The notes beneath the pieces were generated by a model. The model saw only the letters and a list, made by a program, of their open reading frames with translations. It did not search any database and had not been told where the DNA came from. Shown here piece after piece: positions 1 to 64,000 of a DNA stretch of 64,000 nucleotides. Position 1 is the stretch's first letter, and each line of letters opens with the position of its first letter. The DNA is taken from NCBI GenBank assembly GCA_943788505.1, contig CALSQR010000001.1, positions 1,178,001-1,242,000 of the forward strand, written 5' to 3'. Made by a program: the position numbers and the translations under genes. Source of the stretch: an uncultured bacterium (lineage in GTDB: Bacteria; Bacteroidota; Rhodothermia; Rhodothermales; UBA10348).

Positions 1-2
1 TG

Positions 3-83
3 GTCAATTTGAGGGACATCTCCACTCTTATCAAATCGATGATTGAAATACATCAAAGAATCCTGACGCGGCTTTCTCCGTAA
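3..83 (+). CDS. Possible 3' end of an upstream gene (partial)
   Basis: Frame 3 is open from the window edge to a TAA at 81-83 and encodes a 26-residue tail ending in QRILTRLSP. It sits 38 bp before the next gene on the same strand. The piece is too short for any family to be recognised, and an open stretch of this length is common by chance, so this is only a placeholder for whatever gene lies to the left. Confidence 0.25.
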   Translation, partial: VNLRDISTLIKSMIEIHQRILTRLSP

Positions 84-121
84 ACAGAAGATTACCTCCT
101 TCTCTCGACGACGACGAACCT

Positions 122-472
122 ATGTGGGCATTTTCTTGGGTGCTAATTCCGATCGCAGGCATCTTAGCCGGGGCCTGGTCAGAGTGGCTCAAGTTCAAGG
201 AAAAGCAGTCCAAACTGGGTGCTTCCACCGAGACGCTTGAAGCCTCTTTTGAGACACTTTCTAAAAAACTGGACGAGCAGAACCAAGAGTTAGTGTGCCG
301 AATACAGAACTTGGAAGCAATTGTGACGAGCGCCGATTGGGACCAACTCACAGCTACCGAAAAGATGCCGTCGTCTTCCCTGCCTGGTTCAAACGAAATG
401 CTCGAGCTTCCTAGTATGGAAGCAGAAATTGAAGATGAAGCCGCTCGCATCGCAAAAAGGCTCCGCTCTTGA
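122..472 (+). CDS. PspB-like small membrane protein with coiled coil
   Basis: A 116-residue protein with one N-terminal membrane segment (about residues 3-20) and then a charged, heptad-like cytoplasmic region rich in Lys, Glu and Gln. The segment around RIQNLEAIVTS resembles the C-terminal part of phage-shock protein B (RIQALESIL in Escherichia coli), so a PspB-like anchor or scaffold role is plausible. The tail beyond residue 80 is longer than in classical PspB. No pspA or pspC is visible here, although the left side is cut off by the window edge. The stop overlaps the next start as TGATG, which indicates translational coupling. Family placement is an inference from a short motif. Confidence 0.6.
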   Translation: MWAFSWVLIPIAGILAGAWSEWLKFKEKQSKLGASTETLEASFETLSKKLDEQNQELVCRIQNLEAIVTSADWDQLTATEKMPSSSLPGSNEMLELPSMEAEIEDEAARIAKRLRS

Positions 473-891
473 TGACTACTTCTCCGGTCTGGTTGATTAC
501 CCTAGCTTTTTTCGCGGCACTGTCCCCAATACGTTCCGGTACTGTTCAGTTTGAGGTTCATCATCCTGCGGCTTCCAATGCAGATATCCGGATCGCACTG
601 TACGATTCCAAGACAACATGGCTCGAAGAGCCTGCTCACACAGCAATCGCTGCAGCGACAGACACCTTGACAATCGTACGATTCGCTGACGTTCCTGCCG
701 GAATTTTCGGTGCTGCTGTTTACTTGGATGAAAACAGAAATGGCAAGCTAGATCGCAATCTAGTTGGATGGTTCAAAGAGCCGTTCGGTTTTTCACGCGA
801 GGCAAGAGTACGATTAGGCCCACCCAAATGGGATGACGCTATATTCGAGGTGAATGACGAAGAGATCGTCCTAGAGGTCACCCTCGACTGA
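472..891 (+). CDS. DUF2141 family secreted protein
   Basis: A 139-residue protein with an N-terminal signal peptide (hydrophobic residues 6-20), then a beta-rich domain. The stretch AVYLDENRNGKLDRNLVGWFK followed by EPFGFS matches the DUF2141 consensus, in which a DxNxNGxLD loop resembling a calcium site is followed by a GFS motif. I chose ATG 472 over the in-frame TTG at 469 because it overlaps the preceding stop as TGATG. Function is unknown in the family; the protein is probably periplasmic. In the sequence it sits between the PspB-like gene and a lipid or carotenoid acyltransferase, apparently in the same transcription unit. Confidence 0.75.
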   Translation: MTTSPVWLITLAFFAALSPIRSGTVQFEVHHPAASNADIRIALYDSKTTWLEEPAHTAIAAATDTLTIVRFADVPAGIFGAAVYLDENRNGKLDRNLVGWFKEPFGFSREARVRLGPPKWDDAIFEVNDEEIVLEVTLD

Positions 892-896
892 TCACG

Positions 897-1553
897 ATGA
901 GCACCAAAAGCACTATTAGATATTCCCGCTACGCACTGCCCTTCCTTGATGCAGGATTCCGGGCTTACATGCGTCGCCATCTTACGGGTATCTACCAGGA
1001 GGGCTCGCTGCAGATCAACAGAGAGAGGTTGACCGTACTTATTTGCCAACACGTGAGCCTTTTCGACGGGTTTGCCGTTCGGCACATGGTGCAAGAAACC
1101 GGTACGCAGGACCGTGTAGTAACCATCATGCTCGATTCGCAACTGAAGCGGTACCCAGTTCTCAAGCTGGCAGGTGCGGTAGGTATTACTCCAGGATCTA
1201 TCCCCGCTGCTCGGAGCTTGAAGTCAATGATTCAAAATGAATTTAAACCGGCAGACATCGTGGTCCTGTTTCCGCAAGGCCGAATTGAAACTGTCGATGG
1301 AATGACGGATCGTTTCGCAACGGGATATCAGCATTTCGATCACTCCAACATCAAGACAGATTTTATTCCTGTCGCATTGTCTATCGAAGCTCTCGTTCAT
1401 CCCAAGCCCACCATGTTTATGAAATGCGGTAAACCTGTCGATGTACACCAGGCTGGTCAGGCCTTAGTTGATATATCGAGCAGCCTACGATCATGGTTGA
1501 TTCAGCACGGGGAATCTTCGGACACGGATTGGCCCGGGGAGCGACTGCTTTGA
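897..1553 (+). CDS. PlsC-family acyltransferase, probably acylating a carotenoid glycoside (CruD-like)
   Basis: A 218-residue acyltransferase. The catalytic HX4D motif is seen at H52-D57 (HVSLFD), and FPQGRI near residue 125 is the counterpart of the FPEGT acyl-acceptor motif of PlsC-type 1-acylglycerol-3-phosphate acyltransferases. It lacks a strong membrane anchor. The next gene, a membrane glycosyltransferase, starts inside its stop codon (TGATG). In green sulfur bacteria CruC and CruD glycosylate and then acylate carotenoids, and Salinibacter and Rhodothermus make the acylated carotenoid glucoside salinixanthin, so I infer the same role. An ordinary lysophospholipid acyltransferase remains possible. 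Gln replaces Glu in the second motif. Confidence 0.75.
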   Translation: MSTKSTIRYSRYALPFLDAGFRAYMRRHLTGIYQEGSLQINRERLTVLICQHVSLFDGFAVRHMVQETGTQDRVVTIMLDSQLKRYPVLKLAGAVGITPGSIPAARSLKSMIQNEFKPADIVVLFPQGRIETVDGMTDRFATGYQHFDHSNIKTDFIPVALSIEALVHPKPTMFMKCGKPVDVHQAGQALVDISSSLRSWLIQHGESSDTDWPGERLL

Positions 1554-2620
1554 TGTCGTGGCTCCTATGGATAATGGTCAGCCTTCATGGATTGATGATC
1601 GTCAACGCCCTACTGAATGCTGCGAAGTTCAGCGCTCGACGAAGGGCCCGAGGTGGCCGTAGCCCGAGGCGAGTTTCCGTGCTCGTTCCCGCGCGGGATG
1701 AAGAACACAATCTCCCACGCCTGCTGACCTCATTCGAAAAGCAGGACCATCCTGATGCGGAAATGTTGGTTTATGATGACCAGTCAACCGATTCCACCTG
1801 GGATATTATCCAGGCAGCTAAGGATGACAGAATATGCGGAATCAAAGGCGGGCCTCTACCCGACGGTTGGGTGGGGAAGACGAACGGTTGCTATCGCCTC
1901 TCTCTTGAAGCTACGGGAGATGTGCTTCTCTTTATTGACGCTGATACGGAGTTTCAGCACCCTGCAGCTCTTCGCCATATGTGTGAGCGGTTCGAAGCGC
2001 GCCCCGAGTCAACCATGTTGACAGGCATGACCTTGCTTAAGGGCCGTGGTCAGCTCATCGTGACTATGGTCGGCAATCTGATTTTATGTTGTATTCCATG
2101 GTGGCTAGGTCGTCGAGTACCCTTTTCCGTCATGTCTGGAGTGAATGGACAATGCTGGATGATTACAACTGAGGACTATCGAGCATACGAACCTCATGAT
2201 CATGTTCGTGGAGAAGTGCTCGAAGACATCAACATCGGCCGATACCTGCACAAAAAGGGCGTGATTCCATTGCTCGATGATGTCCGGGATGACCTAGCCG
2301 TCCATATGTATTCCGATTTTCAAGGTGCCTGGCTTGGCTTTCGCAAGAATACTGCTGCCATCCTTGGTCCTAATTTGGTACTGTCTCTGTTGAACCTGAT
2401 CGCGTATATACTGGTGTTCATCGTTGCACCCATTCTTTTTCCTTGGCTGGTCCTTTCTTTGTATGTCATCAAATTCATTTCGGATCGGATCACGCGGCAG
2501 CCGGTAACGATTAGTCTTTTGGCTCCTGTTTCATATGTTCTGACAGTCGTTCTTTCCTTCGATTCGATCGTGACCCGCGCGCGCGGAGCCATTGAATGGA
2601 AAGGCAGAATTATTCCCTGA
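1553..2620 (+). CDS. Family 2 glycosyltransferase, membrane-bound, carotenoid type (CruC/CrtQ-like)
   Basis: A 355-residue protein with an N-terminal membrane helix, a GT-A catalytic domain and three C-terminal membrane segments. It shows the nucleotide-sugar motif DDQSTDST, the metal-binding FIDADTEF (DXD) and the late EDINIGRYL acidic pair. The segment PDGWVGKTNGC and the terminal IEWKGRIIP are typical of glycosyltransferases that act on carotenoids or other polyprenoid lipids (CrtQ, CruC). I start it at ATG 1553, which overlaps the previous stop, rather than at an in-frame ATG 60 bases earlier lying within the acyltransferase gene. Together with that acyltransferase it could build an acylated carotenoid glucoside. 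No other carotenoid genes are in the window. Confidence 0.8.
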   Translation: MSWLLWIMVSLHGLMIVNALLNAAKFSARRRARGGRSPRRVSVLVPARDEEHNLPRLLTSFEKQDHPDAEMLVYDDQSTDSTWDIIQAAKDDRICGIKGGPLPDGWVGKTNGCYRLSLEATGDVLLFIDADTEFQHPAALRHMCERFEARPESTMLTGMTLLKGRGQLIVTMVGNLILCCIPWWLGRRVPFSVMSGVNGQCWMITTEDYRAYEPHDHVRGEVLEDINIGRYLHKKGVIPLLDDVRDDLAVHMYSDFQGAWLGFRKNTAAILGPNLVLSLLNLIAYILVFIVAPILFPWLVLSLYVIKFISDRITRQPVTISLLAPVSYVLTVVLSFDSIVTRARGAIEWKGRIIP

Positions 2621-2708
2621 TGGTTGCCTGAGACCAGCATGCACCGCGGGTGAAAAAAGGCAAGGATTTACGTTTGATCTGCACCCTCCAAATAGTTGCT
2701 AACTCACC

Positions 2709-3095
2709 ATGGCATCTTCAGCTGAATTGAAACTCCGGATGCTCTCCGGTTCGTTCACGATTCACCGACTCGATCCCTTGATGGCAGTACCAACTGCGGT
2801 TAGAGAGTGCGAAACACATTTCATAGGACAGACGCCAGAAGAACTATCGATTGTCTGCCCTTCCCATATTGAGGTTATGTATGCCAAATCCGAACCCAAT
2901 TGGGCCTGCTTTCGCGTTGAGGGCCCACTCGATTTTGCCCTTTATGGCATCCTAGCTAGAATTTCAGGTGCCTTGGCTGCACAACGGATTTCGATTTTTG
3001 CTGTCTCCACCTTCGATACGGACTACATCCTAGTGAAGGAAGCGGACCTCGAACGAGCCCAGAAAGTCTTGATGGATCAGGGATATGCCTTTTGA
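2709..3095 (+). CDS. ACT-domain protein (CASTOR/ACT_7 type)
   Basis: A 128-residue cytoplasmic protein. The C-terminal half, from about residue 60 (CFRVEGPLDFALYGILARIS) to the end (TDYILVKEADLERA), is a regulatory ACT domain of the type grouped with eukaryotic CASTOR arginine sensors, and the N-terminal half pairs with it. Such stand-alone bacterial proteins are thought to bind small ligands such as amino acids, but no ligand or partner is known. It is separated from the glycosyltransferase by 88 bp, so it may have its own promoter. Its length is typical of the family. Confidence 0.75.
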   Translation: MASSAELKLRMLSGSFTIHRLDPLMAVPTAVRECETHFIGQTPEELSIVCPSHIEVMYAKSEPNWACFRVEGPLDFALYGILARISGALAAQRISIFAVSTFDTDYILVKEADLERAQKVLMDQGYAF

Positions 3096-3217
3096 GGCCA
3101 AGCGTTAAACTTGGGTAGGAAGGGCACGAAATATGCCACGAGTTGCTTGATTTAAATTGAAATAGCATATTCGTTCAATCATACACGCCCAAAACAGCCA
3201 CTTGAACTACTATCATC

Positions 3218-3601
3218 ATGAACAAGCCGATTCGCATCACACTCGCCACAATCACTGGAGTTGTGCTTTGGGGAGTCGTTTGGAATGTGTTCACGTTTGC
3301 TGGAATGGCTTTATTTCCAGATCAAGTGGCCCCGAACGAAGCAATTACAAGCGTAGGTATTCTGATCGCCTATCTCGTCATAAGTGTTCCAGTGTCCGTC
3401 CTAGCTGGATTCGCCGGAGCCAAAGTCGGCGCTGATCATGCCATGACGGTCAACAAGGTCCTGCCCGTAGTTCTATTCGCCATTGGTGCATTCGTAGAGT
3501 TTTCCTACTGGGATCTCATGCCCGTTTGGTATCACATTATCTTCCTTTTGATGATTATTCCTGCCGCCATGAAAGGCGGTCAGATGGCTGGCGGAGAGTA
3601 A
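3218..3601 (+). CDS. Small four-helix membrane protein of unknown function
   Basis: A 127-residue, very hydrophobic protein with four predicted membrane segments (roughly residues 5-30, 45-70, 83-100 and 105-120). No catalytic or ligand motif is visible. Its start is a clear ATG. The 122-bp upstream gap is AT-rich and could hold a promoter. I do not recognise the family. It stands between the ACT-domain gene and a DUF4197 lipoprotein, with no overlap to either. Confidence 0.6.
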   Translation: MNKPIRITLATITGVVLWGVVWNVFTFAGMALFPDQVAPNEAITSVGILIAYLVISVPVSVLAGFAGAKVGADHAMTVNKVLPVVLFAIGAFVEFSYWDLMPVWYHIIFLLMIIPAAMKGGQMAGGE

Positions 3602-3698
3602 AGAGCTTTGCGCAAACGGAACGCAGCGCTCTGGGCACGGTTGATGGAAGAGGCGCCAGTATTCGCACCGTCATGAACCATCTCACCTCTCGTTGATC

Positions 3699-4430
3699 AT
3701 GCGCCTTAGTCGCTGCCTTCCCCTTCCAGTTCTTCTGGCTATCGTGTTACTACTGCCTGCCTGTGCTTCCGTCAATATGCAGGATCTGCAAGGATTGATG
3801 GGAATCGAGGCTCCCCTTGATGAGCCAACGGTTGCATCAGGGCTGAAAGAGGCGTTGAGGATCGGTACGGAACGAGCCTCTGGCACGCTGTCCGTAGACG
3901 GCGGATTCGGAAAGAACGACCTGCTCCGTTTGGCCCTACCGGAGGACCTTCAAAAAGTCGGATCTCGCCTGAGAACACTCGGTCTTGGTGATCAGGTAGA
4001 TGCATTAGAGAATCAAATGAACAGTGCCGCCGAACGAGCCGCCGGTGAGGCTGTCGACGTGTTTGCGAGTGCCATCCGGTCCATGACGGTACAAGATGCA
4101 TTTTCCATATTGGACGGACAAGACAACGCTGCCACTCTGTATTTCCAGGGACGAATCGAGGCGGAGCTCACATCTAGATTTCAACCCGTGGTAGCGTCGG
4201 TCATGGAAGAAATGGGTGTATACCGGACCTATTCCTCCCTCATCGACCGCTATAATGCGATTCCACTCATCAGTTCAGTTGATGTCGATCTGGAATCCTA
4301 TATCGTGAATCGCACGCTCTCTGGCTTGTTTTCAACCTTGGCGGATGAAGAACTCAGAATCCGCCAAGACCCCATTGCCCGCACAACCGACCTGCTTAAA
4401 CGGGTCTTTGGAAGAAACGATATACCATGA
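3699..4430 (+). CDS. DUF4197 family lipoprotein
   Basis: A 243-residue protein with a lipoprotein signal peptide ending in LLLPACAS, so Cys is the likely lipidated residue near position 22. The body (GLKEALRIGTERAS, then KNDLLRLALPEDL, then DAFSILDGQDNAATLYFQ) matches DUF4197 throughout. That family is found in many Gram-negatives and is of unknown function. ATG 3699 is preferred to an in-frame TTG at 3693. The next gene starts within its stop (ATGA), so the two are co-translated, both encode exported proteins, and they probably work in the same compartment. Confidence 0.85.
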   Translation: MRLSRCLPLPVLLAIVLLLPACASVNMQDLQGLMGIEAPLDEPTVASGLKEALRIGTERASGTLSVDGGFGKNDLLRLALPEDLQKVGSRLRTLGLGDQVDALENQMNSAAERAAGEAVDVFASAIRSMTVQDAFSILDGQDNAATLYFQGRIEAELTSRFQPVVASVMEEMGVYRTYSSLIDRYNAIPLISSVDVDLESYIVNRTLSGLFSTLADEELRIRQDPIARTTDLLKRVFGRNDIP

Positions 4431-5083
4431 TTCGTACCCTGATAGCCTTTTTTGTCTGTCTGCTTTCTTTCTCAACTGCCGTATTGGCGCAAGACGGAGC
4501 AAGCGAGCCGTCTGCTATACAGTCGTCCGGTGCAGATTCTACAATAGCCCGTAACCAGTCCCTTTATTCCTCAGGGATTGAATTTGGCGTATTCCTTGAC
4601 CTTGCCGATCGACGAAAAGAAATGTGGCATGACAATTTCGCCGCCGGCTCAGTACCAGAAGCCATGCAGGAGCGCTTGGACAGCCTTAAGGGTACCTATC
4701 ACCTCCTTGCTGTAGCCGTTGACGGCTGCTCGGATTCGGTAAACACGATTCCTTATTTGGCCCACATGGTTAGCGCTACGGACAAAATCGACATGCACAT
4801 CATCGATTCGACCCGGGGCAAGGAAATCATGGAAGAAAACCGTACGCCCGACGACCGTCCAGCCACACCAACCGTCCTGCTCCTAGATGAGTCATTCCGC
4901 ACAGTCGGAGTCTTCATTGAACGCCCTACGGAATTACAAGAATGGGCGATAGGAGAAGGCAAGGATTTGGCATCGGAAGATTTTATGACCTACAAAATGA
5001 ACTGGTATGATCAGGATCGAGGTCTACTGACCATGACTGAGATTCTAGACGCCCTTTCTACCCATGAACAGAACGATCATTGA
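4427..5083 (+). CDS. Secreted thioredoxin-fold protein (Thioredoxin_9-like)
   Basis: A 218-residue exported protein with a signal peptide cleaved after about residue 21 (VLAQ). The core has thioredoxin-fold features of the Thioredoxin_9 group: a beta strand ending in VAVDGCSDSVNTIPYLAHM, a later DRPATPTVLLLDE with the cis-Pro loop, and a Gly/Val strand. The active-site region carries a single Cys (GCSD) instead of CxxC, so a classical dithiol exchange looks unlikely; many members of this group are similar. It overlaps the DUF4197 gene by 4 bases (ATGA). Its role is unknown. Confidence 0.7.
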   Translation: MIRTLIAFFVCLLSFSTAVLAQDGASEPSAIQSSGADSTIARNQSLYSSGIEFGVFLDLADRRKEMWHDNFAAGSVPEAMQERLDSLKGTYHLLAVAVDGCSDSVNTIPYLAHMVSATDKIDMHIIDSTRGKEIMEENRTPDDRPATPTVLLLDESFRTVGVFIERPTELQEWAIGEGKDLASEDFMTYKMNWYDQDRGLLTMTEILDALSTHEQNDH

Positions 5084-5135
5084 GGGATGACGCCCACGAT
5101 GGGCTCCTTTCATTCAACGAAACGAAAGCTTTGCT

Positions 5136-5519
5136 ATGAAAACGATTCTTACCACCGAAAAGTCCGTAGATCAGGCCGCCTCAGATTTTGAGGAAGCAGT
5201 CTTCCGCAACGGATTCGGCATTTTGCATACCTACGATCTCAAACAAACACTAGAAGGCAAGGGCTTTCCAATCGAAGATGAAGTACGCATTTTTGAAATC
5301 TGTAATCCAGCGCGTGCCTCAGAAGTCTTGGAACGGGATCTTGATATGAACATGGCATTGCCGTGCCGTGTCAGTGTGTATTCGAAGGACGGTAAGACCT
5401 GCATTGGGATGATCAATCCCTCCGATATTCTTTCTGTACTTTCAGATGACACTCAGCTCGGCGTGATTGCCAGTGACGTTGAAAAAACGATCCGCATCAT
5501 GATGGAAGAAGCCGTTTAA
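5136..5519 (+). CDS. DUF302 domain protein
   Basis: A 127-residue soluble protein that fits DUF302 over its whole length: an N-terminal amphipathic helix (DQAASDFEEAVFRNGFGILHTYDL), then VRIFEICNPARASEVLERDLDMNMALPCRVSVY and the terminal helix. DUF302 proteins form dimers of a TATA-box-like fold and are often linked to metal or sulfur redox stress, though no biochemical role is settled. The Cys pair near residues 56 and 75 is common in the family. It lies 52 bp after the thioredoxin-like gene and may be part of the same unit. Confidence 0.85.
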   Translation: MKTILTTEKSVDQAASDFEEAVFRNGFGILHTYDLKQTLEGKGFPIEDEVRIFEICNPARASEVLERDLDMNMALPCRVSVYSKDGKTCIGMINPSDILSVLSDDTQLGVIASDVEKTIRIMMEEAV

Positions 5520-5608
5520 TCATCGATGTTGGTGTTGCGCCGACATACCTCCTTTTGAAGGCTGGCTCTATCATTTTCCCTCATATTGTCCCTTAAACCC
5601 TATCATTT

Positions 5609-5777
5609 GTGAAGGATACCCTCGGCGATCTGTCAACTGAATTACCCAAGACGCGCCCTATGCTTGAGCGCATTCCCTGCTCGTCCAACGTCAACTTCTA
5701 GGGCAGAAGTACTCGCTGTATTTGACGAAAACGCTAAACAAGCCAAAGCTACCGTCGGCTCAACCGCGGACGAGTAA
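5609..5777 (+). pseudogene. Decayed DinB-superfamily (DUF664-like) gene remnant
   Basis: The 318-bp gap between the DUF302 and DUF2911 genes is not empty. A GTG at 5609 opens a 30-codon frame whose product includes ELPKTRPMLERIP, like the N-terminal helix of DinB/YfiT-family proteins (EL..TRR.LERVP). It stops at 5699-5701. From about 5690 a second frame, shifted by one, encodes TSRAEVLAVFDENAKQAKA and ends at TAA 5775-5777, matching the mid-protein helix of the same family (TRAELLAAFDANVAAARAA). The segment normally between them, including the metal-binding His, and the C-terminal third are missing. I read this as an internally deleted, frameshifted remnant. The rest of the gap shows nothing. 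Confidence 0.45.
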
Positions 5778-5837
5778 CCAGGGGGCTAGATCAGAATCCT
5801 GTCCCTATCTGCATGTAATAACCTTTCGATTCCCACC

Positions 5838-7019
5838 ATGAAAAAATCATTTCCTCTGTTTCTGATCGTGACATTCAGTGCGTTGCTCGCCGGTTGTGCA
5901 AGCGATTCCGGCTGGGCGCCCTCTCCTGATGAACCACGAGCATTCATTTCGACCCTTGGTTCCGATACGATGGCGGTTGAAGTGTACGTTCGTTCAGGCG
6001 ATGTGATCGAAGGCACGCTCGTCGAAAGATCACCACAGACCCGCATGACTGAATATCGAGTGGAGCTGAACGAAACAGGACATTTCCGCTCACTTTCATG
6101 GTCAACTATGACGCCGTCGACAAACCCAGGTGGTGCTAGCCCCACAGCGGGAAGTATCACTATTGATGGAGATTCTGCCACCGTGGTGCGCGAGGGTGGA
6201 CAGAATCCAGGAATGAGCAAGGTTGCTGCGCCAGGAAATGTCGTCCTGAGTCTGGGCCGCACGGGCGCTTCAATGTTCGTTTTCGAGCAGGTAGCCACTC
6301 AACGTCTTGGCGGAGCCGATGAAATCCTCATCATGGGGACAAACGGATCAGCCGCTCGCGCCAACGCCGTCCAAACGATCAGCACCGATTCCATTTCGAT
6401 GGATTACTTCGGCAACCAACGGGTTGGATGGGTCGATGATCAGGGACAGTTGATAGGCATCTCGGGTGCTCTAACAACGAATAAAATGAATAGTAAGCGC
6501 GTCGAGCCCTTCTTAGTTGGCTCCATAGCTGACCGGTGGGCAGCGCTTGATCTGGCCGGACAGGGCATTGGAACGCCAAGTCCTGCTGCCACAGCCGTCG
6601 CTCAAGTTGACGGCGCCAATATCGAAATCCAGTATTCTCAGCCTGCGAAACGTGGTCGCGATATTTGGGGCGGACTCGTTCCAAATGGTACAGTGTGGAG
6701 AACGGGGGCAAACGCAGCCACACACTTAACGACCAGCCAGGATCTAATGTTTGGTGAGGACACGCTGCCAGCTGGCATGTACACGTTGTGGTCGCTTTGG
6801 GAAGACGGGGCGTACAGCATCATCCTGAACGAACAGACGAACCAATGGGGCACTGCCTACGACGGCTCTATGGATCTCTTTCGCGTAAGCGCCACAGCAG
6901 TTGCTTTGTCCAGCGTAGTGGAGCGGTTCACACTCTCTGTTGAGGACACGGATAGCGGTGGAGACTTGGTTCTCTCATGGGATATGACCCAGTACCGAGT
7001 TCCCTTCACGGTTCAGTAG
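5838..7019 (+). CDS. DUF2911 domain lipoprotein
   Basis: A 393-residue lipoprotein with signal peptide ending LLAGCAS (lipidated Cys about residue 20). The C-terminal 150 residues are a DUF2911 domain, recognised from RGRDIWGGLVPNGTVWRTGANAATHL, GEDTLPAGMYTLWS and the NQWGTAYDGSMDLFRV strand. The N-terminal 230 residues form a beta-rich region without a family I recognise. DUF2911 proteins are common in Bacteroidota-group outer membranes or periplasm and have no assigned activity. ATG 5838 directly precedes a good signal peptide. No operon partner is evident because 162 bp separates it from the next gene. Confidence 0.85.
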   Translation: MKKSFPLFLIVTFSALLAGCASDSGWAPSPDEPRAFISTLGSDTMAVEVYVRSGDVIEGTLVERSPQTRMTEYRVELNETGHFRSLSWSTMTPSTNPGGASPTAGSITIDGDSATVVREGGQNPGMSKVAAPGNVVLSLGRTGASMFVFEQVATQRLGGADEILIMGTNGSAARANAVQTISTDSISMDYFGNQRVGWVDDQGQLIGISGALTTNKMNSKRVEPFLVGSIADRWAALDLAGQGIGTPSPAATAVAQVDGANIEIQYSQPAKRGRDIWGGLVPNGTVWRTGANAATHLTTSQDLMFGEDTLPAGMYTLWSLWEDGAYSIILNEQTNQWGTAYDGSMDLFRVSATAVALSSVVERFTLSVEDTDSGGDLVLSWDMTQYRVPFTVQ

Positions 7020-7181
7020 TCTGATCTGACCCGGCACTTCTTAGAGAAGCGAGACAGGTTGATATTCGGATTAAGAATGTCGGGCCTGCTCACAATCCTG
7101 AAGCTTTGTGACATTCAAACCGGTCTGCCTTCCCGGGGAAGTCTTCCTTATTTTGCTTAAAACAACCAGGACCAGTGCCCC

Positions 7182-7997
7182 GTGAGTGAACCCGCAACCC
7201 CCAGCCCACTTCTTAAATTTGCCCTTGAAATGGCCGGTACGGCTGCGCAAGAAATCATTCCCCGATTTCAGCGCACAGACGTCCGAAATAAGGCTGATGG
7301 CTCCCCCGTAACGGAAGCCGACCTTGAGGCCGAACGGGTAATGCGCGAGCTCATTTCTCTGCGCTTTCCGACTCACGGTATTCTGGGAGAGGAGGGGGAT
7401 TCTGTCAATCTAGACGCGGAGTTCTGTTGGGTACTGGATCCAATTGACGGCACAGGTGCCTTTGCGCTCGGCCTGCCCACGTTTGGAACGCTCATCGCGC
7501 TGCTTCGCAATGGCCAACCCATCCTAGGGGTCATTAATATGCCAGGACTTAAGGAAACCGTTTATGCTGAGCTCGGAGGTGGATGCTGGTATCTGAATAG
7601 AATGGGTGAGCTTGAAAGAGCATCCGTACGTACCGGAGTTCACCGGTTGGAAGACGCATTTCTCTCAACGACCGGCGTGTATTGCACGGATATTGATCCT
7701 CGGTCGATGGATAGTCCGTTCAACATGAGCAACCTGATTAGGCAATCTGGTCGATTTCGCTTCGTTGGAGACTGTGTGCAGCATGCACTCGTGGCAACTG
7801 GCCGACTAGATGCAGCCTTTGATCCAAAGATGAACCCATGGGATAATGCAGCCATCATTCCTTGTATTTTGGAAGCTGGAGGTATGGTCAGTGATGGACT
7901 TGGCGATACGTCAGACTTGGTACATGCCAAACACCTCGTGACTTCGTCCGGAGCGACGTTGCACGAGGACATTCTGAACGCAATCCGACCGGAATAA
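7182..7997 (+). CDS. Inositol-monophosphatase-family phosphatase (HisN-like histidinol-phosphatase candidate)
   Basis: A 271-residue Mg-dependent phosphatase. It contains the metal site in order: GEEGD near residue 67 (first Glu), WVLDPIDGTGAF near residue 84 (DPIDGT signature) and NPWDNAAIIPCILEAGG near residue 215 (WD.AA). Family members hydrolyse inositol-1-phosphate, fructose-1,6-bisphosphate, 3'-phosphoadenosine 5'-phosphate or histidinol phosphate. The short spacing in the C-terminal motif and overall size suit the HisN-type histidinol phosphatase, but there is no histidine operon nearby, so the substrate is not settled. The start is GTG. The next gene begins 3 bp after its stop. Confidence 0.8.
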   Translation: MSEPATPSPLLKFALEMAGTAAQEIIPRFQRTDVRNKADGSPVTEADLEAERVMRELISLRFPTHGILGEEGDSVNLDAEFCWVLDPIDGTGAFALGLPTFGTLIALLRNGQPILGVINMPGLKETVYAELGGGCWYLNRMGELERASVRTGVHRLEDAFLSTTGVYCTDIDPRSMDSPFNMSNLIRQSGRFRFVGDCVQHALVATGRLDAAFDPKMNPWDNAAIIPCILEAGGMVSDGLGDTSDLVHAKHLVTSSGATLHEDILNAIRPE

Positions 7998-8000
7998 TCC

Positions 8001-8306
8001 ATGGCCTGGTACGACATAATCGGGACCATCGGTGTCTTTATGATCATAATTGCCTACGCCGCCGTTCAGTCGCGTAGGATGAAACCGACCCAACTTTCCT
8101 ACTCGGTGATCAACCTGATTGGGGCGACCCTGATTTTGGCCTCCCTTTGGTACAACTTCAATCTGGCTTCAGTCATCATTGAGTTTTTCTGGATACTCAT
8201 AAGTCTTTGGGGTATCGTTCTTTGGCTCAGAAGCCGACGTTCCCCGGATAATCCAGATAAAACGAAGGAGCACGAAGCAGAGCCTCCCTCCCACTCATCC
8301 TTATGA
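8001..8306 (+). CDS. CBU_0592-like small membrane protein
   Basis: A 101-residue protein with three membrane helices. The sequence IGTIGVFMIIIAYAAVQ, then SVINLIGATLILASLWYNFNL and IIEFFWILISLWGI, follows the conserved layout of the CBU_0592-type membrane proteins, a small family of unknown function with an invariant N.NL..EFFW region. It starts 3 bp after the phosphatase and its stop overlaps the thioesterase start (ATGA), so the three are one transcription unit. Confidence 0.7.
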   Translation: MAWYDIIGTIGVFMIIIAYAAVQSRRMKPTQLSYSVINLIGATLILASLWYNFNLASVIIEFFWILISLWGIVLWLRSRRSPDNPDKTKEHEAEPPSHSSL

Positions 8307-8725
8307 CTTCGAATCAATTTTCCTGGACATTCACCGTTGGTCGAGAATCCATCGACGTGAATGGACACGTCAACAATGTCGAATATGTGCGGTGGATGCA
8401 GGAAGTTGCCATGCGTCACACAACGAATGTGGGAGCAGACATTCGTACGGCAGCAGCTGGATTGATTTGGGTAGTTCGTTCCCACGAAATCGAATATCGG
8501 CTTCCAGCCCATGAAGGCGATGAAGTCCGTATAACGACCTGGATTGAATCTGTGGAACGAGTGTCTTCCTGCAGGCGCTATGATTTCCGTCGGACAAAGG
8601 ACGATGCAGTTATCGCCTCGGGGAAGACGAAGTGGGTTTGCCTGAACAGAAAAACAGGACGACCAGCTGCGATTCCCGAACATCTAATAGCGATGTACTT
8701 CGATGATTCAACGACCGACCAATGA
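8303..8725 (+). CDS. Acyl-CoA thioesterase, YbgC/FadM type (hot-dog fold)
   Basis: A 140-residue single hot-dog domain. The active-site signature DVNGHVNNVEYVRWMQE lies at residues 14-30, with the catalytic Asp in the D.NGHVNN loop used by 4-hydroxybenzoyl-CoA-thioesterase-like enzymes. Later SHEIEYRLPAHEGDEV and FRRTKDDAVIASGKTKWVCLN are the usual central strands. It should hydrolyse fatty or aromatic acyl-CoA in the cytoplasm; the substrate cannot be read from sequence. It is translationally coupled to the upstream membrane protein. Confidence 0.85.
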   Translation: MTSNQFSWTFTVGRESIDVNGHVNNVEYVRWMQEVAMRHTTNVGADIRTAAAGLIWVVRSHEIEYRLPAHEGDEVRITTWIESVERVSSCRRYDFRRTKDDAVIASGKTKWVCLNRKTGRPAAIPEHLIAMYFDDSTTDQ

Positions 8726-8778
8726 ATCAGGCTGAGCGAGGACAATCCTCCTTGCCTTCACTCTCTTATCCATCTGGG

Positions 8779-10986
8779 TTATCGGATCACAATCAGTGAG
8801 GCCGATGGTGTTTCCGGCATATCATCATGCCGTATGAAGTACACACCAGCGGCAAGCCCATCGGTTGAAACAACATTGCGACCAGCCTGAATATCGATCT
8901 GACGGATCGTTCGTCCCATCATGTCAAACAAGGTGATGGACCCGGCCGTTGGGGCATTCAAGGTGATGTGTAGTCCAGCGCGGATCGGATTCGGATAGGC
9001 TTCCAACAATGAAGCTTGCGCGGGAAGCACTGGCTCGTTGATTGTCGTGGCGGTGCCCGAAAAGAATCGCTCAGCAAAGTTGAAGGCCTCAATACCGACC
9101 TCACGCCCTATAAATCGGCCGAATATATCATCTGCCGGTGGGTGAATCCCTCCCCATATTCTCGAAAGGCTCGTCTGATCAGACGCATCCCGATAGGTAG
9201 CCCATTGCAGGGTTACATCCTCACTCGGACCGTCCTCGAAAACCAAGAACTCGTTCTTTGGCGCATAGAATTCACCCATACCGCCCGGAAAGAACTCATC
9301 ACCTGTGAACATGGTCATGACTTCTGCAGCAGCCCGAGAAAAGGTGGAATGCCCGGAGACATAGGCGGCAAAAGGTGGAGTGACAAACGTAGGGCGCTGA
9401 TAGGGCCACCAGTCATCAACTAGAATCCATCCTACTCCACCTTCGTCTACTTCTGGGTCGAATACATATTCGGGGCCCCTCCATGAGAGGACCTTCAATT
9501 TGTCTAAATGTTCGTTATTCGCACCAACGAGAGGATCATCCTCCGCGACAAGCTCAATCTTTCCTGGAATCAACGGTAAACCAGCCGGGTGATATCTGGG
9601 CAATGATGGATCGCTACTCTGACCTAGCTCAGCCATTCCCCTGATAGCAGAAATGGGACGGATATAGTCATACCACCCTTTAATTCCCCAAGCAGAAATA
9701 GCTGAATCGTGCATTGCACCACCAAGTGCGAAATACGATTTGACATCCCACTCCAGATCATCCAGTACGGGTCCTTCGCCCTTGTACCTTTTGACCAGCA
9801 TCGGATGGTCACTCACGTAATTCAGAATGGTGAACCAATGTCCTGGAGGCGTTTCCGAATCTGGACCATCAGCCCAAAATTCCGCTAGAACTCGTGCATA
9901 GTCCCCACGCGGGACAATTTGTGCCCAGTACGGCTGACCCGTAGAAGGATTCAGCCTCCAACCCTGTCCTGGATCTCCCCCTTCTATTAGGTCATACGCT
10001 TTGCTGAAATCCTCAAATCTCGTCGGCATGTCCTCGATGTTGAAATTCCCTTGCGATGCTGGAGAAATATCCCACATCACACCATCATTCGGGTCTAAGT
10101 GGGATGACCAAACTGACACCAGTGAAAAATTCCATTGGTACAACTCAGTTAATCCTGCACCCGATAGAGGATCGACATACGGAGGTGGTCCTGGATCGTG
10201 GTAAACCCAGTATTCGAATCCATTGCGTCTATGAATCGTCAGATCATCCGCGGTAAGTGAAAATGGATATACACTTCCCCATTCCGGTCCAAGAAACTCC
10301 GGTACCCCTAGTGGAATCTCTTGCCCAGATTGGTCGATAAAAATATCGAATGACAAGGGTTGCCACCGATTTAGATCCAGAATGAGCGGGTTGCCTGGCA
10401 ATGGTGGCGCCATCGGCGGGTTTACAGGACGATAGTGCCGATTCGAGTACAATTCTGCTTCATTGGCACCATCTTGCATGCCATACGCAATAAAGCACTG
10501 GGCGATGTAGTTACCCAAGGCCGCAGGATCTCCAGAGGAGTAATCTGTGGATGTGAACGTGCGGTCATATCCCAATTCATTCATCAGTATGTCATACCGC
10601 GCCATGGCAGATTCCATGCCCGGGGAAAGCGTAAACCTATGCCGCAGAAGACGATAGGAGGCATAACTAATTGCTTTCTCCCGAGCTGCTACGATATCTC
10701 CCGGATCCGGCACACCGTCAAATGAGCAGAAGAACCCGTTGTGCTCATTTCCAAGCATGTAAGGCTCGGCGGTCGGCTCGTAGGCAGACCAGGCATCCCA
10801 CATGGCCGATGACGAGTGGAAAATATTGCGGGCGTGCACTGTGGGACGTGCAAAGTCTTCTCGAATGGATTGCAGAAGGGCCTCATTCCACTCACGAGCC
10901 ACTGAGTAGGTAGGCGAATCTTGGCCTTGTGCCTTCCAGGGCAAAAAGGAGATGAGAAGAGCCGCAATGAGAGGTCGAGTAAGCAT
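8779..10986 (-). CDS. Secreted vanadium-haloperoxidase/PAP2-family enzyme with type IX sorting domain
   Basis: A 735-residue exported enzyme. It begins with a signal peptide (LIAALLISFLPWKAQGQ). The vanadate or phosphate site of the haloperoxidase-acid phosphatase superfamily is complete: KGWYDYIRP fits KX6RP, VSGHSTFSR supplies the SGH acid-base His, and SRIWGGIHPPADD fits SRX5HX3D. The last 80 residues (EAYPNPIRAGLHI, GRTIRQ, GLAAGVYFIR) are a type A sorting domain for type IX secretion, so it is exported across the outer membrane by the system to which SprA (41.5 kb) belongs. I start at ATG 10986; an upstream TTG would disrupt the signal peptide. Haloperoxidase versus phosphatase activity cannot be told from sequence. 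Confidence 0.88.
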   Translation of the reverse strand: MLTRPLIAALLISFLPWKAQGQDSPTYSVAREWNEALLQSIREDFARPTVHARNIFHSSSAMWDAWSAYEPTAEPYMLGNEHNGFFCSFDGVPDPGDIVAAREKAISYASYRLLRHRFTLSPGMESAMARYDILMNELGYDRTFTSTDYSSGDPAALGNYIAQCFIAYGMQDGANEAELYSNRHYRPVNPPMAPPLPGNPLILDLNRWQPLSFDIFIDQSGQEIPLGVPEFLGPEWGSVYPFSLTADDLTIHRRNGFEYWVYHDPGPPPYVDPLSGAGLTELYQWNFSLVSVWSSHLDPNDGVMWDISPASQGNFNIEDMPTRFEDFSKAYDLIEGGDPGQGWRLNPSTGQPYWAQIVPRGDYARVLAEFWADGPDSETPPGHWFTILNYVSDHPMLVKRYKGEGPVLDDLEWDVKSYFALGGAMHDSAISAWGIKGWYDYIRPISAIRGMAELGQSSDPSLPRYHPAGLPLIPGKIELVAEDDPLVGANNEHLDKLKVLSWRGPEYVFDPEVDEGGVGWILVDDWWPYQRPTFVTPPFAAYVSGHSTFSRAAAEVMTMFTGDEFFPGGMGEFYAPKNEFLVFEDGPSEDVTLQWATYRDASDQTSLSRIWGGIHPPADDIFGRFIGREVGIEAFNFAERFFSGTATTINEPVLPAQASLLEAYPNPIRAGLHITLNAPTAGSITLFDMMGRTIRQIDIQAGRNVVSTDGLAAGVYFIRHDDMPETPSASLIVIR

Positions 10987-11197
10987 GGTGGGTTTTGCCG
11001 ATGTTTGCAACCATGGTAAATATACCCACCCAAGTAATGTGAAAGGGGGTAAAGCAACCGCCCACAGTATTCCCGAGGAGCCATTAGCCCTTCATGACCA
11101 GATGCGTACTTATTCAGATCGAACTGATAGGTTCAAAAGCTTTTTTTGCGGCGGATTCCTACCTTCGGAGTCCCCCAAATAAAGCCTGAGCGCATCC

Positions 11198-12166
11198 ATG
11201 TCTACGTCAAAAACTAAGGTTCTCGATCTCAAGAAAGTGGACGCCTCTTCCGAGGAGGGCATGTCAGACGCCGTTTTTGGGAAAAAGGGATCCTCTTTTC
11301 TCGATTCCAAGTCATCCAAGACGGACGAAGTACGCCAGGACCTTGGTTTTTCTAAAGAGCAAATTGACACACTATTTAGAGACAGCATCTATCCATATCA
11401 CCAGAAACTGAGCCGAGAAGCCTACGACAAGCGCAAACGTCTCTTACAGATCGAATTGCTCAAAGTGCAACGATGGTCAAAAGAAAATGGTCAACGGATC
11501 ATGGTCGTCTGCGAAGGACGGGATGCAGCTGGGAAAGGAGGAACGATCAAGCGCTTTATGGAGCACCTAAACCCTCGTGGTGCTCGAATCGTAGCGCTAG
11601 AAAAACCCACGGATGAAGAACGTGGACAATGGTACTTCCAACGATATGTAAAGCAGTTTCCAACTCGGGGCGAAATAGTGTTTTTCGATCGGTCTTGGTA
11701 CAACCGCGCAGGCGTGGAGCGCGTAATGAATTTCTGCACGAGCAAGGAATACAAAGAATTCCTTCGTCAAGCACCCGAAGTTGAGCGCATGCTGGTCCGC
11801 TCAGGTACGATTCTTTTCAAATACTGGTTTTCAGTTACACGAGAAGCTCAAAAGGCACGGATGCTCTCCAGAGACAACGACCCTTTGAAAGCCTGGAAAC
11901 TGAGCGAAATTGATCGGACTTCCCGAGACAAGTGGGACGATTACACGAAGGCAAAAGTGAACATGTTTTTTCACACTGACACGCCGGAAGCACCTTGGAC
12001 CATCGTAAAATCTGATGACAAAAAACGTGCTCGACTGAACTGCATGAATCACTTTCTCTATCACTTGGATTATCCCAACAAGGACAAGACAATTGTGATT
12101 GAGCCTGATCCTTTGATCATAGGTCATCCCGCTCAGGTGATGGATAAACTTGAAATGAGCTGGTAG
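11198..12166 (+). CDS. ppk2: Polyphosphate kinase 2
   Basis: A 322-residue PPK2 that transfers phosphate between polyphosphate and nucleotides. An N-terminal charged extension of about 60 residues precedes the single catalytic domain. Walker A is CEGRDAAGKGGTIKRF, Walker B is FFDRSWYNRAGVERVM, and the lid region with KYWFSVTREAQKARMLSR and TDTPEAPW is intact. One domain of this length fits the class I PPK2 enzymes, which mainly phosphorylate NDPs or make polyphosphate. It stands alone between divergent and unrelated neighbours, with 211 bp upstream that must hold its promoter and that of the haloperoxidase-like gene. Confidence 0.92.
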   Translation: MSTSKTKVLDLKKVDASSEEGMSDAVFGKKGSSFLDSKSSKTDEVRQDLGFSKEQIDTLFRDSIYPYHQKLSREAYDKRKRLLQIELLKVQRWSKENGQRIMVVCEGRDAAGKGGTIKRFMEHLNPRGARIVALEKPTDEERGQWYFQRYVKQFPTRGEIVFFDRSWYNRAGVERVMNFCTSKEYKEFLRQAPEVERMLVRSGTILFKYWFSVTREAQKARMLSRDNDPLKAWKLSEIDRTSRDKWDDYTKAKVNMFFHTDTPEAPWTIVKSDDKKRARLNCMNHFLYHLDYPNKDKTIVIEPDPLIIGHPAQVMDKLEMSW

Positions 12167-12288
12167 TATTTTATCCTCTTCGAGTTACGGTTTCCAAGAT
12201 TCTGACTCTATCAACTAAACAGGGTCCCACTCTACTCGCTTCGAATAGATGGTCCTGTCCGTGTTGTTGGATGTAGATGAGGAAACCG

Positions 12289-12933
12289 ATGAAAACTACT
12301 TATAGACTCGATTCTAGGTGTCATAGAACACCCAAGCGACCACCTGTGTGGTCCCTTCTCCCCATGTTGTTCCTGGGTATCGCCATCGTTGGATGCGACT
12401 CAGCATCATTAGACACTGGGCCCCATGACGCTGTAACTGGCACTCCAACGAGCATTTCTGCTTCGTTGCAGGCCCTCGACTTTGTCGAACAGGTTACTAT
12501 GACAGTGCAGCAAAATGGCCCAGCAAAAGAAGATATCAATACCCTTCATATCACCTTGAAGCCGGACGTTGCCATCCGCTATCCGAAAGCATTTAGAATT
12601 CTCGGAATGAGCGAATCGGGGAATGCGATTACGATGCGTGATGATGGGCAAGGTGGTGATGCGTACGAAGGTGATTACACCTACTCGGCTCGCGTTGATC
12701 GCTCTTGCCTTGAGTCGGGCCTACCAGCTACTCTTGCTGGGAAAGATATTCTCTCTTTCACCCTGACATGCGATTTTGATTTTATTTCTCCCGGCGAATC
12801 ATGCGCGGGACATGGTATTTGCGAAGAAACAGCTTCTAGGTCGTTTCTATGGGGATTAATCGAATATGACGTCGATGTCGTCACCTGCTGGTGTTTTCTA
12901 GGATGCGAGGCTGAATTCGAAGTAAAAATATGA
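12289..12933 (+). CDS. Cys-rich lipoprotein of unknown function
   Basis: A 214-residue protein with a lipoprotein signal (LFLGIAIVGCDS). I start at ATG 12289 because GAGG lies 6 bases upstream; an in-frame ATG at 12277 has no comparable site. After a beta-rich middle, with DDGQGGDAYEGDYTYSARV resembling the DDG..GD...GDG.Y motif of secreted choice-of-anchor proteins, the C-terminus is unusually rich in Cys (eight after about residue 140, in the region CDFD..SCAGHGICEE..TCWCFLGCEA), suggesting disulfides or metal binding outside the cytoplasm. I do not recognise a family. A perfect hairpin follows the stop. Confidence 0.65.
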   Translation: MKTTYRLDSRCHRTPKRPPVWSLLPMLFLGIAIVGCDSASLDTGPHDAVTGTPTSISASLQALDFVEQVTMTVQQNGPAKEDINTLHITLKPDVAIRYPKAFRILGMSESGNAITMRDDGQGGDAYEGDYTYSARVDRSCLESGLPATLAGKDILSFTLTCDFDFISPGESCAGHGICEETASRSFLWGLIEYDVDVVTCWCFLGCEAEFEVKI

Positions 12934-12942
12934 ATTGGAGTC

Positions 12943-12967
12943 GGGCGGGTCCTTGAAGGACCCGCCC
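12943..12967 (+). terminator. Hairpin after the Cys-rich lipoprotein gene
   Basis: GGGCGGGTCC and GGACCCGCCC form a perfect 10-bp stem, extendable by two A-T pairs, around TTGAA, beginning 9 bases after the TGA stop. Its position and GC-rich stem fit a transcription terminator, but no run of T follows on either strand, so it may act with Rho or protect the 3' end. Confidence 0.55.
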
Positions 12968-13005
12968 CACAACCTTTCATCCCACTTGAACAATCTTGAT
13001 CAACC

Positions 13006-13425
13006 ATGACTGCTCCGAACCGAGTTACCATCCGCGTCGCAGGTATCATTTGCCTCATTCTGGGCATTTTTGCCAGTTTTAGATTTCTCACAAATCTTAT
13101 TTCAGGAACGGTTGACGCCGTAGACTTCACACCGTTGCTACTTCCGGTTGGGATTGGACTTCTTACCAAAGGGAAATTCTGGGCGTGGGTGGCCAGAATT
13201 CAGCTCTATCTCATGGCCGTCATTTCTGCAGCTACGATCGTCGTATTCCTTCTAATGTCCGAGGAAAACCGGGCAATTACGTTCGAACTGCACGACAATA
13301 TCGGTACCTTATCAGGGAGCGGACTTATTCTCTTGTCTCAGGGTCTTTTCCTTTGTGCTATCCTTTGGATCTACTTTTCCATCTTCGCCACACAGAGTCC
13401 CTCAGCAACTCCTTCAACTCATTGA
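13006..13425 (+). CDS. Four-helix membrane protein of unknown function
   Basis: A 139-residue integral membrane protein with four hydrophobic segments (about residues 6-28, 42-52, 60-82 and 105-128). There are no conserved catalytic residues that I can see. It lies 26 bp before the GTG start of the prolyl-tRNA editing gene and may be co-transcribed with it and with pnuC. Not recognised. Confidence 0.6.
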   Translation: MTAPNRVTIRVAGIICLILGIFASFRFLTNLISGTVDAVDFTPLLLPVGIGLLTKGKFWAWVARIQLYLMAVISAATIVVFLLMSEENRAITFELHDNIGTLSGSGLILLSQGLFLCAILWIYFSIFATQSPSATPSTH

Positions 13426-13451
13426 CGACCTGATTTCAGGGACCCAAACGC

Positions 13452-13970
13452 GTGTCAGCTGACCAGCCGAAACAAAACCCCATCCAGCGAGCCATTTCCT
13501 TTCTCGAAGCGAGTGGAATTAGCTACGAGCGCCATGATCACCCGGCGGTGTTCACCGTAGATGAAGTAACAGAGCTTGTTTCTATTAGCCGAGGTGCCCG
13601 AACGAAAAACTTGTTCGTGCGGGACAAGAAAGGCCGACGTCATGTGTTGATTGTCGTTGCGTTTGACAAGAAGGTAGACCTGATGGCTTTGGGCGAAATG
13701 ACCGGACTAGGACGACTCAGCTTTGCATCGCGCGAACGGCTTTGGACATACCTTGGAGTTGAGCCAGGCTCCGTTACGATCATGGGCGTCATAAACGACA
13801 GGGATCATCACGTTGAAGTTATCATTGATCAAGAAGTTTGGGAAGCACCTGCCGTGCGATGTCACCCGCTCTTGAATACATGTACAGTGGTACTCGAGCA
13901 AGATGGACTACGACACTTGCTCCACTCTACCGGACATGACCCCATGATCCTCAACGTTCCGTCCAAATGA
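13452..13970 (+). CDS. Trans-acting prolyl-tRNA deacylase (YbaK/ProX type)
   Basis: A 172-residue free-standing editing domain that hydrolyses mischarged tRNA(Pro), most likely Ala-tRNA(Pro). It shows the DHPAVFTVDEV strand, the GARTKNLFVRDKKGRRHVLIVV core with the conserved Lys, the RLSFASRERLWTYLGVEPGSVT segment and the VIIDQEVWE strand of the ProX/PrdX group. The start is GTG at 13452. Its stop overlaps the pnuC start as ATGA, so both are made together, although their functions have no known link. Confidence 0.88.
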   Translation: MSADQPKQNPIQRAISFLEASGISYERHDHPAVFTVDEVTELVSISRGARTKNLFVRDKKGRRHVLIVVAFDKKVDLMALGEMTGLGRLSFASRERLWTYLGVEPGSVTIMGVINDRDHHVEVIIDQEVWEAPAVRCHPLLNTCTVVLEQDGLRHLLHSTGHDPMILNVPSK

Positions 13971-14641
13971 TTTTCCTTGAAGCGTTTGCAGCGATCAGCG
14001 GGCTGATCAGTGTCTATTTCCTGACCAAGCAAAATATTTGGTGCTGGCCCACGGGACTAGCCTCTGTGGCAGCTGCTGCGATTGTTTTTTACGACTCCTT
14101 CCTCTATTCGGACATGATCCTGCATGTCTACTATATCGGAATGAATGTGTATGGTTGGATTCACTGGCTTCGACCTGGAAAGGATCGTGCAGAATTACCT
14201 GTCGCTGTAATGAGGCCGGCGCAGAATGTTCTTTGGGCCATTGTCACGTTGCTTCTAGTCATGGCCTGGGGATGGAGTATGAGCCACCTGGATGTGATTG
14301 CAGGCTGGGTCCTTGTGAATATTGACGGTTCAATCGGATGGGCACAATCATGGTCTCAGGGCAATGCCCCTATTCCCGCTTATCCATATGGAGACGCGTT
14401 CACAACTGTTGCAAGCCTGATTGCGATGTGGTTCATGGCTCGGAAGCTGCTAGAAAACTGGGCGTACTGGTTCATCATCGATATAGTCGCCATTTCGATC
14501 TACATCCTGAAGGGCTTATATCTTTTCGCTGGACAGTACACAATTTTTCTCGTCCTGTGCGTCATGGGATATCGGGAGTGGAAGGCGTCCATGAGCAAAA
14601 ATGAAATGGCAAATAGGCCGGGCCTTTCAACAAATAGATAA
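13967..14641 (+). CDS. pnuC: Nicotinamide riboside transporter PnuC
   Basis: A 224-residue inner-membrane protein with about seven helices. The family fingerprint is clear: FLTKQNIWCWPTGLASV at the N-terminus, NVYGWIHW near residue 62, and ENWAYWFIIDIVAISIYILKG, with the W..WI.W and Asn/Thr residues that line the nicotinamide riboside path. PnuC proteins of other specificity (thiamine, riboflavin) exist, and no riboswitch is seen because the gene overlaps the preceding one. It probably feeds NAD salvage. Confidence 0.9.
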   Translation: MIFLEAFAAISGLISVYFLTKQNIWCWPTGLASVAAAAIVFYDSFLYSDMILHVYYIGMNVYGWIHWLRPGKDRAELPVAVMRPAQNVLWAIVTLLLVMAWGWSMSHLDVIAGWVLVNIDGSIGWAQSWSQGNAPIPAYPYGDAFTTVASLIAMWFMARKLLENWAYWFIIDIVAISIYILKGLYLFAGQYTIFLVLCVMGYREWKASMSKNEMANRPGLSTNR

Positions 14642-14723
14642 TTGAGCAGAGATTGACGTGGAGGTTGGCTAGATTGGGGCGTTGACGATTGTCGAACTGA
14701 CGCCCATATTCTCTTTTAGCCTC

Positions 14724-15848
14724 ATGAAACGTATTCTTTTTGTTGCCCTCGCTTGGTTCATTTCCCTTCCAGTCCTTGCACAACATGATCATGAGCACGC
14801 TGGTGGACGAGTCATAACTTTCCCTGATACGGATCAGTACCTCAGTCTGACGTGTGATTTTCACATCCACTCGGTGTTTTCAGATGGATCAGTGTGGCCT
14901 AGCGTTCGGGTAGATGAAGCGCATCGCGATGGACTTGATTGCCTTGCGATTACCGAACATCTCGAATACCAACCACACATCGACGACATCCCGCATCCAG
15001 ACCGTAACCGGGCCTATGACATAGCCGCCCGAACAGCTGGAGAAAGCGATTTGATCGTCATACGTGGCTCAGAGATTACCCGTTCTCTGCCTTATGGCCA
15101 CGCGAACAGCATCTTCATTCAAGACGCCAATCCGCTTTTGCAGGATGATGCGGAAGACGCATACGCAGAAGCTGCTAGTCAAGGAGGATTTACGTTTATC
15201 AATCATCCCAACTGGACGTCGCAGCGCAAAGACGGAATCGCTAGACTGGAGCCCGAACAGCTTGCGCTGATTGAACGAGGAGAAATTGGTGGTATCGAAG
15301 TCGTCAACGACCTCACGTTTTCTGATGAAGCGCTAGAACTTGCGCTAAAATATGACCTGACCATCATCGGTACTTCGGACATTCATGGCCTCGTGGATTG
15401 GCAATATGAAATTGCTGACGGCGGACATCGTCCCATCACGATTGTTTTTGCTGAGGAAAAAACCCAAGAAAGTATTCAAGCAGCATTGGAAGCTGGACGA
15501 ACGGCAGCATACTATTTGGATACACTGGTTGGAAAAGAGGAATATGTTCTTCCTTTGGTCGAAGCATCCCTGTTGTTGAGCAGCCAGGGATACATAGGAG
15601 ATACGACTGTCTTAAACGTCACGATCGAAAACGTATCCGATGCATGGTTCACCGTGAAAAATGTATCTGACTACCGGTTTCATGACCGGGCGGACCTACT
15701 CAGCATTCCACCTCATCACGCCGTTTCCTTCGACGTCAAGACGCTCGAGCGACGCACTGACATCAGCCTATCGTTCGATGTCTTGAATGTGGTCACAGCT
15801 CCTGGTGTTCACCCACAGGTAGCACTACGAGCAACGATCGAGCAGTAA
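14724..15848 (+). CDS. Secreted PHP-domain phosphoesterase
   Basis: A 374-residue exported protein with signal peptide (FVALAWFISLPVLAQ). The PHP metal site is visible: FHIHSVFSDGSVWP near residue 45, AITEHLEYQ near residue 75, GSEIT near residue 115, INHPNW near 160 and TSDIHG near 220. Such enzymes hydrolyse phosphodiesters or phosphomonoesters with two or three metal ions; the secreted branch has unknown substrates. The last 100 residues are a beta domain. ATG 14724 is chosen because the earlier in-frame TTG at 14682 would extend the signal peptide with unrelated residues. Confidence 0.85.
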   Translation: MKRILFVALAWFISLPVLAQHDHEHAGGRVITFPDTDQYLSLTCDFHIHSVFSDGSVWPSVRVDEAHRDGLDCLAITEHLEYQPHIDDIPHPDRNRAYDIAARTAGESDLIVIRGSEITRSLPYGHANSIFIQDANPLLQDDAEDAYAEAASQGGFTFINHPNWTSQRKDGIARLEPEQLALIERGEIGGIEVVNDLTFSDEALELALKYDLTIIGTSDIHGLVDWQYEIADGGHRPITIVFAEEKTQESIQAALEAGRTAAYYLDTLVGKEEYVLPLVEASLLLSSQGYIGDTTVLNVTIENVSDAWFTVKNVSDYRFHDRADLLSIPPHHAVSFDVKTLERRTDISLSFDVLNVVTAPGVHPQVALRATIEQ

Positions 15849-15972
15849 GTAGTTTACTTATCTAGGTTGATACGTGGTCCACTCGTCTCAGAGCCGGACC
15901 CAACTATACTTAGAGGGTCGGGTCGCCTTTTACGCCTTATTTATTGCCGCCTTCTACCAAGGAAACCCACCT

Positions 15973-17058
15973 CTACATCAAACACCTATCGGTGAACAAA
16001 TCTCCTGTTCGGCTTCCTGCTTCTAGTTCCAGTAAAAACTTTTTCCGGTGTAGTCCGCCACCGTATCCAGTCAAGGATCCATCCGAGCCAATGATTCGAT
16101 GACACGGAATGACGATCGCCATCCTATTGTCTCCGTTGGCCCGAGCGACGGCTCTAACTGCCTTTGAGTCACCTATCGTTCGAGCGAGATCAAGATAAGA
16201 TGCGGTTTTACCATAGGACACATCCAGCAACGCCCGCCAGGTCCGCTCTTGAAATTCAGTTCCTCGAATGTCTAACGGTACGCTAAACTCCGTCAATGTC
16301 CCCTGGAAATAGTTTTTGAGCTCTCCAGAAAGCATGTCAATTAGGCTATTCGGGGTAGGTACAAACACGCCCGGGAATCGCTTTTGAACTCGTTCTAGCT
16401 GTGTTGGAAGCATTGGCCGATCGATAAATTCTAGTAACACGAGGCCTAAATCGGTAGCGCCAGCCAGCATTGGACCAAGTGGCGTCTCGAGACGATGCAG
16501 GTAGATAACTTTTGTATCTGACGCTTTCCCAGCTCGGACGCCTGTAATCCGTTCAATAGCTTCTCGGAATCCGGAAAGACTTTCAAAACCCGCATCGAAT
16601 GCTGTTTTCGTCATTGCTTTGCCTTGTTTCATTTGTCCCAATGCGTGCCCGAGTCTTCTTGATCGACTATACGCCTGAAAAGTCATCCCGAGGTGTTTCT
16701 GAAACCATCGTCGTACTCGATCAGGATCAAGCCCCCGATCGCGAAGGTCCTGATCACGCCAGCGGCGCAACGGGTCCTGATCCAGATCACTCAACAACTG
16801 AGTAATCCACTCCTGGGCCCGGCCCACAGGCTCCAAAGGTCGGCACCTTTTGCATGGACGAAAGCCATGGTCTAGTGCGTCTTTGACCGATTGAAAAAAA
16901 CGAACATTCTTCGGGAGTGGTTTCCGCGCAGGACAAGTGGGTCGACAGAATATGCCTGTGGTCAAAACGGCGGTAATAAAGATACCTTCGTATTCGGCAT
17001 CGCGGCTCGTAAAAGCCCGAATCATTTCCTCCTGAGGCGGCAAGTGATGGACACTCAT
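15973..17058 (-). CDS. ada: Ada: bifunctional DNA methyl-repair protein and AraC-type regulator
   Basis: A 361-residue full-length Ada. The N-terminal zinc site has Cys at residues 38, 42, 69 and 72, the same positions as in E. coli, with C38 accepting methyl groups from phosphotriesters. An AraC-type helix-turn-helix follows (about 95-180), then the methyltransferase domain with the active IPCHRIIG (Cys about 319) that repairs O6-methylguanine. Methylated Ada normally activates its own gene. The neighbours (a PHP enzyme convergent downstream, a peptidase upstream) are unrelated, so it is probably monocistronic. No alkB or alkA is nearby. Confidence 0.95.
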   Translation of the reverse strand: MSVHHLPPQEEMIRAFTSRDAEYEGIFITAVLTTGIFCRPTCPARKPLPKNVRFFQSVKDALDHGFRPCKRCRPLEPVGRAQEWITQLLSDLDQDPLRRWRDQDLRDRGLDPDRVRRWFQKHLGMTFQAYSRSRRLGHALGQMKQGKAMTKTAFDAGFESLSGFREAIERITGVRAGKASDTKVIYLHRLETPLGPMLAGATDLGLVLLEFIDRPMLPTQLERVQKRFPGVFVPTPNSLIDMLSGELKNYFQGTLTEFSVPLDIRGTEFQERTWRALLDVSYGKTASYLDLARTIGDSKAVRAVARANGDNRMAIVIPCHRIIGSDGSLTGYGGGLHRKKFLLELEAGSRTGDLFTDRCLM

Positions 17059-17193
17059 AGAACGTGGACCGGAAATTCAATGACAACCCTCTAATACACT
17101 CCAATGTCCATCGTTGAGGATGACGATTCCACCGAAAACCCGACACTGAATTTTTCGCTTCTCTTTTGACCTACTCCAACTCAGACCAATTTA

Positions 17194-18519
17194 TCAGTCC
17201 CAGTCACGGGCAATGCGATACATTAATAGGGCAGCCCGCGTGGTCTGCATTGGCAGTGTCTTTAAATCCGCCCACTCTTCGAGTGTATGCGTACCACCGC
17301 CGGTCATTCCAAGTCCATCCAAGGCCATCGCGACATGACCAGCGGCAAACGAAACATCAGCTGCACCAGCTTCCCGAGGGTCTCCAGCTACGACAGGTCC
17401 ATAGCCTGCATGACGACTTGCTTGGTCAAATAGAGCCAGAAGCCGCTCATTCCCTGCAGTCATTCCCATGGGAGGATAGCTGTCACGAAAGCTAATCGAT
17501 GCAGACGTTCCTGGCAGATTATCCATTGCAAGTTGACGCATGCGAGATTTCACGTCATCCTTCTGCTCGGGTGAAATAGTGCGAAGATCGCCTGTTACAA
17601 TCGTGGTATCCGCTACAACATTTGTCTTTCCGAAGGCCGATCCTCTTGAATTCTCTTTATCAAATTCAACGGTCGTACCACCGATGATCATACCCGGGTT
17701 AAAGGTCAACAAATCTTCTCCAGCTAGATTTTCTTGGAACTGGGTGAGAATCCGTGCCGCTTCGTAGATCGAACCGTACCCGGTTTCCTCTGAAAAAATA
17801 GACGAGGAATGGGCCCGCGTTCCAGACGTGTGCAGTTCCCATCCAGTCCAACCCCTCCGGGCCAGAACGGCAGTGCCGGGATCTCCATCACCGGGCTCAA
17901 ATGCCAGTGCGATGTCAGCTTCCTGTGCCGCCGCGACCAGAGGCGCTCTTCCTACTTCCAGCGGATCTCCAGACGACTCCTCATCACCAATCAAGGCAAC
18001 GGTAACGATCATTTCATCGAGCAGACCTGCTTTGTGCAGCGCCCGAACGGCTTCTACAATAACCACATCCCCCCCTTTCATGTCGATTACACCGGGTCCC
18101 CTAGCTGTCTCTTCATCCACTCGCTCGAATCGCTGAAACGGACTGTCCGGTTCAAAAACAGTGTCAAGGTGGCCAATCAGAAGAAAGTGAGGGCCCGTAG
18201 TACCACGACGTGCAAATAAATGACCTGCACGCTGAAAAGCAGCTCCATCCAGCCATTCAGTTTCAAATCCCAAAGCGGTCAGCTCGTTATCAAAAACCTG
18301 ACCTACTTCCCGTACCCCATCGAAATTCATGGAGCCGGAATTGATGTTGACAACTCGCTCCAAGAAGGAAATGGCATTTTCAACACCTTCGTCCACATGG
18401 GCTACGATCAGGTTTTCTGTGTCATCGAGTGCCTGACGGGCAGATACATCACTTGTGAGGGCCATGAGCATGAGGGAAAGAATGGCAAAGAGACGGGTGA
18501 AGATTCGGCGTTTTGTCAT
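17194..18519 (-). CDS. Secreted M20-family metallopeptidase (glutamate carboxypeptidase-like)
   Basis: A 441-residue zinc peptidase with an N-terminal signal peptide (LMLMALTSDVSARQ). M20 ligands are seen in order: IGHLDTVFE near 110, GVIDMKGG near 145, GDEESSGDPLEVGR near 180 (catalytic and bridging Glu pair), AFEPGD near 205, and a late GGGTHTLEEW His near 415. The dimerisation domain between about 215 and 325 is intact. It likely removes C-terminal residues from periplasmic peptides. It lies 135 bp upstream of ada on the same strand and is divergent from cutC. Confidence 0.88.
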   Translation of the reverse strand: MTKRRIFTRLFAILSLMLMALTSDVSARQALDDTENLIVAHVDEGVENAISFLERVVNINSGSMNFDGVREVGQVFDNELTALGFETEWLDGAAFQRAGHLFARRGTTGPHFLLIGHLDTVFEPDSPFQRFERVDEETARGPGVIDMKGGDVVIVEAVRALHKAGLLDEMIVTVALIGDEESSGDPLEVGRAPLVAAAQEADIALAFEPGDGDPGTAVLARRGWTGWELHTSGTRAHSSSIFSEETGYGSIYEAARILTQFQENLAGEDLLTFNPGMIIGGTTVEFDKENSRGSAFGKTNVVADTTIVTGDLRTISPEQKDDVKSRMRQLAMDNLPGTSASISFRDSYPPMGMTAGNERLLALFDQASRHAGYGPVVAGDPREAGAADVSFAAGHVAMALDGLGMTGGGTHTLEEWADLKTLPMQTTRAALLMYRIARDWD

Positions 18520-18607
18520 GATGACTTAGTCGTAGATTGCAGAGCCCAACATAAAAAGGCCCGTACAGCACGGACCAACGTTGGCTCGTCAAAATAGCGC
18601 TTTGGTA

Positions 18608-19327
18608 ATGATTCCTCTCGAAATATGTATTGATTGTACTGATCTCCATTCGGCGCTCGCTTCCGCTCGCGCCGCCTCGGAGGGAGGAGCTTCGCGAATT
18701 GAGTGTTGTGCTAGCATGTCCGAAGACGGCCTGACCCCGGATTCACAGGTTATCGCCACCATCAGGGACATTGTACCCCCTGACCTGTTGATTCTGGCTA
18801 TGATCCGCCCGAATCCCGGAAATTTTGAGGTTGAAAAGCCAGACATCAAAAGGATGATCGCCAGCATGGACAAAATGACGCGTGCTGGAGCCGACGGTGT
18901 TGTGTTCGGATGTATTCGTGGCGACGAAATAGACCAACCAGCATTGAGAGCGCTGACTTCCGCAGCCGATTCTCTCGGACTGGAGACCACGTTTCACCGT
19001 GCATTCGACGCACTCATCGACCCGGTCCTCGCATGCAATCTACTGGCCGATGCTGGAATCGACCGCATCTTGTCAAGCGGCATTCCATGGGGGCAACCCG
19101 GATCAGCGGTGGACGGAATTCCCGTACTCACTGAGGTGCTGAATACTCTCGAAGACCGGATTGAGCTTGTCGTAGGCGGCGGTATTGGACAAGAAACCAT
19201 CCCGATTGTCGTAGAGGCGCTAGCGGACCTGGGAATGATGTCGCTACACGCGTACTCTTCCGTACTCACGAATGGCGTTACAGACGAGCATAAAGTGCGG
19301 GGACTTTTGGCTCAGATCCCCACCTAA
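18608..19327 (+). CDS. cutC: CutC family protein
   Basis: A 239-residue TIM-barrel protein of the CutC family. Diagnostic stretches are LEICIDCTDLHSA, GGASRIECCASMSEDGLTPD, AMIRPNPGNF, and late VGGGI followed by SLHAYSS (usually FH.S). CutC was named for copper homeostasis in E. coli, but direct copper handling has been questioned and its enzyme activity is unknown. I start at ATG 18608; the longer frame begins with TTG 18581 and adds nine residues not expected in the family. It converges on the DksA-like gene with a 2-bp gap. Confidence 0.88.
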   Translation: MIPLEICIDCTDLHSALASARAASEGGASRIECCASMSEDGLTPDSQVIATIRDIVPPDLLILAMIRPNPGNFEVEKPDIKRMIASMDKMTRAGADGVVFGCIRGDEIDQPALRALTSAADSLGLETTFHRAFDALIDPVLACNLLADAGIDRILSSGIPWGQPGSAVDGIPVLTEVLNTLEDRIELVVGGGIGQETIPIVVEALADLGMMSLHAYSSVLTNGVTDEHKVRGLLAQIPT

Positions 19328-19329
19328 AA

Positions 19330-19665
19330 TCAAGCTCGAGCCGCACACGGAACGCATAGCCTGCTTTCGGGCCGGATCTCAAGCCTGCCTTGTGGTATAT
19401 CGTTCCCGCACTTGACGCACGAACCGTAGGTACCATCCTCAATTGCCTTTAGCGCCCGCTCGATAGCAACCAGTCGCTTTTCATTCCTGCCCCGGCCGGC
19501 ATTGGAGATGCTCTGTGCCTGTATCGCCTCCATGCGGGTCAGGCGTCCGATGGCATTATCGGGCACAATACTGCTATCCGCTGTCCCTTCTTCTCCCAAC
19601 TCGGCCTGAATCGCCGTGCGCAACTCTAGAAGTAGTAGCCGAAAGTGTTGTAGATCGATGGCCAT
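19330..19665 (-). CDS. TraR/DksA-type zinc-finger protein
   Basis: A 111-residue protein with an N-terminal coiled-coil-forming helix and a C-terminal C4 zinc finger, CVKCGND about 17 residues before LCVPCA. The helical part ends in RLVAIERALKAIEDGTYGSC, the usual DksA-family junction. It lacks most of the DksA globular domain and the DxxDxA tip is not obvious, so it is better called a TraR/YbiI-type protein that may bind the RNA polymerase secondary channel. Confidence 0.8.
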   Translation of the reverse strand: MAIDLQHFRLLLLELRTAIQAELGEEGTADSSIVPDNAIGRLTRMEAIQAQSISNAGRGRNEKRLVAIERALKAIEDGTYGSCVKCGNDIPQGRLEIRPESRLCVPCAARA

Positions 19666-19778
19666 GGAATAAGCCTAATTCAGGTGTGGATTCGCTCATC
19701 AACACAAACATACGATTCGATGTCTGCCTTTTCACTGAACAGGGAATATGATCAAATCCTCTAGCGAGCGGTCCTCGG

Positions 19779-20135
19779 TTAGAGATCTGCGCTAAACCGC
19801 TCACTGATATCCTGTTCTGTTCGCGTCATGATCCGAATGCACGCAAGAATGACTACGCCTAAGGCAAGCAATACGTCTGATATGTCCCCCATGCCAGGAA
19901 CAAGCACGCGGATGAAAGCCAAGGCTGCGAGAATCCAACCAATACGAATGGTTTGAACGCCAGAAGCCTTCTGAGCAAAATCCCATCGTTCCTGACTCGA
20001 CATGGACGAGGGCATGCGATAGCCATAGAGATGATTGATTTTACTAGGTGGACGGTTGATGAGTAGCCAACCAGCGCCAAGGAATACCAGGGCTGTCAGA
20101 CCGAGTGTGATCGTAAACGGATTGAATAGATTCAT
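19779..20135 (-). CDS. SdpI-family membrane protein
   Basis: A 118-residue protein with three hydrophobic segments. The central NHLYGYRMPSSMSSQERWDFAQKASG matches the SdpI/YhfL signature (GYRT....S.E.W..A...). In Bacillus, SdpI gives immunity to the toxin SdpC and signals through SdpR, but the family is wide and most members have no toxin partner. None is seen here. It lies upstream of the DksA-like gene on the same strand with 113 bp between them. Confidence 0.82.
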   Translation of the reverse strand: MNLFNPFTITLGLTALVFLGAGWLLINRPPSKINHLYGYRMPSSMSSQERWDFAQKASGVQTIRIGWILAALAFIRVLVPGMGDISDVLLALGVVILACIRIMTRTEQDISERFSADL

Positions 20136-20273
20136 ATCCTACCTCACCAAAAGGTGCATCTGTGACACCAAATTCCTAGAATGCCCAGACAGGACATCCT
20201 TCCCTGTATCATACGCGGACTTTACCGCCCGGATTCAACAAACTACTGCCACTAATCCACTCTCGCTAACCCG

Positions 20274-22505
20274 TTGTCCCACATCAAAACACCTGGAGGC
20301 TGGTCCTCCATTTGGTATACCTTCCGCAAGGCCAGAGAAGCTGGTGGGATTATGCGCATGTTTCGATCCATGCGCACCCGAAACGCATGCAAAACGTGCG
20401 CGGTTGGGATGGGTGGACAAGCTGGAGGTATGGTGAACGAGACCGGGGAATTTCCAGAGTTTTGCAAAAAGAGTATCCAGGCGATGGGCGCAGACCTGCA
20501 ACCTCCGATTGCCACATCATTTTGGGAGAGGCACCCCTTAGATCGTCTGGCATCCATGAGTCCAAGGCAGCTCGAACATTGTGGTAGGTTGGCACATCCG
20601 GTAGTGCGAGAGCCAGGAACGTCTACATATCAGGAAACTACGTGGGACCGAGCGCTGGACTTGATTGCTGATAAATATGTACGAACTAAGCCCGATAACA
20701 CCTTTTTTTATGTCTCCGGTCGCAGTAGCAACGAGGCGGGCTTCTTACTTCAGCTTTTTGCTCGACTCTACGGCACGAACAATGTGAACAACTGCAGTTA
20801 CTACTGCCATCAAGCAAGTGGTGTAGGGCTTGCGAGTGTGACCGGAAGCGGTACAGCCACCGTGATGCTTGAGGATTTAGATCTGGCGGATCTGGTTTTT
20901 GTGATTGGAGCTAACCCGGCTAGTAATCATCCCCGATTGATGAAGTCCCTGATGAAGGTTCGGCGTCGTGGTGGGGATGTCATCGTCATCAATACCATTC
21001 GTGAGCCCGGTCTTGAGCGCTTTAGCGTACCCTCCGACCCTCGTTCGCTCGTTTTTGGTAGCAACATCGCCTCGAAAATCGTTCAGCCACATATCGGGGG
21101 TGACCTCGCGCTCATTCTGGGGATGGCCAAGCACCTCATCGAAACAGACCGCACGGACGAAGCCTTTATAAAGAACCACACTCGTGGCTTCACAGCTTTC
21201 AAAGACCATGTAGAATCGTTGAGCTGGTCGAAGATCGAACAGCAGAGCGGACTGACGCGCGAGGAAATCGTGGCGACAACGGACATGTATGCGAGGGCTG
21301 ATCGCGTCATTTTTTCTTGGGCAATGGGTATTACCCATCACGCACACGGAACAGCCACGGTACAAGCTATTGCTGCGCTGGCTATGCTGAGGGGGCAATT
21401 GGGTAAACCTGGAAGTGGATTGATGCCGATTCGAGGACACTCTAATGTGCAAGGAATTGGCTCTGTAGGTGTCACTCCAACCTTAAAAAAGGCAATTTTT
21501 GATAGGCTTTCTTCCTCTTACGGATTAGACCTCCCAACCGGACCCGGCCTCGATACCATGGGCTGCATGGAAGCATCGGAGTCTGGTCAGATGCGCATTG
21601 CCTTTAACCTTGGCGGTAATCTATTCGGATCTAATCCTGATTCTGGATGGGCGGCCCGGGCGATGTCCGAGCTGGATCTGCAGGTCTTCATGAGCACAAC
21701 GTTGAACACCGGACACGCCCGGGCCGCTAAAACCCAAATTATCCTTCCCGTATTGGCTCGAGACGAAGAACCGGTGCCTACTACCCAGGAGTCCATGTTC
21801 AACTTCGTACGGATGAGCGATGGAGGGGAGCCACGCTTTGATGGACCACGTAGTGAGGTGGCTATACTGGCCGATATAGCCGGACGAATCACTCGAAAAC
21901 TGGAACTGCGTCAGTCGAATCAAGCTGTGCCAGAGCAAGCTCAGCAAATGACACGACTTCAATCCCTCAAATGGGGTGAGTTAACAGATACGGCTGGTAT
22001 CCGGTCGATGATCGCAACCGTAGTCCCCGGATGGAAGGCCTTATCGGACATGGATTCTGGCGGCCCCGAGTTTCAAATTGAAGGACGTACGTTTCACACC
22101 CCTCGCTTTGGTACTGAAGATGGACGAGCCGTTTTTCACACCACTCCCCTGCCGAGCCTGGATACCGCGAAAGAGGGATTACGGCTGATGACTATTCGCT
22201 CCGAGGGTCAGTTTAATACGGTCGTTTATGAGGAGGAGGATACCTACCGAGGCCCAGATCGGCGCGACGTCATCCTGCTTCACCCGGATGACATCAAACA
22301 AAATGGCCTCACGGACGGAGCACGCGTTACTATCGCCGGCCCGGCAGGCCGTATGCCCTATGTCAAAGTCTTCGGATTTGAACGCATTAAACCAGGTAGT
22401 GCTGCCATGTACTTCCCAGAAGCAAATATCCTCCTCGATCGGTCTAGCGATCCAAAAAGTCGAACTCCTGCTTTCAAAGGAACACGTATAACTCTTCATG
22501 TCTGA
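20274..22505 (+). CDS. YdeP-type molybdopterin oxidoreductase (formate dehydrogenase-like)
   Basis: A 743-residue FdhF/YdeP-family enzyme that should bind molybdenum bis-guanine dinucleotide. It has NACKTCAVGMGGQ near residue 38, a YYCHQASGVGLA segment near 180 at the place of the catalytic residue, VIGANPASNHPRLM, GITHHAHGTATVQAIAALAMLRG, GRHSNVQG-like RGHSNVQGIGS, and a C-terminal molybdopterin-dinucleotide domain (DVILLHPDDIKQNGL). Family function is unsettled; YdeP is tied to acid resistance in E. coli. The start is TTG 20274, since the conserved PGGWSSIWYTF begins six residues later and no ATG lies closer. It overlaps the cupin gene by 8 bases. Confidence 0.85.
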   Translation: MSHIKTPGGWSSIWYTFRKAREAGGIMRMFRSMRTRNACKTCAVGMGGQAGGMVNETGEFPEFCKKSIQAMGADLQPPIATSFWERHPLDRLASMSPRQLEHCGRLAHPVVREPGTSTYQETTWDRALDLIADKYVRTKPDNTFFYVSGRSSNEAGFLLQLFARLYGTNNVNNCSYYCHQASGVGLASVTGSGTATVMLEDLDLADLVFVIGANPASNHPRLMKSLMKVRRRGGDVIVINTIREPGLERFSVPSDPRSLVFGSNIASKIVQPHIGGDLALILGMAKHLIETDRTDEAFIKNHTRGFTAFKDHVESLSWSKIEQQSGLTREEIVATTDMYARADRVIFSWAMGITHHAHGTATVQAIAALAMLRGQLGKPGSGLMPIRGHSNVQGIGSVGVTPTLKKAIFDRLSSSYGLDLPTGPGLDTMGCMEASESGQMRIAFNLGGNLFGSNPDSGWAARAMSELDLQVFMSTTLNTGHARAAKTQIILPVLARDEEPVPTTQESMFNFVRMSDGGEPRFDGPRSEVAILADIAGRITRKLELRQSNQAVPEQAQQMTRLQSLKWGELTDTAGIRSMIATVVPGWKALSDMDSGGPEFQIEGRTFHTPRFGTEDGRAVFHTTPLPSLDTAKEGLRLMTIRSEGQFNTVVYEEEDTYRGPDRRDVILLHPDDIKQNGLTDGARVTIAGPAGRMPYVKVFGFERIKPGSAAMYFPEANILLDRSSDPKSRTPAFKGTRITLHV

Positions 22506-22989
22506 CCCTACTTCTCGAGCCCAAGCTCTCATCAACCGAGATAATATGCAGCCGCATCCTGAGGGAGGCTGGTACGTAGAGTTGTTTCGCTCCGAGAAAA
22601 CCGTTTCTCCCGACGATGGCCGCTCCACCCGTAGTGCGCTCACAACGATTCACTTCCTACTGGCTGGATCCGGACCGAACGGGCGCAGCAGGCTGCATCG
22701 TGTCCATTCAGATGAGGTTTGGCATCATCTGGAAGGCTCTCCGCTCGAACTGATTTGTCTGGCTCCGGACATGAAATCGATAAACCGAATAATGCTGGGA
22801 CCAGACTCTCCCACCTACATCATTCCGGCTGATTATTGGCAGGCAGCCACCACAACAGGGGACTTTACGCTTGTGGCATGCTCTGTTGGACCGGGATTTG
22901 ATTTCGATGATTTTGCCATGGCGTCTGATTTACCCGATGATGAGGCAATGCTTCGCTCGAATCATCCAGATCTTGTCGACTTCCTATAA
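22498..22989 (+). CDS. DUF985 cupin protein
   Basis: A 163-residue single-cupin protein matching DUF985: QPHPEGGWYVELFRS at the N-terminus, SALTTIHFLL, HRVHSDEVWHHLEGSPLEL, and FTLVACSVGPGFDFDDFAMA at the end. Some members are reported as sugar epimerase-like or sugar-binding, but no activity is certain. It begins inside the 3' end of the YdeP-type gene, so the two are co-translated. Confidence 0.88.
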   Translation: MSDPTSRAQALINRDNMQPHPEGGWYVELFRSEKTVSPDDGRSTRSALTTIHFLLAGSGPNGRSRLHRVHSDEVWHHLEGSPLELICLAPDMKSINRIMLGPDSPTYIIPADYWQAATTTGDFTLVACSVGPGFDFDDFAMASDLPDDEAMLRSNHPDLVDFL

Positions 22990-23055
22990 AATGGGGGGAT
23001 CCAATGTTGGTATACCGTCATTCTACCCACTCATCTTCCGACAAATAGCGCAATC

Positions 23056-23715
23056 ATGGCCAACAATAAAATCCTCGCATTCGAAGGCTCGACTCACACG
23101 GTCACCTGGGACGGAAATCTGTGTATTCATGCCGAAGAGTGTGTCCGAACAGATAGCTCCCTGTTTGAGAAAGACCGTAACCCATTTGCCCAGCCCGATT
23201 TGGTAGCTGAAGGCGAGTTGGATGCGCAGGTGAAGCGCTGCCCTTCAGGTGCCTTGTCATGGTTTCGAAATGGAGAACCTACACCAGAGCCTGCAGAGCT
23301 AGAAAACACGGTCACGGTCGTACCGAATGGCCCATTGTATGTGCGAGGCGATCTTGAAATAGAGGGAATCGACGAACCAGGCCATTCCGTTCATAGACGG
23401 GTTGCACTCTGCCGTTGTGGCCATTCCAAAAACAAACCATTCTGCGATAACAGTCATATCGAGGCAGGTTTCAGTGACACTGGTGCAGTCGGAAGAGAAG
23501 GTCCAGGTTTCAGTGAGGCTGGTGGAAAGCTGCTTATTACTCCCCGACCCAATGGATCTCTTCTGGTCAGAGGCAATGTGTCAGTGCGGGCCGCAAGCGG
23601 CTGCGTTCGGTGGAAGGGTGAGAAAGTCTCACTATGTCGGTGCGGCCACTCAGCAAAGATGCCTTTCTGTGATGCCAGCCACAAACAGCATAATTTTGAG
23701 GCGGATGGCGCGTAG
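23056..23715 (+). CDS. Iron-sulfur protein with ferredoxin-like domain and two CDGSH domains
   Basis: A 219-residue protein with three predicted Fe-S sites. Residues 5-75 are a Fer4_19-type domain (LCIHAEECV and later KRCPSGALSWF). Then come two CDGSH zinc-finger-like domains with 3-Cys-1-His [2Fe-2S] ligands, CRCGHSKNKPFCDNSH near 118 and CRCGHSAKMPFCDASH near 195. The usual Gly after CD is Asn in the first and Ala in the second. Redox or Fe-S transfer is the likely role. It follows the molybdoenzyme and cupin by 66 bp, so a shared redox function is possible. Confidence 0.9.
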   Translation: MANNKILAFEGSTHTVTWDGNLCIHAEECVRTDSSLFEKDRNPFAQPDLVAEGELDAQVKRCPSGALSWFRNGEPTPEPAELENTVTVVPNGPLYVRGDLEIEGIDEPGHSVHRRVALCRCGHSKNKPFCDNSHIEAGFSDTGAVGREGPGFSEAGGKLLITPRPNGSLLVRGNVSVRAASGCVRWKGEKVSLCRCGHSAKMPFCDASHKQHNFEADGA

Positions 23716-23772
23716 TCTTCCCACCTCGAACGATTTATCCAGCGATACCTCGAACACACCTTTTCACTTGCC

Positions 23773-24789
23773 ATGTCCTGCGTCGTAGCCGCCTTCTACA
23801 AATTCGCCTCGATCAGTGACCCAGAATTCTTCCGAGAAGAGTTGGAATCGGTCCTAGATCGACTAGAAGTGAGGGGTACCGTGCTGGTTGCCTCTGAAGG
23901 CATCAATGGCACCGTTTCTGGATCACGCGACGGAATCGATGGAATGCTAACTCACCTGCGTGCTCAACGTGGATTCTCTGACCTGGAGCACAAAGAGTCG
24001 ATTTCCGAAAAGTGTCCCTTCCTGAGAACAAAGGTGCGCCTGAAGAAAGAGATCGTCACATTGGGTATCCAAGGCGTTGACCCCAACAGGGTCGTTGGAA
24101 CGTATGTAGATCCGGAAAACTGGAATGACCTGATTTCCCGCGACGATGTCCTTTTAATCGACACTCGCAACGATTACGAAGTTCAGGTCGGCACATTTAA
24201 AGGAGCCGTTAATCCAGAAACTACCTCATTCAGAGAATTCCCTGACTATGTCGGATCCAGCCTAGACCCCTCTCATCACCGCAAAGTAGCCATGTTTTGC
24301 ACTGGTGGCATCCGATGTGAAAAAGCGACTTCCTGGATGAAAGACCAAGGATTTGAAGAAGTCTACCATTTGAAGGGAGGTATCCTCAAATATCTCGAAA
24401 CCGTCGAGGCAGACGAGTCCTTATGGGATGGAGAATGTTTTGTCTTTGACGGTCGGGTTACTGTCGATCACGACCTTCAGCCTGGTCAATACGAAATGTG
24501 CCATGCCTGCAGAATGCCCATTTCTGAAGAGGACATGGCTAATGACGCGTATATACCAGGTGTAAGTTGCCCCCACTGCCACGGCAAGCTCAGCGAAGAA
24601 GATCGCGAAAGAATGCGCGAACGTCAGCGCCAAATAGACCTAGCCAAGGAGCGCGGAGAACCACACATCGGAGGCGAGATTGAATCTCTTTGGGAGAAGA
24701 AGCGAAATGCGAAACGAGCGCTCAAAGAGCGTCAGCGAATTGCTCGGGAAGCCTCGTCGGCTTCTGGTGACCCAACTACGTCTTACTGA
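23773..24789 (+). CDS. trhO: tRNA uridine-34 hydroxylase TrhO
   Basis: A 338-residue rhodanese-related enzyme (YceA/TrhO) that makes 5-hydroxyuridine at the wobble position of tRNA, using O2. An acylphosphatase-like N-terminal domain precedes the rhodanese domain with active [12 protein letters not shown] (Cys about 176) and [11 protein letters not shown]; the C-terminus has a Cys4 zinc ribbon (CHACRMP and CPHCHGK) and a basic helix. The C-terminal 40 residues are highly charged. Its 3' end overlaps the convergent lipoprotein gene by 7 bases. Confidence 0.93.
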
Positions 24790-25379
24790 TTTTCTGACGG
24801 TGGCGTGATCATAATGTGTGCCCGCCAATCACCTGGGAGCATCAACCAAGGGGCCCCAGGGCCTGCCGCTGTGGTCGGAAGACCAGTAGTCTCGGCCGTG
24901 GCGTACGGCGTGTAAATCACGTAGCGAAGCTGTGAATTTACCACCTCACCTGAAGCCTCATCGTAACTGGCGTTATCTCCGTAGCGGATGTACAGAGTCG
25001 TTGGCGTGGTCGGAAAGGCTAGCGTTCCAGCTTCGATCTCTTCGCCACGAGCTACTACACTTTCGCCTCCGCTCATTCCTTCAGCCCGAAGGTCGCGTCC
25101 TCTGGACATGTACTCTTCTAGATCGCTGTGGAAACAGACTACTTCAAAATTGTCTGCCCCAGGATTATCTGCCACGCAGGTCAGCTCATTACTCCCTTCG
25201 CGCACGACCCGATACGTGCCGTCATCTTTATAGGCTAGGACTCGAGCAGCTTCCTTCATTTCATCCGGTGCCGCCGCGAGGGCCTGATTGATCAGATGGG
25301 CATCGCCGGACGATTGCGCGCAAGCAGCATTCGACAGCATTAGCGTAACTAGAAGGAGTGTTGATAGGAATCTAGACAT
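24783..25379 (-). CDS. Secreted protein of unknown function
   Basis: A 198-residue exported protein. The signal peptide runs to about NAACAQ; both a lipoprotein Cys and signal peptidase I cleavage after Ala-Gln are possible because the lipobox is poor. The body is beta-rich, with [19 protein letters not shown] and [19 protein letters not shown] and a terminal [17 protein letters not shown] strand, but I do not recognise a domain. I start at ATG 25379; the frame is open 24 codons further upstream but the signal peptide begins here. It overlaps the end of trhO. Confidence 0.6.
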
Positions 25380-25600
25380 AACGGCGGCTGGTCTGTGATC
25401 GAAGGAATCTGAACGCGTAGTATACGAGATAGGCACAAAACCAAGAATCACCTAGCAAATATTGTTTAGATCAATTGGTTAGTACCCATTGTCGAGTGGC
25501 AAAAAATCTACCCTTCCATTAACCCGTGACCACTCACTGATCCATACTTTCTGTTACCTTTCAGTGACATCCGAATCCCGCTTCAACCGTACTCCAAACT

Positions 25601-26587
25601 ATGAATATTGCCATTCTCGGACCCGGTGGCATCGCCGATGATCAACATGCACCAGCCGTGATAGCTCATCCTGACGCGACGCTCTGGTCCGTCTTGAGTC
25701 GATCTCAGGATCGAGCAATGGAGTTTGCGAATCGACATTCCTTGGCTGCTCCGAGTCCCGCCCATACAGATCTCGACTCGTTGCTGAAGGATCCAGACCT
25801 GGATGCAGTCATCATCGCAACGCCAGATCGTTTGCACGCATCCCAAGTGATAGCGGCCGCAAAGGCTGCGAAACATGTATTGCTTGAAAAGCCGATGGCC
25901 ACCTCACTTCCTGAATGCGATGAGATGATCGTAGCGTGTAATCAGGCCAACGTGACGCTAGCAATGGGGTATCATTTACGATGGCACGCTGGGCATCGGC
26001 GTATTCGAAACGCAGTAGCTAATGGGCTTATCGGGGCAATTCGTCACATGCGGTTGCATTGGACATTCGCAGCGCCTGACGATACGAACTGGAGATCCAG
26101 TACCGAAACAGGAAGATGGTGGGCTCTGGCAGCCAACGGAACACATTGCCTCGACATCATCCGATGGTTTATGCTCCCGACACAAGGAGAAATCACAGAC
26201 GTTCGCTGCCTCGTAAGCCGCGCCAAGTTTGGCAGTCCCCACGATGAGACCTCCATTGTCTTGCTCCATTTCGAATCGGGTGCTACAGCCGAGTTTTCGG
26301 TTTCGGTCCAGTTTGCATCGGAGTCCCGAATTGAACTCTATGGAGATAATGGCAACGTCCAAATGGAAGGAACCATGGGGCGTCACGGCGCCGGTGAGAT
26401 TCAAGTGAACGGACAACCATTTGCGTATGAGGTTGCCAATCCATTTTTACTTGAGTTAGATGATTTTATCACGGCGGTGCAGGAAAAACGGACCCCGGAA
26501 GTCTCCATGCAGGAAGGACGAAATAACGTGGCAACGCTGCTGCAAGCTATCGAAGCATCCGGAGTCGATTCATATCATTCAGCGTAG
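25601..26587 (+). CDS. Gfo/Idh/MocA family NAD(P)-dependent oxidoreductase
   Basis: A 328-residue sugar- or inositol-dehydrogenase-like enzyme. The Rossmann start is AILGPGGIADDQHAP, the EKP motif is HVLLEKPMATS near residue 93, and the catalytic NGTHCLDIIRWF His is near 182. The C-terminal alpha/beta domain runs to the end (FITAVQEKRTPEVSMQEGRNNV). The substrate is not readable. It follows a 221-bp divergent intergenic region and is probably monocistronic. Confidence 0.88.
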   Translation: MNIAILGPGGIADDQHAPAVIAHPDATLWSVLSRSQDRAMEFANRHSLAAPSPAHTDLDSLLKDPDLDAVIIATPDRLHASQVIAAAKAAKHVLLEKPMATSLPECDEMIVACNQANVTLAMGYHLRWHAGHRRIRNAVANGLIGAIRHMRLHWTFAAPDDTNWRSSTETGRWWALAANGTHCLDIIRWFMLPTQGEITDVRCLVSRAKFGSPHDETSIVLLHFESGATAEFSVSVQFASESRIELYGDNGNVQMEGTMGRHGAGEIQVNGQPFAYEVANPFLLELDDFITAVQEKRTPEVSMQEGRNNVATLLQAIEASGVDSYHSA

Positions 26588-26685
26588 CTACTTCCTGTAG
26601 CATCGGAAAGGATTTGATCTTCAAACTGAACCGTTGGCTCACGACCGTAGTTAAATTGCTTTTAGTCCCTTATCAAAGACATACA

Positions 26686-27438
26686 ATGAAAATTTCTCTT
26701 TTGCATTCTGTACTTCTTGGCGCTGTTATCCTTTTCTCAGGGCTTCTTCTTGCCTTGCCTGCCCATGCGCAGATCTCGACTGATCGTCCAGATTTTGCGG
26801 ACAGCCCTAACACGCTTTCGACCGGCTCCATCCAGCTTGAAACAGGGCTCACGATGGAGTTTTATGGAGATGATATGGTGCGGGCCATCGGAGAACCCCT
26901 GATCCGCTACGGCCTGCCTTCCTCACTGGAAGTACGCCTTGGCCTGCCTTCACACATCGGCGGGGATGTTTCTGAAAGTGGTCTATCTGACCCTTCTGTG
27001 GGTGTAAAATGGACGATTTCAGATTTTGCAGAAGACGGCAGTTTCGGGGTTATCGGATCGCTCTCGGTGCCTCTGGGCGATGACCAATTCACCTCGGATG
27101 GTTTCGATCCCTCCATCGCACTCATTGCTTCAAAGCCGCTAAACCAGCGATTATCTCTCGCTGCGCAGATCTTAGGGGCGTGGGCAACTGCTGGTGATGA
27201 CCGACACCTGAATTGGACGGGCACGGTTGTGATGGGTACTCCTATTGGTGAAACCATGGGAGCCTTCGCCGAAATCCGAGCTGATGCACCTGAAATTGGA
27301 GAGGAACGCTATCTCGCTCACTTTGGGCTGCTCAAATCCCTCAATGATCGGATCCAAGTTGATATACATGGTGGTTTTGGACTTTCTGATAGCGCCCCGG
27401 ATTCATTCCTAGGCTTCGGTGTGGCCTATGGGCGCTGA
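26686..27438 (+). CDS. Outer-membrane protein, phenol-degradation MetA-like transporter family
   Basis: A 250-residue protein with a signal peptide (LLLALPAHAQ) and a body of alternating beta strands. The start ISTDRPDFADSPNTLSTGSIQLETGLT and LSDPSVGVKWTISD are typical of the PF13557 group (Phenol_MetA_deg) of small outer-membrane beta barrels in Bacteroidota and Rhodothermota. It ends in an aromatic-poor YGR. ATG 26686 is chosen because a longer in-frame start at 26614 would place 24 residues before the signal peptide. Confidence 0.8.
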   Translation: MKISLLHSVLLGAVILFSGLLLALPAHAQISTDRPDFADSPNTLSTGSIQLETGLTMEFYGDDMVRAIGEPLIRYGLPSSLEVRLGLPSHIGGDVSESGLSDPSVGVKWTISDFAEDGSFGVIGSLSVPLGDDQFTSDGFDPSIALIASKPLNQRLSLAAQILGAWATAGDDRHLNWTGTVVMGTPIGETMGAFAEIRADAPEIGEERYLAHFGLLKSLNDRIQVDIHGGFGLSDSAPDSFLGFGVAYGR

Positions 27439-27579
27439 TCTGTATCGGACCAAGTTTCCCCCTGCTTGACCTTTCGGCAGATCGTACATTTATCTGTCGG
27501 CGTGTAGCGGCGCACCCCGGCTTCTAAGGACCTGCCCCCCGCCTATCCTCATTCTGCACATCTGCATCTCAATCGGACC

Positions 27580-28980
27580 ATGAACCGACTTTCCTCGTCT
27601 CTCCTGTGGGCGATTCTCCTCCTGCTGATGGTACCCGCCCTTGCGAATGCTCGTCAGTTGATCCCGCAGTGGAAATACGTCTCCTCGTTCCCAGATGCTC
27701 CAGGTGGTAGGTATGACGACATGGCTTTTTTAGACCCAGATCGCGGTTGGGTTGTCAATCTACAAGGAGAGATATGGCATACAGCGGATGGTGCAGAGTC
27801 CTGGGTCCTGCAGGATGACAATGATGTCCCGTATAGAAGTATTGCGATTCGGGACACTCCTGGTCCATTTGGGGAGGTTGTCTGGGCCGGAACGGTAAAT
27901 ACCAACGGCCAGAGTATTCTTTGGGAAACTCGTGACAGCGGTGCCCACTGGACCGATATCACTCATCGAATCAGCGGTGATGTCCCCTACGGTATTTGTG
28001 GCCTGGTATCCATCGGAGACAATGTGTGGGGAGTCGGAGCCTATTACGGTGAGCCGACCGTTATCCGATCTGTGGATGGAGGCCGGACATGGGAAGGACG
28101 TGCGATGCAAAGCAGGTTAGCTTCAAATCTTATCGACGTCTACTTCAAAAACGAATTGGAAGGATATGCCACTGGTGGCACTGACGGATTACAGTCTGGT
28201 ACTGCTGTTATCCTGCGAACACTTGATGGTGGAGACACCTGGGAAAGGGTCTTTGTCTCATCTCCTACGCCAGATACACAAGCCGAATGGGGCTGGAAAA
28301 TCTCTTTCCCTTCGAAGGATGTCGGATATGTTTCGGTCGAGTACAACAGTGGTGGTGAGCCCACCGCCAAAGTTCTCAAGACAGAAGACGGTGGAGCCAC
28401 ATGGCGTGAACAGTGGATCGAAGGAAGTGTCTCAAATGCTGGACTTCAGGGAATCGGATTCATCAACGAAACGACCGGTTGGGCGTCCGGTCGTGGCGTC
28501 ACGTCCGTGACAACTGATGGCGGCGAATCGTGGACACAGCTCCGCGACTACAGCCCGGGAGCAGACTCGGGGCAATTGGACGGCCGCATGAATCGCTTCT
28601 TTGTCGTTAACGACACGTTGGCATACGGAGTTGGACAGCGACTCTACGTGGTTTCTGGATATGGTCAGCTCGGAACGGACATTGAAATAGGCGTTACGCC
28701 TGAAATCTTCAGCCTTGAACCCCTCTTCCCGAATCCGTTTACGGAGTCCGCCACGTTGCGGTACAACTTAGAGGCGCCGTCACGAATCAGAATCCGCGTA
28801 GCCGACATGCTCGGGCGCATCCAACGTCACTTCCCACAGCGCTACCTCCAGCCTGGAGTGTATGAAGAGAAATGGGATGGGCGAAATGATGCGGGTATCA
28901 GAGTCCCAACAGGTGGATACATACTTCTGATAGATATTGGGGAGTCTATGGAAACCAAAAAGGTGGTATTCCTTCAATAA
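27580..28980 (+). CDS. Secreted BNR-repeat (Ycf48-like) beta-propeller with type IX sorting domain
   Basis: A 466-residue exported protein: signal peptide (LLMVPALANA), then a photosystem-II-stability-factor-like propeller with repeated S/T-x-D-G-G-x-T/S-W motifs (SVDGGRTWEGR, TLDGGDTWERV, TEDGGATWREQ, TTDGGESWTQ), and a 90-residue C-terminal FlgD-like type IX sorting domain (PLFPNPFTESATLRYNL, GRIQRHF, PTGGYILLIDIG). It should be released or displayed on the cell surface through the SprA-containing secretion system. Binding partners of this family are unknown. Confidence 0.85.
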   Translation: MNRLSSSLLWAILLLLMVPALANARQLIPQWKYVSSFPDAPGGRYDDMAFLDPDRGWVVNLQGEIWHTADGAESWVLQDDNDVPYRSIAIRDTPGPFGEVVWAGTVNTNGQSILWETRDSGAHWTDITHRISGDVPYGICGLVSIGDNVWGVGAYYGEPTVIRSVDGGRTWEGRAMQSRLASNLIDVYFKNELEGYATGGTDGLQSGTAVILRTLDGGDTWERVFVSSPTPDTQAEWGWKISFPSKDVGYVSVEYNSGGEPTAKVLKTEDGGATWREQWIEGSVSNAGLQGIGFINETTGWASGRGVTSVTTDGGESWTQLRDYSPGADSGQLDGRMNRFFVVNDTLAYGVGQRLYVVSGYGQLGTDIEIGVTPEIFSLEPLFPNPFTESATLRYNLEAPSRIRIRVADMLGRIQRHFPQRYLQPGVYEEKWDGRNDAGIRVPTGGYILLIDIGESMETKKVVFLQ

Positions 28981-29107
28981 TTTCCCTCCTTCACCCAGCT
29001 ATAGGACGTCCCGGTTTCGGCACTACGGGGCATTGCGTATATAGACGTTCTTCATTTCAGCAAACCGGAAGAGGCGCAATTCACGGCCTCGCATTCTCGT
29101 AGACATC

Positions 29108-29458
29108 ATGGGAAACCCAATCGTCCACATCGAATTGGCAGGGCAGGATGGCCCAGCTCTTGAAACCTTCTACTCTGAGCTATTCGGATGGGACATTGAC
29201 CACCAGGGCGAAGGTGACATGCAGTACGGCTTCATCAAGGATGGGTCGGCCGGTGCAATTGGAGGTGGTGTGCGGCACGAACCAAATGGAAAGGCCGAAG
29301 TCGTCTTTTATGTGGAGGTGGATGATCTCAAAAAAGCAGTTGACCAAGCTCATTCCCTTGGTGCAACAGTTCGGATCGCCCCAATTGAGACGGGGGAAGT
29401 AACATTTGCCATGATCATCGATCCCCAAGGAAATCCTGTCGGGCTGATACAGAAGTAG
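29108..29458 (+). CDS. VOC family (glyoxalase-like) protein
   Basis: A 116-residue single VOC-fold protein with PIVHIELAGQDGPALETFYSELFGWD at the N-terminus and VTFAMIIDPQGNPVGLIQ at the end, where metal-binding residues of the glyoxalase/dioxygenase superfamily normally sit. One domain is half of an active site, so it should dimerise. Many such proteins have no known substrate. The stop is 5 bp before the M24 peptidase start, which implies one operon. Confidence 0.83.
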   Translation: MGNPIVHIELAGQDGPALETFYSELFGWDIDHQGEGDMQYGFIKDGSAGAIGGGVRHEPNGKAEVVFYVEVDDLKKAVDQAHSLGATVRIAPIETGEVTFAMIIDPQGNPVGLIQK

Positions 29459-29463
29459 GCCAA

Positions 29464-30837
29464 ATGCGATATAAACTACCCATGCTAGTGCTGATTCTGG
29501 CTGTTTTCATGCCTGTTGCACAAGCAGCGCAGGCGCAAACCGAGCATAATGGGATATCTACGAACGAAGTCCTCGAACGGCGGACCTTGCTTCGAGAAAC
29601 CCATTCCGATGGCTTAATCCTATTAATGGCCAACGGGACTGAAAAGGCTATGGAGCAGCCAGCTTGGATTCAAGCACCGTCGTTTCAGTATTTCACCCTG
29701 CTTGATGATGTACCCGGTGCCATCTTATTGATCGATGCTCCGAGAAACCAGTCAATTCTTTTCGCTCCCGAGGCACCTCGTTCTTTCGGCGTGCCAATTC
29801 CGGCTCTTGATATACTAGCCGATGAGGAGTTTGCGACGCGCTCTGCAGTAGACGCCGTCCTACCCATAGATCGGATGCTGCCTTATATCGAGAACCGATT
29901 GAACGCAGGCGTTTCTACTCTCTATCTGGATGAACCCCGGCGCGAACCACCCCGACAAAGTCCTTCCGATATGTTGTCGGTCAGCGGAATACATCGACTC
30001 TGGAAACAGAGTTTGATGCAAGCCCTTCCTACTGCCCAATTCAAGAGCGTTGCCTCAACGATCTCCAGCATACGATGGACCAAATCGCCTGCCGAATCAG
30101 CCATTCTAACCAAAAACGGTGGTCATTCGGCCCAAGCTCTAAAAGCTGGTATGAGTGCCATTGAGGCCGGAACCACCCAACGTAAAGCAGAGGCGGCTGT
30201 TGTTTCTGCGTGCCTTACGGATGGCGCCGAAGGCCCTTCATTCTGGCCGTGGGTAATGGGCGGACCGAATGCTCATATGGGCCGATTGGTTCGATCCTTT
30301 TTCGACCCATCCAATATGAACAGGGAGTACCAAGCGGGAGAACTTGTACGGGTGGATGTTGGATGTATGTCCATGGGATATGGTGGTGATGTGGGCCGCA
30401 CGGTTCCGGTTTCGGGCCTTTTCAACGATCAGCAACGACAAATCTGGGATCTACTTGTAATTGGATACCAATCTGGGATCGATGCAATGCAAGATGGTGT
30501 TTCAATCGAGGCCGTTCGAGCAGCAAGTCGAAAAGCAATCCTCTCGGAGGGACAAGCTTCTGAAGCATTGGCCCAATTAGCCGAAATAATGGTCGCTCCG
30601 GATGGCGTAGACTGGCATCTCCATGGTGTCGGAATCGAAAGCGGTGAAACGCCAGGCGAAACCGTTTTGCGCACTGGCACCGTCCTTGCTTATGAACCGA
30701 TGTTCGTATGGATGGATGATGCATTTTACCTAGAGGATATGTGGCTGGTAACACCTTCTGGTACGACGCTGTTAACCCCAGGCCTGCCCACCTCTAGCCA
30801 AGAAATAGAATCGTTCCTTTCAATATCGAATCGCTAA
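29464..30837 (+). CDS. Secreted M24 metallopeptidase (Xaa-Pro aminopeptidase-like)
   Basis: A 457-residue exported enzyme with signal peptide (LAVFMPVAQAAQAQ), an N-terminal creatinase-like domain and a C-terminal pita-bread fold. The dimetal ligands are all present: VRVDVG (Asp), GGDVGRT (Asp), WHLHGVGIE (His), LAYEPMFV (Glu) and LEDMWLVT (Glu). It should release an N-terminal residue preceding proline in the periplasm. It lies 5 bp after the VOC gene. No terminator is obvious in the 449-bp gap that follows. Confidence 0.9.
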   Translation: MRYKLPMLVLILAVFMPVAQAAQAQTEHNGISTNEVLERRTLLRETHSDGLILLMANGTEKAMEQPAWIQAPSFQYFTLLDDVPGAILLIDAPRNQSILFAPEAPRSFGVPIPALDILADEEFATRSAVDAVLPIDRMLPYIENRLNAGVSTLYLDEPRREPPRQSPSDMLSVSGIHRLWKQSLMQALPTAQFKSVASTISSIRWTKSPAESAILTKNGGHSAQALKAGMSAIEAGTTQRKAEAAVVSACLTDGAEGPSFWPWVMGGPNAHMGRLVRSFFDPSNMNREYQAGELVRVDVGCMSMGYGGDVGRTVPVSGLFNDQQRQIWDLLVIGYQSGIDAMQDGVSIEAVRAASRKAILSEGQASEALAQLAEIMVAPDGVDWHLHGVGIESGETPGETVLRTGTVLAYEPMFVWMDDAFYLEDMWLVTPSGTTLLTPGLPTSSQEIESFLSISNR

Positions 30838-31286
30838 TGTCATCCTCTCACCTATCTGTAACTGCCATTGACCTTAATGAGGCTAATCTCTCCCAAGTAT
30901 CCCACTTAGATCGAGTTAGCACACTCGTTGGTTGTGTAACTGTTAAGTGTGCTTGAAAAGCTACTTCGTGGATACGAAGAGCAGGCATCAGTGTCAAAGC
31001 ATCACGCCACGTGTCGGCTTAACAGCTGCTTGAGTGAAAGGTTATGGTTATGGTTATTAGGAGTCCTTTCTTTGACCCTTTAATGTTCGACGCACGGGAA
31101 TGCAACCTGTGAGCTACAATCCGTACAAAATGATAGGTTCGGGAGCGTTTTCCGGGACACGGGGAATTTTTTAAGGCATATGACATTTAGATGTCACACC
31201 CCCTTTCTAGATTGTCTTCGTACCAGATAACAAAGTGTGTCCGACACCCGAACAGCCGGACACCCCAGAAACCAACGGATGGACTC
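30838..31286 (+). other. Gene-free interval with small inverted repeats
   Basis: All six frames have frequent stops. Two perfect stems lie close together: AGCACACT (30918-30925) with AGTGTGCT (30946-30953), and CTTCGT (30964-30969) with ACGAAG (30974-30979). A GGTTAT triplet repeat lies near 31042-31058. GTGTCcGACAC stands just upstream of the next gene. I found no tmRNA, SRP or RNase P core sequence. It may hold a small RNA or the leader of the next gene; I cannot say which. Confidence 0.4.
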
Positions 31287-31640
31287 ATGCAGAACAACAT
31301 GATGCACGCACACGCGATGGCGACCATGGGTAAAAGCGGCTTTTACCTCGATATCTCAGGAAAAGGACCTGAATTGATCTCGGCGGATGGAGCTGCAAGG
31401 CTACCCTTAGAAGGATTGCCTCTGACACGCCTACAGGCGACGAAGAACCTCGCCCATGACCAGTATGTCAACGCCATGCTTAATGGGGCTATGGATCTTG
31501 ATTCACACCGAGCCACACTAAATTTTCTGAGTCGTCAAGTTCAGAAATATTCAACTATCCCGGCTCCACTAGCCGTCCAGGAACGGGCACCCCGTCCGCC
31601 ACGCCGGCGCAGAGACTCCTCTGAGAAGCGGGCTGCTTGA
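31287..31640 (+). CDS. Small protein of unknown function with basic tail
   Basis: A 117-residue cytoplasmic protein. The start is ATG 31287, where GGATGG lies 6 bases upstream; the frame extends further but with no better site. The N-terminus is Met/His-rich (MQNNMMHAHAMATMG), the middle has a helical NLAHDQYVNAMLNGAMDLDSHRATLNF, and the last 16 residues are strongly basic (PRPPRRRRDSSEKRA), suggesting contact with nucleic acid. No family recognised. It converges on dinB, 10 bp away. Confidence 0.6.
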   Translation: MQNNMMHAHAMATMGKSGFYLDISGKGPELISADGAARLPLEGLPLTRLQATKNLAHDQYVNAMLNGAMDLDSHRATLNFLSRQVQKYSTIPAPLAVQERAPRPPRRRRDSSEKRAA

Positions 31641-31650
31641 AGTGAACATT

Positions 31651-32772
31651 CTACATGGACTGATTCAGGTCCAGTTTGAGTTGTTCGGGAAGCGGAGCAG
31701 CCGAGGCGGAACGCAGGTTCGAGAGGGAAACACCCAGCAAGCGAACGGGCTTGGTAGGAGGCGCAGGTGCTTGGTGTAATAACAACCTGACGATCTCCAG
31801 AATGTCTTCCTTTCGAAATACAGGATTGTCAGAGGTTGTTTGACGGGTTGTCACCTGAAAATCGGCTGTTTTGATCTTTAACGTGACTGAATGACCTGCC
31901 AATTGAGATTCCTGCAATCGGTTACTGACTCGCTCTATAATATCGGTTAGGCGTTCCATCATGGCGTCCAGATCGGTAAGGTTTTGCTCGAACGTGCGTT
32001 CTGCGCCTAACGATTTGCGACCCCTCGATGTGCGAACCGGCCTATCGTCCTCTCCACGACAAATGCGATAGTAATACGAACCTGATTTACCAAATCGACG
32101 GACCAAGTCATCTTCATCAAGCATCCTAAGATCTGCGCCGGTCCTAAGGCCCTCAGCATGCATTTTCTTCGCAGTAACTGGTCCTACCCCATGTATTTTT
32201 TCCACTGGAAGCGAAGCGATAAATACCAATGCCTCTCTGGGCCTGATTACTGTCAAACCATCAGGCTTCTGATGGTCCGATCCGACCTTTGCTAGAAACT
32301 TGTTAAATGAAACTCCAGCTGACGTGGTTAAACCTGTTTCATTTTTTATATCAGCTCGGATAGCACGAGCAATTGCAGTAGCTGACAATCCCTCAATCAG
32401 TGGATCCGTGACATCGAGGTACGCCTCATCTAACGACAACGGCTCAATGAGAGGCGTATAGCGTTGGAAAATCTCTCTGAGTTGACGCGAAACCTGACGA
32501 TAGACATCAAACCTGGAGGGCACGAAAATCAGTCCTGGACACTTTCTGGCTGCAATCGCAGAAGCCATTGCTGAATGAACTCCAAACTTGCGGGCTTCAT
32601 AACTGGCAGCTGCAACCACCCCCCGATTCGATGATCCGCCTACGGCAACGGGCCGACCTCGCAGTTCAGGGAAATCCCGCTGCTCTACTGATGCAAAAAA
32701 GGCATCCATATCGACGTGGATGATTTTACGATCTGCCTTCATCACCTCGCTGATTTCGTGTTTCGGACCCAT
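31651..32772 (-). CDS. dinB: DNA polymerase IV (Y-family)
   Basis: A 373-residue translesion polymerase. HVDMDAFFASVEQRD carries the first catalytic Asp, PLSLDEAYLDVT the SLDEAYLD metal site, GVSFNKFLAKVGSD the fingers and GVGPVTAKKMHAEG the helix-hairpin-helix; the little-finger domain ends in VRLLGVSLSNL. A terminal QLKLDL resembles the beta-clamp binding motif QxxLxL/F. ATG 32772 is used; an ATG nine codons later is also possible. No LexA site was found in the short divergent upstream region. Confidence 0.95.
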   Translation of the reverse strand: MGPKHEISEVMKADRKIIHVDMDAFFASVEQRDFPELRGRPVAVGGSSNRGVVAAASYEARKFGVHSAMASAIAARKCPGLIFVPSRFDVYRQVSRQLREIFQRYTPLIEPLSLDEAYLDVTDPLIEGLSATAIARAIRADIKNETGLTTSAGVSFNKFLAKVGSDHQKPDGLTVIRPREALVFIASLPVEKIHGVGPVTAKKMHAEGLRTGADLRMLDEDDLVRRFGKSGSYYYRICRGEDDRPVRTSRGRKSLGAERTFEQNLTDLDAMMERLTDIIERVSNRLQESQLAGHSVTLKIKTADFQVTTRQTTSDNPVFRKEDILEIVRLLLHQAPAPPTKPVRLLGVSLSNLRSASAAPLPEQLKLDLNQSM

Positions 32773-32937
32773 TTAGCCATTTCGTGCGGATCACGCGTCG
32801 CAATAGTAGGGTCATTGCCGTTTGTCTAATAAACGCGATTCCTGATTACAGAGTTGTTCAAACGATGAGAACATTCTCTCGTTCTGCGCTCGAACCCTGT
32901 TTCAACTATGATGCTCGTCCGAATCAAGTCACTCAAA

Positions 32938-33387
32938 ATGCAACGCTTCGAGTCGATTGCTTTTCGTGTCATTTTCGTGTCGCTTTTATGCTGGTTTTCA
33001 GCGTGCGCTCCTTCCATCGCACCGTTTTCAGCACGCGCTTACGAGATGACTGTTGATCTGAAGGTAGATGCTCTAAAAACGATAAAACGGGCAGAAGACC
33101 CGTGGGAGGAACACGCTGATCGGATTGAAGCTCTTCAAACGCGACTCTCGAAGGCCTACGAATTTTCAGCAGGACGTCCCCGAAATGAACTCTCTACCGA
33201 GCAATGGTTGGTCATGCTGGATCCGGAAGGCTATCTTCTTGGTGGCATGTTGGCTCGATGGAGAAAGGACAGTACGCTCTCACCGGTATTCATTCATGAA
33301 GCTAGCCTACTCGTAGAGGCTGGTTTCGACAGCATCATTCGTTTAGAAAGTGGTAAGGTAAAAGGACGGGAATCCAACGCTAACTGA
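32938..33387 (+). CDS. Small lipoprotein of unknown function
   Basis: A 149-residue lipoprotein with signal FVSLLCWFSACAPS (lipidated Cys about 23). The mature part is charged and mixed alpha-beta, ending in EAGFDSIIRLESGKVKG. Start ATG 32938 is favoured by the signal peptide; an ATG ten codons upstream is less likely. No family recognised. It lies 17 bp before the next small gene and divergent from dinB. Confidence 0.6.
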   Translation: MQRFESIAFRVIFVSLLCWFSACAPSIAPFSARAYEMTVDLKVDALKTIKRAEDPWEEHADRIEALQTRLSKAYEFSAGRPRNELSTEQWLVMLDPEGYLLGGMLARWRKDSTLSPVFIHEASLLVEAGFDSIIRLESGKVKGRESNAN

Positions 33388-33404
33388 GTCAACACCCCAC
33401 TATT

Positions 33405-33740
33405 ATGAGTAACCAGATTGCCAATTCACTGCTCGAAGATATTCTCAATCAGGTGGCACAGGAACTGAATGACACGTTGCCCAGCATTCGCACTCGCTTA
33501 CTTGACGCCGGCCGTGAAACTCTCTCTGACCAGTCTCACTTGTTGGCACATTGGATGAGTTTGGCTTCAGCCGGTTCGCTGAGCCGCGAAGATGTTGGAT
33601 GGTTAGCAAAAGGGAACATGGACCTTGGCCGACTTACAGCACTCGAGCAATCTGGCCTTGCACTTGCAGATGTAGATCGTCTGAGACAGGCAATCACTAG
33701 CTCGGTCATTTCATCAATCGGTAAGGCTATCCTGTCCTGA
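33405..33740 (+). CDS. Small helical protein of unknown function
   Basis: A 111-residue, all-helical soluble protein (NSLLEDILNQVAQELNDTLPSIRTRLL and later DVDRLRQAITSSVISSIGKAIL). There is no Cys, no metal motif and no membrane segment. It follows the lipoprotein gene by 17 bp, probably in one unit, and precedes dnaX by 185 bp. I do not recognise a family. Confidence 0.6.
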   Translation: MSNQIANSLLEDILNQVAQELNDTLPSIRTRLLDAGRETLSDQSHLLAHWMSLASAGSLSREDVGWLAKGNMDLGRLTALEQSGLALADVDRLRQAITSSVISSIGKAILS

Positions 33741-33743
33741 ACT

Positions 33744-33861
33744 CACGGATTGGGTACTGGAAAACTATGGACCCAGCGTGGCATTGGTTCGTACACGAGG
33801 TGCACGTGAAGCCGTACTTGCGAAGGGTCCGTAGTCACGGTATGTTGATCCCCCTTCCGTG
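33744..33861 (+). ncRNA. Possible structured RNA or leader upstream of dnaX
   Basis: ACTATGGACCC (33764-33774) pairs with GGGTCCGTAGT (33825-33835): ten Watson-Crick pairs and one G-U, enclosing 50 nt. Outside it CACGG (33744-33748) can pair with CCGTG (33857-33861), giving a rod of about 118 nt. Size and position before dnaX recall the bacterial SRP RNA, but the invariant GGAAGGAAGCAG apex of that RNA is absent. A 52-codon ATG frame (33767-33925) crosses it but has poor composition. It could also be a dnaX leader. Confidence 0.3.
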
Positions 33862-33925
33862 GCCTTCTTTAGACCACGCCGCATCACAGAACTGCATCAT
33901 AGACCAAGCCCTTCCGGCCCGTTAG

Positions 33926-35950
33926 ATGTCCGAATCCGCGTACCTGGTAACCGCCCGAAAGTACCGCCCACTCCTTTTCAAGGACCTGGTCGCACAGGAA
34001 CACGTCACCGAAACATTGAAGAATGCGATCCGCTTGGATCGTCTGGCTCACGCCTACCTCTTCACTGGGCCACGCGGCGTAGGAAAAACTACCGCTGCCC
34101 GTATTGTTGCGAAGGCCATCAACTGCACGACCTCTCTTGAGGACAGGGAAGATCGCTCGGAACCGTGCCGTGAGTGCGTCTCCTGCCAGTCGTTCGAGCA
34201 GGGCCGGAACATGAATATTATCGAGATCGATGCAGCCTCGAACAATAGAGTAGAAGATATTCGTGATCTGCGAGAGACCGTTCGTGTCCCTCCTCAGAAT
34301 AACCGGATGAAGGTTTACATCGTGGATGAGGTCCACATGTTGACTACGGCAGCCTTTAATGCGTTGCTTAAAACGCTAGAGGAACCACCGCCGCATGTCA
34401 TGTTCATCTTTGCGACGACCGAACCTCATAAAGTACTGCCGACCATTCAGTCACGTTGCCAGCGTTTTGATTTTAGACGAATTGCCATTCACGAGACGAT
34501 TGAGCGACTGCGCTTAGTCAGCGCTTCGGAAAGCATCTCCACGGACGAAGAGTCACTTATGCTCATCGCTCGAAAAGGTGATGGTGCGCTTAGGGATGCC
34601 CTCTCGGTTTTCGACCAAGCCGTTTCTCTGTGCGGCACAACCATCACGCATGCCGAACTGGTTCGAGCGCTTGGAGTCGTGGACGCCGATCTGTACTTCC
34701 AGGTCACGGATGCAGTAACTGCGCGAAATGCGTCAGGCATGCTGAACATTGTCGAAAAAGTGGTTCGCTCAGGGTATGACCTTCAAGAATTTGTCGATGG
34801 CCTCGCTGAACACCTTCGCAATTTCCTCGTCGCTGTAACGGTCAGCGACCCTCGGCTAATTGAAGCCACAGATGCTGACAGAAAGAGAATTACAGAGCAC
34901 AGCAGCCGCTTTTCTGAATCAAGCTTGATGTCTCTTGTCCAGATCGTTGGTCTTCTGGCTTCGGGTCTTCGCACAGCCAGGCAACCTCGACTGACCCTTG
35001 AAATGGGTCTGTTGCGCATGGCTGCTTTGCCTGATTCCGTAGATGTTCGATCTGCGCTGGAAAAATTGGATCGATTGGAAAAAATGGCGGCGAAAGGGGA
35101 AATCCGATTAGTCACCGAAAACCGAACTGTTGCGGACGCTGCGCCGATCGCTTCCATTCCGGTACCTGCTGCACCCAAACCGGCACCATCTCCCGCTCCA
35201 GTGGCAACACCCACTCCGGAGGCAAGCCCTACTCCGGAAGCGACTCCAACTCCGCAAGAGACTCCCACGGAATCAGCACCTTCTGCTCCAGCATCCGAGC
35301 CTGCTAAACCGGTTGAATCCCTGCCGCTCAGTCCTTCGCTTGGAGATCCAGTTCGTGAACACCCAGCACCACCAACGAGTCCATCTTCCATCCCACCATC
35401 AGGTCCTACCCAAACTCCTCCTCAGGATGACGGAATGTCCCTTTTCGGTGGGGCACCTGCTATCCGAAAAAATCGTCCTAGGCCTGATGAAAACTCAGGT
35501 CTGCACGATGAACAGAATGTGATGGTTTTGGAGGAAGAATCGGACGCCACCGACGCCCAAGCAGAACAAGACTCTGCTGGACTTTCTTCCCTGAAAACTG
35601 CGTGGCTAGAGATCGTAACTGACGTCATGTCTTCGGAGAAACAACTTGGCTCCTTCCTGCGCCATGCAAGTATTCTTAGCCGCGAGGGTAAAACTCTACT
35701 CCTCAGCGTTCCAGACGAGTTTCATGCGAAAGCACTTCGTAACGAACGCGCTAAGTTGGCACACAAGCTTTCGGATGCCACAGGTATCCACATCGAACGG
35801 ATCGGTTTTCGGGTGGAAGAATCGAAGACCACAACTGAAGACGCACACGAGGACGAAGTCAATGCTCGTGAAATGCTCGACAAAATGAGTGAAGACAACC
35901 CCGCAGTACTCGCTCTTGTGGAGCGTTTCGGGGGCGAGATTGTTTGGTGA
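33926..35950 (+). CDS. dnaX: DNA polymerase III gamma/tau subunit
   Basis: A 674-residue clamp-loader subunit. Walker A is GPRGVGKTT (48-56), the zinc module has Cys 67, 81, 84 and 87, Walker B is VYIVDEVHML, the sensor is FIFATTEPHKVLPTIQSRCQRFDF with the SRC arginine finger. After domain III (to about 370) comes a Pro/Ala/Thr-rich linker of roughly 130 residues with repeats of TPTPEA, then the tau-specific C-terminal domain from about 545. It loads the beta clamp and bridges polymerase to helicase. It heads a dnaX-ybaB-recR order common in bacteria. An A6 run at about 35082 near the linker could permit slippage. Confidence 0.96.
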   Translation: MSESAYLVTARKYRPLLFKDLVAQEHVTETLKNAIRLDRLAHAYLFTGPRGVGKTTAARIVAKAINCTTSLEDREDRSEPCRECVSCQSFEQGRNMNIIEIDAASNNRVEDIRDLRETVRVPPQNNRMKVYIVDEVHMLTTAAFNALLKTLEEPPPHVMFIFATTEPHKVLPTIQSRCQRFDFRRIAIHETIERLRLVSASESISTDEESLMLIARKGDGALRDALSVFDQAVSLCGTTITHAELVRALGVVDADLYFQVTDAVTARNASGMLNIVEKVVRSGYDLQEFVDGLAEHLRNFLVAVTVSDPRLIEATDADRKRITEHSSRFSESSLMSLVQIVGLLASGLRTARQPRLTLEMGLLRMAALPDSVDVRSALEKLDRLEKMAAKGEIRLVTENRTVADAAPIASIPVPAAPKPAPSPAPVATPTPEASPTPEATPTPQETPTESAPSAPASEPAKPVESLPLSPSLGDPVREHPAPPTSPSSIPPSGPTQTPPQDDGMSLFGGAPAIRKNRPRPDENSGLHDEQNVMVLEEESDATDAQAEQDSAGLSSLKTAWLEIVTDVMSSEKQLGSFLRHASILSREGKTLLLSVPDEFHAKALRNERAKLAHKLSDATGIHIERIGFRVEESKTTTEDAHEDEVNAREMLDKMSEDNPAVLALVERFGGEIVW

Positions 35951-36018
35951 TCCGTTGGGATTCTCCAGCAAAACAGCGAAGCTAAATCACTTCGAAAACC
36001 AATTAGCAAAGAGACCTC

Positions 36019-36357
36019 ATGAGTGACGGAATAAATATGGCGGACATGTTCGGCAAAATTGCAGAAATGCAGCGCCAAATGGCAGAAACCCAGGAAAAGC
36101 TGGGCGCACAGACCGTGACAGCAGAAGCGGGTGGCGGAATGGTAAAAGTGACAGCTAATGGACTTCAGCGAGTGACCTCCATTTCAATCGAAAAGGAAGT
36201 TATTGATCCTCAGGATGCTGAATTGTTGGAAGATCTTGTAATGGCGGGTGTCAACAAGGCCCTCGAAGAGGCAGCAGCTGTTGCGAAAGGCGAAATGGCC
36301 AAAGCTGCTGGCGGACTCATTCCTCCGGGTACTGATCTCAGCCAGTTCGGACTCTAA
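36019..36357 (+). CDS. ybaB: YbaB/EbfC nucleoid-associated protein
   Basis: A 112-residue DNA-binding protein of the YbaB/EbfC family. It shows the [36 protein letters not shown] helix-strand and the [20 protein letters not shown] helix, with the dimer and tweezer layout of the family. YbaB binds DNA and links to recombination repair, and its gene normally sits between dnaX and recR, as here (68 bp after dnaX, 5 bp before recR). Confidence 0.95.
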
Positions 36358-36362
36358 TCCTG

Positions 36363-36974
36363 ATGCAATTCTCCTCTGAATCGGTTGAGACGTTAGTAGA
36401 GCAGTTTTCGCGCTTACCCGGCATCGGACGCAAGACCGCTCGTCGGCTAGCTGCCTTTGTTCTCAAACAGCCCAAATCCGACGTCGTTGAAATGGCTGAG
36501 GCGCTGATTGCCGTGAAGGAGAAAGTCATTTTCTGCTCCACGTGTTTCAATGTTGCCGACCATGACCCCTGCCCGGTTTGCCTGTCAGACCGTCGCGATG
36601 GTGGGGTGATCTGTGTCGTGGAGGAGGCTAGTGATCTTATGGCCGTAGAACGAACGGGGGGCTTCAGCGGAAAATATCATGTGCTCGGCGGCGCAATATC
36701 CCCCCTTGACGGCATTGGTCCGGAAGACCTGAAGATTAAAGAACTGATAGCTCGTGTGGCTGCGCCTGGAGATGGCCCCGTTGTACGAGAAGTTATCCTT
36801 GCCGTGAATCCGTCTGTAGAAGGCGACACCACGGCGTACTACATAAGCCAGTTGCTGGCTCCGTTTGAGGTACAGGTAACTCGCCTCGCACGAGGTATTC
36901 CTATAGGGAGCGATCTAGAATTTACAGACGAGGCAACCCTAACCCGCGCTCTGGAAGCCCGGGTTTCGGTCTGA
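36363..36974 (+). CDS. recR: Recombination protein RecR
   Basis: A 203-residue RecR of normal length. The N-terminal helix-hairpin-helix is [14 protein letters not shown], the zinc finger is [16 protein letters not shown] near 58, and the Toprim domain has [41 protein letters not shown]. RecR works with RecO and RecF to load RecA on gaps. It follows ybaB by 5 bp, and the ABC permease starts 11 bp later. Confidence 0.96.
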
Positions 36975-36985
36975 GGCAACCAGCC

Positions 36986-38692
36986 ATGCCATCAATTCGG
37001 ATGAGATCCTTGCGCCCCACAACCGGCATGCTGTCTGGTACGGCTAATGTGGTGTTCTTCGTGCTCTTGATGACGATCCTCCTTGGATACGTCCTCTGGC
37101 CCACCCTGCGCGTGTTCACCATCGGGCTAGACCCATCCATTCTTCGAGAGATTTTTTCGTCTGGTAGCTCGGCTAATGCCCGCGCTCTATATAATTCCGT
37201 GTGGATCTCTCTTTGGACGGTTATTGGAGCAGGAGTTCTGGGCACAGCCATGGCATGGCTGCTCTTCCGATTCGACTTTCCCTTACGCCCGTCACTCACG
37301 GCTCTTGCCGCTCTTCCACTAGCCCTCCCCCCACTAGTTGGCGTTCTTGCCTTCCTGTTTCTATACGGAGAAAGCGGCATTTTGCCTCGTGGAGCCCAGG
37401 TCGTCTTTGGACTTGAAAACGTACCCTTCTCGTTTTCTGGAATGTGGGCAGTCTGGCTTGTGCATGTCTATTCAATGTATGTCTTTTACTACCTGTTCTG
37501 CTCCGCAGCACTCAAGACGCTGGACCAGAGCCTGATTGAAGCTGCCTCAGATCTGGGTGCGGGGCCCGTGCGCACATTCCTGACCGTGACGGTACCTCAC
37601 CTGCGCCCGTCTATGATCAGCGCTTCCCTTCTGGTGTTCATGATTTCGATGGCCTCGTTTACGGCCCCACTCTTGTTCGCAGGCACCGAAAATTTTCTTA
37701 CGCTGCAGATCTACAATTACAAGATGAATGGGAATTTGCCGTATTCAGCGGCTGTTTCCGTAGTCCTAACGATCATTTGCCTGCTTTTCCTGCTGCTGTT
37801 CGAATTGGACCGTAAGCGCGGCCGTGTGAGCACTGCCTCCAAGGGGGCCTCTCCAGCGCCCAGCCCTTTGCGTTCAGGACATAGCCGCTTACTCGCCATG
37901 TTGTGCGCGGCCGCCATCATCCTCTTTCTGGCACTTCCCGTCCTGACCATTATCCTGATTTCCTTTGTAAGAGAAGGCAGTTGGACCTATCAGGTTCTTC
38001 CACAGGCATACACATTGGACAACTACTTGAATCTGCTCCGACAACCGGACGTGATTCAACCCATGTTGAATTCGCTTAGAATGGCGACGCTGGCAACCGT
38101 TGGCAACATCCTTTTTGGCGTTGTAGCAGCCCTCTTTGTGGTGAAAGGGAGTCTGAAGGGGCGGGCTTTGGTCCGAATTCTCGCCATTCTTCCCTTTGCG
38201 ATTCCTGGAACAGTCATCGCCATCAACCTCATCATCACCTTCAGTGAACCATCTGCTCTCAGCGGAGGATCGGTATTGGTGGGAACGTTCTGGTTGTTGC
38301 CGCTAGCCTACTTCATTCGCCATATTCCGTTGATCGTGCGCTCCACGATAGCCTCCTTGGAAACCTATGATGACCGACTCACTGATGCATCGGTCGACCT
38401 CGGTGCCTCCCGAACGCATACGTTTTTTCGTATCGTTCTGCCCTCCGTCGCTCCCGGTATCTTAGCGGGAACGCTACTAACGTTTGTAACCGCATTAGGA
38501 GAATTCGTCTCTTCGATTCTTCTGTACGTGTTCGACAACCGACCCATATCCGTGGAAATCCTGTCTCAGCTTCGGCTCTACGATTTTGGAGCCGCCGCAG
38601 CCTATTCCGTTTTCCTGATGATCCTCATCGGTTTGGCGACATGGTTCACCACACGGATGTCAGATGCCAAAACACCCGGCTACACTATCTAA
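36986..38692 (+). CDS. Two-domain ABC transporter permease, iron or thiamine type (FbpB/ThiP-like)
   Basis: A 568-residue inner-membrane protein formed by two fused MetI-type permease halves with about 12 helices. Each half carries an EAA loop that contacts the ATPase: IEAASDLGAGPVRTFLTVTVP near 190 and TDASVDLGASRTHTFFRIVLP near 470. This architecture is that of ferric-iron (FbpB) and thiamine (ThiP) importers. There is no substrate-binding protein or ATPase in the neighbourhood, and no thiamine riboswitch upstream, since the gene sits 11 bp after recR. Substrate is therefore open. Confidence 0.88.
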   Translation: MPSIRMRSLRPTTGMLSGTANVVFFVLLMTILLGYVLWPTLRVFTIGLDPSILREIFSSGSSANARALYNSVWISLWTVIGAGVLGTAMAWLLFRFDFPLRPSLTALAALPLALPPLVGVLAFLFLYGESGILPRGAQVVFGLENVPFSFSGMWAVWLVHVYSMYVFYYLFCSAALKTLDQSLIEAASDLGAGPVRTFLTVTVPHLRPSMISASLLVFMISMASFTAPLLFAGTENFLTLQIYNYKMNGNLPYSAAVSVVLTIICLLFLLLFELDRKRGRVSTASKGASPAPSPLRSGHSRLLAMLCAAAIILFLALPVLTIILISFVREGSWTYQVLPQAYTLDNYLNLLRQPDVIQPMLNSLRMATLATVGNILFGVVAALFVVKGSLKGRALVRILAILPFAIPGTVIAINLIITFSEPSALSGGSVLVGTFWLLPLAYFIRHIPLIVRSTIASLETYDDRLTDASVDLGASRTHTFFRIVLPSVAPGILAGTLLTFVTALGEFVSSILLYVFDNRPISVEILSQLRLYDFGAAAAYSVFLMILIGLATWFTTRMSDAKTPGYTI

Positions 38693-38706
38693 CAAGTCTA
38701 CCACCG

Positions 38707-39906
38707 TTACACGTCTGAGGTCATGATGAACGTTGGTCGCTGCCCAAATGAGTGATAGAAGGGACGAAAGCGCTCAGTATTGTAGTATTTGGCTACATCT
38801 ACCACTTTCTTCGTACCGACCACTACGTCCAAAGGAACGTTGTCGTAGGTCCCCTTGCGCAAGCTCACCAGTCGGCCGTTTGAACGGCTCAAGATCAGAT
38901 CAAGGGCCAGATTACCGAAGGCCATCGGGACAATCGAGTCGAGGGCGTCAGGGTCTCCGCAGCGAACTAAATAACCCAGCCGTTGGCTGACCACGTTGAT
39001 CCTCTTACCATTATTGTACTTCGGCGACAGATTTTTCAGGTTAGTGGCGACCTTATCTCCGATACCACCCAACTTTTTATGGCCGTATTGATCTGCCTCC
39101 TCTCCTTCAAATGACATACCGTCATGATGGGCCATTGTCGCACCTTCGGAGACCAACACAACGGCATATTTGCTTGGATGTCGATTCCGATCGTAGGAAA
39201 GAATTTCGGTAAGGTGCTCTGGATCAAAAGGGTGTTCTGGAATGATGCACCGATCTGCCGCACCGGCCATCGTCGGTAGCAGGGCTGTAAATCCTGCATA
39301 TCGTCCAAACGCTTCAATCACCAAAAACCGTTCGTGTGATCCAGCTGACGTACGAAGGGTATGGGCTAGTTCGATTGTTCTGGTTACACACGTTCCAAAC
39401 CCGATGCAGTAGTCCGTACCCGGCACATCATTGTCCATCGTTTTAGGAATGGCAATCACTTTCACTCCCTCTTTGTACAGACGATGTCCGTAGCTGAGAG
39501 TGTCATCCCCACCGATAGGAATCAGGTAGTCCAGACCAAGAAATTCGATGTTTTTGAGGATCTGCGCCGTGATGTCATTGACCTCATCCGTGTACGTTCC
39601 TCTCAAGTGCTCCGGCATCATTGTGTCTGGTAGATGACTTGGGCGCGTGCGAGAAGAGTGAAGAAACGTCCCCCCTGTTCGCCCTGCGCGGTTGACAACT
39701 TCTTCCGTCAAGTCCACGACGCAAGCAGAGTTGTCAGCCCCCTTTTCAGGCACCAGATCGACCAGCCCAGCCCATCCCCTACGAATCCCAATTACTCGAT
39801 ACCCTTCTCTCATCGCACGGATGGTCACGGCGCGAATGGCTGGATTGAGTCCTGGCACGTCGCCGCCGCCTGTTAGGATTCCAATGGTTCCTTTCGATGT
39901 TGTCAT
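38707..39906 (-). CDS. 6-phosphofructokinase with PPi-dependent signature
   Basis: A 399-residue phosphofructokinase. GILTGGGDVPGLN (9-21) opens the nucleotide site, IPIGGDDTLSYG (130-141) and IPKTMDNDVPGTDYCIGFGT (153-172) form the active site, and EAFGRYAGF follows. In ATP enzymes the two key positions are Gly (GGDG and PGTIDND); Asp and Lys at these positions (GGDD and PKTMDND), as seen here, mark PPi-dependent enzymes. It converts fructose-6-phosphate to the 1,6-bisphosphate, possibly reversibly. It converges on the ABC permease with a 14-bp gap and is probably alone, though the SDR gene lies 78 bp upstream on the same strand. Confidence 0.9.
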   Translation of the reverse strand: MTTSKGTIGILTGGGDVPGLNPAIRAVTIRAMREGYRVIGIRRGWAGLVDLVPEKGADNSACVVDLTEEVVNRAGRTGGTFLHSSRTRPSHLPDTMMPEHLRGTYTDEVNDITAQILKNIEFLGLDYLIPIGGDDTLSYGHRLYKEGVKVIAIPKTMDNDVPGTDYCIGFGTCVTRTIELAHTLRTSAGSHERFLVIEAFGRYAGFTALLPTMAGAADRCIIPEHPFDPEHLTEILSYDRNRHPSKYAVVLVSEGATMAHHDGMSFEGEEADQYGHKKLGGIGDKVATNLKNLSPKYNNGKRINVVSQRLGYLVRCGDPDALDSIVPMAFGNLALDLILSRSNGRLVSLRKGTYDNVPLDVVVGTKKVVDVAKYYNTERFRPFYHSFGQRPTFIMTSDV

Positions 39907-39984
39907 GATAAAATGATGCGTTGATGGTCATCCGGATCAATTCCGGCGTCAATTAGGTGATTAAATCGAGTGATGAATTCCTCA

Positions 39985-40644
39985 TCAGCCATAGGCGTGG
40001 ATGGTAGCCCCATTCAGGCTGCCCCCTGCGTCGGAGCAAAGGTACAGACAATGTGCCACGAGATCTTCGACCTGAACGCCATCCTGTGCATTTTCTGACC
40101 CAAAAAGGATTGTCGACGGCGCTAGGGCATGAGCATTGATCGTTGAGGTAGCATACTCGTCAGCGATGGCTTCTACCATTCGAACAACACCAGCCTTCGC
40201 TGCGGAATAAGCCGCTTGCTGGCTGACGCCTCGTTCACTCCCTTGCCGGGATGTGATGCCGATAAGCGTGCCACCTAATCCACCGGACGCAGTCATAAGG
40301 CGCACGGCTTCTCTGAAGATGAGGAACGTAGTGGTAAGGTTAACATCTATCAGCTGTTTCCAATCGCTCAATGTTGTCTCGGCAAACGGAGCCATAGCCC
40401 ACATACCGACAGTCTGGATGACAACGCGTGGTACGCCGTACTCGCTGCGAATCGCTTCGAAAGTCATCTGGACGGATGATTCGTCAATGGCGTTCACAGA
40501 AAGGATTGGGAAGGCTCCATCTGAGGAAGCCAACCGGTCAATACCCACAACGTGGTATCCATTGGAAAGGAAACCTATTGCAGCGGCTGAACCAAGTCTA
40601 CCAGAAGCTCCGACGATGACAACCAAAGGGGACGTTGTACTCAT
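39985..40644 (-). CDS. Short-chain dehydrogenase/reductase
   Basis: A 219-residue Rossmann enzyme. VIVGASGRLGSAAAIGFL is the nucleotide motif, ITSRQGSERGVSQQAAYSAAKAGVVRM carries the Ser and the YxxxK catalytic pair. The N-terminus is short, and GIDR after strand 2 suggests NAD preference. The substrate is unknown. Its ATG overlaps the preceding gene's stop by one base (TAATG), so it is co-translated with the DUF4440 lipoprotein. Confidence 0.85.
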   Translation of the reverse strand: MSTTSPLVVIVGASGRLGSAAAIGFLSNGYHVVGIDRLASSDGAFPILSVNAIDESSVQMTFEAIRSEYGVPRVVIQTVGMWAMAPFAETTLSDWKQLIDVNLTTTFLIFREAVRLMTASGGLGGTLIGITSRQGSERGVSQQAAYSAAKAGVVRMVEAIADEYATSTINAHALAPSTILFGSENAQDGVQVEDLVAHCLYLCSDAGGSLNGATIHAYG

Positions 40645-41192
40645 TACTCAGCTCGGGATGTGTGGTCATAAAGGACTTTCCAACCTTCTGGGGTCCGTGA
40701 CATCAAAAGAGTGTATCGACCTCCAATGTCTTCCCATTCCCCTCCACGCACCAAATACCAAGACCCGAAAACAAGTGCCCATTCAGGTGAAAGGATATCG
40801 ATCTTCAGATCATCAAATGTCAGCGTACCCATTGCGTCCCGGTCTGGATAGGTTGTGTAATACCGCTCGAGCGTTGCCTGCCAGCCATACCGTACCGAAC
40901 CGCCCGATGTAAACCGCAACGAATCAGATTTTACGTAGTCGTCCATAAAGGTCTCGACATCTCCAGCATTCCAAGCATCCTGCTGTCGCATCAGCAATGC
41001 GCGAATGGCCGCCCGCTCCTCTGCTGCGTATTCTGGACTGACTTGAGTCTGTACTATCTGTGCAAGTGGAGTCGATTGCTCCGATTCTTGTACTGTACAT
41101 GCCCCTAGAAAAAATGAGAAAACAAGGAATCCGGGGATGAGGCATGAAATATTGCCCAACCTACGTTTGGGTAGTGAGTCGTATAAGTGCAT
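40644..41192 (-). CDS. DUF4440 (SnoaL/NTF2-like) lipoprotein
   Basis: A 182-residue lipoprotein (signal FLVFSFFLGACTV) with an NTF2-like domain: AIRALLMRQQDAWNAGDVETFMDDYVKSDSLRFTSGG, then RYYTTYPDRDAMGTLTF, ending in WEDIGGRYTLLMSRTPEGWKVLYDHTS. This is the DUF4440 profile, a fold used by isomerases and by many non-catalytic sensors. I use ATG 41192; the frame extends upstream to 41225. It overlaps the SDR start as TAATG. It is divergent from sprA. Confidence 0.85.
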   Translation of the reverse strand: MHLYDSLPKRRLGNISCLIPGFLVFSFFLGACTVQESEQSTPLAQIVQTQVSPEYAAEERAAIRALLMRQQDAWNAGDVETFMDDYVKSDSLRFTSGGSVRYGWQATLERYYTTYPDRDAMGTLTFDDLKIDILSPEWALVFGSWYLVRGGEWEDIGGRYTLLMSRTPEGWKVLYDHTSRAE

Positions 41193-41527
41193 AGTACCTT
41201 TTGTGGACGGTCGAATAAAGAACAAAAATACGTAATCAAGGGTATCCTAGCCTTCAAAGAAATCGTGATCCTAGCGACGTCTTATGGAGGACTCTCTAAT
41301 TAGGTTCTGATCGAGAATTCGAAAAGTCCCAAATTAGGGAGAACCATCGGGGAAGATGGGCATACGCCCTTGTCCGTGGCCTTTCTTGCCACCCCGTCCA
41401 TCCTCAGTCAGCTACATAACCGTTCTATACGACCCATCGCTACGAATCCGATTTCCTGAATCCATCGTGCGGCGCGGCTTGGTCATTATGACCAACTCCG
41501 AGCCCGAAGAACGGTCTTAAAGCTGTT
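41193..41527. other. Divergent intergenic region upstream of sprA
   Basis: The 335-bp gap separates the DUF4440 lipoprotein gene from sprA and must hold promoters for both. Seen in it: CTAATTAG-like AT-rich stretches near 41294 and 41335; GGGCATACGCCC (41359-41370), a small hairpin; GTGGC...GCCAC around CTTTCTT (41376-41392); and a 17-bp perfect dyad at 41479-41495 listed separately. A 54-codon ATG frame (41356-41520) looks like chance. Confidence 0.4.
41479..41495. promoter_or_regulatory. Perfect 17-bp dyad in front of sprA
   Basis: TTGGTCAT-T-ATGACCAA is fully symmetric over 8 bp per arm with one central base, ending 32 bp before the GTG start of sprA. Length and symmetry fit the operator of a dimeric helix-turn-helix regulator; the arms are too close for a normal RNA hairpin loop. 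No second copy was noticed in the window and no regulator gene is adjacent. The regulatory role is inferred. Confidence 0.35.
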
Positions 41528-44500
41528 GTGCTGAATCGCCCAGTAGAATCCTGGTCTGAAGAAAAGGGGACTGCATCGTCCCGTAGGCTTCGTCATGCCC
41601 TTTCCGTGGTATTGGCGCTCTTCGTCATATCCATGGTATGGGTGAGTTCTGCCGCCACCGACCCAGACTTCAGGGAATGGCGCAAAAACGCCGGGTTTAT
41701 TGCTCTAGCCGATACAGATTCTGTTGCAATCGACCTGATTGGCTTTGATTCACTGGGCTTTGACTCACTAGGGGTTGATTCCCTTGCGCTCGACACGCTG
41801 GATGTTGACAGCCTCGTGGTGGACTCCCTTTTCTTGCCGGATTCAGCCTTGGTGTGGGACTACCTCCCGGCCTTCCGCCGCGACAGTTGGACCGCTTCCG
41901 CTCAACCAAGGGATCGGTTGATCATGTCCCCTTCATTGGGCAGGTGGTGGAGCTACGAGATAGTATTTGATACCACGGCCAGAACCTACACGGCACGTGA
42001 AAAAGTCGGCGACCTCGATGTTCGTTATCCGATTACACTCAACTACGATGAATATCGCGCTGCCCGTCTGAGCAAGGACATGGACGACACATGGCAGGAA
42101 CTCCTGCTTCAGCGTGAGCGGGCCGAACAGCAGCGACGACGCGGAGGTCTTGGCTTCAACATTGTTGTGCCCGGTGGACGAAACAAGGCCTTTACCACCA
42201 TTTTCGGGAGCAACACCGTCGATCTCCGAGTCAACGGTACGGCGGATATCCACGCAGGCTTTGATTACCGCAAAAGTGATCAGCAAGTATCCATCACGGG
42301 TAAGCCAAGTCAACTTGATCCGGAATTCAAGCAAGACCTTAGTCTTGGAATTACGGGAACGATTGGAGACAAATTGCGCATCAACGTCAATTATGACTCG
42401 CGCAATCAATTCGATTTCCAGAATCAGCTCAAGCTCGAGTACACGGGCTATGAAGATGAGATCATTCAAAAAATTGAGGCTGGAAACGTCTTTCTACAGA
42501 CGCCTTCTTCGCTCATCCGAGGTGGACAAAGCCTTTTTGGAATTAAGAGTGAGTTACAACTTGGTGGCATCCGGCTAACGACTGTAATGAGTCAGCAGGA
42601 AGGCCAGTCGAATAGCCTCAACATTGAAGGAGGGTCTGAGGAAACGGAGTTTGACCTTCGACCCACGGACTATGATGAAGCCAATCACTTCTTCCTTAGC
42701 TATTACTTCCGTAACCGGTTTGAGGATGCCCTCCGAGATCCTCCCAACATTCGTGTTGGCAATGGCTTCGAACGTATTACAGAAATTGAGATTTGGAAGC
42801 TCATGCCCACGCGCCCTGAAGAGGAAAACGTGCGCCAGATTGTGGCTATGGTGGACCTTGGAGAATCCCAAGACCTTTTGTCTCAAGCGAATGAATTCAC
42901 TCTGGAAGAACTCCCCTCCAATGACCGTGACCAGTATGATGATGCAGACGGTGGAGAAATAGCCCTCGAATTGAGGGATGGAAATGCAGCGCCAGGCTCT
43001 TATCTCGAGACGGTCAAAGACTTGTCTAGCTCAGATTTCCAGGTAGGAAAATTTAAACGCCTAGAACAAGGCCGAGACTATGACATCGACGAAGTCCTAG
43101 GGTATGTCACGATGCGCCAGCGCATTCAAGAGAGCGAAGCTCTTGCCGTGGCATTCCGCTATCGCGCAAGTGGACGCACGTACCAGGTCGGTGACTTTTC
43201 TACGGACACTGGGGGCTCAGACGGTGGTCAGAATGAAGATAAGCTTGTCCTGAAGCTCGTACGTCCTGTTCAGCTTCGACAGCCATCGCCGGAATCCAAC
43301 TTCAATCCAGCTGCTTGGTATCTGGAGATGAAGAATATTTATCGTCTTCCCGGACGAGGTATTCAGCCTAACGAATTCGAACTACAAGTTTTCTTCGAAC
43401 CTCCAGGGCAAACAGCGTCGAAAACGCTTCCTGGGGCGGGTGGAACTCAGACTATTCTGCAGCTGACAGGGCTGGACCGGGTCAACGAAGACCAAGCCCT
43501 TCAACCGGATGACCTGTTCGACTTCCTAGTCAACTACACCATAGTTCCTGGAGAGGGAACGCTGATTTTCCCCTATCTAGAGCCTTTTGGATCCAGGATT
43601 TCGGATGTGATTGATGAAGGCGGCGGACCTCAAGAGTCTCGCGATGCCCTGCGAGATGTTTTTGTATTCAAAACTCTCTACAATCAGAAAAAAGCCAACG
43701 CGCGTAGAGACAGTCAGCATGATGTATATCGAATCAGAGGTTCATATCGCGGTTCGACCCAATCATCATATGACTTGAACGCGTTTTCGGGGGTCATTGA
43801 AGGATCCGTCCGAGTGACGTCGGGAGGAACGCCTTTATCAGAAGGCACTGATTTCGTGGTAGAATATTCCGGTACAGGATTGGTGCAGATCATTAATCCT
43901 GCCTTCCTATCTGCCGGACGCGATATCGAAATCGAATTTGAGCAGAACTCCTTCTTCAATATTCAGAAGAAGACGCTGGTTGGAATGAGAGCCGATTATG
44001 TGATGGATGAACGACTGTCTCTGGGCGCAACAGTGATGCAGATGAAACAGAAGTCACCCATCGACAAATACCGTATTGGGGAAGAGCCGATTTCAAACAC
44101 TATTTGGGGTGTTGACGGATCACTACGACTCGAGCCCCGGTGGATGACTCGTGCGATTGACTTCGTACCCCTGCTGCAAACGAAGGAGCCGTCGATGGTC
44201 TCACTCACTGGAGAATTCGCCCAGTTACGACCTGGGAATACCCAAACGGTTGCCTTCGAACGGACCCGCCGTGAATTGCAGGACGCCAATAGGGATTTTG
44301 CCCGTGATGAACTCGGTGGGCAGTCTTATATCGATGACTTCGAAGGCTTCGAAAACACCTTCACCATGATGCAGCCTGGGGCATGGGGCTTGGCCTCAGC
44401 ACCGGACTCGATTGGCGCAATTGACCGTAATGGTATACTGAGTGGTTTCCGATCTGACTCTCTACGAACCAACTGGCGAGGCAATTTCGCGTGGTATCGC

Positions 44501-47500
44501 ATCAATGCAAATATGCTAAAAGAGATACCAACTATTGCCTTTAGCGCCGATGCAATTCGGATTTTCCGGATCGATGAGGTCTTTCCTAACAGGGATACGC
44601 GAGCAGAAATCGACCCGACGCTGGAGACGTATGATTTCTACTTCAACCCAACGGAGCGAGGACCTTACAACTACACAAGGAATCTGCGCGGATTCTTAGA
44701 CAACCCCAAACAAAGTTGGGGCGGGATGACGCAACGGTTGCCGGAAGGCTTTACCGATTTCAGTCTGAAAAACATCGATTTCGTAGAGTTCATTTTCCGC
44801 CCATTCCCGGAAAATGCCCAAAATGATGCTGGTTCGGATGCGAAGTTATATGTCGACTTGGGATCTATTTCCGAAGACATCCTTCCGGACGAAAAGCTCA
44901 ATAACGAAGATGGCCTGTCTACGAGCACGATAACTGAGGGTGGTATTTTGGACTGGGGGCGTAGTCCGACGGGCGCTCAAAACAGCGTAGTAGACATCGA
45001 CGATGCTTCTCGACGCACGGAAGACCTTGGTCTCGATGGACTTGCTAGTGGAAGCTCAGACTACCCTCCTTTTGCTACGGAAGAAGTGCATTTTGCTAAC
45101 TTCCTAGCCTCTCTTGACCGTACCTCGAGTGACCCCAAGTACCGTGCAGAAGTAGCCAAGGCATTAGCAGATCCATCTGGAGATGACTACCACTACTTCG
45201 GAAACTCTCAGTACTACCAAAATTCGAGTTATTTCCCCAACGTAGCATCGTTCCAGCAACACTTCAGTCACTACTTCGCTGGGCAGGAGCTCAATGCGTT
45301 CGAAACCCAAACCAAGCTCGCCAACAACACATCCATCAAACGTGGTAACTCACGCTTTCCGGATTCTGAAGACCGCAACTTGAACTCAACGGTCGATACG
45401 GAAAACAGCTATTACCAGTATGAACTTCCCCTTTCCAGACGAACGCTGGACTCTCTCGCTGCCCCAGGCATGGTTGATGACTATATCGTAGGCGAGGTTG
45501 CGGATGCTAATGGAAATGGCACGGGGTGGTATCAGGTACGAATCCCAGTTCAGCAGTACGACCGGAAAGTGGGTGACATCCAAGACTTTTCCTTGATTGA
45601 GTTCATGCGCTTGTGGACGACAGGGCACGAAGTCCCATTCACAGCACGTTTTGCTTCGCTCGAACTCGTTGGGTCACAGTGGCAGAAGTCGGAAAGAGTC
45701 ACTCTTGAACATGAAACTGCCTTCGACACAACAGGCACCGATACCCGGCTAACGATTTCCAGTATTAACAACGAGGAAAACGCCGAGACGTACCAGCCCC
45801 CGATTGGAGCCGTCGTCAGCCAGTCTCGTCTCGCTTCCGGACGTGTACAGAATGCACGCGAGCAGTCTCTTGTAATTAGGGTTGAAAATCTCAAACCAGG
45901 CAAACAAAGGGCTATTTTCAAGACGCAGAATTCTGGCCTAGACTTACTCAAATATTCCAACCTCCGCATGTTTGTTCATACTCATGGACGGCTTGCCGAT
46001 GGTACGGACCTTGCTTCCCTGCCAAAAGAAGATGCGCGCGCTAAAGCAAAGCTGTTCGTTCGGCTCGGCTCAAACGAAACAAATGATTACTACGAGTACG
46101 AACAGCCTCTTTCTCCGAGTTTTGAAAATGCTGGTTCATCGGATGAGCTTTGGCAGACAGCCGTCGACTTTTTAGGTGAATTCAGAGACCTTGGGTCGAT
46201 GAATATCGAACTTGGAGCGCTCAACCAGCTAAAAGTCGCTCGAGATCGAATTGCCTTCCCTACCGATAGCGTCTTTTTTAGTGCAACCAACGGAGAGCTG
46301 ACTACGCCCGATTCACCGGATGCGGAGCTCTTTGCTCCTCCTGGTACTCGTTTGGGAATTAGAGGGACACCGTCTCTGGGTAAGGTTAATAGCATCGTCA
46401 TTGGTGTTCGGAATGCAGCTGACTCCACGCTAACCGGGTTCGACCATATCCTCGAAGACATCACATTGTGGATCAACGAGTTACGTGTTTCGGGATATGA
46501 CTCAGAGAATGGATGGGCTGCCCTGTCAAACATCGACATCCAACTTGCGGACCTTGGGCGAGTAAAAGCCAGCTTTCAGCGACAGACAGACGGATTCGGC
46601 TCGCTGTCCTCTAGCCTGGGAGAACGCGAACAGCTGAGTATTAACAACTGGACCGTCACGACAGAATTGAATGCGGACAAAGTGATTCCAGAGCGGTACG
46701 GCTGGTCGATGCCCGTAAACCTGCAGGTCCAGTCAAATAAGACCACTCCCCGATTCTCCCCTACCAGAGGAGATATTCGTCTCGAAGAACTCATTAATCA
46801 GATTGATGATCGCGAAGACCTAAGTGACCAGGAAAAATCGGAGGCCAAAACAGAGGCCACCAAATCAGCTCAAACCTATACCCTTTCTAAATCGTTATCG
46901 ACACGAGTGGGCAAATCGGGCTCGCGTAACAAGATCCTGCGTAATACGGTGGATGGTGTCGCAGTAGCCTACTCTCAGGCAACAGTCGATGGCCGTAGCC
47001 CTTCCCAGCAGTTAAATACTTCCTGGCGCTGGTCAAGTACTCTATCGTACCGTTTTCAAACGCGTCGACCCAAAACGCTCCGCCCATTTTTCTTCCTGGA
47101 TCCAATTCCATTGTTGCGTGCACTCGGCGGAATCAACTTTAACTATGCACCCGCACTTGTCTCCGTATCTGGAGCCTTTAATCGGCAATTCAACCAGACA
47201 AGGGAACGCGCGATCATTAACCCAGGAGACGCGAACACAACACCCATCGACGTTCGCTTCCCGTTGCGCGAAAAGCACGCGTTCACCCACGGTAGGGATT
47301 TCCAGTTTCAGTACAATCCATTCGGGTTCTTAAACCTTAGTTTTGATACCAAAACTGACCAGAGCTTCAATGTTGTTGGCGTGGATACCCTCTACAACGT
47401 CGTTACGCCAGACACCACGCTGTTCAATACCACTATAACTTCTGCGATTGACCAAGGTCTCCTTTCAGAAGAACAAGTAGCTAACGCGTTTCAGGTTCCC

Positions 47501-49483
47501 CTTCTGGATGTAAAGTCAGGGAGTTCAGTCCTTGGACAGTTTTTCAGCGGCGGAATCACGCCCCGAACAGAGCGTCACAATCAGGTCTTTAGAGCATCAT
47601 TCAGACCTCGCATTGAGGCCGTCAAAATACTCGACTGGATCCAGATCCAGGACGTCGGATATCAGGCGAATTTTGATTGGCAGAACGGCCCCCTCGGCCG
47701 CAATAACGGTGCGTCAATTCGCAATACCGTAGAACTGCGCGCTGGAATTTCTTTTCGCATTCAGGACATGTGGCGCAAGTTCGGATTCTATGAATCCATT
47801 GAGCAAGCTCAACGCAATTACCTGCAAATAAAGGAAACAAATCGAGCCAATAAGCTGAAGGAAAAAGAGGCACGCAAGAAAATAAAGGAGGCCAGAAAGC
47901 TTGCTAGAAAAAGTGGCGTTGAAATGCCTGATGAGTTGCCAGCTGAAAAAGCCGCGCAGGAAGCACAAGATGCACTGGCTGAGCAAGCTGAAAAGGATGG
48001 GGAGGATACAGAGGCTGATTCCGAGGAGGAAAAAGAAGACTCTGGTCCAGGATTTTCTGGTCGGTTGGTTTCCTACGCCCGTCAATTGCTGCTAAGCTCC
48101 ACAGGAATCCGAGACTTCAATCTATCTTATCAGAACACACGAAGCGGAACCTCATCCAACGTAGGCTCTGGTGTTTTCGATGAGGATGGCCTACTCCAAG
48201 ATGTGGCCACATTTTATTCCATACGGGATGCAATTCGTGGGAATGGAGCTTCTTTAGGCTATCGCTTTGGGTTCAAGCGACAGTTTGATGTCGCGGATAG
48301 GATCGTGGACCCATCACTTCAGGTCTCTGACCTTCTCAGTGATGCCCATCGATTCCAAGGACGTACAACGCTCAATCCTTCTCCGTCTTTGAACGTGACC
48401 TTAAACTGGAACCTTGACCTCCAGCAGAACGAGACATTCACCTTCCGACCTGCAACCGACGACTTGGGCATGGTAATCGGTGTGGACACGACCATCACAC
48501 GGAGTGGAAACAACAAGGCTTCCATCTGGGCATTCGGCTCCTCTTACCTGGATATGTTCTCAAGTCAGCTTACTACGTTCCAAGATGACTTGGCTGCCGC
48601 CATTAACCCAGATCCAATCATTATCGCCGATGACAACCAGGACGGGCGTACAGTCCTTACAAATACGTCTGTAGTGGAAGACTTTAGGCAGGCATTCGTG
48701 AAAGGCACGACAACTGTCGATGACCTAGGAATCGCGCCGCTACCGAAACCGACTTGGCAGGTTAACTATTCGGGCCTTTCCAATTGGCCCATCATTCGGC
48801 GTCTTACCAAGAGCGTTTCCTTGAGACACGCTTACTCTGGCGATTATGCAGCAGATTTCAACACGAATACAGCTTTTGCAAGCGAGGACACTGTTCGAAC
48901 AGTAGATCTTGGATCTCGACGTATTCAGTTTGCGGTTGAAGAGTACCAGATCAACAACATCCGTATCAACGAAAGCTACCGGCCGCTTTTAGGCGTAGAT
49001 ATCACCTGGGCTGGCAATATCTCTACCTCGGTCACTTGGTCTAAAAGCAATTCGTATTCACTTAGTACGGCCAACTTTGAGGTCAGCGAGAACAAGACTA
49101 CTGAATTGGGTGTCGATATAAATTATCAGAAGTCGGGCATGAAACTGCCATTCTTTAAGAAAATGAATAATCGTTTGACGCTGCAGCTTAGAATCACGTC
49201 TAGTGAAACGATCGATCAGCGTTTGAGACTTCGTCGAGCACTGGAGCAAGCTGTAACTGATCCTGAGTTTATTCTAGCCAATGCCTTAGAGGGAGATAAT
49301 ATTTCACTGGTAACCGCCCACAAACGACTAATAATGACACCGCGAATCGCTTATCAGTTCAGTAATAGGGTAACCGCTGACTTCACTCTCAAATACGAAA
49401 AATTCGACTCGGAAGACTCTCGTCAACCTTCCTCAGTGAACATCAACGGTACGTTTAATATCCGCGTCAGTATTGCTAACTGA
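41528..49483 (+). CDS. sprA: SprA, outer-membrane translocon of the type IX secretion system
   Basis: A 2651-residue SprA, the giant beta-barrel pore of the type IX system (and of gliding in motile relatives). After a signal peptide ([13 protein letters not shown]) comes a run of DSL repeats (residues 59-105), common in SprA N-termini. The SprA-N signatures recur ([22 protein letters not shown]; later [10 protein letters not shown]). Late barrel strands end in FNIRVSIAN. Unusual is a Lys/Glu-rich helical insert of about 70 residues near 2100-2175. The start is GTG. The two sorting-domain proteins in this window (8.8 and 27.6 kb) are probable cargo. It shares a TGATG overlap with lipB. Confidence 0.93.
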
Positions 49484-50235
49484 TGATCGAGAACACCGAA
49501 AAAATCGTGTTCTGCCGGATGGGTCGTATGGAGTATGAACCGGCTTGGAGGCTGCAACAGCAGCTTCAAAAGCGACTTATCGACAATAAACGTTCCGCAG
49601 ATCCAAAGCCTCTTCCCCATGTTGCGCTGCTAGTTGAGCATCCACCCGTGTTTACATTGGGAAAAAGCGGTGATGATGCCAATTTGCTCGCTGATGAACA
49701 GCAATTGAAAGACGCTGGCGCAACGTTTGTTCGAATCGACCGCGGAGGGGATATCACCTATCATGGTCCAGGACAGATTGTAGGATACCCTATAATTGAT
49801 CTCGATCGCTTCTACACTGATATCCACCGCTACCTTCGCGACCTGGAAGAAGTGATCATTCGGACATGTGCCGATTTTGATCTGTCGGTTAAGCGTTTTG
49901 ACAAAGGAACGGGCGTTTGGGTGACCAATGAAGAAGGCAACGAACGCAAAATCTGTGCAATGGGTATACGATGCAGCCGGTGGGTAACGATGCACGGCTT
50001 TGCTCTAAATGTGGCATCGACACTGGATCATTTTTCAATGATCGTTCCGTGTGGTATTACGGATCGAAGCGTCACTTCGATGGAAATGGAGTTGCTCAAA
50101 AAGCTCGATCGAAACGCCATCGAAGATCGCATCTGTGCACATTTTACCGAGGTTTTTGGGTGTAGTGGACAAGTCCTCGAAAAGGATGATGCACAGACTT
50201 GGTTGGAAACGTATCTTGACGTAGATCCAGTCTGA
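49483..50235 (+). CDS. lipB: Octanoyltransferase LipB
   Basis: A 250-residue enzyme that moves octanoate from acyl carrier protein to the lipoyl domains of 2-oxoacid dehydrogenases. [41 protein letters not shown] with the catalytic Lys, TMHGFALNV and [12 protein letters not shown] with the active Cys are all present. It begins inside the sprA stop codon, so translation of a cytoplasmic lipoylation enzyme is coupled to the type IX pore gene. No lipA is in the window. Confidence 0.94.
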
Positions 50236-50280
50236 CCATCAGTTCGTCTCGCTTCGCGAGGCCACGAACGGAGCCTGCAT

Positions 50281-50640
50281 ATGTCCGCTTTAGATACTGA
50301 ACAATTTGTTCTTCGCCTCATCGCCGAAACCCTGTTTTATGATGAGGAATATGAAGCACTCGGAAACCTGAGTCTTATCGACACGGAGGAAAAGTGCGAG
50401 CGTTACGTCGCTTCCTTTGCGCCCGAGGATGGCCTCTTTGTATTAGAAGAAGCTATTGAGTGGGAAGATTATGAAGAAGGGGAAGCTGATGACATTGGGT
50501 ACGCTCTAGCCGTTGATTCCCGTGAGTTGGGTACGTTTGAAACGGCCGAGGATGCCGCCAAGGAATTGCTTCGACTCGCCAAAGAGCTTCAGCTTGCGCC
50601 GAGCATTACGCTGTTGTTCGAGGAAGAAGAAGGCGCCTAA
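50281..50640 (+). CDS. Acidic small protein of unknown function
   Basis: A 119-residue, strongly acidic soluble protein with patterns such as YDEEYEALGNL and LEEAIEWEDYEEGEADDIGYALAVDSREL and a final alpha helix (AEDAAKELLRLAKELQL). No signal, membrane segment or catalytic motif. It follows lipB by 45 bp on the same strand. I do not recognise the family. Confidence 0.6.
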   Translation: MSALDTEQFVLRLIAETLFYDEEYEALGNLSLIDTEEKCERYVASFAPEDGLFVLEEAIEWEDYEEGEADDIGYALAVDSRELGTFETAEDAAKELLRLAKELQLAPSITLLFEEEEGA

Positions 50641-50689
50641 GAGCCTAACAGACTCATTCCTTGACATGCACATCTCTTGGGCTCATCCT

Positions 50690-51070
50690 TTAGTCCTTGA
50701 GACGCACAAAGGCTAGAATCGTCCAACCCCAGGACGTAATCAGAAGAAGCCCTCCCATGGGAGCAATGGCTCCAAGCCAGGCTATACCTGTGAGCGCCAG
50801 CGTTATTACGCTACCGCTGAATACTAGAATACCTGCCAAACCGATGGTCGCTGCCTGCCTGAGCCGCGGTAGATCTATCCGTAACGCCGTGACGCCAAGA
50901 AGTAGTAGATACACAGCATGTAATTGCAGGTAATCTACACCCGTGCCATACGTCCTCATCGCTGATTCATCGAGTAGACCTCGCAATGAATGTGTTCCAA
51001 ATGCTCCAAGAAGGACGCCCAGTACCCCTAATAGTGCACCCGTGATACAAACATGACGCGCAGTTAACAT
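50690..51070 (-). CDS. DUF423 membrane protein (YgdD-like)
   Basis: A 126-residue inner-membrane protein with four helices. GALLGVLGVLLGAFGTHSLRG, YHLHAVYLLLLG-like LQLHAVYLLLLGV, LAGILVFSGSVITLALTG and LGAIAPMGGLLLITSWGWTIL match DUF423 across its length. The family has conserved Gly and His but no known function. It is encoded against the neighbouring genes. Confidence 0.88.
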   Translation of the reverse strand: MLTARHVCITGALLGVLGVLLGAFGTHSLRGLLDESAMRTYGTGVDYLQLHAVYLLLLGVTALRIDLPRLRQAATIGLAGILVFSGSVITLALTGIAWLGAIAPMGGLLLITSWGWTILAFVRLKD

Positions 51071-51301
51071 GTACTTCTTCCGTTTTTTTGCAACAATGGT
51101 ATCTCAATCCGTACGAAGAATACCAGCCGTCTATGATAAAGCCGAGGTTGAGAGTGCGGTTCCTCAGGACTGAATGAACAATATCATTCTTGGGGTTGGG
51201 TACGGGGACGCGAGTCGCAATTCGTTGTATATCGCAGTTCGAGCCGGTATCTTTCAACAGATGCCCTAGGCATTCATTCCATAGAAGAGACGAGATTTTG
51301 T

Positions 51302-51754
51302 ATGCCGTTTTCGTTTTCAGATACCGACATCGAGCGCATCGAGAAGATTCTCGGTGTGACGGCAAAAAAAGTTGATTCACTAGCCCGTTTCGAATTATCC
51401 GACGAGGATAGTGGTCGACGCATAACTCTTGAAATCCATCGCATGGTCGTCACTCCTGGGCTTTCTGATGGGGAGTTTACCTCACTGGTTTCGGTCTATG
51501 CACCTGCCTCGTTCTTGCAACTACAGGGGTGCACCGGGTTCATAGGAAGCGAAGATCTGGGAGAAATCATATTTGTCGCCAGGAGCGGTGAAACGTCCAA
51601 TGGATTGGTTGTTGAAAAGCAGGCAGGTTGCTCGTTGTACGCCAATGTAGATTCCAGCCTACTCTCAACAGATTTCACACGGCTACCGCCTGAGCTCATA
51701 ATGAGTAGCATAGCCTTGTCCGTTACAGAAAGTCTGTTTGACGACCTTCCCTGA
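51302..51754 (+). CDS. Soluble protein of unknown function
   Basis: A 150-residue protein with mixed alpha/beta pattern: an N-terminal helix (SDTDIERIEKILGV), beta strands in the middle (GEIIFVARSGETSNGLVVEKQAGCSLYANV), and a terminal helix (PPELIMSSIALSVTESLFDDL). No motif is recognised. It is 24 bp before ybeY on the same strand. It may be a chromosomal small gene co-expressed with ybeY. Confidence 0.62.
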   Translation: MPFSFSDTDIERIEKILGVTAKKVDSLARFELSDEDSGRRITLEIHRMVVTPGLSDGEFTSLVSVYAPASFLQLQGCTGFIGSEDLGEIIFVARSGETSNGLVVEKQAGCSLYANVDSSLLSTDFTRLPPELIMSSIALSVTESLFDDLP

Positions 51755-51778
51755 TCAATCACTGATCCATCCGCCTTG

Positions 51779-52198
51779 GTGCCTGACGTAACCCTTTCCT
51801 TCTCTGGTGAAATCCTTCCTTGGTACCCGAGTGAGGAGCGCATTCGTACCATTGTCGAATGTGTTTTCTTAGGTGAAGAAAAGCCCTTTGAGTCAATCGG
51901 TGTAATTTTCTGTGATCATGGCACCCTGCATGCAATGAACCGGGAATGGCTGGAGCACGACTGGACAACGGATGTCATCTCATTTCTCCTGGAAGAAGAT
52001 CCTATCGAAGGTGAGATCTATATCGACGTGGAAACGGCTCAGGAACGACACGCGGAGTTTGATAGCACGCTGACGACAGAAATCGAGCGATACGCTGTTC
52101 ATGGGTTACTCCATCTGTGCGGCCACGACGATGCTTCAGACAAACAGCGGGCTGCCATGCAGGTATTGGAAGACCATTATCTCTCCCAGCTGAACTAG
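51779..52198 (+). CDS. ybeY: Endoribonuclease / rRNA maturation factor YbeY
   Basis: A 139-residue YbeY, needed for 16S rRNA 3'-end processing and ribosome quality control. MNREWLEHDWTTDVISF and the metal-site region HGLLHLCGHDDASDKQRAAM are intact; the third position is Asp instead of the His used in proteobacteria, a known feature of Bacteroidota-type YbeY. I prefer GTG 51779; an in-frame TTG lies directly before it at 51776. Confidence 0.9.
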   Translation: MPDVTLSFSGEILPWYPSEERIRTIVECVFLGEEKPFESIGVIFCDHGTLHAMNREWLEHDWTTDVISFLLEEDPIEGEIYIDVETAQERHAEFDSTLTTEIERYAVHGLLHLCGHDDASDKQRAAMQVLEDHYLSQLN

Positions 52199-52345
52199 CT
52201 TCCAAACCACGTTTAACAGCTGCTTGGCCCTTTAGCTACCTGACAATTTGCGGCCACCAGGAAATGCCACCAGGAGATGCCAGCAGGGTTGTAGGATACC
52301 CAAGAAAGATGACCTGTAGCGTTGAAGGCTCCTTGAAAACAGGCA

Positions 52346-52386
52346 ATGCGACGACGCGATGCGATGCGATGCGACGACGCGATGCG
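52346..52386. repeat. Tandem ATGCG-rich repeat between ybeY and metF
   Basis: An 18-bp unit, ATGCGACGACGCGATGCG, occurs at 52346-52363 and 52369-52386 with an extra ATGCG between, so the period is 23 bp. A 12-bp palindrome CACTGCGCAGTG (52388-52399) and a GCGGC-ACGGG-GCCGC hairpin (52410-52424) before TTTT follow. It lies in the 232-bp convergent gap; the last hairpin could end ybeY transcription. Confidence 0.7.
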
Positions 52387-52430
52387 ACACTGCGCAGTGC
52401 CAAGAAAAGCGGCACGGGGCCGCAGCAGTT

Positions 52431-53387
52431 TTAGGCCATTTTACGGACAGAGCGAACTAGTTTACTGACGTGCTCAGGCGTCTGTATGATGTAGAAATGT
52501 AGATTCATGAATCCTGCTTCCAGTAGCTCTTCGCACTGTTTCTGTGCCCACCGAATACCAATTTCCGGAATCTGATCATCCCGAGCAGCCTCGCATTCAG
52601 CTGCCAATGACTCTGGGATTTCAACCTGAAACTTGGCTGGAAGTGTTTGCAGCTGGCGTTTGCTGGTCAGGATCTTCAGCCCCGGAACAATGGGGACGGT
52701 AATCCCAACATCTCGGCAACGCTCTACGAACGAAAGAAACGAAGAGGTATCGAAAAACATCTGGGAAGTCACGTAATCCGCTCCAGCATCTACTTTCCGT
52801 TTCAGATTTAAAACATCCCAGGTGATATTTGGCGCTTCAAAGTGCTTCTCTGGATACCCAGCAACACCGACGCAGAAGTCAGTTGGTGCAGCATCGATCA
52901 ATTCTTCCAGATAATGTCCGGCATTCATATCGGAGATCTGCTTGACCAGATCGATAGCATATTCATTTCGGGTTCGGTCGACCGAAACGGGTTTATGATA
53001 CCCTCCGTCGTCTCCTCGGAGTGCCATTACGTTCTGGATACCGAGATAGTTGAGCTCGATGAGCGCATCTTCGCTCTCCTCCCTAGTAAATCCTTTGCAG
53101 AGTAGATGCGGCACCGTCTCTATACCAAATCGGCCTTTGATAGCTGCACACATCCCCAGTGTACCCGGACGCTTGCGCTTTATATGCCTTCGCCACGACC
53201 CATTTGTCTGCTCTTCGTAATAAACTTGAGCAGAATGCGATGTCACATCCACAAACGGTGGATCAAATTCGCTTAACTCTTCGATGATTGCCAGAATCTC
53301 ACTAATGGACCCACCCCGCTTCGGCGGGACGATCTCGTAAGAAATACTGGGCGAATCATTGTTCTGCAGTAGGTCGACTACTTTCAT
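52431..53387 (-). CDS. metF: Methylenetetrahydrofolate reductase
   Basis: A 318-residue flavin enzyme reducing 5,10-methylene-THF to 5-methyl-THF for methionine synthesis. The TIM barrel shows ISYEIVPPKRGGS (catalytic Glu), FVDVTSHSAQVYYEEQTNG, GIQNVMALRGDDGGYHKPV and DAGADYVTSQMFFD. Length is normal. No SAM riboswitch was seen in the 128-bp divergent upstream region. It converges on ybeY. Confidence 0.93.
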   Translation of the reverse strand: MKVVDLLQNNDSPSISYEIVPPKRGGSISEILAIIEELSEFDPPFVDVTSHSAQVYYEEQTNGSWRRHIKRKRPGTLGMCAAIKGRFGIETVPHLLCKGFTREESEDALIELNYLGIQNVMALRGDDGGYHKPVSVDRTRNEYAIDLVKQISDMNAGHYLEELIDAAPTDFCVGVAGYPEKHFEAPNITWDVLNLKRKVDAGADYVTSQMFFDTSSFLSFVERCRDVGITVPIVPGLKILTSKRQLQTLPAKFQVEIPESLAAECEAARDDQIPEIGIRWAQKQCEELLEAGFMNLHFYIIQTPEHVSKLVRSVRKMA

Positions 53388-53515
53388 ACTGATCCACTTA
53401 TTCGTTTCTTAGCCCTTCCTGCAGCGTATCGCTGAAGAGACTCGGACAACCATTCAAGCGGGGTTGACCATATTTTGACGGACCGCTTCTTACCACGACG
53501 AATCCAATCTGTTCG

Positions 53516-54127
53516 ATGACCGGAATTGTTTTTTCAACAGCAGAGGAAGCCCAGCCATTTCTGGCGACGTACGAAAGAGGCCGTTTCGACGGTTTAGGTG
53601 AAGGCGAAACCTTTCACGACGATGACTTCCTGGTTTCTATTCTGGGCATCGGTAAGATCAAGGCGGCGCTCCGTACTGAACGTCTCCTTCGTTCCTACGA
53701 TGTAACCTCCCTCATACATGGAGGCACTTGCACGGCGCTCAACGACGATTTGGATATTGGTGCGACGGTGGGAGTATCGCAGGTTTTCGAGGGCGATAGA
53801 ATCGAGTTATCTGCCCCTACCTATCCTCGAATGCCTTTGAGCGTACCTTTTGAGGGCCTCAAACAAGTCACTTTAGTGACTCAGGATCACACGGTACAAG
53901 GCGCCACTGAATTGTTATACTGGCAACGAATAGCCGATATCAGCGACATGTCCGGATATGCGGTAGCCTATGTCGCTGCAACCCACGGAAAACTGTGTCA
54001 GATCGTCAAAGTGGTGACGGGACACATGGGCGTTGAGGACAAAAATCTTAGAAAAACATTGGCAACAGGCCACAAACAACTCGGCCAATTCCTGGTGGAC
54101 CGTACAGACGTAATGAAGACGCTCTAA
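53516..54127 (+). CDS. Nucleosidase/phosphorylase-like protein (MTAN superfamily)
   Basis: A 203-residue protein of the purine nucleoside phosphorylase fold. ILGIGKIKAALRTERLLRSYDVTSLIHGGTCTAL with GA-type strand, VGVSQVFEGDRIEL and DMSGYAVAYVAATHGKLCQIVKVVTG match methylthioadenosine/SAH nucleosidases. The catalytic ME(G/A) is MSG here and the late SD pair is TG, so the active site is altered; it may act on another nucleoside or be inactive. Its position divergent from metF hints at methionine metabolism, but this is inference. Confidence 0.75.
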   Translation: MTGIVFSTAEEAQPFLATYERGRFDGLGEGETFHDDDFLVSILGIGKIKAALRTERLLRSYDVTSLIHGGTCTALNDDLDIGATVGVSQVFEGDRIELSAPTYPRMPLSVPFEGLKQVTLVTQDHTVQGATELLYWQRIADISDMSGYAVAYVAATHGKLCQIVKVVTGHMGVEDKNLRKTLATGHKQLGQFLVDRTDVMKTL

Positions 54128-54174
54128 GCGCTCCGTCTCAGAACACTCTATATTCTACCTCGATCTGCTCCGGG

Positions 54175-54480
54175 TCAGTTACGCCTAAGCATAAGGTCAT
54201 CTGTCCACTCGTCGGGCCATCCTACAGAGTATCCTTCTTCGAACAGATAGTCCGCATCGGCAGGGACAGTGGAGATCCTCTGTGCCTCTCGATTCCTGAT
54301 ATCTTGAAAGCGAACCGTGCGCGTCCCAGCAATCAGTCGCTCACGCCCTATCGCATCCGGCGCACTACTTGATCTTGGAATATTTGGAGCCTCACAGAGA
54401 ATACGTGAACCCGCCCAGAGCGCCCAAACGACAAGGGCGACGGCAGAGAGAACTCCGGTGTAAATAATCAGGGATTCCAT
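54175..54480 (-). CDS. Single-helix membrane protein of unknown function
   Basis: A 101-residue protein with one N-terminal transmembrane helix (IIYTGVLSAVALVVWALWAG) and a hydrophilic tail (NREAQRISTVPADADYLFEEGYSVGWPDEWTDD). It lies beyond the terminator of the respiratory operon on the same strand, so it probably has its own promoter or depends on readthrough. Not recognised; the ATG is clear. Confidence 0.58.
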   Translation of the reverse strand: MESLIIYTGVLSAVALVVWALWAGSRILCEAPNIPRSSSAPDAIGRERLIAGTRTVRFQDIRNREAQRISTVPADADYLFEEGYSVGWPDEWTDDLMLRRN

Positions 54481-54548
54481 AGGTATGCAATAACTGTCAA
54501 TCAGGTAGAGAACGTCTTAGCCCCCTCTGTTGTTACGACTTTATGCAT

Positions 54549-54587
54549 AAAAAAGAGGTGGGTCGGGCATTCTGCCCGACCCACCTC
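54549..54587 (-). terminator. Intrinsic terminator of the act-cox operon
   Basis: A perfect 15-bp stem (54555-54569 with 54573-54587, arms GAGGTGGGTCGGGCA and complement) closes on a 3-nt loop. On the minus strand it is followed by six T (A-run at 54549-54554 on the plus strand). It lies 42 bp after coxD, where the long minus-strand operon ends, and is the strongest terminator in the window. Confidence 0.9.
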
Positions 54588-54629
54588 GAAAGCTTTCTAG
54601 CGATCTAACGCTCTTAGCTGACCTAAAAC

Positions 54630-55022
54630 CTAGTGGTCCGCCGCCTGCGATTCAGCAGCTTCTGTGTCTCCCATCGCTGCTCGTTCAGCCTCGAGTCGTT
54701 CGTCCATGAGCGTCTGCTCGAAGGTGTTGGACAGATCACCACGATATTCCGTATCAAGCAAGATGAAGGAAATAAAAACGACAACGAACAGGCAACCCAC
54801 AGCCAAAATGACAGCGTTGACTTTATTGTCCCAAATAAGGGCCATAAAAATCAAGACCACCAAACTCGCTTTAGTAAGCGCAATGGCTAGCGCCAATGGA
54901 ACGTTGAATGCACCGAGATCAAACTGCGCCGTGAATACAGTGAAGACCGTCAAGAAGACCAGCGCACCGAATACGATGCTAAGTGTCTTCAGGGATGTTA
55001 TGTGATGTTCAGTATGGGACAT
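54630..55022 (-). CDS. coxD: Cytochrome c oxidase subunit IV
   Basis: A 130-residue small subunit of the caa3-type oxidase with three membrane helices (SIVFGALVFLTVFTVFTA, ALAIALTKASLVVLIFMALI, AVGCLFVVVFISFILLD) and an N-terminal His-rich MSHTEHHIT typical of prokaryotic COX4. It stabilises subunit I. It is the last gene before the operon terminator and follows coxC by 49 bp. Confidence 0.88.
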   Translation of the reverse strand: MSHTEHHITSLKTLSIVFGALVFLTVFTVFTAQFDLGAFNVPLALAIALTKASLVVLIFMALIWDNKVNAVILAVGCLFVVVFISFILLDTEYRGDLSNTFEQTLMDERLEAERAAMGDTEAAESQAADH

Positions 55023-55071
55023 CGTCGTACAGGAATCGAGAAGTGGAAATCAGTTGCTGCAGTCAAAGACA

Positions 55072-55746
55072 CTAAATCAGATACAGCAGGGGGAAAAGGA
55101 AAATCCAGATGATGTCGACCAAGTGCCAATACAACCCGCAGTTTTCAACCGGTGTGTAGTACTCGGCCGAGAAATCTCCCCGAATGGCCTTTCGAGTTAT
55201 CCAAGCGAACAGCCCCATTCCCACTAACACGTGGAAACCGTGTATCCCGGTCATCACGAAATAAATAGAAAAGAATTGAGGACCGTACGGCACGTTGTAT
55301 GTAGCGTAGTCAAACCCGTATGAAATACCGTGGGGATCGAATGCTGCTCCAGGAAGAAGACCATGCTCGATTTTTGCGGAGTACTCGAAATACTTCACTA
55401 CAAGGAAGACACCAGCAAAAAGGAAAGTCAAGATCAGATTAATGATCAGTCCTTTCTTATTTCCCTTCTGGATGTGGTGAATTCCAAGGGCCACCGTAAA
55501 GGAAGAACCCAGAAGCACAATGGTGTTCAGACCACCCAATTTCCAGTCTAGAGCTGTCGAGAGAGCAGCCCACGTTTCTGGATGCCATGAGCGGTAGATC
55601 GTGTACGCCACGAACATGCCGGAGAACAGCAGTATCTCCGTAACAAGAAATAGCCACATGCCCATCTTCGCTGCGTCGAACTGCTGTTCGGACGACACGA
55701 AGTAGTGCTTAACGTGAGCCGGTTGATCAGAATGCGGGGTTGACAT
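55072..55746 (-). CDS. coxC: Cytochrome c oxidase subunit III
   Basis: A 224-residue, seven-helix-family subunit (five visible hydrophobic segments). AKMGMWLFLVTEILLFSGMFVAYTIYRSWHPETW and the C-terminal YFVMTGIHGFHVLVGMGLF and LYWHLVDIIWIFLFPLLYL are diagnostic. It surrounds subunit I and supports proton uptake. It follows coxA by 35 bp in the operon. Confidence 0.93.
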   Translation of the reverse strand: MSTPHSDQPAHVKHYFVSSEQQFDAAKMGMWLFLVTEILLFSGMFVAYTIYRSWHPETWAALSTALDWKLGGLNTIVLLGSSFTVALGIHHIQKGNKKGLIINLILTFLFAGVFLVVKYFEYSAKIEHGLLPGAAFDPHGISYGFDYATYNVPYGPQFFSIYFVMTGIHGFHVLVGMGLFAWITRKAIRGDFSAEYYTPVENCGLYWHLVDIIWIFLFPLLYLI

Positions 55747-55781
55747 GATTGATTGGTTGATTCTGGGCCAATTCAGCCTAT

Positions 55782-57482
<1,701 letters not shown>

Positions 57483-57525
57483 ATGTGTAGTATGCGAAAC
57501 GTTTCCTTGATGATAGCTGGTCGGA

Positions 57526-58455
57526 CTACTCGAGCGTCTTGATATAGGCTACGAGTCCATCCAACTGCTTTGGAGACAAGGTGGAAGAGAACATGGCAGG
57601 CATGACGGGCTGGTATCCCTCAGCGATTTTCGCCATGGGATTGACAATTGACTCAAGCAGATAGTCTTCGTCCGCTACAACGGTGCTTCCATCAGCTAAT
57701 GGACGAGTAGTACCATATAGCCCCGCAAGCGTAGGACCAATTCCTGCCGACCCATCGACGGAGTGACATGCTTGGCATTGGGCATATACTTGGAGTCCCA
57801 ATTCGGCAGGTGGAAGATCCTGGCTTTGCTCGGCAATCCACTTATTGAATTCATCCTGAGGGACCGCGACGACCTTCGCCATCATGCCGGAATGCTGCGT
57901 ACCGCAATACTCCGTGCAATAGATGTCATATTCGCCGGCCTGTGTGGCTTCAAACCAAACGGAGGTGTACCGATTTGGAATCACATCATGCTTGATGCGG
58001 AAGTCAGGGACAAAAAATGAATGCAATACATCACTCGAGTTCATTACGAGCTTCACTGGGCGACCAACAGGAACGTACATCTCCGTATAGGAAACGGCTC
58101 CTTCCTGGTACTGGAATTCCCAAGACCACTGTTGCGCCCGCACACTGATCTCATACGAATCAGGTGGTGCTGTATTTAATTTTACGAAGACTTCGAAACC
58201 CCACGTAAAAACGATGAGGGTCAGAATCGTGGGTAACACGATCCAGACGGCTTCAAGAACTTTGCTCTCTTCGACCGGCTCCGGTACGTACGTTTCGTCC
58301 GTGCGCCTGAACTTCACCATGAAATACACTTTTGCCACAATGACCATGGCAAAAATGATGGTACTCGCCCAGAACACGAACCAGAACAGGGCATCGACCT
58401 CCCCTGCGAGAGTCGACATGGCGTCCGGCAGCCAGACAGATCCGTTATCGCCCAT
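57526..58455 (-). CDS. coxB: Cytochrome c oxidase subunit II with fused cytochrome c (caa3)
   Basis: A 309-residue subunit with two N-terminal helices, the CuA domain and a C-terminal class I cytochrome c. CuA ligands are visible at H145, C180, E182, C184, H188 and M191. The heme c site is CQACH (227-231) with Met about 285 or 288 as sixth ligand. The fused cytochrome makes this a caa3 oxidase, taking electrons directly from the Act complex or from a soluble donor. It follows sco by 38 bp. Confidence 0.95.
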
Positions 58456-58493
58456 GTTGGATTTCTTCCTTTAGCTTTGGATGAATGATGAAA

Positions 58494-59423
58494 TCAGGTC
58501 TGATGAACTCGTTCCACTTGATCATGCTGCTCCTTACGCCAGAAAACGAAAAGACCCGCACCAAGCATCAGTAGGGTGAACATCCCACCGAGTTTCATCA
58601 GGTTTGTTGCATGTAAAACGTAGGAATTCGAGCCTGGGTCATACTGAAAGCAGTACATAAGGAACTGATCAACCGCCGTTCCTACCTCCCCGTTCGAAGC
58701 TTCCACTAGTCCGCGACGTACATCTGAAGCCGCTACGTCTATTCCGTGCAGATACCGAGTAATCGTTCCGTCTTCAGCGAGTAGAACGACGACAGCTGGA
58801 TGAGCATATTCTTTTCTAGATGCAATCCACTTGAATGTGTATCCGACAGAACCCGTAAGCTCCATGATGCTCTCTTCCTCACCTACGAGAAAGTGCCACC
58901 CATCTTCAGCACCACGCCGACCCAATGATGAAATCATACGGTCTTTAGCAGCGGCAGCCATTTCGGGGGTCTCACCAGCGCCAAAACTTACGGTCAATAC
59001 GTCAAACTCGTTGCCAGGCGTCCATGCAAGATCGCCCAGTGTAGTGCCTAATGCGTCTAGAGCAATGCTGCAGAGCATCGGGCAATTATGATAGACCAAG
59101 TTCAAAATTACAGGCCGTCCTTTGCCCAGATAGTCACCGATCTGTACTGAACGGCCCGCGCTGTCAAGAAACGAAGTGGTTGTTGCAATCTTAGTCCCGA
59201 GCATTTCCTCTACACCAACTCCCGCCAAATAGGAATCGAGGGCTGGGATCTGTGAGGACGTCATATCCTCTCCGTCTTGATTCATTGGATCTGCAGCAGA
59301 CGTGATATGATCATGCGATACTGCGTCAGCATCCAGGTCAGAAGCCTCTTGTGCGGTCACGACTCCTGGTGCGTAAACAACCAAGAAGAGGACAAGAACG
59401 ATATGGTGAATGAACTTCTTGAT
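58494..59423 (-). CDS. SCO1/SenC copper-delivery protein (apparent ATC start)
   Basis: A 309-residue thioredoxin-fold protein that inserts copper into the CuA site. The copper CxxxC is NLVYHNCPMLCSI, with a later ITRYLHGID His, and a C-terminal membrane helix (LFVFWRKE). The only standard in-frame start near the 5' end is TTG 59384, which cuts the signal peptide. Thirteen codons upstream ATC 59423 begins KKFIHHIVLVLFLVVYAPG VVTAQ-type signal, and AGGAA lies 10 bases before it. ATG, GTG and TTG are absent further back to a TGA. I therefore place the start at ATC. A sequencing error at this codon is the alternative. Confidence 0.85.
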   Translation of the reverse strand: MKKFIHHIVLVLFLVVYAPGVVTAQEASDLDADAVSHDHITSAADPMNQDGEDMTSSQIPALDSYLAGVGVEEMLGTKIATTTSFLDSAGRSVQIGDYLGKGRPVILNLVYHNCPMLCSIALDALGTTLGDLAWTPGNEFDVLTVSFGAGETPEMAAAAKDRMISSLGRRGAEDGWHFLVGEEESIMELTGSVGYTFKWIASRKEYAHPAVVVLLAEDGTITRYLHGIDVAASDVRRGLVEASNGEVGTAVDQFLMYCFQYDPGSNSYVLHATNLMKLGGMFTLLMLGAGLFVFWRKEQHDQVERVHQT

Positions 59424-59437
59424 ACTAGGTTTTCTTC

Positions 59438-59743
59438 CTACTGTCCCGCTGATTGGGCTTCGAGTTCCATAGCCCGTTCGATCGGAATTTTGTACGTGCC
59501 ATCGTCATTGGCCTCGTAGCCACTAAGCTTCGCATGCCCATTCATTTCCGTTTCATGCAGGGTTGGATAGCCAGAAACAGTAGTTACTTCAAGCTTATAG
59601 TCCTGGAAATGCATTTTTGCGAATTCGAAGCCTACAACGACGATTGCAAAAATGATAACGACACTAACGCCGATTACGCTGAACAGCATCGTTGTGTCGA
59701 CGCTTTCTGGTTCTACGCCAGGATTGTTGATGGGTGCGCCCAT
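59438..59743 (-). CDS. Unnamed single-helix membrane protein in the Act-caa3 operon
   Basis: A 101-residue protein with one helix (TTMLFSVIGVSVVIIFAIVVVGFEFA) and a soluble tail (GYPTLHETEMNGHAKLSGYEANDDGTYKIPIERAMELEAQ). It lies between actF and sco, 14 bp from each. In the tail, HETEMNGHAKLSGY is conserved-looking but matches no metal motif I know. Location suggests a small subunit or assembly factor of the Act-caa3 supercomplex. No heme or Fe-S ligands. Confidence 0.7.
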   Translation of the reverse strand: MGAPINNPGVEPESVDTTMLFSVIGVSVVIIFAIVVVGFEFAKMHFQDYKLEVTTVSGYPTLHETEMNGHAKLSGYEANDDGTYKIPIERAMELEAQSAGQ

Positions 59744-59757
59744 GGTGAGAATCCGGT

Positions 59758-61020
59758 TCAGGAGTTAGTGAATGAAAGGGATTTGGCTAATCGCGGATCA
59801 TGCTGCGGTACCAATGCGTGACGGCTCATGCGATACATGAACGCAGCAGAGAAAACACCAAAAAGTCCCAACCAAGCTGAAATGTCATACATGCTCATAG
59901 CAGCATGCTCATTGTGCAGCACAGGGGCAGCGATCCAGAAAAAGTCGAACCAGTGCATGACCAGCATCCAGACGCACATAAAGCCCAGCAAAGGAAGGAG
60001 TCGCTTAGACCATCTACCCAATAGTACCACGAAGGGAATGATGAAGTGACAGATCAGCAAAACAGCGCTGAAAGTCTCCCAGCCGTGCTCCATGCGATGA
60101 CGATAGAAAATCGTTTCTTCTGGCAGGTTACCGTACCAGATCAGCATGTACTGACTGAAGGCGATGTACGCCCAAAAAACAGTGAAGCCAAAGAGGAATT
60201 TACCAAGGTCCTGATAGTGGTCAACCTTGATAACACCGTTGAGCATGCCATTGCGTTGCAGTAGCATAGAAACAAGGACCATCACAGCCATGATCGCCAT
60301 GAAGGATCCTGCAAAGAAATAGATTCCAAAAATCGTCGAGAACCAGTGAGGGTCTAACGACATCAGGATATCCATAGCTGCAAAGGCAGTTGTAATTCCT
60401 CCCAAAACGAGCCCAATCGCACTGATCTTGCGCTGCTTAGCCGTAATACCTGCTTCCGGAGTTACATCTTGACGAATAGAAAGCGTATACAGGCGGAAGG
60501 AGACGAACGTCCAGACTATAAAGTAGAATGCCATCCGAGCCATAAAGAATGGCATATTCAAATATCCTTCCTTTCCTGCCAAAATGGGATCGTACTCCGG
60601 ACTTGCTGGGTCGAATAATTCGAGGTGTGTCCAGTGATAGAGGTCGTGCATCCCGAAAATGATGGGAAGCCCAAGTACTGCCAGTAGCGGAAAGGACCAG
60701 ATCAATGCCTCAGGAATACGGCGAATCACAACGCTCCAGCGGGCTTTAGTCAGATGTTGTATTACAACGAAGAAGTAAGCACCCAGCGTCAGGGAAAGAC
60801 AGAACGTCCATCCGATCAGATAGGAAAAGTAGAACTGGTGGCTGTCCGTAGCCCAACCCACAGCACTGATCACGAGACCGGCGATACCTATCGCAAGCGG
60901 AAGCATCCAGGCTGCCTGTGACCACGTGAAGCGGTAGGCGGGATCGGCATTGCTGGCCGTCGACTTCAATGGGTCGATCAGCCAGATCAGCGGATTACTA
61001 CGTTTAACTGTCTCAGACAT
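59758..61020 (-). CDS. actF: Alternative complex III subunit ActF
   Basis: A 420-residue integral membrane protein with about ten helices. The length and hydrophobic pattern match ActF, the second quinol-site subunit of the quinol:cytochrome c oxidoreductase. Recognisable segments are TWSQAAWMLPLAIGIAG, LFGIYFFAGSFMA-type FGIYFFAGSFMAIMAV, and FSQYMLIWYGNLPEETIFYRHR. It transfers no electrons itself but frames the quinol site with ActC. It follows actE by 48 bp. Confidence 0.92.
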   Translation of the reverse strand: MSETVKRSNPLIWLIDPLKSTASNADPAYRFTWSQAAWMLPLAIGIAGLVISAVGWATDSHQFYFSYLIGWTFCLSLTLGAYFFVVIQHLTKARWSVVIRRIPEALIWSFPLLAVLGLPIIFGMHDLYHWTHLELFDPASPEYDPILAGKEGYLNMPFFMARMAFYFIVWTFVSFRLYTLSIRQDVTPEAGITAKQRKISAIGLVLGGITTAFAAMDILMSLDPHWFSTIFGIYFFAGSFMAIMAVMVLVSMLLQRNGMLNGVIKVDHYQDLGKFLFGFTVFWAYIAFSQYMLIWYGNLPEETIFYRHRMEHGWETFSAVLLICHFIIPFVVLLGRWSKRLLPLLGFMCVWMLVMHWFDFFWIAAPVLHNEHAAMSMYDISAWLGLFGVFSAAFMYRMSRHALVPQHDPRLAKSLSFTNS

Positions 61021-61068
61021 TCGCTTTCGCTCGTTGTTTGTCCGTCGCTCAGGACGCGTTTGGTGGAT

Positions 61069-61677
61069 CTATCGTTCGCTTTCCGGGACATCGGAAACCG
61101 CCGCACTCTGGCTGCGCTGCAGTGCCCTGATATAGGCCACGATGGCCCACCGGTCCTTTGCCTTTACTTGCGTGCTATACCCCGGCATGCTGCGGATACC
61201 CCATGTCAGGGCGTCGTAGATATACCCATCTGGCTGCGCGCGCAGCATGTCCGAATGGTACGTGGGAGCCGGTACGTACCCATACCCTCCCGTCATGATG
61301 ATACCTTGCCCGTCACCGGCAATCCCGTGACAGACGCTACAGAAAATCTCGTACTGATCTTTTCCGCGCTCTAGTAGAGCAAGGTCAACGGTCAATGGAT
61401 TCTCAGTAAATGAGCCATTCTCATTACGACCGGTCCAGAATGCGACATCATCTTTCAGGAACCCTCGCGCGACAGTGCCTCTAACCGGTTCACGCATGGC
61501 GCGACCATCGGCAAAGAAGGAATTCGATTCCTGTGCCTGGAATTTCTCCTGGAAATCCATGTTCTGGTTGAAGTGGAGCGGGGGCTTCTCGGAAAGAGAC
61601 CCCTGACAGCCTGTCAGAACCAGAATCATAGCCGCTGCAAGGAGTCGGCCGAAATATGTATTCGTATGCATCTTCAT
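61069..61677 (-). CDS. actE: Alternative complex III subunit ActE (monoheme cytochrome c lipoprotein)
   Basis: A 202-residue lipoprotein with signal MILVLTGCQ and one heme c site, FCSVCHGIAGDGQG, near residue 117 with a later MPGYSTQVKAKDRWAIVAYIRALQRS as sixth-ligand region. ActE collects electrons from ActA or ActB and passes them to the cytochrome of the caa3 oxidase. ATG 61677 is preferred to TTG 61695. It lies 36 bp after actD. Confidence 0.92.
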   Translation of the reverse strand: MKMHTNTYFGRLLAAAMILVLTGCQGSLSEKPPLHFNQNMDFQEKFQAQESNSFFADGRAMREPVRGTVARGFLKDDVAFWTGRNENGSFTENPLTVDLALLERGKDQYEIFCSVCHGIAGDGQGIIMTGGYGYVPAPTYHSDMLRAQPDGYIYDALTWGIRSMPGYSTQVKAKDRWAIVAYIRALQRSQSAAVSDVPESER

Positions 61678-61713
61678 GATCAGTTGCGTTGACAACCAGA
61701 CGAATGGTCCGGG

Positions 61714-62322
61714 TCAGACTCCGTCCTCCTCTTCTCGGTCGTGAATGGTCTCGACGTGGCTTGCGCCTAAGCCCTTCAGGAAGGCCTCCGTGGAGCTCAT
61801 ATCAAACCTGCGATCGCTCGCTGCGATGTGCAGGAAAAACGCATCATCGGTTACGCGAAGGAAGTTCTTCGAGAAGAAAAGCGGATTGTAAGGTCTTGGA
61901 AGTCCGTTCAGTGCAAACATACCCCCAACTGTGAGGAGAGCGGCTAGCAGCACCGTCAACTCAAACATGATCGGAATTGACGGCTCAATCGAGAAGAAAG
62001 GTTTACCGCTGATTCCGATCGGATAGCTCTGTGCTCCCATCCACCACTGCATTAGCGTAGCCAGCGATAGACCAGTGATCCCTCCGACCAATGTGATCCA
62101 GCCGATAATGGAATTCCCCAATCCCATCGCCTTGTCCATCCCGTGGATTGGAAATGGGCTATGGGTATCGTAATGCTTGTATCCCGCCTCTCGTACGGCC
62201 GCAGCCGCATGAAGAAGCTCACCGGGATGGGCGAACTCAGCGAGGAGACCGTACACCTCGTCTTCCTGAGCATCATAGATGCTCATGCTTGCCTTTACTT
62301 CGGTTGCCAGTTGGTTCAGCAT
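61714..62322 (-). CDS. actD: Alternative complex III subunit ActD (DUF3341)
   Basis: A 202-residue protein with two membrane helices in its middle (IIGWITLVGGITGLSLATL and MFELTVLLAALLTVGGMF). YGLLAEFAHPGELLHAAAAVREAGYKHYDTHSPFPIHGMDKAMG and the terminal DDAFFLHIAASDRRFD are the DUF3341 signature found only in ActD. Its role is structural; it links ActC to ActB and ActE. An internal ATG 12 codons downstream is a weaker start. Confidence 0.93.
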   Translation of the reverse strand: MLNQLATEVKASMSIYDAQEDEVYGLLAEFAHPGELLHAAAAVREAGYKHYDTHSPFPIHGMDKAMGLGNSIIGWITLVGGITGLSLATLMQWWMGAQSYPIGISGKPFFSIEPSIPIMFELTVLLAALLTVGGMFALNGLPRPYNPLFFSKNFLRVTDDAFFLHIAASDRRFDMSSTEAFLKGLGASHVETIHDREEEDGV

Positions 62323-62348
62323 GGCTGCTCGTCGTAGTGCGTTGGTGG

Positions 62349-63803
62349 TTACTGCTTCTGTCCGGCGTTCACGTTCACTGCGTGAGCAGCGTCGTGACCG
62401 TCCCCTTCGTGGTCGTAGAAGTGTGGATCTGCCTCAGGCATGACCCCTTTCACTTCAGATACCGCGACGATGGGTAAGAATCTCAGGAAGAGCAGGAAGA
62501 AGGTGAAGAAGAGGCCGAACGTTCCCACAAAAGTGAGTACGTCGACGAATGTGGGCGTGTAATAGTCCCAAGAGCTCGGTAGGTAATCGCGGTGAAGCGA
62601 TGTGACGGTAATCACAAATCGCTCGAACCACATACCGATGTTCACGAAAATCGAAATGATGAACATGAACGTGATGTTGCGACGCAGCTTTTTGAACCAG
62701 AAGAACTGGGGGAAGAAGAGGTTGCAAGACATCATCGTCCAATAGGCCCATGCATAAGGACCAAACATGCGATTTGTGAACGCATACTGCTCGTACTGCA
62801 CGCCGGAATACCAGGCGACGAAGAACTCGGTGATGTAGGCAAAGCCAACCATCGTACCAGTAAGCAGGATGACGATGTTCATCTTTTCGAGATGATCCAC
62901 CGTGATAATATTCTCAACGCCGTAGATCTTACGAGCGATAACGAGCAGGGTAACTACCATGGCAAAGCCAGAGAAGATAGCCCCAGCCACGAAGTAAGGC
63001 GGGAAAATCGTCGTGTGCCACCCCGGCACAACGGATACAGCAAAGTCAAAAGAAACGACTGAGTGGACCGACAGAACCAGCGGTGTTGCCAAAGCAGCCA
63101 GCAAGAGATACGCTTTTTCGTAATTGCGCCAGTGGCGGTTGGCACCCGTCCATCCCATCGCAAGAACACCCGTTACCATGCGACGAAGCTTCGTTGTTGC
63201 CCGGTCACGCAATGTGGCGATGTCCGGCACCAGACCAACATACCAGAAGACCAAGGAAACGGTGAAGTAGGTCGAAACGGCAAAAACGTCCCAGAGAAGC
63301 GGACTCTTGAACTGAGGCCACATACCCATCTGGTTCGGCAGGGGAAGTGTCCAGTAAATCGCCCAAACACGACCAACGTGAATAGTTGGGAATACTAGAG
63401 CGCAAATGACGGCAAAAATCGTCATTGCCTCTGCAGACCGGTTAATTGCCGTCCTCCATTGCTGCCTGAAAAGGAAAAGAATAGCCGAGATCAGCGTCCC
63501 AGCGTGACCAATACCCACCCAGAACACGAAGTTCACGATGGCATAGCCCCAGCCGACCGGGTTGTTGAGTCCCCATACACCTGTTCCATTCCAGAACAGG
63601 TAAGCGATCATGATAAGTAGCAGCATCAATCCGACAAGTGCCAGACTAAATGCGCCATACCATGCTAATGGAGTCTTCTTCTCGGTGTGGGAAGAAACGA
63701 GTTCGGTAATGTCGTGGAATTTCAGATTCCCGGTCACAAGCGGAGCTTCATCATGGAAGTCCGCCAAAGAGGCGAGTGTCTTATCCTTGCTTGCCGTATT
63801 CAC
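62349..63803 (-). CDS. actC: Alternative complex III subunit ActC (NrfD-like quinol site)
   Basis: A 484-residue NrfD/PsrC-type protein with ten helices that binds menaquinol. [91 protein letters not shown], and [39 protein letters not shown] match ActC over the whole length. The start is GTG 63803, 37 bp after the actB stop. Confidence 0.95.
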
Positions 63804-63840
63804 AGGCGTCGCGTTCCTTTAGCGTTCAATGACGGGTTGA

Positions 63841-64000
63841 TCAAGCCAGATTTGGGTTCGGATTGCGGAGCCGACCCAAATAACTGACACGTGGTTTTAT
63901 GTTGAGCTCGGCCAGCAACTCATATCGGCGGTCAGAAGTGCGTTTTTGCGACACACTGCTTTCCGGATTGGCCAAATCTCCAAATGTGATGGCATTTGCT
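63841..64000 (-). CDS. actB: Alternative complex III subunit ActB, C-terminal end (partial)
   Basis: The minus-strand frame from the window edge encodes a 52-residue tail that includes FGDLANPESSVS, RRYELLAELNIKPRVSYLGR and LRNPNPNL before TGA 63843-63841. This is the conserved C-terminus of the iron-sulfur half of ActB (E.LN..P..SYL...RN). The upstream part, with the molybdopterin-like domain and the four Fe-S clusters, and actA, lie beyond the window. Confidence 0.88.
   Translation of the reverse strand, partial: ANAITFGDLANPESSVSQKRTSDRRYELLAELNIKPRVSYLGRLRNPNPNLA

Follow-up and report, generated by a model that had tools for sequence, protein, structure and literature searches.

A conserved AUC or AUU codon as the very probable start of sco in three genera of one Rhodothermales family

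Where does translation begin when a reading frame encodes a complete signal peptide and offers no canonical start codon in front of it? This question is raised by sco in the 64,000-nucleotide stretch of DNA analysed here (the window; G000:C1:1178001-1242000), which belongs to a genome of 2.75 Mb in 2 contigs. On the minus strand of the window, the respiratory genes follow one another as ACIII-like genes, gene X, sco and the cytochrome oxidase genes. The names actC to actF for the ACIII-like genes and the labels of oxidase subunits I and III are putative assignments, and the gene for subunit II (57526..58455, minus strand, ATG start), directly downstream of sco, was identified by family profile matches. 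The sco frame is open from a TGA (59507-59505) to its stop (58496-58494), and a codon scan bore out the claim of an earlier note on this DNA that the frame has no ATG, GTG, TTG or CTG between that TGA and the TTG at 59384-59382. None of the four occurs in the 27 codons between the TGA and an ATC (59423-59421, minus strand), and after the ATC the TTG is the first canonical codon. The ATC stands where the full signal peptide, also recognised in the earlier note, must begin, as the protein read from it shows basic residues and then a hydrophobic core (IKKFIHHIVLVLFLVVYAPGVVTA, followed by Gln at the putative cleavage site; 59349..59423, minus strand). The coding sequence read from this codon comprises 309 codons plus the stop (58494..59423, minus strand). 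If translation began at the TTG, which falls within the hydrophobic core, the peptide ahead of the Gln would shrink to 11 residues; the earlier note had put it at about nine before the cleavage site.

Gene X (59438..59743, minus strand, 101 amino acids, ATG start) sits between actF and sco and was kept in all 20 sco regions compared, with no Pfam or NCBIfam family matching it. Its TAG (59440-59438) is separated from the ATC by a spacer of 14 bases (59424..59437, minus strand). The upstream stop from which the earlier note counted 14 bases to the ATC is this TAG of X, and it lies out of the sco frame.

As to the identity of the gene, the marks of a Sco protein are a CxxxC motif and, further on, a conserved His; in the window the motif is CPMLC (residues 114-118; 59070..59084, minus strand), which we take to be the copper site, and CPM(L/I)C together with AHP was present in 14/14 Sco proteins. 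Against SCO1/SenC (PF02630), the window's protein reached 20.4 bits, below the curated cut-off of 22.8, and three orthologues scored above it (27.0, 28.8 and 28.0 bits). It also matched PDB 3me7, an entry titled uncharacterized protein, with an E value of 1.5e-10, and a gene for cytochrome oxidase subunit II was found in 20/20 sco regions compared. The window's Sco is the longest, with 309 residues vs 274-285 in the 13 others, and an extra stretch of approximately 24 or more residues follows its signal peptide (59273-59348).

Is the ATC conserved as a start would be? The family set consisted of 27 genomes, 26 of them with Sco (G009 gave no Sco match), and the 14 sco genomes compared at this codon represent three genera, namely seven genomes of the window's own genus (g1), one of g5 and six of g6. 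A further 57 loci, several of which duplicate contigs already in the set, were not counted among the 14. When the comparison was anchored on the cleavage-site Gln, the distance from the AUH codon to this Gln was 24 codons in 14/14 genomes, and the codon was ATC in the seven g1 genomes and the g5 genome (8/14) and ATT in the six g6 genomes (6/14). Across 61 codon offsets, ATC, ATT or ATA was found in 14/14 genomes at codon -24 and in at most 4/14 at every other offset; canonical starts were found in 0/14 at the AUH codon and in at most 5/14 at any other. Roughly 40 codons without a canonical start in one genome would be thin, weak support if taken alone; the pattern goes beyond chance because 14 genomes were compared over 61 codon offsets. 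Pairwise nucleotide identity, scanned in 15-base steps, also jumped here: five g6 genomes (L011 excluded) went from 0.37 to 1.00, and the seven g1 genomes from 0.27 to 0.59. The earlier note had named relatives carrying ATG at this codon as evidence that would speak against its proposal, and each of the 13 remaining genomes from g1, g5 and g6 lacked ATG, GTG and TTG there, which supports its view of ATC as the sco start. Although the compared genomes are, as far as indicated, draft assemblies of uncultured bacteria, which counts against the start reading, we hold with high confidence that the ATC/ATT codon is the sco start in these genomes.

The same comparison bears on the possibility that an ordinary start, ATG AAG AAG TTC, was altered by a sequencing or assembly error or by a mutation private to the window. 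A single base change would indeed give such a typical start in the window, but the same codon, as ATC or ATT, recurs in 13 further genomes that stem from separate projects; a sequencing error is therefore ruled out by the relatives, and we give this explanation practically no chance. A second alternative places the start at a canonical codon within the signal peptide or ahead of it and takes the conserved Ile for an ordinary residue. Such codons are present within the peptide in 12/14 genomes and upstream in frame in 6/14 (L003, L007, L009, L011, L012 and L014), but they share no common position, the best-shared offset being -5 (5/14), which leaves five residues before the Gln. Moreover, L011 and L014 have none inside the peptide, no ATG, GTG or TTG lies between the in-frame stop and the AUH codon in eight genomes (L001, L002, L004-L006, L008, L010 and L017, the last carrying a CTG upstream of the AUH), and identity drops just upstream of the Ile codon, so that we regard a common canonical start as very unlikely. 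Since the canonical codons upstream and inside are unshared, other sco starts are possible in single genomes, for example in L008, with a TTG immediately after the ATC, and in L007, with a TTG five codons ahead of it.

The closeness of gene X, the stop of which lies only 11 to 52 bases upstream of the AUH codon (16 bases in L009 and L010), could suggest that sco is produced by frameshifting or read-through out of X. However, the frame of X relative to that of sco differs between the 14 genomes, with all three possibilities represented, and the sco frame is interrupted by a stop shortly ahead of the Ile codon in L005 (five codons before its ATC) and in L010 and L017 (three before their ATT). 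Gaps of this range in all three frames leave no common read-through or frameshift, and the varying frames together with the in-frame stops rule this route out, which we consider scarcely credible.

With regard to the initiation context, no Shine-Dalgarno motif common to the 14 sco contexts was seen by eye. The AGGAA ahead of the ATC that the earlier note had pointed to is present (59439-59435), but relatives have no visible counterpart, so it lends poor support. According to a report on Flavobacterium johnsoniae (Bacteroidetes), this organism works without Shine-Dalgarno sequences and relies on upstream adenines and low structure (PMC6847099), and a missing motif at sco is therefore no surprise. 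Adenine was found at -3 in 3/14 genomes, the window included, and at -6 in 7/14; two folds of the window's sequence around the sco start gave unremarkable z values of 0.35 and 0.30 for RNA structure.

The origin of the codon was traced on a tree of mature Sco from 33 genomes, including seven further members of the order. All 14 AUH genomes fell on one side of a single branch (support 99/97), and the trait required one change, a number as low as this occurring in 0/500 shuffles. Read by eye, the 12 Sco-bearing family genomes outside this branch all show ATG, GTG or TTG in frame, at the signal peptide or ahead of it, and on the same kind of reading so do the seven further order members. The AUH start is therefore a derived trait of one clade, as the distant genera are canonical. 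Within this clade, the relatives' Sco proteins are 54-66% identical to that of the window, which forms the longest branch (0.52), and the codon is ATC or ATT, never ATG. The AUH start of sco thus seems to have arisen once and then been kept during protein divergence.

In g6, conservation reaches beyond the codon itself. From the ATT onwards, about 30 bases are nearly invariant in five of the six genomes (L009, L010, L012, L014 and L017), synonymous sites included, and both flanks diverge. DNA identity over sco codons 1-10 was 96% in these five, and residues shared between two genomes used the same codon in 88/96 pairs, against fractions of 0.31-0.62 in other sco blocks; with the sixth g6 genome added, the count was 102/120. 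Comparable codon constraint was not seen in g1, where codons 1-10 and 11-20 gave 0.60 and 0.66. A 29-base g6 sequence, searched with up to three mismatches, was found once each in 5/27 genomes and always at sco, and a repeated site was ruled out by this single copy per genome. These results point to a constraint at the nucleotide level in g6, probably starting at the AUU itself.

Are such starts a general habit of these genomes? Neighbouring genes were judged in the sco regions of the 14 genomes, excluding matches that run off contig ends. Canonical codons were present at the aligned starts of oxidase subunit III (12/12), subunit I (13/13), subunit II (14/14), X (14/14, within one codon), actF (12/12), actE (12/12, within four codons), actD (12/12) and actC (10/11). 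The exception in actC (window 62349-63803; GTG in most genomes, TTG in G011) is G017, where the aligned codon is CTG and an ATG follows five codons later (L131).

Elsewhere in the genomes, AUH codons were found at two other starts. In infC (L094-L118; G000:C2:212896 in the window's own genome), codon 1 was ATC in 25/25 family matches, G003 and G009 having no match and the alignment of L114 being less sure; 21/25 had no canonical codon upstream in frame, and L097, L100, L112 and L114 had one. The second is an ABC-F gene outside the window (L163:9995-12058, G000:C1:1251995; relatives L164-L187), the product of which matched NF000355, ribosomal protection-like ABC-F, with 458.3 bits against a cut-off of 380. 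In the 24/27 genomes read, six weaker loci (L188-L193, other ABC proteins that include the best matches of G009, G010 and G026) having been excluded, the codon before IQ, LQ or VQ was ATC or ATT in 18, GTG in 3, ATG in 2 and TTG in 1, and 17 of the 18 AUH genomes had no canonical codon upstream in frame. As AUH alternates with ATG, GTG and TTG at one position, this codon can hardly be anything but the start. Taken with the invariant ATC of infC, this alternation indicates that AUC and AUU evidently serve as starts in the family.

The ABC-F gene came from a start survey in which 368 open reading frames, each having an orthologue among four genomes, were sifted by eye (roughly 60-115 genes for each genome), and it was the one further AUH gene among the matches listed. 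A second survey, of 137 open reading frames, covered the surroundings of infC, a region chosen because of that gene; in all, about 200 kb of the window's genome was sampled. The automatic survey is noisy, since it also responds to conserved leaders and overlapping frames, and a gene in which a canonical codon directly follows the AUH escapes its filter; convincing by eye were sco and ABC-F among the 368 frames and infC among the 137. Near infC, the sole addition was a thioredoxin-like gene that carries ATA in a single genome (L254; G011:C89:47263). The comparison comprised 25 loci (L266-L270 excluded), and the other 24 had ATG (23) or GTG (1); with ATA in 1/25 loci, it was taken as private or an error and rejected as an AUH-start gene.

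Considering these results, we propose the following model. Translation of sco would start from AUC in the window's own genus and g5 and from AUU in g6, the initiator tRNA pairing with the AUH codon despite the third-base mismatch, and the product would be a normal Sco with its full signal peptide. An altered initiator tRNA was rejected as the cause: the genome has 38 tRNA genes, of which 30 were typed (ARAGORN), three of these with anticodon CAU, and 8 were untyped. One of the three CAU tRNAs presumably is the initiator, judging by its sequence features. Residue 1 would be lost with the signal peptide, so that protein function should give no reason for codon 1 to stay AUH; that it has nevertheless stayed AUH suggests selection on initiation strength. 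The weak start would be old and maintained by selection, rather than a decaying ATG, and Sco, an assembly factor needed in small amounts, would be held at a lower level than the oxidase subunits of the adjoining genes. By rejecting mismatched starts, IF3 would make Sco synthesis IF3-sensitive.

Published work bears on such codons as follows. IF3 screens codon-anticodon pairing, and weak pairs yield very little product in vitro (PMC10158994); it represses the GTC start of sigR and infC's own start, which is ATT in E. coli and ATC in Streptomyces (PMC5472188). A Listeria reporter ranked the codons ATG > ATA > ATT (PMC13068326), and a survey of start-codon switches counted an ancestral AUG turned into AUU in 1/61,358 (PMC5622118). 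We consider it likely that a selectively kept weak AUC/AUU start holds Sco below the oxidase subunits, probably with sensitivity to IF3, and we lean towards the dose-control reading of the start.

The main rival to the part concerning Sco scarcity and IF3 is drift in a permissive lineage, in which AUC and AUU are merely tolerated and sco reached them without any benefit of low or IF3-sensitive synthesis. The second AUH gene from a survey not chosen for it, the ATA of the single thioredoxin-like gene and the missing common Shine-Dalgarno motif would all fit a relaxed lineage. Against it, the sco codon is AUH in 14/14 genomes, with only C and T varying, the eight neighbouring genes are nearly always canonical, and the ATC of infC itself points to working IF3 discrimination in the family. 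Drift is thus rather unlikely in our judgement, and we retain the selectively kept weak start as the preferred reading. A broader idea, which we put forward tentatively and consider doubtful as it stands, is that infC, the ribosomal protection-like ABC-F gene and sco form a small set with AUC/AUU starts all answering to IF3, which would couple the supply of an oxidase assembly factor to the translation machinery, with the 30-base element of g6 as part of the control. With such starts in infC and ABC-F of the same family, the idea of a gene set that depends on IF3 becomes testable.

Dose control through a conserved non-canonical start is already known in kind, with infC and sigR as its representatives. 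The start of pcnB of E. coli, which we take to be AUU, resembles that of sco as an AUH start outside infC, but gene and lineage are unrelated. The infC gene shares with sco a conserved AUH start; it differs in that it regulates itself via IF3 (PMC5472188), whereas sco is a respiratory assembly gene whose response to IF3 is putative. The sigR gene of Streptomyces is like sco in that its non-canonical start is conserved among relatives, its partner gene adjoins it and dose matters; it differs from sco in its GTC start, its very extensive ribosome binding site and its experimental proof (PMC5472188). In the rsbW mutants of Listeria, ATA and ATT starts reduce the dose of one operon product, as we propose for sco, but these are recent mutations under selection (PMC13068326), and the sco codon is common to three genera. 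Among the titles and abstract openings listed in searches of the open literature, none reported an AUH start of sco or of an ABC-F gene.

Bacterial genes known to rely on AUC or AUU for initiation are few. Gene finders that use only ATG, GTG and TTG cannot place AUH starts, and the window's Sco would lose its signal peptide in their predictions. That three genera have kept a weak start suggests that start strength is used to set the ratio of assembly factor to enzyme. Elsewhere in the window, a frame that opens with GTG and spans 2651 codons (41528-49483) has orthologues that are 73-81% identical in three relatives.
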